Source: a virus. Taken from it: 24,412 nucleotides of DNA. The notes below the pieces were generated by a model, which did no database searches, was not told the DNA's origin, and saw nothing but the letters and a program-made list of their open reading frames with translations. Below, piece after piece: positions 1-24,412 of this stretch. How positions within the stretch are numbered: the stretch's first letter is position 1; each line of letters starts with the position of its first letter. A program made the position numbers and the translations under genes. The stretch lies in IMG/VR virus record IMGVR_UViG_3300043399_000685, positions 1 to 24,412 of that record. One strand, 5' to 3'.

Positions 1-109
1 ACGGGATGACTTACTAGAAATACACGGAATGAATCCTAGTTACACCAGAACCAGCGACGGAGATTATGCAAATGCAATGCGTCGTTTTGAAGAAGGCGGA
101 AGCGAATGA
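1..109 (+). CDS. C-terminal end of an unidentified protein (partial)
   Basis: Reading from base 2, 35 codons run without a stop to a TGA at 107-109. The visible tail contains HGMNPSYTRT, DGDYANAMRRF and ends EEGGSE. The stop overlaps the start of gene 47 in an ATGA, so the two are probably translationally coupled and in one operon. In T4-like phages the late sigma factor gene 55 can lie upstream of 47, but nothing in these 35 residues lets me claim that. Real coding sequence is likely because of the tight overlap; the product is unknown. Confidence 0.6.
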   Translation, partial: RDDLLEIHGMNPSYTRTSDGDYANAMRRFEEGGSE

Positions 110-1119
110 GTAATTTATTTAAAAAAGTTGCTGCGATGACTGATATTCATTTCGGCCTTAAATCAAACAGTGTGGTACACAATCAAGATTGCGAAGATTT
201 TATTGATTGGTTCATAGACGAAGCTAAAAAAGAAGGATGCGATACCGGCATTTTCCTAGGTGACTGGCATAATAATCGAAATACATTAAACATTGTTACC
301 ATGGATTACAGCCTCAGGGCTCTTGAAAAACTAGGACAAGCATTTGACCAGTTTTTCTTCTTTCCAGGAAATCATGACCTCTACTACAGAGACAAGAGAG
401 ATATTCATAGCGCAGAATTTGGGAAATACATCCCTGGTATTACTATAGTTCATAAGCCAATGACCGTGGGAAATGTTACCATGTGTCCTTGGCTAGTTGG
501 TGAAGAATGGAAAACAGTGGGTAAAAAGCCAGCCAAGTACATTTTTGGACACTTTGAGCTGCCTAGCTTTTTTATGAACGCAATGGTGCAAATGCCAGAT
601 CATGGTGAAATTCAACTTGCACAGTTTGATGGATATGAACTTGGATTTAGTGGGCATTTTCACAAACGGCAGTCACGAAATAACATGCATTACATCGGAA
701 ATGCGTTCCCTCACAATTACGCCGATGCTTGGGATGACGAACGTGGTATGATGATACTTGAGTGGGGTGGTCAACCAGTTTATAAAAACTGGGATAATGC
801 TCCTAAGTTTCGAACCCTCAAACTAAGCCAACTAATCGACGATGCAGATAATATTCTAAAAACTAAAATGCATCTTAGAGTAGCACTAGATATTGACATT
901 AGTTACGAGGAAGCAAGCTTTATTAAAGAAAAGTTTATTAGCGATTATGACATTAGAGAATTAACTCTAATACCCGAGAAAAAAGAGGTAGAAATTAATA
1001 CTAGCATTGATGTTCAAGCATTTGAAAGTGTTGATCAAATTGTTAGCAATCAATTAGTTAATATCGAAAGCGAATCGTACGATACAAACGTTTTACTTGA
1101 AATCTATAGAAATTTATGA
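106..1119 (+). CDS. 47: gp47-like recombination endonuclease subunit (SbcD/Mre11-type)
   Basis: Metallophosphoesterase subunit of the gp46-gp47 nuclease, which resects DNA ends for recombination-dependent replication and helps degrade host DNA. The di-metal motifs are present in order: D13-x-H15, GDWH (D53, H55), GNHD (N89-D91), then GHFE and GHFHK. The length, 337 aa, is close to T4 gp47 (339 aa). The ATG overlaps the TGA of the preceding gene, and the stop overlaps the start of gene 46 (ATGA), so expression with gene 46 is probably coupled. The family call is firm; the in vivo role is taken from T4. Confidence 0.95.
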   Translation: MSNLFKKVAAMTDIHFGLKSNSVVHNQDCEDFIDWFIDEAKKEGCDTGIFLGDWHNNRNTLNIVTMDYSLRALEKLGQAFDQFFFFPGNHDLYYRDKRDIHSAEFGKYIPGITIVHKPMTVGNVTMCPWLVGEEWKTVGKKPAKYIFGHFELPSFFMNAMVQMPDHGEIQLAQFDGYELGFSGHFHKRQSRNNMHYIGNAFPHNYADAWDDERGMMILEWGGQPVYKNWDNAPKFRTLKLSQLIDDADNILKTKMHLRVALDIDISYEEASFIKEKFISDYDIRELTLIPEKKEVEINTSIDVQAFESVDQIVSNQLVNIESESYDTNVLLEIYRNL

Positions 1120-2894
1120 GCATCAAATTAAAAACTTTAACAGTGAAAAACTTCATGTCCGTGGGCAATGTCTCTCAAGCAGTTAATTTTGAAAAAGAGC
1201 TACTAACTCTTGTGTTAGGTGAGAATCTAGATCAAGGCGGAGACGATAGCGGTAGCAGAAACGGAACCGGAAAAACTACAATTGTCAATGCATTGAGTTT
1301 TGCACTGTTCGGTAATGCATTAACCAACATTAAAAAAGACAATTTGATTAATAAAATCAACAATAAAAATATGTTAGTTACCTTGACATTTGATAAGAAT
1401 GGAACTAGCTATCGAATCGAGCGCGGGCGAAAGCCTAGCATTATGAAATTTTATATCAATGACCAAGAGCAATCCATTGCCGCTGATGAAAGTCAAGGAG
1501 ATATGCGAGAAACTCAGAAAGACATTGATCAACTGTTGGGGATGAGTCACGATATGTTCAAACACATTGTTGCACTCAATACTTACACTGAACCATTCCT
1601 AAGTATGCGTGCAAACGATCAAAGAGAAATAATTGAGCAGCTACTAGGTATTACAATGCTCAGTGAAAAGGCAGAATCATTAAAAGAAGAAGTTCGAAAA
1701 ACTAAAGATGCACTTGTTCAAGAAACTAGTAATATCGAAGCAACTAAAAGGTCTAACGAAAAAATTGGATTAAGCATCGATAGCTTGCGCACCAAACAGA
1801 GTGCATGGAATAATCAAAAAGACAAGGATTTAGAAAAAATAGCCTACAGTATTGCTGAATTACAAGAGGTAGACATTGAAAAAGAGCTTGAACAACATGC
1901 AAAATTAAAAGTCTACGATGAGCTATCAGCAAAAATCAAAAGCCTAGGTAAAGAGCGTGCTACTTTAGAAAGTGCCGTTATACAAGCAGAAAAAACTGTT
2001 AAAAAGTACGATAAAGAAATTGAACAATTAGAAAGCAACCGCTGCCCTGCTTGTGAACAAGAAATTCATGACCATAAACATGAGGAAATGCAAGCAAAAG
2101 CTCTTAAAAATTTAGAAGAAGCGTGCTTGTACCTAAGCAAGGTAAGCGCAGATTTAGTAAAAGTTGTTGAAGAATTAGAAAAAATTGGAGACATTAATGG
2201 TAGACCTAAGGTATTTTACGAAACTGTGGAGGAGGCACTACGTCATCAGAACAATTTGGCTACGCTTGAAGGTGCGCTGGTGGCTAAGGCGAGCGAACAG
2301 GATCCTTACCAAGAGCAAATCGAAGAGTTACAACGAACAGCATTACAAGAAATAAACTGGGACACAATTAATCAATTAAACAGTTTAAAGGACCACCAAG
2401 AATTCCTACTTAAACTGTTGACTAACAAAGATAGCTTTATTAGAAAAAAGATCATAGACCAAAATCTATCCTATTTAAATAATAGACTAACTTACTATCT
2501 TGATAAAATGGGGTTGCCTCACCAGGTATTGTTTAAAAACGATTTAACTGTGGAAATTACGCAACTGGGTCAAGATTTAGACTTTGATAACCTCAGTAGA
2601 GGAGAAAGAAACAGGCTAATACTGGGTCTTAGCTGGGCATTCAGGGATGTTTGGGAAAGCTTATATCAAAATGTTAACCTGTTGTTTATTGACGAACTTA
2701 TTGATAATGGACTTGATGCAAACGGCGTTGAAAATGCACTCAGTGTTTTAAAAAGAATGGCTCGAGAGCGCAATAAAAATGTATACTTGATCAGTCATAA
2801 AGATGAATTAGTAGGAAGAGTTAACAACGTGCTCAAAGTTATCAAAGAAAATGGATTTACAACATATTCAAATGACTTAGAGGTTACAGAATGA
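1116..2894 (+). CDS. 46: gp46-like recombination endonuclease subunit (SbcC/Rad50-type ATPase)
   Basis: SMC-like ATPase partner of gp47. The ATPase halves are at the two ends. Walker A is NGTGKT (residues 49-54). The Rad50-type zinc hook CPAC (C310, C313) lies at the middle of a long charged coiled coil (about residues 180-430). The ABC signature LSRGE is at 493-497, Walker B LLFIDE ends at D526-E527, with a D-loop-like NGLD after it and an H-loop in LISHKDE. The 592-aa length is slightly above T4 gp46 (560 aa). It starts inside the gene 47 stop and ends with another 4-base overlap onto the next small gene. Identification is firm. Confidence 0.95.
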   Translation: MSIKLKTLTVKNFMSVGNVSQAVNFEKELLTLVLGENLDQGGDDSGSRNGTGKTTIVNALSFALFGNALTNIKKDNLINKINNKNMLVTLTFDKNGTSYRIERGRKPSIMKFYINDQEQSIAADESQGDMRETQKDIDQLLGMSHDMFKHIVALNTYTEPFLSMRANDQREIIEQLLGITMLSEKAESLKEEVRKTKDALVQETSNIEATKRSNEKIGLSIDSLRTKQSAWNNQKDKDLEKIAYSIAELQEVDIEKELEQHAKLKVYDELSAKIKSLGKERATLESAVIQAEKTVKKYDKEIEQLESNRCPACEQEIHDHKHEEMQAKALKNLEEACLYLSKVSADLVKVVEELEKIGDINGRPKVFYETVEEALRHQNNLATLEGALVAKASEQDPYQEQIEELQRTALQEINWDTINQLNSLKDHQEFLLKLLTNKDSFIRKKIIDQNLSYLNNRLTYYLDKMGLPHQVLFKNDLTVEITQLGQDLDFDNLSRGERNRLILGLSWAFRDVWESLYQNVNLLFIDELIDNGLDANGVENALSVLKRMARERNKNVYLISHKDELVGRVNNVLKVIKENGFTTYSNDLEVTE

Positions 2895-3157
2895 CACCAG
2901 AAGAATTAGAGTTACATAGAAAATTGATTGATGCGTTCAATGAATATATTAAACATAATGCTAAATGGGAGCAAAAGCATCATGATGCAGCTGCAAGGCG
3001 CACTCGTAAAGCACTTCGAAACATCATAGATATTGCTTACCTAAGATGGAAAGAAGTGCATAATGCACGAGGCGATAAGTTTCTAAAAGAAGATCTTGTA
3101 ATTGGTAAGGAGTTTTTTAGAGAATTAGTGCGCAGGCATAGTAACTCAAAACCGTAG
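2891..3157 (+). CDS. Small basic helical protein downstream of gene 46
   Basis: An 88-aa protein, rich in Lys, Arg, His and Glu, predicted almost entirely helical. A central ARRTRKALRNIIDIAYLRWK stretch is strongly basic. It resembles small conserved proteins of T4-like aquatic phages that carry an ARKAL-type helix, but I know of no assigned function. The start overlaps the gene 46 stop (ATGA), so it belongs to the recombination operon and is likely made together with 46 and 47. A nucleic-acid-binding or complex accessory role would fit the charge and position, but that is inference. It is the last gene before an endonuclease insertion block. Confidence 0.75.
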   Translation: MTPEELELHRKLIDAFNEYIKHNAKWEQKHHDAAARRTRKALRNIIDIAYLRWKEVHNARGDKFLKEDLVIGKEFFRELVRRHSNSKP

Positions 3158-3171
3158 GTAAAAATAATAGC

Positions 3172-3195
3172 AGCACATAATTAAGTTTATGTGCT
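3172..3195 (+). promoter_or_regulatory. Hairpin masking the start codon of the Vsr-like endonuclease gene
   Basis: A perfect 9-bp stem (AGCACATAA at 3172-3180 with TTATGTGCT at 3187-3195, loop TTAAGT) contains the ATG at 3189-3191 in its 3' arm. Read-through RNA from the 47/46 operon would fold so that the start is hidden. T4 I-TevI is controlled in a comparable way, by a hairpin that occludes translation in early transcripts. That this hairpin is regulatory is inference. Confidence 0.55.
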
Positions 3196-4043
3196 GGTAT
3201 CATAATAACATCTTAATTGAATCATTACCCGAAAACTGTGTTGACTATATGAATATCAATCTTGCACAATCTTTACTAAAAGACTTGAATCGGAGGTCCG
3301 TAAATCAAGTCTTAATAAGTAAACTCGGAAATAAAACAACTTATTGTCAGCAGTTTATTGAAATATTAAAATCTACAAACATACCATTTAATGACAATTC
3401 ACTAACGGAAACAAAATGGCGAATTCTTAATTTAGATTTTTCTAAAAAAACATGTTTAAACTGTAAAAAGCCTGTAAAATTTGTAAGTTTATACAAGGGA
3501 TTTCGTCAGTACTGCTCAGGAACTTGTAGATCAAAAAATCGAGATAAAGAAACTATCAAAGGATGGGCTACTTCCGCAGGAAGGCTTGTTCGGCAAGAGA
3601 CATTTCGCAACCGCTACGGAGTAGAACATCAACTCCACATACCGGAAGTTTTTGAGAAGCAACAAAATAACAGATATAAAACATATTCAATATTTTCCCC
3701 ATCGGGTAAAGAATTTAAAGTACAAGGATACGAAAGATTCGTTATACCGATGCTTTGGAGAGAATATCAAGAAGATGATTTAATTATTCAGAAGAAAAAT
3801 CTTCCAAAAATTGATTACATTTATCAGGGAAAAATTAGAAAATATTATCCAGATTGCAGTATATTATCCGAAAATATAATATGTGAGATTAAATCTACCT
3901 ATACCATAAAATCCGAGACATTAATACCTAAAATGAAAGCATGTGCAGAGGCGGGGTATATACCTAAAGTGTATTTGTACGATAACGGTAATATTTCAAT
4001 ATTTTCTCTAGAGGATGTCCAAAACTATCTATCAAATTTATGA
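3189..4043 (+). CDS. Vsr-like (EDxHD / I-Bth0305I-type) homing endonuclease
   Basis: A putative free-standing homing endonuclease of 284 aa. Regions in order: a short leader (residues 1-14, MCWYHNN...LP) shared with the next gene; a four-cysteine zinc-like module (C89, C92, C109, C113); an RNRYGVEH motif (140-147) typical of DNA-binding segments in phage homing enzymes; and a PD-(D/E)XK/Vsr-like core with E182 in GYERF, D222 in YYPD and E233-x-K235 in CEIKS. The metal-site spacing fits a single-motif nuclease, but I do not assign the exact catalytic set. The stop overlaps the next gene by 4 bases. Its start codon lies in a hairpin, which suggests restricted translation. It probably entered as a mobile gene after the recombination operon. 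Confidence 0.75.
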   Translation: MCWYHNNILIESLPENCVDYMNINLAQSLLKDLNRRSVNQVLISKLGNKTTYCQQFIEILKSTNIPFNDNSLTETKWRILNLDFSKKTCLNCKKPVKFVSLYKGFRQYCSGTCRSKNRDKETIKGWATSAGRLVRQETFRNRYGVEHQLHIPEVFEKQQNNRYKTYSIFSPSGKEFKVQGYERFVIPMLWREYQEDDLIIQKKNLPKIDYIYQGKIRKYYPDCSILSENIICEIKSTYTIKSETLIPKMKACAEAGYIPKVYLYDNGNISIFSLEDVQNYLSNL

Positions 4044-4495
4044 CATGGATGTATAATAATAACATTGTCGAGCATATACCACCTGGCTCCATCGGGTTTG
4101 TTTATATCATAACAAATTTAACAAATAATAAGAAGTATATCGGAAAAAAATTATTTTTGTTTTCCAAAACTACCTATAAAGTTGTAAAACTTAAAAATGG
4201 TACCAAAAAGAAAAAGAAAATCCGTAGCAAAATAGATTCCGACTGGCAGGAATACTATGGTTCAAGCGAAGCGTTATCTAAAGACGTCCAAGAACAGGGC
4301 GCAGAGAATTTTAAACGCGAAATTCTCTACTACTGCAGTTCAAAATCAGAATGCAGCTATCTCGAAGCTCGAGAGCAGTTTGACCGACGCGTGCTCGAGT
4401 CTGACGAATACTATAACGGACATGTTCAGGTGAGAGTTCATAAAAATCACGTTTTTGGCAAAATTTCCAACTTGACAAACACTCTTCTAAGTTAG
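4040..4495 (+). CDS. GIY-YIG family homing endonuclease (Seg-like)
   Basis: A 151-aa protein with an N-terminal GIY-YIG nuclease domain. FVYIITN (20-26) and KKYIGKK form the two strands carrying the GIY and YIG tyrosines. A basic loop follows (KNGTKKKKKIRSK), then YLEAREQF with the likely catalytic Glu and YYNGHVQVR with the conserved Asn. Residues 1-14 (MTWMYNNNIVEHIP) match the leader of the upstream Vsr-like protein although the nuclease folds are unrelated. The start overlaps the upstream stop in ATGA, so the two nucleases form a translationally coupled pair. The last codons contain the -35 and most of the -10 region of a sigma70 promoter for the downstream unit. Confidence 0.85.
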   Translation: MTWMYNNNIVEHIPPGSIGFVYIITNLTNNKKYIGKKLFLFSKTTYKVVKLKNGTKKKKKIRSKIDSDWQEYYGSSEALSKDVQEQGAENFKREILYYCSSKSECSYLEAREQFDRRVLESDEYYNGHVQVRVHKNHVFGKISNLTNTLLS

Positions 4496-4501
4496 TATAA
4501 T
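4472..4501 (+). promoter_or_regulatory. Consensus sigma70 promoter (TTGACA-N18-TATAAT)
   Basis: TTGACA at 4472-4477 and TATAAT at 4496-4501 match the host-type consensus at all 12 positions, with an 18-base spacer and an A/T-rich stretch just upstream. The start site would fall near 4508. It would drive the 58-aa gene and the long hairpin-rich region after it with unmodified host polymerase, that is, early in infection. Most other promoter-like sites in the window are T4 late type, so this one stands out. Confidence 0.8.
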
Positions 4502-4597
4502 AGCAATATCTTAACCAAGATCTGCATTTTATTTTAGATTCACTTCTGCAGCCCTTGATTATATGCGTAGTTAAATACTACACATTAGGATTTCAGT

Positions 4598-4774
4598 ATG
4601 AGACAGTATTACAAAGAATACGCCTATACTAGAATGCCCTGGGGAAAGTTTAAAGGGGTGTATCTAAAGGACATTCCAGATGATTATTTGAAGTGGGCAG
4701 CAGTCAATTGGAGAGATCAGGCAACTGCAACAATGTTTAGAATAGAACTAACTCGAAGAAATATCAAAATTTAA
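4598..4774 (+). CDS. DUF3820-type small protein
   Basis: A 58-aa ORF starting MRQYYKEYAY. The core MPWGKFKG-x-YLKDIPDDYLKW matches the pattern of DUF3820 (QSregVF-type) proteins, MPFGKYKGxxLxDxPxxYLxWL, which are common in phages and bacteria. The function is unknown; family members have been loosely linked to nucleic-acid metabolism by co-occurrence. It lies about 90 bases downstream of the predicted start of the consensus sigma70 promoter. Its leader holds small hairpins (4508-4521; 4567-4581, GTAGT/ACTAC). No strong Shine-Dalgarno site is visible, only AGGA about 8 bases upstream. It is the only recognisable gene in the 4496-5406 interval. Confidence 0.75.
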   Translation: MRQYYKEYAYTRMPWGKFKGVYLKDIPDDYLKWAAVNWRDQATATMFRIELTRRNIKI

Positions 4775-5356
4775 ACTCAGGCATTACAGTTGAATAAAAG
4801 GCAAAAATTAGGCATCATAACTACGCAAGAGGAAAAGCGTAGTATAGGCAAACAGCAGTAATAGCTAGCACCGGCTAATTTCGGGTGTACGAACAATAAG
4901 CAAAGGGTAAGAATATACCTGGACCGGAAATCCTCTAGCTGCATGAGGTACTTAGCGACTATCCTTAACAGGACGATGATTGGACATGCCTTCCCATACA
5001 ACCAATTTCGCTATTTGAAGAACTTTTTTACTCCCAAGGCTAAAGGATGTAGGGCTTAACACGCTCCTACAGCGTTATACAATAAGACAGTGTTTATTAT
5101 ATAGCGTGCCGTTGAAACAAGACAGGATGAGCAGGTACCGGTCAACCGCCTGCGCAATAGATTATATGCAATTATAGTCAATTATAGTCCTAACGCTGTG
5201 TGGTTGTGCGACTCAGATGAGAACCCCAAACATTTCTTAGCCCGCCAGGGCTAAGTGTGGCTGATTAATCTAGATGAGTATATTATTAAATGCTCTGCTT
5301 GCTGCTGTAAATAATATTAAAGAAAAGAAAAATAGCTGTGAACGCTAGTGAACAGC
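4775..5356 (+). ncRNA. Candidate large structured phage RNA (no gene, hairpin-rich)
   Basis: About 580 bases with no credible coding frame on either strand. The sequence contains many local stems: ACTACGC/GCGTAGT (4820-4826 with 4837-4843); CCTC/GAGG (4932-4948); TGTAGG/CCTACA extended by GC pairs (5048-5071); GCAGG/CCTGC enclosing a CGG-TCAA-CCG hairpin (5131-5153); and an 8-bp CTTAGCCC/GGGCTAAG stem with a GCCA loop (5236-5255). CACGCT (5060-5065) can also pair with AGCGTG (5103-5108), an alternative or pseudoknot-like fold. A 10-base unit AATTATAGTC is tandemly repeated at 5170-5189. It is downstream of a consensus sigma70 promoter. Large phage RNAs such as GOLLD are a known precedent, but I cannot assign this one to a class. 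Ends are approximate. Confidence 0.5.
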
Positions 5357-5376
5357 AGAAGAACGTAAGTTCTTCT
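5357..5376 (+). terminator. Hairpin ending the RNA region (possible terminator or processing site)
   Basis: A perfect 8-bp stem AGAAGAAC/GTTCTTCT closed by a GTAA (GNRA-type) loop, followed by a short TTT run. It separates the hairpin-rich region from the late-promoter-like box of the next gene. It is A/T-rich with a weak U-tract, so a processing or stabilising hairpin is as likely as a terminator. Confidence 0.4.
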
Positions 5377-5378
5377 TT

Positions 5379-5386
5379 AATAAATA
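5379..5386 (+). promoter_or_regulatory. T4-type late promoter box (AATAAATA)
   Basis: One mismatch from the T4 late consensus TATAAATA. With the usual spacing, transcription would start near 5392, leaving a 15-base leader with AGGA before the ATG at 5407. This supports 5407 as the real start of the next gene rather than a GTG at 5338, which would lie upstream of the promoter. Confidence 0.45.
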
Positions 5387-5406
5387 GATTAAAGCTTAGG
5401 ATTTAT

Positions 5407-6633
5407 ATGAAAGTTTATGAGATAGTACGAGAAGAAAGATTAGATGAAATAGGACCTGCTGCTATTCCTATAATAGGTGGTCTTACATGGGCTGGAGTAG
5501 TGGGTGCTGTTAGTTTATTTTTAACTACTATATCAGTGATAGACATCTATAAGATTTTAGAAAAAAACAATTACGATCTTGCAAGCATGTCCGATGAAGA
5601 TTGGAAAGATGTATTTTTAGATCTAATCATGTTATCTGTTCCTGGTGCCGGTAACTTCACAAAATCCGCAATCAGAAAACTTATTCCAGATTCTTGGCTA
5701 CTCAGTGCAGCTAACAAAGCAAGGCTTCAGATTTTATCCAGAGCTAGAGCAGGAACAGCTGCTGCTAACCCGGCTCGTCTCTCTAGACTTAAAAAATTAG
5801 CTGATGCTAGATATGCTAAGATCGCATCAAACGTTAAAAATGTTTTAGTGACTGCAGGATTAGCGTCAGTTGTCGCTACATATTTTTATAAATTGGAAGA
5901 CCTGGAAGATCAATATGAAGCTGCCAAATCAGGAGATACTACCACCGAGTTATTTGGTAACGCTAGCCAATCGGAGCTTGTTGGATTAGCTGACAGGCAA
6001 CGAACCCGGTTACTAGGAGAACTAACATTAAGCATTGCAGGGATTTTAGGCGCATTAACTGGCGCGGCTGCTATTAAAACCTTAACTTCCTTATTTGGTT
6101 CGGTCAAAGGCGGCTCCGTGGTAGGCGGATTGCTGTCAATACCGGCTGCTGGACTATCTAAACTAGCAACAATCGGCGCAGCTGCCTGGCCTATACTGTT
6201 ACACACACAGGCAGGTCAAGAATTCTTGTCCAACAACATAGTTCGCATGATAACTGGCGGTACCGGTGCAACCGTCTCCTGGGGTATAGAAAAACTTTAC
6301 CAAGCAATTGAAGAAGTCAGCAAACGAGTCGGACTCGATGCAACCGGAGTCACTGGAGCAATGAGATCCACAATTGCTACAGATAAAGCAGCAACTCCAA
6401 ATCGCATTCAACAGGCAATGGCGTCTAAGATTCCCTATACTCTTAGACTTGAAAAAGATAATGCAAACCCAAATATTCTTTACATTGGTGGTGTGCAGGT
6501 TACTGATAAGGATGGGTTCCAAAGTGTTGGAAACAGCTACAAGCAAATGTTATCTAAACAGGCAGTTGCCAGTAATGTACCTGATCCCACAACCGGCTTA
6601 AAACCTAAACCGGGTGTGAATTATAATTATTAA
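5407..6633 (+). CDS. Hydrophobic multi-segment protein with amphipathic leader, unknown function
   Basis: A 408-aa protein from the ATG preceded by TTAGGA; a GTG at 5338 would add 23 residues but lies inside the upstream hairpin region. The N-terminus, MKVYEIVREERLDEI, resembles the short leaders of T4 internal proteins that target them into the prohead and are cut by gp21 after L/I-x-E; LDE is at 12-14. Long apolar segments follow at about 17-48, 143-161, 205-230 and 237-265, rich in Gly and Ala, with a polar C-terminal part after 330. This would fit a virion protein injected with DNA or one acting on membranes, but no family is recognised. The stop overlaps the convergent stop of the minus-strand gene. 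Confidence 0.65.
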   Translation: MKVYEIVREERLDEIGPAAIPIIGGLTWAGVVGAVSLFLTTISVIDIYKILEKNNYDLASMSDEDWKDVFLDLIMLSVPGAGNFTKSAIRKLIPDSWLLSAANKARLQILSRARAGTAAANPARLSRLKKLADARYAKIASNVKNVLVTAGLASVVATYFYKLEDLEDQYEAAKSGDTTTELFGNASQSELVGLADRQRTRLLGELTLSIAGILGALTGAAAIKTLTSLFGSVKGGSVVGGLLSIPAAGLSKLATIGAAAWPILLHTQAGQEFLSNNIVRMITGGTGATVSWGIEKLYQAIEEVSKRVGLDATGVTGAMRSTIATDKAATPNRIQQAMASKIPYTLRLEKDNANPNILYIGGVQVTDKDGFQSVGNSYKQMLSKQAVASNVPDPTTGLKPKPGVNYNY

Positions 6634-6845
6634 ATTAGCGGCATCTTTGCGTTTTTCGTAGCTTCAATATTTTCTTTTATGATAGAATACATAATTTTGC
6701 GATCTTCATAAGAGTAAACATGCAGTAAATCAAGGCTTGACACGCCGCCGCGCATATACCAGCTGATTCGGTATATTTCTTCTTTAATGCTCTGAGCTTC
6801 TTTGTCGTAGTGTGCTATTAGTCTTTCAATGTCAGAGCTCGACAT
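6630..6845 (-). CDS. Small gp26-linked protein, candidate hub assembly chaperone
   Basis: A 71-aa protein starting MSSSDIERLIAHYDKEA and containing ISWYMRGGVSSLDLL, YSYEDRKIM, and a C-terminal KENIEATKNAKMPLI. Small proteins with a WYMRGG...YEDR...IIKEN..TK...MP pattern occur next to tail or baseplate genes in other phages, and tail assembly chaperones are of this size and type. It is 5 bases downstream of gp26 on the same strand, so the two are co-transcribed. A role as an assembly partner of gp26 is inference. It is far shorter than T4 gp51 (249 aa), so I do not call it gp51. Confidence 0.65.
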   Translation of the reverse strand: MSSSDIERLIAHYDKEAQSIKEEIYRISWYMRGGVSSLDLLHVYSYEDRKIMYSIIKENIEATKNAKMPLI

Positions 6846-6850
6846 TGAAA

Positions 6851-7678
6851 TTAGCCTTGTCCGAAAAAACTTGATTGATCCAATGTAACTTCAATCTTGT
6901 CTTCGTGACCGCACTCACTACATTTAATATCCATTCTGGGTATCTGCCACATGTCTTTGTTAGCTTCGAGCTTGGATTTGATTAGTTGGTAGCTTTCTTT
7001 AACTGAATTGGTCAGCCATTCTTTAATAAATTCGGGATCGGTAACCGTTTCAGTTGGTGTTTGTATGGATTCAATGCTGGTCAAAAACAAGTCAACCTGT
7101 ATTTCTGCAAGTCCTTGGTATATTTGATCTAGGTATTTTTGTCTAGTTTCCTGGTCTTCAACATCTTTAAGTTGGTTAAGAGTTTTCTGCAGTTTAAAGT
7201 TTTCTTGATTAAATGCAGTCATTTCCTTATAATTTAATGGTCTCAAGTTAACAGTCAACTCCCCAATTTGTAAAGAATTGTCAAAAACTTTGTCTTGATA
7301 CTGCTCCAATATCACGGGTAACTTGACCCCAAACTCATTTTCTTCCCCGCAGTTCCTGCATGTACTAGTAACCGTCATTTCGTCGCCATATGTAGCGATA
7401 CGAATTGCTACTAACAGTGCATCTACATCTAAACTTGGAAGTTCGCGAGCATTTTTAATATAAGGGCAGCAACTTTCAATCAGTTTAACTGTTGCTTCAC
7501 CATTGAATAAGGCATCTGGGGTCTTCATTATGATTTCATCCATGCCGGTCATGGAAAAAATTGGCACATTACTTGGGTCTCCTGTTAAGACACCTTCTTT
7601 ATAGAAAAGCCCCTTGCTTGGCAAGCTAATGTATATTTTGGGTTGCCTAAAATACTTTTGTAATGGGTTTGATAACAT
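6851..7678 (-). CDS. 26: gp26-like baseplate hub subunit
   Basis: A T4 baseplate hub family protein (PF12322-type) of 275 aa; T4 gp26 is 208 aa. Family-like segments include the start (MLSNPLQKYFRQPKIYISLPSKG), TGMDEIIMKTPDALFNG, and IESCCPYIKN. Two CxxC pairs, C107/C110 and C253/C256, could bind a zinc ion, each followed by a polar strand. gp26 helps build the central hub of the baseplate. It is on the minus strand with its own late promoter (TATAAATA at 7712-7705), and AGGAAG lies just upstream of the ATG. The opposite orientation to the large tail gene next door suggests a rearranged tail cluster compared with T4. Confidence 0.85.
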   Translation of the reverse strand: MLSNPLQKYFRQPKIYISLPSKGLFYKEGVLTGDPSNVPIFSMTGMDEIIMKTPDALFNGEATVKLIESCCPYIKNARELPSLDVDALLVAIRIATYGDEMTVTSTCRNCGEENEFGVKLPVILEQYQDKVFDNSLQIGELTVNLRPLNYKEMTAFNQENFKLQKTLNQLKDVEDQETRQKYLDQIYQGLAEIQVDLFLTSIESIQTPTETVTDPEFIKEWLTNSVKESYQLIKSKLEANKDMWQIPRMDIKCSECGHEDKIEVTLDQSSFFGQG

Positions 7679-7689
7679 AAAACTTCCTG

Positions 7690-7697
7690 ATAAATAT
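7690..7697 (+). promoter_or_regulatory. T4-type late promoter box (GATAAATA) for the tape-measure-like gene
   Basis: One mismatch from TATAAATA. The predicted start is near 7703, giving a leader of about 34 bases to the ATG at 7737. It is back to back with the minus-strand box at 7705-7712, so the two promoters are divergent and overlapping. Confidence 0.5.
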
Positions 7698-7704
7698 TAA
7701 ACGT

Positions 7705-7712
7705 ATTTATAT
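7705..7712 (-). promoter_or_regulatory. T4-type late promoter (TATAAATA) for gp26
   Basis: Exact consensus on the minus strand. The predicted start is near 7699, giving a leader of about 21 bases that contains AGGAAG before the gp26 ATG. Its start would fall inside the spacer of the plus-strand promoter, so the two divergent units may compete. Confidence 0.7.
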
Positions 7713-7736
7713 ACTTACATTTCCTGGAAAATAATA

Positions 7737-10700
7737 ATGGCACTAGATAAAAATGACATAGCCGCGTTAACTACAGCGTTTGAAAATGCTTTAAAGGGTA
7801 GAGGAATAGGTAAAACATCGGGTAGCGGTTGGGGCTCAGGGGGAGGTACTGCCAATACTGCTACATCGAATACAATTTCTTCAGGACTTTCTTTGGACTC
7901 GCTGAAAAATACAGCGAGTTCTGCTGCCGAAGGCATTTCTCTATTAACTGATGCAGCAAAGGGCAGTTTAAACACCTGGCGAGAACTATCTAGAAATGGT
8001 GCTACATTTAGCAACGATTTGCTGGGTATGACACTGGCTGCGGCAAATAGTCGTGTGAGTTTAGACGAGTTTAGTGACGTTATTATACGAAATGGTAAGC
8101 AAATGGCGGGACTTGGTGGGTCCGTAACTGCCGGCGCCGAAGCATTTGCAAAGTTTAGCCAAGGATTATTCGATAGTAAGATGGATACGCAAATGAGAAA
8201 TCTTGCGTACACTACTAAAGAAATGAACGAAGTTATGGCTATTCATATGGGTAACGTTCGCAGCTCTGCTCAAGTAGAAGGTGAAAATAAAAAGCGAGAA
8301 TATCAGGCCGCTAATAAGTTAGCAATTGAAATGGATGCAACTTCCAAACTCATGGGCAAAAGCCGTGAGATTCAAATGGAAGAAATGCGTGCTCGTCAAG
8401 TGGACATGCAAGTACAAGCCAAGATTCGCATGGAAGCTAACAAGATGCGAGCAGAAGGCAAGAGTGAAGCTGAAATATCTACTTACAAAGCCAGCGTCGC
8501 AGCAGCTTTAAAGAAAGCAACGGATGAAGGCGTTGGACAAGCTGCCAAAGAAATATTTGCAACGGGCACTGTGACCAGCCAAACTGGAGCCACACAAGCT
8601 GCACTAGCTCAAAGGCAAGTTGGTGCGGTGAAAGAACAATTTGGTGCAATACGAAGCGGCGACCTCGGCGCAGCGGAAGCGGCAGCAGCAAAAGCAACTT
8701 CTGAAGCAATTAAACTGCAAAACAATGAACAGATACAAAGTTTAATGACGTTGGGAGCAGCCGCAGGTCCAGATATTGAAGCTAGCCTAAAAGGCATGTT
8801 TGATGCTACGCAAACCATGGTTGATTCTTTAGAATCTATTGCCCGAGAAAACTCATTAAACTTAAAAACAGAAGCAGGTAGGGCTGAAGCAATTCGAATT
8901 GCAAATGAACGAATTTTAGCCAGCCAAACAAAAACAGCAGGTGTAACACAAGGTGCACTTGCTACAGAAAAAGTCCAACAAGAACTAAAGGCGGGTGCCG
9001 CAGGAGCAATCACTGCAATTAATGCTAGCGGAGAAAGTATAGCCGGTGCATTAAACAAAGTAGGCAGCACTATATCAGAAACATTAATTGCAATCGAAGG
9101 CCCTGGCAAAAGTCTCGGTGCAAAAATGGCTGAAGCTGCGCAAAAAGGGTTAAAACCCGAGCCTATCACTAGAAAAGAAGGTGAAGGTGAGCTAGCATTT
9201 AAAGAACGCCAAGAACAGGCTAGCGGTGGTCCGCTGGGATCAGCAATGGTTGCGGCAGTTAAAGCATCTAACATTGCGGTAGATGAAGTTAGCAAAGTGG
9301 TTACAGAACTTGTAACACAATTTGCAGATACTAGGTCAAGTCCTGTAACATTTCAAACAGATAAAGCCATACCAGTAACAATTGAATCAGATAAAACTAA
9401 ACCAGAAACACCTACAGTAGAAGTTAAGACAACTCGTGAAACTGGATCGGCTGGAACTGTAGGAAAACTTATTGAAGATTTTGGACAAGGCACACTGGCT
9501 ATGCTGCACGGTAAAGAAGGGGTTATTACCGAAGATCAGCTTAAAAATTTAGCATTAGGTATTCAGTCTGAAGGCGCTGCAACAGCAATTAATTCTTTAA
9601 AATCATCAGTGCCGAAGTTAGATTTAGGTGGAGTATCTAAAGATATTAAAACTACCTTTAGTTCAGTAAAAGTATCTACCAGCACCAGTACAACTGAAGA
9701 GGGAGAAAAAACAACTCAGCTTGTACAAAACGACAGTGCAAAAAAGGCAGCGGCACAATTAGAAAAATTAGATAGTGATTTTGAAAAGTTAAAAAGCGAA
9801 ACATTAGAACAAGTCAACAGTTCATTAAGAAAAAGTGGTATTCGAGAAGTATCCCCAATGCATATCGAAGCAGTTGATCCGGCTATTAAGGCTGCAAGAG
9901 AAAAGTACGAAGTTGAATCTAAGAAGTTACAGTCTGTAATTGATGCTGGAACTAAATGGGAAGTAACTTATAAAAAAGATGCCGCTGAAGAGAGTAAAAA
10001 AGTTTCTTATGAAGAAAGAACCGCCAAGTTTAACGATTTACAAGCAGCTTCAGATCAAATTAAAGAAAATTCAAAGCTTACACAGCAGTCAATTAAAGAA
10101 AAGAAAACCGCATCGCAGGAGATGTCTAGAGTTCAAGCGGCTGAATTAAGAGAGGCTCAAAAACAAGCAGAACTGTCAAAGGATCTAATAGGTAAAAACG
10201 TTGCAGGAATGAGTGATAACGCAATTTCCGATATGATTAAGAAAAGTGGTGCCAAATTTGAAAACTTTTATATTGATACCACTAAAAAAGGAGAAACTAT
10301 ATTAAAAAGTTTCTCCGCAGATTACGTGGAAGCCAATAAGAAATCGAAAGAAATACCGGACGGTAACATACGTATCAGTCAAGAAGAATATTTAAAACGG
10401 TCTTTTGAAGTAGATGCAGAAAAAGAACGTGTGCAAAAGACCGGTGTAATTGATCCAAAGATTATTGAACGATCAATGCAGTTAGGAAAAATAAATCTCA
10501 ACGACAGTCAAAAGAAAATATACGATGAAATGATGTCGATGAGCTCGACTGCTGCAAAACAGCGTTTAGAATCATTGAAAGAAGAATCCCAGGCTGCGGT
10601 TACTGCTAATCGAGGTGCTGCTGACGCCATGAAAATCATGGAAGACCGTTATGAAAAAGAAGGGCGGCTTGCTGAATTAGAACATAATGAAGAGTACAAG

Positions 10701-11858
10701 AGGCTATCCGAACAATTATCGGCATCCAGCAACTTATCTAAGGTTAAGAATGCAGAATTAACTGCAGCAAAACAGGCTGCTGATACTCAGGCAATTATTG
10801 CAGAAATTACAGGTAAGAAAACTGAAGAACTTAAAAACACGCAAATTGAAGCTGCAAAAGAAGTACAAAAGAATGCAGAACTAACTAATAGTGCATTAAT
10901 CAATGCAGTTCCGACTAAAGAGTTAACTTTATCTACGGAAGAGCTTACAGCTAAATTAACACAAGGTCAGAAAAATTACTTTAACTATCTGTTAAAGCAA
11001 GATGACGAAACAATAAAGTACAAAGAAGAAAGTACAAAACAACAACTCACGCTTGATATTGAGAAGTTAAAAGCAGCAGATGATAGAATAGAATCAGTAA
11101 AAGCGGAAATACAAAACGCTAGTACTGCTAATCAAAAGAAACAACTAGAATTTAAGCTAGAGGGTTATAAGCAAGAAAAAACGGCATTAGAAGAATCTAA
11201 AAAGTATCATGAAGAAGATCTAGAAACGATCAATAAAGCAATTGAAGCTAAAAAGAAAAATATAGATGCTACAACGCAAATTGTAGAAGCAGCTTCGGAA
11301 AAAATAGAGCAGGCAAAACTAGATGTTCAGACTGTTGCTGATGTAACAAGCAATTCTAAACAAGAATCGTCAGCTACTGCTAAAGAATCTGCTGTAAACA
11401 AAAATAGAATATTAGATTCCGAAAAATTACGTGCCAAGGCAGTTAACAAAGAAGGAAAAGTAGATTTAAACAGTATCTATCAATTGCCTGGAATGAAGGG
11501 GGTTGCTTCTGAATTAAAGACAGCCCCCAAAGAACCACCAGCCGCATCTGCAGATGCAAAAGGTGCATTAAATAAAGTAGCTGAAGACAAAGCTAAAGCA
11601 GAGAAAGAAAAAGAAGCTGCACAAGCAGAAGCTGCAAAGGCAAAAACCCCACCGCCTACAGCTGCCACTACCAAACCCGCTGAAAATGCTGCAGCACATA
11701 AAAAGCCAGCTACTCTTGATGACGTTGTGGGTAGTTTAAATAGATTAAATACACAAATGAGTCAGCTGATTACACAGCAATCAGAATTACTGAACAAACA
11801 AATTAAGACAACTAGATCATCTGGTTCGTCAAATATATATGATAGAGTAACACCATAA
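7737..11858 (+). CDS. Very large coiled-coil structural protein, probable tail tape measure
   Basis: A 1373-aa protein. The first 120 residues are Gly/Ser-rich, then helical (ISLLTDAAKG, SRNGATFSNDLLGM). The rest is mostly Lys/Glu/Ala/Gln-rich coiled coil, with an Ala/Pro-rich linker near 1270-1330 and a polar end. Around residues 580-602 is LAMLHGKEGVITEDQL, close to the LLHGxEAVIP motif common in tape measure and related tail proteins. It lies between hub gene 26 and portal gene 20, a position consistent with tail assembly. T4 gp29 is only 590 aa, so if this sets tail length the tail would be much longer than that of T4. An internal virion or other structural role is possible because hydrophobic segments are few. 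Confidence 0.6.
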   Translation: MALDKNDIAALTTAFENALKGRGIGKTSGSGWGSGGGTANTATSNTISSGLSLDSLKNTASSAAEGISLLTDAAKGSLNTWRELSRNGATFSNDLLGMTLAAANSRVSLDEFSDVIIRNGKQMAGLGGSVTAGAEAFAKFSQGLFDSKMDTQMRNLAYTTKEMNEVMAIHMGNVRSSAQVEGENKKREYQAANKLAIEMDATSKLMGKSREIQMEEMRARQVDMQVQAKIRMEANKMRAEGKSEAEISTYKASVAAALKKATDEGVGQAAKEIFATGTVTSQTGATQAALAQRQVGAVKEQFGAIRSGDLGAAEAAAAKATSEAIKLQNNEQIQSLMTLGAAAGPDIEASLKGMFDATQTMVDSLESIARENSLNLKTEAGRAEAIRIANERILASQTKTAGVTQGALATEKVQQELKAGAAGAITAINASGESIAGALNKVGSTISETLIAIEGPGKSLGAKMAEAAQKGLKPEPITRKEGEGELAFKERQEQASGGPLGSAMVAAVKASNIAVDEVSKVVTELVTQFADTRSSPVTFQTDKAIPVTIESDKTKPETPTVEVKTTRETGSAGTVGKLIEDFGQGTLAMLHGKEGVITEDQLKNLALGIQSEGAATAINSLKSSVPKLDLGGVSKDIKTTFSSVKVSTSTSTTEEGEKTTQLVQNDSAKKAAAQLEKLDSDFEKLKSETLEQVNSSLRKSGIREVSPMHIEAVDPAIKAAREKYEVESKKLQSVIDAGTKWEVTYKKDAAEESKKVSYEERTAKFNDLQAASDQIKENSKLTQQSIKEKKTASQEMSRVQAAELREAQKQAELSKDLIGKNVAGMSDNAISDMIKKSGAKFENFYIDTTKKGETILKSFSADYVEANKKSKEIPDGNIRISQEEYLKRSFEVDAEKERVQKTGVIDPKIIERSMQLGKINLNDSQKKIYDEMMSMSSTAAKQRLESLKEESQAAVTANRGAADAMKIMEDRYEKEGRLAELEHNEEYKRLSEQLSASSNLSKVKNAELTAAKQAADTQAIIAEITGKKTEELKNTQIEAAKEVQKNAELTNSALINAVPTKELTLSTEELTAKLTQGQKNYFNYLLKQDDETIKYKEESTKQQLTLDIEKLKAADDRIESVKAEIQNASTANQKKQLEFKLEGYKQEKTALEESKKYHEEDLETINKAIEAKKKNIDATTQIVEAASEKIEQAKLDVQTVADVTSNSKQESSATAKESAVNKNRILDSEKLRAKAVNKEGKVDLNSIYQLPGMKGVASELKTAPKEPPAASADAKGALNKVAEDKAKAEKEKEAAQAEAAKAKTPPPTAATTKPAENAAAHKKPATLDDVVGSLNRLNTQMSQLITQQSELLNKQIKTTRSSGSSNIYDRVTP

Positions 11859-11859
11859 T

Positions 11860-13605
11860 ATGTCTTGGAAAAAGTTTTTTACCCCCGTAGAAGTTAATAC
11901 TAACCCTAGTAGTTTTAGTCCGTTGACTTCCACTAGTAACCCTGGTCCAGCTAGAAAAAACTATTCTAGTTTCCTTCCTGATGTTTACACTGGTGCACCT
12001 AACCGTGTTGAACGATATCAGCAGTATGATACTATGGATATGGATAGCGAAGTAAACGCGGCATTGGATATCATTGCAGAATTTTGTAGCCAAAAAAATA
12101 GAGAAAACGAAACACCATTTAGCCTTTACTTTAAAAGCAAAGCTACTAATAGTGAAGTCAGTATTCTTAGGGAATATCTACAACAATGGTGCAAATTACA
12201 AAAATTTGAGACTCGTATTTTCCGTATTGTACGTAATGTATTCAAATACGGAGATTGTTTCTTTGTAAGAGACCCGGAAACATATAAATGGATGCACATT
12301 GATCCTGCAAAAATTGTTAAGGTTATCGTAAACGAAAGTGAAGGCAAAGAACCTGAGCAATATGTTATACGAGATTTAAACCCCAATCTTGTTGACTTAT
12401 CAGTTACACAGATAAATCCTAGCTATCTAAACACCAATCAACGTGGAACAAACTTTGCAGGTCCTGGTGGAGCCAGTGCAACCAGTGCAACAGGAAGTGC
12501 ATACGGTGGTAACATTGGTACTAGATTCAGCACCGGGGAAACTGAGTTAGCTATTAATTCGGAACATGTAATACATTTAAGTTTAAGCGAGGGCTTAGAT
12601 AATAACTATCCATTTGGTAATAGTCTGTTGGAAAATATTTTTAAAGTTTTCAAGCAAAAAGAACTATTAGAAGATGCGATATTAATATATCGTATACAAC
12701 GTGCTCCGGAACGTCGAATTTTCTACATTGATGTTGGTAACATGCCCAGCCACTTGGCTATGGGGTTTGTTGAACGTGTTAAAAATGAAATACATCAACG
12801 CCGCATACCTAGTGCTACAGGCGGCGGACAAAACGTGATTGACAGTGCGTACAATCCACTAAGCATTAACGAAGACTACTTCTTTCCAACTACAGCAGAG
12901 GGTCGAGGATCAAAGGTTGAAACACTACCAGGCGGTACTAATTTAGGTGAAATTGATGATTTAAAATATTTTACCAATAAACTATTCCGTGGTTTACGTA
13001 TTCCTAGTAGTTATCTACCAACAGGCGCAGATGACAGTGCATCTCAGTACAATGATGGTCGAGTTGGTACTGCTTACATTCAAGAACTTAGATTCAATAA
13101 TTATTGCATGAGATTGCAAAGTTTAATGCAAGATGAATTTGATCAAGAATTTAAACTGTACCTATACAGTAGGGGAGTAAACATTGATAGTTCATTATTT
13201 GAATTAAAGTTTCAGCCTCCTCAAAACTTTGCCAGTTATCGTCAAGCAGAACTTGACAACCAGCGTATTAATACCTATGGCACTATCAGTCAACAAACTT
13301 ATATTAGTAAGAGGTTTGCTCTTAAGCGCTATCTAGGGTTAAGCGAAGAAGAGATTGCAGAAAACGAACGTTTATGGGCTGAAGAAAATGGAAAAGGTCA
13401 TCCATCAGTTACAGACAGCTCAGGCGAGTTACGAAGTGTAGGCGTAAGCCAAGCAGGAATTGAAAACGATATGGGCGCAATGACTGATACTATGGCTCCG
13501 CCTGGAATGCCTCTCCCACCAGGTTCTGCTGCAGGCCCAGCTCCTGGCGGTGCACCTCAGGGTGCAGCTGCACCAGTACCGGGAACAACTCCCCCAATTG
13601 TATAA
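11860..13605 (+). CDS. 20: gp20-like portal vertex protein
   Basis: Portal of the T4 head, through which DNA is packaged and to which the tail joins. Of 581 aa (T4 gp20 is 524). Family hallmarks: ERYQQYDTMDMDSEVNAALD near 50-70, VFKYGDCFF, GLDNNYPFGNSLLE, RAPERRIFYIDVGNMP, and TLPGGTNLGEIDDLKYF followed by a segment with LRIPSSYLP. The last 50 or so residues are Pro/Gly/Ala-rich low complexity (PPGMPLPPGSAAGPAPGG), an addition beyond the conserved portal fold. It starts 1 base after the preceding stop (TAA-T-ATG), suggesting translational coupling. The 3' end contains a late promoter for the next gene. Confidence 0.95.
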   Translation: MSWKKFFTPVEVNTNPSSFSPLTSTSNPGPARKNYSSFLPDVYTGAPNRVERYQQYDTMDMDSEVNAALDIIAEFCSQKNRENETPFSLYFKSKATNSEVSILREYLQQWCKLQKFETRIFRIVRNVFKYGDCFFVRDPETYKWMHIDPAKIVKVIVNESEGKEPEQYVIRDLNPNLVDLSVTQINPSYLNTNQRGTNFAGPGGASATSATGSAYGGNIGTRFSTGETELAINSEHVIHLSLSEGLDNNYPFGNSLLENIFKVFKQKELLEDAILIYRIQRAPERRIFYIDVGNMPSHLAMGFVERVKNEIHQRRIPSATGGGQNVIDSAYNPLSINEDYFFPTTAEGRGSKVETLPGGTNLGEIDDLKYFTNKLFRGLRIPSSYLPTGADDSASQYNDGRVGTAYIQELRFNNYCMRLQSLMQDEFDQEFKLYLYSRGVNIDSSLFELKFQPPQNFASYRQAELDNQRINTYGTISQQTYISKRFALKRYLGLSEEEIAENERLWAEENGKGHPSVTDSSGELRSVGVSQAGIENDMGAMTDTMAPPGMPLPPGSAAGPAPGGAPQGAAAPVPGTTPPIV

Positions 13606-13608
13606 ATA
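13601..13608 (+). promoter_or_regulatory. T4-type late promoter (TATAAATA) at the gene 20 stop
   Basis: Exact consensus that includes part of the gene 20 stop region. The normal T4 spacing puts the transcription start at about 13614, the A of the next ATG, so this promoter would make a leaderless transcript or one read from the second ATG at 13638. Confidence 0.6.
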
Positions 13609-13613
13609 ATAAT

Positions 13614-13856
13614 ATGATATTGAGAGAACTATTTTATATGGATCAAGACACCCGTTCGGTGTCTAACGACATGCGTTACGACGGTAGCCGAGACTCTCTC
13701 ATGCCGATAAAGCGTAAAGATACACGCAAAACTCGCCTAACATTAGAACAGATCAAACAGCTACGGCAAGCATCTGAACAACATATTTTAGAGCAGGAAA
13801 AAGAATTAGAATTCATTGAACAAATGTATAAACCACCTGCTCAGCCGGCGATGTAA
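13614..13856 (+). CDS. Small head-cluster protein between portal and prohead core (gp67-position)
   Basis: An 80-aa protein. A basic middle, KDTRKTRLTLEQIKQLRQ, followed by a charged helix to EQMYKPPAQPAM, resembles small conserved proteins found after gene 20 in T4-like aquatic phages. T4 has the prohead core gene 67 at this position, so a core role is possible, but the sequence alone does not show it. Two starts are possible: ATG at 13614 (MILRELFYMDQ) or ATG at 13638 (MDQDTRS). The late promoter just upstream predicts a start of transcription at the first ATG, which would favour the second, or leaderless translation from the first. Confidence 0.7.
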   Translation: MILRELFYMDQDTRSVSNDMRYDGSRDSLMPIKRKDTRKTRLTLEQIKQLRQASEQHILEQEKELEFIEQMYKPPAQPAM

Positions 13857-13950
13857 ATAAAAACATTCAAAAAATCACTATTTCCGTATAGAATTTACAA
13901 TTATATGTAAATATATTTGACAGCCTTACAACCTTAAAGGAGAATAAACA
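13857..13950 (+). promoter_or_regulatory. Leader of the acidic core gene: small hairpin, late-like box, strong RBS
   Basis: The spacer holds an ATTTAC/GTAAAT hairpin at about 13893-13912, overlapping a late-promoter-like TGTAAATA, and then AAAGGAG about 9 bases before the ATG at 13951. A TTGACA at about 13917-13922 has no matching -10 at the right distance, so I do not call a sigma70 promoter here. Confidence 0.4.
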
Positions 13951-14898
13951 ATGACTGACCGAAGCAAGTTCGAGCAGATGCTCGAGTATTTAATTAGTGA
14001 AGAACAAGATAAAGCGCGTGAAGTATTTCACCAACTAGTAGTTGAAAAGTCACGCGAAATATATGAATCCATCTTAGCCGAAGAGCTAGATGACGATGAA
14101 GAAGTTGACGAGGGTATGGAAGTTACCTTCCGTGAAACTGAAGACGAAGATGACGAAATGGGCGCCGATCCATTCGGTAGCGAAGACGACGGTGAAGTCG
14201 GCGGAGATGCTACAGATGACTTCATGGGCGACATCGATGCAGATTCCGATATGGATTCTGACATGGATTCCGATATGGACATGGATGGTGCTGAAGGAGA
14301 AGGCGATCTAGAAGATCGTGTTATGGATCTAGAAGACGCATTAGATGACCTACGTGCCGAATTTGAGCAAATGATGGGCGACGAAGAAGGCGAAGAAGAA
14401 CCTGAAGGCATGGACTTCGGTGGCGAAGAGGGCGAAGCAGACGACGAAGCTGATGACGAAATGGACATGGGCGACGAAGAAGGCGAAGAAGAAGAGGAAG
14501 AGGAAGAAGAAATCAAAGACAGTTTCGATGCCACAGCATTTATGCGTGAGTACATTGAAAAAGTCAGCGGCGGCCACGGTGCTGAAAAGAAATCTTCTGG
14601 CGACAACGGTGATAATGTAAAGAGCGTTATTGATAACATGAAGAACGACATGGGCGGTACAACTGCCAATATCGTGAAGGGCGGCGAAGCTGGCGGTAAG
14701 GGCGTACAAAGCGGTCTACTAAAGCCAACTGCTAAAGAAGAAAATTTCGGCAACATTAATGTTCCTGGCGGAAAAGCTGGTAAAACAGCATTCAAGAAAA
14801 AAGAACCAGGACACGGTGCTGAAAGAAAAGGTAGTGGAGACAACGGCGACAAGAGCGCAGGTAGCCCTATCAATGGTGCTCCGAAAAGAGCAAAGTAA
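13951..14898 (+). CDS. Highly acidic prohead core (scaffold-type) protein
   Basis: A 315-aa protein. A normal helical N-terminus (residues 1-45, FEQMLEYLISEEQDKAREVFHQ) is followed by a very acidic Asp/Glu/Gly/Met region to about 190, including an MDSDMDSDMDMD run and a long Glu tract. A helix (VMDLEDALDDLRAEFEQMM) sits within it. The C-terminal third is Gly/Lys-rich with a repeated GHGAE(K/R)K-x-SGDNGD motif at about 208-221 and 287-300. It lies between 20 and 21, the place of core genes 67/68 in T4, and similar proteins in aquatic T4-like phages start the same way. Acidic, disordered core proteins are typical scaffold components cut by gp21. Exact equivalence with gp68 is not shown. Confidence 0.7.
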   Translation: MTDRSKFEQMLEYLISEEQDKAREVFHQLVVEKSREIYESILAEELDDDEEVDEGMEVTFRETEDEDDEMGADPFGSEDDGEVGGDATDDFMGDIDADSDMDSDMDSDMDMDGAEGEGDLEDRVMDLEDALDDLRAEFEQMMGDEEGEEEPEGMDFGGEEGEADDEADDEMDMGDEEGEEEEEEEEEIKDSFDATAFMREYIEKVSGGHGAEKKSSGDNGDNVKSVIDNMKNDMGGTTANIVKGGEAGGKGVQSGLLKPTAKEENFGNINVPGGKAGKTAFKKKEPGHGAERKGSGDNGDKSAGSPINGAPKRAK

Positions 14899-14910
14899 GA
14901 AGGTATGACG

Positions 14911-15540
14911 ATGAATTATCTTCGTGAAAATCTGAGTTTCGACCAGGCGAAAGTGGTCGTTGAATCCGATGAGGGCACTGGTGGTAAGAACCTTTATATG
15001 AAAGGTATCTTTATCCAAGGTGACAAGCGGAATCAAAATCAGCGTGTTTATCCTGCAAGAGAGATTGCTAGGGCTGTCAAGACCCTGAACGATCAAATCG
15101 CAGGTGGCTATTCAGTTTTAGGCGAAGTTGATCATCCAGATGACCTAAGAATTAACCTTGACCGTGTAAGTCATATGATTACAGAAATGTGGATGGATGG
15201 CACAGACGGTTATGGAAAATTAAAAATCCTACCTACCCCAATGGGAGAACTAGTTAAAGCTATGTTGACCAGTGGGGTTAAGTTAGGAGTCAGTAGTCGC
15301 GGATCCGGGAACGTCAAAGAAGACGGTTCCGGTGAAGTATCAGATTTTGAAATTATCACAGTTGATGTGGTAGCTCAACCAAGTGCTCCAGGAGCGTATC
15401 CTACACCGATTTACGAACACCTCATGAATACTCGTGGGGGATATAGTAGCCTTCGTATAGCGAAGGAGGTGCAGGGCGATCCTAAGGCGCAAACATATAT
15501 TAAAGAAAGCCTATTACGCATAATAGGCGGACTCCAATAA
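14911..15540 (+). CDS. 21: gp21-like prohead core protease
   Basis: Serine protease of the T4 prohead family (peptidase U9/S77-type). It cleaves the scaffold and the capsid N-terminus after L/I-x-E during head maturation. The catalytic His is in GEVDHPDD (H75 here) and the Ser in GVSSRGSG (S128/S129). The FIQGDKRNQNQRVYP motif after a short helix is also typical. T4 gp21 is 212 aa; this form is 209 aa. I chose the ATG at 14911 (MNYLRENLSF) because AAGG upstream is then 7 bases away; the ATG at 14905 would be too close. It is followed after 13 bases by gene 22, with GAGGAG as its ribosome site. Confidence 0.93.
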   Translation: MNYLRENLSFDQAKVVVESDEGTGGKNLYMKGIFIQGDKRNQNQRVYPAREIARAVKTLNDQIAGGYSVLGEVDHPDDLRINLDRVSHMITEMWMDGTDGYGKLKILPTPMGELVKAMLTSGVKLGVSSRGSGNVKEDGSGEVSDFEIITVDVVAQPSAPGAYPTPIYEHLMNTRGGYSSLRIAKEVQGDPKAQTYIKESLLRIIGGLQ

Positions 15541-15553
15541 CGAGGAGAAACAC

Positions 15554-16645
15554 ATGTTGGAAGCATTAAAAAGCCTGTTTGAAAACAATGTGATTTCTGA
15601 ACAAGTTAAAGCAGAAATTGAGTCTGCTTGGGAAAAGCGAATCACTGAGAATCGTACCCAAGTAACTCAACAGCTACGTGAGGAATTTGCACAGCGCTAC
15701 GAACATGATAAAAGTATCATGGTCGAGGCTGTAGATCGTATGTTGGGTGACCAACTACGTGAAGAAATTGCTCAATTTGTTGAAGATCGTATGCAATTAG
15801 CCGAAGCAAAAGCTAAGGTTGTAATGGAAGGCAAGCGCGTCGCAGAAACAATGAAGCATTTTGTTGTCAAGCAACTAGCATCCGAAGTAAAAGAATTGCA
15901 TGAAGATCAAAAGCAAATGACTGACAAGTTTTTTAAACTTGAACAGTTTGTAGTAGAAGCTCTAGCACAGGAAATTGCAGAGTTCCACACAGATAAACAA
16001 GAACTTGCAGAAACAAAGGTTCGTTTAATTCGTGAGGGTCGCGAAGCATTTGCTAAAGTAAAAGATCAGTTTATCAAGAGAGCAGCAGTCGTAGTCGAAG
16101 GCGCAGTTGAACAAACTCTAGCTAAAGAGATGAGTCAACTACGTGAAGATATCGAGGCAGCACGTCGTAACGACTTCGGACGTAAATTGTTTGAAGCTTT
16201 TGCAAGCGAGTACCAAACAAGTTATCTAAGCGAAAAATCAGAAATTAGTAAATTGCTCAAGGTTATAAACCTGAAAGAATCCGCAGTTGCCGAAGCACGT
16301 AAAGAAGCCAATGCAACGAAACGACTCTTAGAAAGCAAAGAACAAAAAATTAAGGCTCTAATGGAGAGCAAAGAACGTCAAGAAGTAATGAATGAATTAT
16401 TAGCACCTTTGGCTCGTGAGCAAAAGGTAATTATGAATGAATTACTAGAAAGCGTTCAAACTACTAAGCTACGTGCAAGTTTTGAAAAATACTTGCCAGC
16501 GGTAGTTGCCGGTAAAGCTGCTCCTAACACACGTAAGGCGCTAGTAGAGGCAAAAGAAGTAACAGGAAATAAAATTCCTAACAGCATAAGTAGTAGCGAA
16601 AACGACACAAACATTATTGCAATTCGTCGTTTAGCTGGATTATAA
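15554..16645 (+). CDS. 22: gp22-like major prohead scaffold (core) protein
   Basis: The main internal scaffold on which the gp23 shell assembles, removed by gp21. It is identified by position (21-22-23 order), size (363 aa; T4 gp22 is 269 aa) and composition: almost entirely charged helix with strong heptad patterns and few aromatic residues. Many L-x-E or V-x-E sequences, such as LVEA near the C-terminus, could be gp21 sites. The C-terminus, NIIAIRRLAGL, is hydrophobic and basic and could contact the shell. It has a good RBS (GAGGAG, 7 bases before the ATG), and gene 23 follows after 15 bases. Sequence similarity to T4 gp22 is low, as is usual for scaffolds. Confidence 0.85.
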   Translation: MLEALKSLFENNVISEQVKAEIESAWEKRITENRTQVTQQLREEFAQRYEHDKSIMVEAVDRMLGDQLREEIAQFVEDRMQLAEAKAKVVMEGKRVAETMKHFVVKQLASEVKELHEDQKQMTDKFFKLEQFVVEALAQEIAEFHTDKQELAETKVRLIREGREAFAKVKDQFIKRAAVVVEGAVEQTLAKEMSQLREDIEAARRNDFGRKLFEAFASEYQTSYLSEKSEISKLLKVINLKESAVAEARKEANATKRLLESKEQKIKALMESKERQEVMNELLAPLAREQKVIMNELLESVQTTKLRASFEKYLPAVVAGKAAPNTRKALVEAKEVTGNKIPNSISSSENDTNIIAIRRLAGL

Positions 16646-16660
16646 TTCAAGGAGATATAC

Positions 16661-17836
16661 ATGTCAGAACTACTCACTGGCCGTTGGAACGAGACCAAGG
16701 AAGCCCTATTAGAAGGCCTACGCGGCACCCGTAAATCCACAATGGCTGTAACATTAGAAAATACACGCAAGTATCTTGCAGAAAGTGCTACAGCTGGCGC
16801 TACTTCTGCTGGTAACGTTGCAACACTAAACCGTGTTATTCTACCGGTTATTCGTCGCGTTATGCCAACCGTTATTGCTAACGAACTAGTTGGTGTTCAG
16901 CCTCTAACTGGTCCAGTTGGCCAAATTCATACTCTACGTGTTCGCTACAGTGATACAAGCACTGGCGCTGGCGTTGTAGCTGGTGAAGAAGCATTCAGCC
17001 CATTCAAGATTGCTGAAGCTTATTCTGGTAACCAAAATGCAAATGCTGCTAAGGCTGCTAATACTGCTGCGTTAGAAGGTACTGCTGGTAACAGAATGAG
17101 CATTCAAATCTTAAAGCAGACCGTCGAAGCCAAGACACGCAAACTAAGCGCACGTTGGACTTTCGAAGCTGCACAAGATGCACAAGCTCAACAAGGTATC
17201 GATATCGAAGCAGAAATCATGGCTGCTCTAGCACAAGAAATTACTGCTGAAATCGATCAAGAAGTTCTAGGTTCTTTAAACAACCTAGCAGGTGCTGCTC
17301 TACAGACTTATGACCAGTCTGCTGTTAGCGGTACTGCTACTTTCGTTGGTGACGAGCACGCTGCTTTAGCTGTTCAGATCAACCGTGTTGCTAACTTAAT
17401 CGCTCAGCGTACACGTCGTGGCGCAGGTAACTGGGCAGTTGTTAGCCCACTAGCTTTAACAATTCTACAATCTGCTACTACTAGTGCATTTGCTCGTACT
17501 ACAGAAGGTACTTTTGAAGCTCCAACAAACACCAAGTTCGTTGGTACACTAAACAACGCAATGAAGATCTATGTTAACACATATGCTGCTGATAACGCTG
17601 ATATCCTAGTTGGATATAAGGGTTCCAGCGAAGCAGACGCTGCTGCATTCTATTGCCCATATGTTCCTCTAATGAGCTCTGGTGTTGTTCTAGATCCGTC
17701 TACATTCGAACCAGTCGTAAGCTTTATGACGAGATATGGCTACGTGGAATTGAGTAATACTGCTAGCTCTCTAGGTAACGCTGCAGATTACTTAGGTAAG
17801 GTTGCTATTGCTTCTGGTGCTGTTAAGTTCTCTTAA
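16661..17836 (+). CDS. 23: gp23-like major capsid protein
   Basis: The main head shell protein, 391 aa (T4 gp23 is 521). Family segments include NELVGVQPLTGPVGQIHTLR, RTRRGAGNWAVVSP, and FEPVVSFMTRYGYVE near the end. A gp21 cleavage site is probable at LAE41/S42 after a helical N-terminal peptide, similar to IAE/A in T4. AAGGAGATATACATG gives a very strong start, as expected for the most abundant virion protein. The last 22 codons and the stop (17768-17836) occur again at 19150-19218 in diverged form, so the present 3' end of the gene may have come with the following mobile cassette. The frame through this junction is intact. Confidence 0.95.
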   Translation: MSELLTGRWNETKEALLEGLRGTRKSTMAVTLENTRKYLAESATAGATSAGNVATLNRVILPVIRRVMPTVIANELVGVQPLTGPVGQIHTLRVRYSDTSTGAGVVAGEEAFSPFKIAEAYSGNQNANAAKAANTAALEGTAGNRMSIQILKQTVEAKTRKLSARWTFEAAQDAQAQQGIDIEAEIMAALAQEITAEIDQEVLGSLNNLAGAALQTYDQSAVSGTATFVGDEHAALAVQINRVANLIAQRTRRGAGNWAVVSPLALTILQSATTSAFARTTEGTFEAPTNTKFVGTLNNAMKIYVNTYAADNADILVGYKGSSEADAAAFYCPYVPLMSSGVVLDPSTFEPVVSFMTRYGYVELSNTASSLGNAADYLGKVAIASGAVKFS

Positions 17837-17854
17837 TTGAGCATTTAATATATC

Positions 17855-17879
17855 AAAAACCCGCTTCGGCGGGTTTTTT
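17855..17879 (+). terminator. Rho-independent terminator after gene 23
   Basis: CCCGC (17860-17864), a TTCG loop and GCGGG (17869-17873), followed by TTTTTT. The A-run before the stem can pair with the U-run. A strong UUCG-loop terminator that isolates gene 23 from the HNH gene. Confidence 0.9.
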
Positions 17880-17880
17880 C

Positions 17881-17909
17881 TTGACTTAATTTTATTTTTA
17901 ATGTATTAT
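17881..17909 (+). promoter_or_regulatory. Near-consensus sigma70 promoter before the HNH gene (TTGACT-N17-TATTAT)
   Basis: TTGACT (17881-17886) and TATTAT (17904-17909), 17 bases apart, match 10 of 12 consensus positions, immediately after the gene 23 terminator. The start would be near 17916. It would let the HNH gene be expressed early, independent of capsid transcription. Confidence 0.55.
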
Positions 17910-17923
17910 GTTGAGTTATCGAA

Positions 17924-17931
17924 TATAAATA
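17924..17931 (+). promoter_or_regulatory. T4-type late promoter (TATAAATA) before the HNH gene
   Basis: Exact consensus. The predicted start is about 17937, which is the A of the HNH ATG, so transcripts from it would be leaderless. Together with the sigma70-type promoter just upstream, the gene has both early and late signals. Confidence 0.6.
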
Positions 17932-17936
17932 AAGTT

Positions 17937-18704
17937 ATGAACAAATACAAAAAATGGTATGTAGCTATTACAACTGTAGGAAAAGCACTTAGAGATGGTT
18001 ATACAGAAAAACATCACATACTGCCAAAAAGTCTAGGCGGCGATGATTCCATTGAAAATTTAACTGATTTAACTGCCCGCGAACATTTTATATGCCATTG
18101 GTTATTAACAAAAATATACCCTACCGGTGAAGCACACTGGAAAATGATTAACGCATTTAGAATGATGCAAGCAGAAAATTCCCGCCAACAACGATATAAA
18201 ACAAAAGTTACAGCTAGAGTATATGAAAATTTGAAAGAAGAATACTCTATGTTACAAAGTGAACGATACTCTGGCGAGAAAAATCCTATGTACGGAGACA
18301 AATTTTACCGTAGTGCAGAAGGAACAGAAAGACAACGAGCAGCAGTTACCGGTGAAAATAACGGTGCTAAACAACTAGAGGCAAGAGCGAAGATATCTGC
18401 CAGTAAATTAGGAAAAAAACGCAAGCCTTTTTCTAAAGAATGGAGAGGAAAGTTATCTGCTTCTAAACAAGGAGAAAATAATAATAGATTTGGGATTAAT
18501 GTATCAGAAGATACAAAGAAAAAGATAAGTGAATCATTGTCTGGGCGAAAACAAGATCCGGAAGTAGTTGTGCGTCGAGCAGAAACACAGCGGGCTTTAA
18601 ATATGAAACGAGAAAAGAAGCAGTGCCCTCATTGCAATCAGTTAGTTGCAGTTAATGGATATGCTAGATGGCACGGGGATAATTGTAAACTTAAAACGGA
18701 ATAA
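17937..18704 (+). CDS. HNH homing endonuclease with NUMOD3-like repeats and C-terminal zinc finger
   Basis: A 255-aa protein from the ATG at 17937; an upstream ATG at 17901 would lie inside the promoter. HNH motif: EKHHILPKSLGG (H26, H27), N41 in IENLTDL, and H50 in REHF. Two or three NUMOD3-like DNA-binding segments follow (GEKNPMYG near 100, ISASKLGKK and LSASKQGENNNRFG, ISESLSGRK). It ends with a C-x2-C-x12-H-x3-C zinc finger (C230, C233, H246, C250, with YARWHG), also present in the antisense GIY-YIG protein downstream. It sits between the two copies of the gene 23 3' end and is probably the enzyme that mobilises this cassette. No strong Shine-Dalgarno site. Confidence 0.9.
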   Translation: MNKYKKWYVAITTVGKALRDGYTEKHHILPKSLGGDDSIENLTDLTAREHFICHWLLTKIYPTGEAHWKMINAFRMMQAENSRQQRYKTKVTARVYENLKEEYSMLQSERYSGEKNPMYGDKFYRSAEGTERQRAAVTGENNGAKQLEARAKISASKLGKKRKPFSKEWRGKLSASKQGENNNRFGINVSEDTKKKISESLSGRKQDPEVVVRRAETQRALNMKREKKQCPHCNQLVAVNGYARWHGDNCKLKTE

Positions 18705-18706
18705 TT

Positions 18707-18856
18707 ATGGAAAATAAAAATTTATCTGAAGATACAATTAACAAAATTAGAGAAATAAACAAAAAAATTAATGATTTGCGTCATCAAGCAGAATCTGATT
18801 TAACGGATCTAATCAAAGAATTAGAGCATAGGAGATCTCTTGGTGAGAATATTTGA
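18707..18856 (+). CDS. Short charged helical ORF in the HNH cassette
   Basis: A 49-aa ORF, 2 bases after the HNH stop: starts MENKNLSEDTINKIREINKK and ends HRRSLGENI. It is predicted to be one long amphipathic helix or coiled coil. The stop overlaps the start region of the next ORF (18840-18843), consistent with a coupled unit. It is unrecognised and lies wholly in the stretch between the duplicated gene 23 ends, so it travels with the cassette. Similar short coiled-coil ORFs may be accessory factors or degraded genes. Confidence 0.5.
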   Translation: MENKNLSEDTINKIREINKKINDLRHQAESDLTDLIKELEHRRSLGENI

Positions 18857-19145
18857 AATAACTGATAAGAATTTATTATGGTCTAACATGCGCGGAGTAG
18901 ATATTGATTCTGTAAAACATACATATGATATACTTGAAAAATCTTTAAATATTTTGATAAGATTAAGATCTCCTTCTAGATCTGCAATGATTTTAAATAA
19001 CGTTGAGGAATTTATTTCTGTAATCGATAGTATTTTAAATATCAATTATCCTGATAAAAATGATCCAGATATTGAAAAAACAAACAACGAACTAATTGAA
19101 ATGAAAGATCGAATACTAGAACTTAGTTCTCAATTACCACTATAA
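18843..19145 (+). CDS. Unknown 100-aa helical ORF in the HNH cassette
   Basis: Read from GTG at 18843 (MRIFEITDKN), with GGAG 8 bases upstream; a TTG at 18840 is possible. It is a helical, Ile/Asp/Leu-rich 100-aa protein with HTYDILEKSLNIL and a charged C-terminal helix (IEKTNNELIEMKDRILEL). No family recognised. It overlaps the 49-aa ORF by 14 bases and stops 4 bases before the leftover gene 23 end, so it forms the downstream edge of the cassette. A role in regulation or immunity of the cassette is possible but there is no evidence for it. Confidence 0.55.
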   Translation: MRIFEITDKNLLWSNMRGVDIDSVKHTYDILEKSLNILIRLRSPSRSAMILNNVEEFISVIDSILNINYPDKNDPDIEKTNNELIEMKDRILELSSQLPL

Positions 19146-19149
19146 AGTT

Positions 19150-19218
19150 TCCGTAGGAAATGCCGCAGATTACTTAGGTAAGGTTGCTATCGCTTCTGGC
19201 GCAGTCAAGTTTAGTTAA
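19150..19218 (+). pseudogene. 23': Orphan second copy of the gene 23 3' end
   Basis: These 69 bases encode the same 21 of 22 final gp23 residues (one Leu to Val) and the TAA, aligning to 17768-17836 with no gaps. There are 12 base differences: all but one are synonymous, and a 26-base run (19165-19190 against 17783-17808) is identical. Homology stops at codon 370 upstream. The fragment has no start and no intact gene in front, so it is a relic of the pre-insertion 3' end. It is followed by its own terminator. Confidence 0.92.
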
Positions 19219-19240
19219 TTAACTGAGTAACACCCCCAAT

Positions 19241-19265
19241 AAAAGGCTTCTTCGGAAGCCTTTTT
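19241..19265 (+). terminator. Rho-independent terminator after the orphan gene 23 end
   Basis: GGCTTC (19245-19250), a TTCG loop and GAAGCC (19255-19260), flanked by AAAA and TTTTT. This is probably the ancestral gene 23 terminator, left behind with the orphan end. It also closes the HNH cassette transcript. Confidence 0.88.
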
Positions 19266-19273
19266 CTTTATAT

Positions 19274-19281
19274 GATAAATA
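19274..19281 (+). promoter_or_regulatory. T4-type late promoter box (GATAAATA) upstream of RNA motif A
   Basis: One mismatch from TATAAATA, 9 bases after the terminator tract. The start would be near 19287, so RNA motif A would be at the 5' end of the transcript. It looks like the original promoter-leader region of the structural gene now at 20132. Confidence 0.45.
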
Positions 19282-19301
19282 CATATGTCTATAACTGAGT
19301 G

Positions 19302-19354
19302 CTCGTTTAACACGAGACTTATGCTGTAACCCCGCAGCGTAGACCTAAAACGTC
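19302..19354 (+). ncRNA. Three-hairpin RNA motif, copy A (truncated)
   Basis: Three hairpins in a row: CTCG/CGAG with loop TTTAACA (19302-19316); TATGCTG/CAGCGTA with a loop containing CCCC (19320-19341); and GAC/GTC with loop CTAAAAC (19342-19354). The same order, loop features and stem lengths recur at 20046-20099, with compensatory changes in hairpins 1 and 2. A U-G pair here becomes C-G there, which supports the plus strand as the RNA. The 3' strand of the outer stem seen in copy B is missing, exactly where the antisense endonuclease gene begins. Confidence 0.6.
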
Positions 19355-20027
19355 AACCTAAATTTTTACATTTAGTTCCGTGCCATCTTGTATAAATCGA
19401 ATCAGCTACATCTTTACCGCAGTGCTCGCATATTTTACGAGGATGCTTATATCCTGTTAATGTTTCTTTAATTTTATTTTTAACTCCTGGTAAATTAACA
19501 GGATTATCGATTTTTAACTTTTCACTTCTTAAAATCTTGTTGTGTAAAAAATTATTAGGATTCATTTCGCTATTCATTCGCGTTCGATGCTGTTGCGCCG
19601 ATGCAGTTTTTTGATTAGTCCAATGCATTTCCCCTTTTTGGTATTTTCTAAATTTTTGAATTTTAGCCCACTTTTCGGGATTCTTTCTAGTCCAGTGTTG
19701 ATCTCCTTTTGGAACTAATGTAATATCAAACGCAATAGTATTATGTCCGTTCAACCATTTCTCTTTATTAATGACGTTTAATTTTAATAGAACTCTATGC
19801 TCCCATACTCTTGCTTCGTTAACGCTGTTAAATGTACGACGAACAATTCGAATATCGGGCTCTCCGTGATCTTTAATAAATTTTAATACTATCTTACTTG
19901 ATGTCTTATACGGATTCCACAAGTCAGTTGGATGGCAATTCTTAGAATATCGAACGCCGTAATACCAACGATTTAAATCTGACCATCCGATTAGGTAAGT
20001 GTAAGGAGTATTCATCTTAATATACAT
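19353..20027 (-). CDS. Antisense GIY-YIG homing endonuclease with C-terminal zinc finger
   Basis: A 224-aa protein on the minus strand, between the two RNA motif copies. GIY-YIG core: YLIG (11-14), WYYGVR (21-26), then VNEARVWEH (likely catalytic Glu) and KWLNG (Asn93). A basic linker with repeated W-T/K motifs (QHWTRKNPEKW, MHWTNQK) and a NUMOD-like KIKETLTGYKHP lead to a C-x2-C-x12-H-x3-C finger (C200, C203, H216, C220; YTRWHG), the same module as in the HNH protein. A second ATG at 20015 (MNTPYTYLIG) is possible; no good Shine-Dalgarno site is seen for either. A minus-strand late promoter lies at 20118-20111. Confidence 0.85.
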   Translation of the reverse strand: MYIKMNTPYTYLIGWSDLNRWYYGVRYSKNCHPTDLWNPYKTSSKIVLKFIKDHGEPDIRIVRRTFNSVNEARVWEHRVLLKLNVINKEKWLNGHNTIAFDITLVPKGDQHWTRKNPEKWAKIQKFRKYQKGEMHWTNQKTASAQQHRTRMNSEMNPNNFLHNKILRSEKLKIDNPVNLPGVKNKIKETLTGYKHPRKICEHCGKDVADSIYTRWHGTKCKNLG

Positions 20028-20032
20028 AAATA
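20025..20032 (+). promoter_or_regulatory. T4-type late promoter box (CATAAATA) upstream of RNA motif B
   Basis: One mismatch from TATAAATA. The predicted start, about 20038, is at the first base of the outer stem of motif B. It overlaps the 5' end of the antisense endonuclease gene. Confidence 0.55.
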
Positions 20033-20038
20033 ATAGTA

Positions 20039-20105
20039 ATGGATGCTATTTAACAGATAATAGCTTACGGTGCCCCACACCGTAGTGGATAGAACCCACA
20101 TCCAT
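20039..20105 (+). ncRNA. Three-hairpin RNA motif, copy B (complete, cloverleaf-like leader)
   Basis: An outer 7-bp stem ATGGATG/CATCCAT (20039-20045 with 20099-20105) encloses three hairpins: CTATT/AATAG (20046-20063, containing TTTAACA); TACGGTG/CACCGTA with loop CCCCA (20066-20084); and GTGG/CCAC with loop ATAGAAC (20085-20099, last base shared with the outer stem). This four-way junction lies in the 5' leader of the gene at 20132, 26 bases before its ATG. The loops lack the tRNA T-loop sequence. Covariation with copy A supports a selected fold. The role, such as control of translation or mRNA stability, is unknown. Confidence 0.65.
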
Positions 20106-20110
20106 AATAC

Positions 20111-20118
20111 TATTTATA
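20111..20118 (-). promoter_or_regulatory. Minus-strand T4-type late promoter (TATAAATA)
   Basis: Exact consensus on the minus strand. Its start, about 20105, falls on the other end of the motif B outer stem, so the antisense endonuclease mRNA would begin with the reverse complement of motif B. Convergent with the box at 20025-20032. Confidence 0.55.
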
Positions 20119-20131
20119 AGGAATCAAACAA

Positions 20132-20779
20132 ATGGGACGTCCACTAAACAAGAGATATTTCGGATCTGGCGCAGGTAATCAGATCAAAGTTCGTGCAAAA
20201 ATCGGTGCCAATGCAGAAGGCGACGGCAGAATTGTAAGTCAACGAGGTACCAGAAAATTTAAAGTAACAGTTGGTGCTAACACAGGTGATTGTTTCTTAG
20301 TAGATAAAGCAGATGGTTCGTTAGCAGCTAACGAGATGTCTATCAGTGTACAAACTGATGACGGCGTTGTTCGAAGAGTTACTAAGATTGCTGCACATAG
20401 AGTTGTCGCCGGCGGTGTAAGCTATGCTTGGACATTCGATGGTAGTATTACAGATGGAAAGGCAGAAATGGATGAAGTTGAAACCAGTGTTTCCCCGTTC
20501 ATTACGATTACATCGCAGCCAACTGATCAAACCGCAGCTGATGGAGAAGCTGTATTTGCGGTCGTTGCTAACGTAACAGAAGGTGCTACACTAACTTATC
20601 TATGGCAAGTTTCAACTGACTCTGGCGCAACATGGAGTAATACTGCATCTACTAACGATAACTTACTATTACTTGGTTTACAACCATCGGATGACGGTAA
20701 CCTATATCGTGTAATTGTTAGTGCAACCGGTGCTACTAGTGTAACTTCTAATGCGGTTACATTAACTGTTGCTGCTTAA
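20132..20779 (+). CDS. Virion protein with C-terminal Ig-like domain
   Basis: A 215-aa protein. The N-terminus, MGRPLNKRYFG, is typical of a structural protein class in aquatic T4-like phages. A mixed beta region follows to about 120. Residues 125-213 form an Ig-like domain: ITSQPTDQTAADGEAVF, LTYLWQVSTDSGATW (W158), DDGNLYRVIVSA and VTLTV, without the cysteine pair, as in many phage Ig domains. Its position after gene 23 suggests a head decoration or surface role (T4 Hoc also has Ig-like domains), but a tail or fiber role is possible. AAGGAA is about 8 bases before the ATG. Its leader carries the structured motif B. Confidence 0.7.
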   Translation: MGRPLNKRYFGSGAGNQIKVRAKIGANAEGDGRIVSQRGTRKFKVTVGANTGDCFLVDKADGSLAANEMSISVQTDDGVVRRVTKIAAHRVVAGGVSYAWTFDGSITDGKAEMDEVETSVSPFITITSQPTDQTAADGEAVFAVVANVTEGATLTYLWQVSTDSGATWSNTASTNDNLLLLGLQPSDDGNLYRVIVSATGATSVTSNAVTLTVAA

Positions 20780-20792
20780 TATAATTTACTAT

Positions 20793-20811
20793 AGGGGTCT
20801 ATGCGGCCCCT
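20793..20811 (+). promoter_or_regulatory. Stable hairpin in the intergenic leader
   Basis: AGGGGTC (20793-20799), loop TATGC, GGCCCCT (20805-20811), with one U-G pair. No U-run follows, so it is not a standard terminator. It ends 18 bases before the next ATG and just before its AAGGGAA ribosome site, so it may affect mRNA stability or translation. Confidence 0.45.
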
Positions 20812-20829
20812 TGTATAAGGGAATGTATA

Positions 20830-22032
20830 ATGTCAAAAATAGTTAGAGTACAAGATAGTAATTACAAACTTGTGGTGGGTTCTCCGGGTAATCCTGGTAC
20901 AATTACCTTTGATACTAATTTTTTAGGAAATCAAGGTAAGGTAGTCATTGTTGGCGATTTAGATATACAAGGCAAAACCACAATTATAGAGTCAGAAAAT
21001 CTAGCTATTAAAGACAACATTATTGTTCTAAATCAAAATGAACAGTTGGACGGTGTTAAAACTTTAGGATCTACTGCTGGTATCTCTATAGAAAGAGGCA
21101 CATTGCCCGACGTTTCTATATTATGGGACGAACGAACTAATCAGTTTGTATTTGTTGATAGTAGTTATGTAGATGCTTCGGATCTATCTACTGCAATACA
21201 AGGTATAGCAACAAACAGAATAGACACTGGTGGGAATGATTTAAATTTAATCACACAAGGTACCGGCATTATTAATGTCACTGGTACCTTAAATTATGAA
21301 AGACAAATTCTTGATTACGATAAACTTAATACAGTTTATGAAATATCAACTATATCTAGAATTAATAATATAGCAACAATAACAACCAGTGCCCCGCATA
21401 CTATAATAGCTGGTGGACAAGTTGATATATTTGTTTTAAATAATTCAACTTTTGACACATTATTTGCTACTGTTGTCTCAGTTCCTGATGCTGGTTCTAA
21501 TGCGGTAACACTGACTTATAGAAACGAAGGTCCAGACCTTGCAACATCCTCTGCGACAGGTACAGTACGTCCGAATCCTGTAAAAAATGATGATGCGATT
21601 CCGAATATAAGAGCCATTGTAGATTATACAAATCGTAGAGTGTTTTCTACAAATAAAATACAAGAAGGCGACACTAAAGTACAGGTATTCGATACAAATC
21701 AAACAGGCCTTGGTGAAATCGTATTTGACGTAGATGCATTTCCTAGAGTCGTAGTTAACAATTCTGGATTAACCGCTGACAATATTAGATTAGAATCTAA
21801 TAGTATATCTAATATTTCCACCAACGTATTACTATTAGATAGTGTATTGAATTTAAAAAATGCTCCTGTGAGTTATAATCCATCGCAAGAATCCAATCCA
21901 GGGTATGTTAAATTCTATTCTAAAAACGAAGTTGGTGGCGGTGGAACTGGGTTGTATTTTGTAAACACTCAAGGAACAAACGACGAATTAATAAGCAAAC
22001 GTAGAGCAATTGTCTATAGTTTGATATTTTAA
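20830..22032 (+). CDS. Fiber- or surface-type virion structural protein
   Basis: A 400-aa, beta-rich protein. The N-terminal segment (GKTTIIESENLAIKDNIIVLNQNE, then GVKTLGSTAGISIERGTLPD and ILWDERTNQF) is a typical pattern of tail fiber and structural proteins in aquatic T4-like phages. A central Thr/Val/Asn-rich region with APHTIIAGGQVDIF and a C-terminal GGTGLYFVNTQGTNDELISKRRAIVYSLIF follow; the ELISKxRAxVYxLIF end recurs in these proteins. AAGGGAA precedes the ATG. It is the first gene of a probable fiber cluster. The exact position in the virion is not known. Confidence 0.7.
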   Translation: MSKIVRVQDSNYKLVVGSPGNPGTITFDTNFLGNQGKVVIVGDLDIQGKTTIIESENLAIKDNIIVLNQNEQLDGVKTLGSTAGISIERGTLPDVSILWDERTNQFVFVDSSYVDASDLSTAIQGIATNRIDTGGNDLNLITQGTGIINVTGTLNYERQILDYDKLNTVYEISTISRINNIATITTSAPHTIIAGGQVDIFVLNNSTFDTLFATVVSVPDAGSNAVTLTYRNEGPDLATSSATGTVRPNPVKNDDAIPNIRAIVDYTNRRVFSTNKIQEGDTKVQVFDTNQTGLGEIVFDVDAFPRVVVNNSGLTADNIRLESNSISNISTNVLLLDSVLNLKNAPVSYNPSQESNPGYVKFYSKNEVGGGGTGLYFVNTQGTNDELISKRRAIVYSLIF

Positions 22033-22041
22033 GGAATAAAA

Positions 22042-22389
22042 ATGGCTATTCAGAGCACAGCAATTTTAACAGCTGAAACTACAATCTTTATTTGCCCCGG
22101 ACTTGCAACTACCGATGTTCGAGAATATGCTGTAACCTGCATAATTTTTTGTAATAGTGCAGACACTGATATAACATTAACGGTACATTACGTTCCAGCT
22201 AACGAAGCAAGAGATTTTCGAAATATGGTTGTTAACAGTTTAACTATACCTGCAGGCGAGACTTTTACGTTTGATACTGAAAAAATTATTTTATCAACTG
22301 GTGATAGGGTTCAGGCAATTGCATCAATTGGACCAGATGATAACGGAAAAGGCGTTAACGCTATTATTAGTACCTTGAGAGTTTCATAA
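22042..22389 (+). CDS. Small beta-sandwich virion protein
   Basis: A 115-aa protein made of short beta strands (MAIQSTAILTAETTIFICPG, AVTCIIFCNSADTDITLTVHYVPA, SLTIPAGETFTFDTEKIIL, DRVQAIASIG). There is no signal sequence or membrane segment. Proteins of this size and pattern, with an N-terminal stretch ending in CPG and a central IIFCNS strand, occur beside fiber genes in aquatic phages and are probably surface or collar components. The stop overlaps the next start by one base (TAATG), so the two are translationally coupled. Only the structural role is supported, by context. Confidence 0.6.
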   Translation: MAIQSTAILTAETTIFICPGLATTDVREYAVTCIIFCNSADTDITLTVHYVPANEARDFRNMVVNSLTIPAGETFTFDTEKIILSTGDRVQAIASIGPDDNGKGVNAIISTLRVS

Positions 22390-24412
22390 TGAAGTTTTTA
22401 AAAAGAAGCCAGATAAACGAAAAAAATGTTAAGGATAACAGTGTAGCAGTTGAAGCTAACGGCAAGGTTGTGTTAGATTCTAAAGACGTTGTCTTAGGTT
22501 CTGATGATTCAGCAACACAAGTTAAAGTTAACAACAACTTGTATGTTACAGGTAATACAACTATTGATGGAAAGTTAACTTTTGGTTCAACACCTGGTGA
22601 TTCTATTTCTGTTGCAGCTGACTTTACTTCGGATTTAATTCCTAAGCAAAGCGATACGTTCAATTTAGGTATTCCGGATCAAGCATGGAATGATTTATTT
22701 GTTAACAAAATTACTAACACAGTCAACAAAGATGTGGTCGTTGATGCAAGGGGGTCTGGGAAAGTAGACATTCTTAGTCGTGTTGACATCGAAAAAGAGT
22801 TAAATGTATCAGGAAAGGCAGTCTTCGAAGGAGATTTGGTTGTCACCGGAATACCGTACGGAACTGCTCCTATTGTTACGAATACGTTATACGTTACAAT
22901 GGACGGAGATGATACAAACGATGGCAGCAGTATGGATCCTACCAGGGCCTGTAGAACTATCGGAGGAGCGATTAGAAGTCCTTTGTATAGGCCAGGAACA
23001 AGCATAAAAGTATTTCCAGGCAGGTACTTAGAAAACAATCCACTTAGACTAAAACCATATACCAGTGTTATAGGTAGTGATTTAAGAACTACTACAGTTG
23101 AACCTATTAACAAAACTCAAGATTTATTTCATGTTGATAGCTCAACATACCTTGCACAGATGCAATTTATAAATGGACGAAGTGGTATAATTGATCCTTA
23201 CATTGATCGAGGAGCATACACTGTAGCGTTCCCAACAAATACAGTTCAAATCACGGGAAATATTCAGCCAAAGAGTAACGAAATACAAGTTATCAGTATT
23301 TCGGATGAGGTTATCCCAGGAATTGAAATTATTGGAGAAGATTTTGCAGAGAATACGATTGTTAGGTCGGTGGTTGGTAATACCATATTTGTTTCTAAGC
23401 AATCTCTGAATACTGTACCAAAGACTAATGTTAATTTAAAAACAGGCAAGTTAACGATTTATAAGTCTCCCTATATACAAAACTGCACAAATCAATCTGG
23501 ACCTTGGCTCAAAGATGGCACCATGTTTATTCCAAATCAGACAGTGCAATTACCATTAAGTGTTGGAATTACTACATTTACTGAAGGCCTTAACGAGATT
23601 GAAGTTGAAATTAAGCGTGGTGATGTTCCCTTAGCAGGAATGAGCATCAATACTGCTCCGCAAGACATTGGATTTTTTGATGCAAGAACATTGCTTTTAG
23701 CAAATAAGCCTTTTATTCAAGAACAGGTTCTTGCTTATGTAGAAACTACGTATCCTACCTTTGTATATGCTAGAGAAAAATGTCGTCGGGATGTTGGTAT
23801 AATTGTTGAAAATGTATTATACGATGCATGCTTTGGTGGAAATAGTAAAAGTGTCGAATCTGGACTTGCATATTTTGACGGCGTTACTAGTTTAATACCT
23901 GGAGAAGAATCGGTTACTGTTGATGCACTCGATTACATTAAAACTTTAGCGACAAGCATACTGCAAAATAATCCTAGTCTACCAGCTCCAGATTTGTTAT
24001 CTGGAACAGGTGTTCACGCTCAAGTATTCAACCCAAATTTAACAGATGGGCTGATTGCACTCATCCCAATATCTAACAATATTGACATCATTACAAATAT
24101 AATAACAAACGGTCCTGGTGCCGCACCAAAGATATATTATTCTACCGGTGCAGAATTCGGATTGGTGTGCGGGGAAGTGCTGATACAGGATAACCGAGAG
24201 TTTATTATTAAACAAGTTAGTTCTTATGTAGATACAAAATACCCAGGGCTGTTAACATTTGATCAAGCTAAATGTAGTAGAGACGTAGGAATTATTTTAA
24301 ATTCTGTACTTGACGATTTAATTTTAGGAACAAATTATAGATCTTTATATGCAGGAATTGCATATACAAGAAGCTACAGTTCAACAGTAACTACTTTACA
24401 GAAACAAAAAAC
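22389..24412 (+). CDS. Large fiber-like structural protein with beta-helix and repeats (partial)
   Basis: The frame is open for 674 codons from the ATG at 22389 to the window end. The N-terminal part has NLYVTGNTTIDGKLTFGS and SDTFNLGIPDQAWNDLF, both common in phage fiber proteins. At about residues 165-220, LYVTMDGDDTNDGSS and TRACRTIGGAI then KVFPGRYLENNPLRL mark the start of a pectate-lyase-like beta-helix. A module with KC-x-RDVGII occurs twice, at about residues 439-498 and 602-661, a spacing of 163 residues; this module also occurs in very large structural proteins of aquatic T4-like phages. It is coupled to the preceding gene by TAATG. The full length is unknown. Confidence 0.75.
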   Translation, partial: MKFLKRSQINEKNVKDNSVAVEANGKVVLDSKDVVLGSDDSATQVKVNNNLYVTGNTTIDGKLTFGSTPGDSISVAADFTSDLIPKQSDTFNLGIPDQAWNDLFVNKITNTVNKDVVVDARGSGKVDILSRVDIEKELNVSGKAVFEGDLVVTGIPYGTAPIVTNTLYVTMDGDDTNDGSSMDPTRACRTIGGAIRSPLYRPGTSIKVFPGRYLENNPLRLKPYTSVIGSDLRTTTVEPINKTQDLFHVDSSTYLAQMQFINGRSGIIDPYIDRGAYTVAFPTNTVQITGNIQPKSNEIQVISISDEVIPGIEIIGEDFAENTIVRSVVGNTIFVSKQSLNTVPKTNVNLKTGKLTIYKSPYIQNCTNQSGPWLKDGTMFIPNQTVQLPLSVGITTFTEGLNEIEVEIKRGDVPLAGMSINTAPQDIGFFDARTLLLANKPFIQEQVLAYVETTYPTFVYAREKCRRDVGIIVENVLYDACFGGNSKSVESGLAYFDGVTSLIPGEESVTVDALDYIKTLATSILQNNPSLPAPDLLSGTGVHAQVFNPNLTDGLIALIPISNNIDIITNIITNGPGAAPKIYYSTGAEFGLVCGEVLIQDNREFIIKQVSSYVDTKYPGLLTFDQAKCSRDVGIILNSVLDDLILGTNYRSLYAGIAYTRSYSSTVTTLQKQK

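Follow-up and report, generated by a model that had tools for sequence, protein, structure and literature searches.

A conserved pseudoknotted RNA with matched direct repeats in giant T4-like phages: a possible replication-origin transcript

Replication of the plasmid ColE1 is primed by RNA II, a folded RNA of ~550 nt that hybridises to the template DNA and in which a G-rich loop is paired to a C-rich stretch. At the origins of phage T4, transcripts form R-loops and prime the leading strand, for which the clamp loader is needed, and transcript priming in ColE1 is mentioned in the same account (PMC3016281). The large ornate RNAs GOLLD and ROOL are described as assembling into homo-oligomeric complexes (PMC12286853). 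The motif Polynucleobacter-1 (Rfam RF01718) dates from a 2010 survey of 104 candidate RNAs, where its listing gives it as possibly cis-regulatory and from fresh water (Weinberg et al. 2010, PMC2864571); no later literature on this motif, or on the RNA presented here, was found. The locus compared with these systems lies in a 24.4-kb virus record with T4-type genes, analysed over its whole length of 24,412 nt (the window). Its gp47/46-like, portal and capsid genes were read from the ORFs.

A folded RNA in a gene-free stretch

The preliminary description of the window had pointed to a gene-poor, stem-rich stretch downstream of a small DUF3820 gene as a candidate large phage RNA, and rightly so. 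No ORF longer than 74 aa lies inside 4775-5337, and between DUF3820 and the gene starting at 5407 the sole exception is an upstream GTG extension. That this stretch specifies a structured RNA under conservation is near certain. The RNA is ~440-520 nt long and comprises a core body of ~438 nt and two 3′ hairpins that extend to ~5376 (Table 1). A cmscan of the whole window returned a single family, RF01718, whose match spans model positions 1-141, i.e. the entire covariance model. Scores in homologues reach 121 bits, and when the window and 15 homologous loci were scanned against Rfam, RF01718 was the sole family above its cut-off. The earlier description could match the RNA to no class; Rfam covers its first third. 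No group I or group II intron was matched in Rfam at E values up to 5, and the RNA does not lie inside a gene. Terminator-like T-runs are not clearly enriched at the 3′ tail (14 of 150 vs 8 in shuffled sequences).

Covariation was evaluated by a G-test with average-product correction on 155 dereplicated sequences, and supports 14 helices with 76 pairs, including two pseudoknots, PK1 and PK2. Standard pairs occupy 93.2% of the cells of these pairs in the 155 homologues, vs 76.8% in shuffled and 36-42% in slid versions, the last comparison being biased in favour of the helices because they were picked on the same alignment as that on which they were tested. Cells with double changes number 1847, compared with at most 568 in the shuffles. 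Thus, the stems noted earlier are real and conserved, and the proposed comparison with related phages yields shared sequence and covarying helices. The paired cells contain G.U 1308 times and A.C 147 times, an excess which argues that the + strand RNA is under selection, rather than folded DNA or the other strand.

Table 1 Features of the RNA and its surroundings in the window.
Feature	Position	Strand	Evidence
gp26-like baseplate protein gene			PF12322
SegE-like GIY-YIG endonuclease gene	4040-4495	+	PF19835, 9.1e-33
Consensus sigma70 promoter, TTGACA-N18-TATAAT	4472-4501	+	12/12 consensus positions
DUF3820 gene	4598-4774	+	PF12843
RNA body, profile-defined	4857-5294	+	155 dereplicated sequences aligned; profile matches at 270/294 loci
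RF01718 Polynucleobacter-1 match, RNA 5′ domain	4863-5016	+	75.1 bits, gathering score 37, E 1.6e-14
5′ hairpin	4868-4872/4884-4888	+	98.5% paired; both-side changes in 5/5 pairs
Helix enclosing the next hairpin	4953-4958/5008-5013	+	96.6% paired; double changes in 5/6 pairs
Enclosed hairpin	4978-4983/4994-5007	+	94.9% paired; double changes in 4/6 pairs
Long hairpin, loop 5087-5092 enters PK1	5073-5106	+	Double changes in 12/13 pairs
Pseudoknot PK1	5087-5092/5194-5199	+	97% paired; double changes in 6/6
Pseudoknot PK2, GTTGA/TCAAC	5111-5115/5142-5146	+	99.2% paired
Closing helix	5125-5129/5185-5190	+	Three strongest-ranked covarying Watson-Crick pairs but one
Direct repeat 1, ACTCAGATGAG	5211-5221	+	Identical-letter covariation with repeat 2
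GC hairpin between repeats, TTAGCCC/GGGCTAA	5237-5253	+	94.1% paired
Direct repeat 2, ATCTAGATGAG	5268-5278	+	Identical-letter covariation with repeat 1
Two 3′ tail hairpins	5335-5376	+	GCTGT/ACAGC; AGAAGAAC/GTTCTTCT; same kind recurs downstream of homologues

PK1 also occurs in copies of the RNA in bacterial islands, and cultured jumbo phages have it in the equivalent topological position. The 3′ partner of PK2 sits in the loop of the hairpin 5131-5136/5148-5152, and its counterpart in the cultured phages is GTTg/cAAC. PK1 and PK2 take the place of the tertiary pairing of 5060-5065 with 5103-5108 suggested before, which overlaps a covarying hairpin and is absent in homologues (L004 is without it).

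The consensus promoter that was thought to drive the region is itself real. However, it lies ~360 nt 5′ of the RNA, overlapping the end of the SegE gene, and no promoter enrichment was found within 150 nt upstream of the RNA homologues of the window clade, such that it does not stand as a conserved driver. The DUF3820 gene is an insertion between SegE and the RNA that is particular to the small clade of the window; gene cluster 14, taken to be this gene, is adjacent upstream in only 6 of the 155 loci. A sequence resembling a T4 late promoter, TTAAATACT, is located just before DUF3820 (4560-4597) and recurs in the relatives of this gene.

Distribution and neighbouring genes

Four homologues fetched via the DUF3820 gene all have the RNA just downstream, aligned over ~430 nt. 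Two sequence patterns, from the 5′ and 3′ parts of the RNA, were each found in at least 120 viral contigs, these counts being lower bounds. The RNA profile matches 270 of 294 fetched loci, and the RNA is present in 70 of the 80 loci fetched by the gp26 protein only. The gp26-fetched contigs lacking it stop 12-1400 nt past gp26, the exception being L068, with a divergent member. The usual position is between gp46 and gp26, and RF01718 detects one copy per genome in all 30 contigs tested, each 91-400 kb long. A nucleotide search of 50,697 phage records gave no member. The RNA is a single-copy core element, at a fixed site, of a large clade of giant T4-like phages, and a motif orphaned for 16 years is a fragment of a large RNA kept by most of that clade.

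In 132 of the 155 loci the gene next to the RNA on its upstream side is SegE, and in 131 of these the SegE stop codon falls between -12 and +60 nt relative to the RNA start. This adjacency would suit an RNA that guides the GIY-YIG endonuclease next door or serves as its cofactor, like the omega RNA of TnpB/IscB, yet such a role is very improbable. The pairwise distances of the RNA correlate with those of gp46 (0.53) and gp26 (0.43) more closely than with those of SegE (0.22), no SegE was seen near the island copies, and none of the cultured copies adjoins a SegE annotation. A TnpB/IscB-type guide RNA was rejected accordingly, as the adjacent nuclease is not co-inherited and its distances do not track those of the RNA. 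Since RNA distances follow gp46 and gp26 better, we read SegE as a probable homing endonuclease that settled beside a conserved site, which would explain the linkage. Four homing-endonuclease-like genes are found within 24 kb in the window (3189-4043, 4040-4495, 17901-18704 and 19353-20027). The SegE protein matches PHROG 447, whose label, NAD synthetase, looks misannotated.

On the other side of the RNA, loci vary both in the family of the downstream gene and in its strand. A 5′ leader regulating the downstream gene is suggested by the possibly cis-regulatory marking of the motif (Weinberg et al. 2010, PMC2864571), but this variation makes it the least probable of the readings weighed here, and a cis-regulatory leader was rejected as there is no conserved same-strand downstream gene.

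The RNA is also found in a Burkholderiaceae genus with genomes of ~2 Mb, where 19 of 186 genomes carry it, some in two copies; judging by the name of the Rfam family, this genus is probably Polynucleobacter. In all 26 island loci the RNA is divergent to a DUF6641 gene, and a core-only tyrosine recombinase is located downstream in most loci of sufficient length. The elements contain two integrases and a phage/T4-type clamp-loader ATPase, and some contain tRNA-end repeats. PK1 can form in the island copies and varies consistently. DUF6641 was rejected as a partner of the RNA, being absent from 25 phage records; in genome G235, which has three DUF6641 genes and one RNA copy, the other two neighbourhoods (L405 and L406) are RNA-free by both profile and repeat signature. 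Matches to one conserved 19-mer in bacterial genome contigs were set aside as chance, at ~15 bits or less.

Two further features of the islands were observed. The palindrome TGTCGTTTTAAACGACA (TGTCCTTTTAAAGGACA in other islands) has many copies in and around the islands (L322, L324, L326 and L327), for example at 5246, 5470, 13668, 14902, 16131 and 17724 of L322, and has the look of an operator whose half-sites are specific to each element. Sequences similar to a tRNA 3′ end (TTGGTGGCCCGGGGCGGAATCGAACCACC) lie in tandem in L323, L324 and L327, as in stacked integrations at one tRNA gene.

Direct repeats that change in lockstep

The 3′ part of the RNA contains two direct repeats, with units ACTC-N4-RA (5211) and ATCT-N4-RA (5268). 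The CTC/TCT differences between them remain fixed. At three pairs of repeat columns, separated by 54 positions, the two letters covary by being the same rather than complementary, in 154, 155 and 155 of the 155 sequences. The letters are A/A in 73, G/G in 81 and mixed in 1 at the first column, A/A in 85 and G/G in 70 at the second, and G/G in 146, C/C in 8 and A/A in 1 at the third. On a tree built without the repeat columns, the first repeat site shows 32 changes in repeat 1 and 33 in repeat 2, with joint change in 18 of 18 independent supported pairs (p 7.6e-6). The two-repeat signature alone led to the divergent members L068 and L170, and has 241 matches in RNAs and 3 outside them in 2.6 Mb. 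Repeats are present in 25 island copies, with the four core letters equal in 22, one mismatch in 1 and two mismatches in 2, and their cores are diverse (AGCG, AACA, AGAG, ATCA, GGCG and GGAG). It is unusual for an RNA locus to contain identical repeats that change in lockstep, and this calls for a mechanistic explanation. Neither the RNA, nor the surrounding 2.5 kb, nor eight contigs 107-155 kb long yielded a strand complementary to the repeats, and a search for chromosomal targets of the repeats in Polynucleobacter gave background matches only.

Relatives of gp26 led to cultured jumbo phages. In PBECO4, GAP32 and BF, a gene-free gap of ~800 bp between gp26 and endonuclease VII/gp46 holds a conserved, unannotated RNA on the strand opposite gp26. 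RNAs of this type occur in 31 phage records, in several places each. Unannotated copies that match in architecture exist in cultured jumbo phages of E. coli, Cronobacter, Serratia, Erwinia and Salmonella. Their paired cells amount to 97.1%, vs 73.5% in shuffled sequences. The order of elements is that of the window RNA: the hairpin with the loop pseudoknot, the GTTg strand, the closing helix, the cAAC-loop hairpin, the PK1 partner, repeat 1, the GC hairpin and repeat 2. Identity covariation between the two direct repeats is again the top signal of its kind. No Rfam family covers the cultured RNAs, RF01718 and the window-clade profile have no match in the cultured phages PA5oct, Atu_ph07 and BF, and the window-clade and cultured profiles do not cross-match. 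The cultured relative was found by synteny only, and its homology to the window RNA is inferred from architecture and synteny.

Gene-poor gaps near gp26 are also seen in Phosso (L412, 7233-8246), RAS14 (L414, 7804-8623), XacN1 (L413, 7842-8350) and PA5oct (L294, 3102-4616); matched by neither profile, they may hold further relatives. In the Erwinia phage Kaldavass (L418, 3571-4214), three small hypothetical proteins, probably spurious, are annotated over the RNA.

The cultured genomes carry several copies, all on one strand: five in GAP32, BF, XbC2, Munch and XaC1, and four in PBECO4. The copies are widely spaced, with minimum-gap simulation p values of 0.004, 0.005, 0.002, 0.0035, 0.07 and 0.046 for six genomes that are related and non-independent. 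The GAP32 copies differ from one another, with repeats ACCACCGTCAG/AACCCCGTCAG in L447 and TATCATCGTCAG/AAATCTCGTCAG in the others; the letters differ between copies and match within them, which indicates that equality is required within a copy and not across the genome. In the Munch copies the repeats mismatch at one column. A TATAAT-like -10 element is predicted upstream of 31 of 31 cultured copies. An intrinsic terminator is predicted between the repeats in 16 of the 31, in which case repeat 2 would fall outside the transcript, and in 4 of the 155 sequences of the window clade.

These observations bear on two further readings. The RNA could act in trans, as a regulator or decoy: in a stable phage ribonucleoprotein, its two identical sites would sequester a host or phage factor or base-pair with it. 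The presence in the cultured relatives of a separate RNA gene preceded by a strong -10 element, the extensive folding, and repeats resembling two copies of one binding site are all in keeping with this. However, one common partner fails to explain letters that match only within a copy, the eight large phage contigs are without a complementary site, and the even spacing of copies is left unexplained, so that we regard a role in trans as unlikely. Less likely still is a DNA-level element, i.e. a recombination, segregation or packaging site, with the transcript minor and the repeats serving as recombining or bound sites. Two equal short sites are typical of crossover regions, a tyrosine recombinase accompanies the RNA in the islands, and the copies are evenly spaced; but tolerance of G.U and not of A.C on the + strand (1308:147) shows selection on the RNA itself, the phage window showed no recombinase gene next to the RNA, and the repeats retain their fixed differences.

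A possible role at replication origins and comparison with known systems

The reading we favour, tentatively and from sequence comparison, is that the RNA is transcribed from a replication origin primed by RNA through an R-loop; the alternatives together are given about even odds. The sequences show the RNA with its fold and strand, its conservation, its lockstep repeats and the widely spaced same-strand copies in cultured relatives; R-loop formation, priming and origin activity are what we infer. The RNA would fold co-transcriptionally into its helices, PK1 and PK2, and the folded body would leave the 3′ part available. Repeats that are equal without a complement and seem to be needed in cis, with repeat 2 predicted to fall outside the transcript in many copies, point to pairing between repeat 1 of the RNA and the template strand of the DNA where its own locus has the identical repeat 2. 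This annealing would form an R-loop or relocate one.

The wide same-strand spacing of the four or five copies in the cultured relatives counts for an origin, as do the folded structure, the single-copy core status in the window clade, the -10 elements and inter-repeat terminators of the cultured copies, and repeats that are equal within a copy and have no complementary partner in the sequences searched. The clamp-loader gene and integrases near the island RNA are as expected of a satellite using a phage origin. GC skew is weak evidence: all 8 window-clade contigs (p 0.004) and 15 of 19 cultured copies show a rise downstream of the RNA, both values being raw, with gene orientation included, and inflated by shared synteny. 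XaC1 offers no support, and neither PBECO4 nor Munch reaches significance. The A-T percentile of the 200 nt downstream ranges from 0.51 to 0.96 (mean 0.75), and is unremarkable in half of the contigs. Counting against an origin are the single copy in window-clade contigs of up to 400 kb, the lack of a conserved promoter directly upstream in the window clade together with the rarity of terminators between the repeats there, and a link between cultured and window RNAs that consists of architecture and synteny with no profile match.

A broader proposal, which we hold with rather less confidence, is that these loci form a new class of origin in large phages and their satellites, in which one sequence tag lies within a folded RNA and a second, identical tag lies elsewhere in the locus that encodes it, pairing of the tag with the template places the R-loop and primes the leading strand, and a single jumbo genome has several such origins distributed along it. 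Should the loci prove to be origins, the open question of how R-loop formation is controlled at T4 origins (PMC3016281) would become testable in laboratory E. coli, and the presence of the same RNA in a bacterial integrative island would be explained.

Among known systems, GOLLD and ROOL resemble this RNA as large ornate RNAs of phages and related elements, with similar size, pseudoknots and phage location, and a large RNA working as they do, by forming homo-oligomers, may be considered. Nevertheless, such a role is improbable, since this RNA matches neither Rfam model, no family except RF01718 scores above cut-off, and the lockstep repeats are unexplained by it. ColE1 RNA II belongs to a plasmid, whereas this RNA belongs to phages and has direct repeats in place of the G-rich loop and C-rich pairing; no Rfam similarity between the two was found in the window or the 15 homologous loci, where RF01718 was the only family above its cut-off. 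RF01718 itself matches the first third of the RNA far above its gathering score, but the 141-nt model includes neither the 3′ two thirds with their pseudoknots nor the lockstep repeats. The motif's description in PMC2864571, as far as that listing goes, gives no phage association, length or function. The T4 origins oriF and oriG (PMC3016281) have a phage transcript from a sigma70-type -10 element, and an R-loop with leading-strand priming; for the present loci a transcript, R-loop and priming are proposed, and a TATAAT-like -10 precedes the cultured copies. However, minimal T4 origins are ~100 bp and their R-loops are independent of specific sequence (PMC3016281), whereas the present loci encode a folded, conserved RNA of ~440-520 nt with paired repeats.
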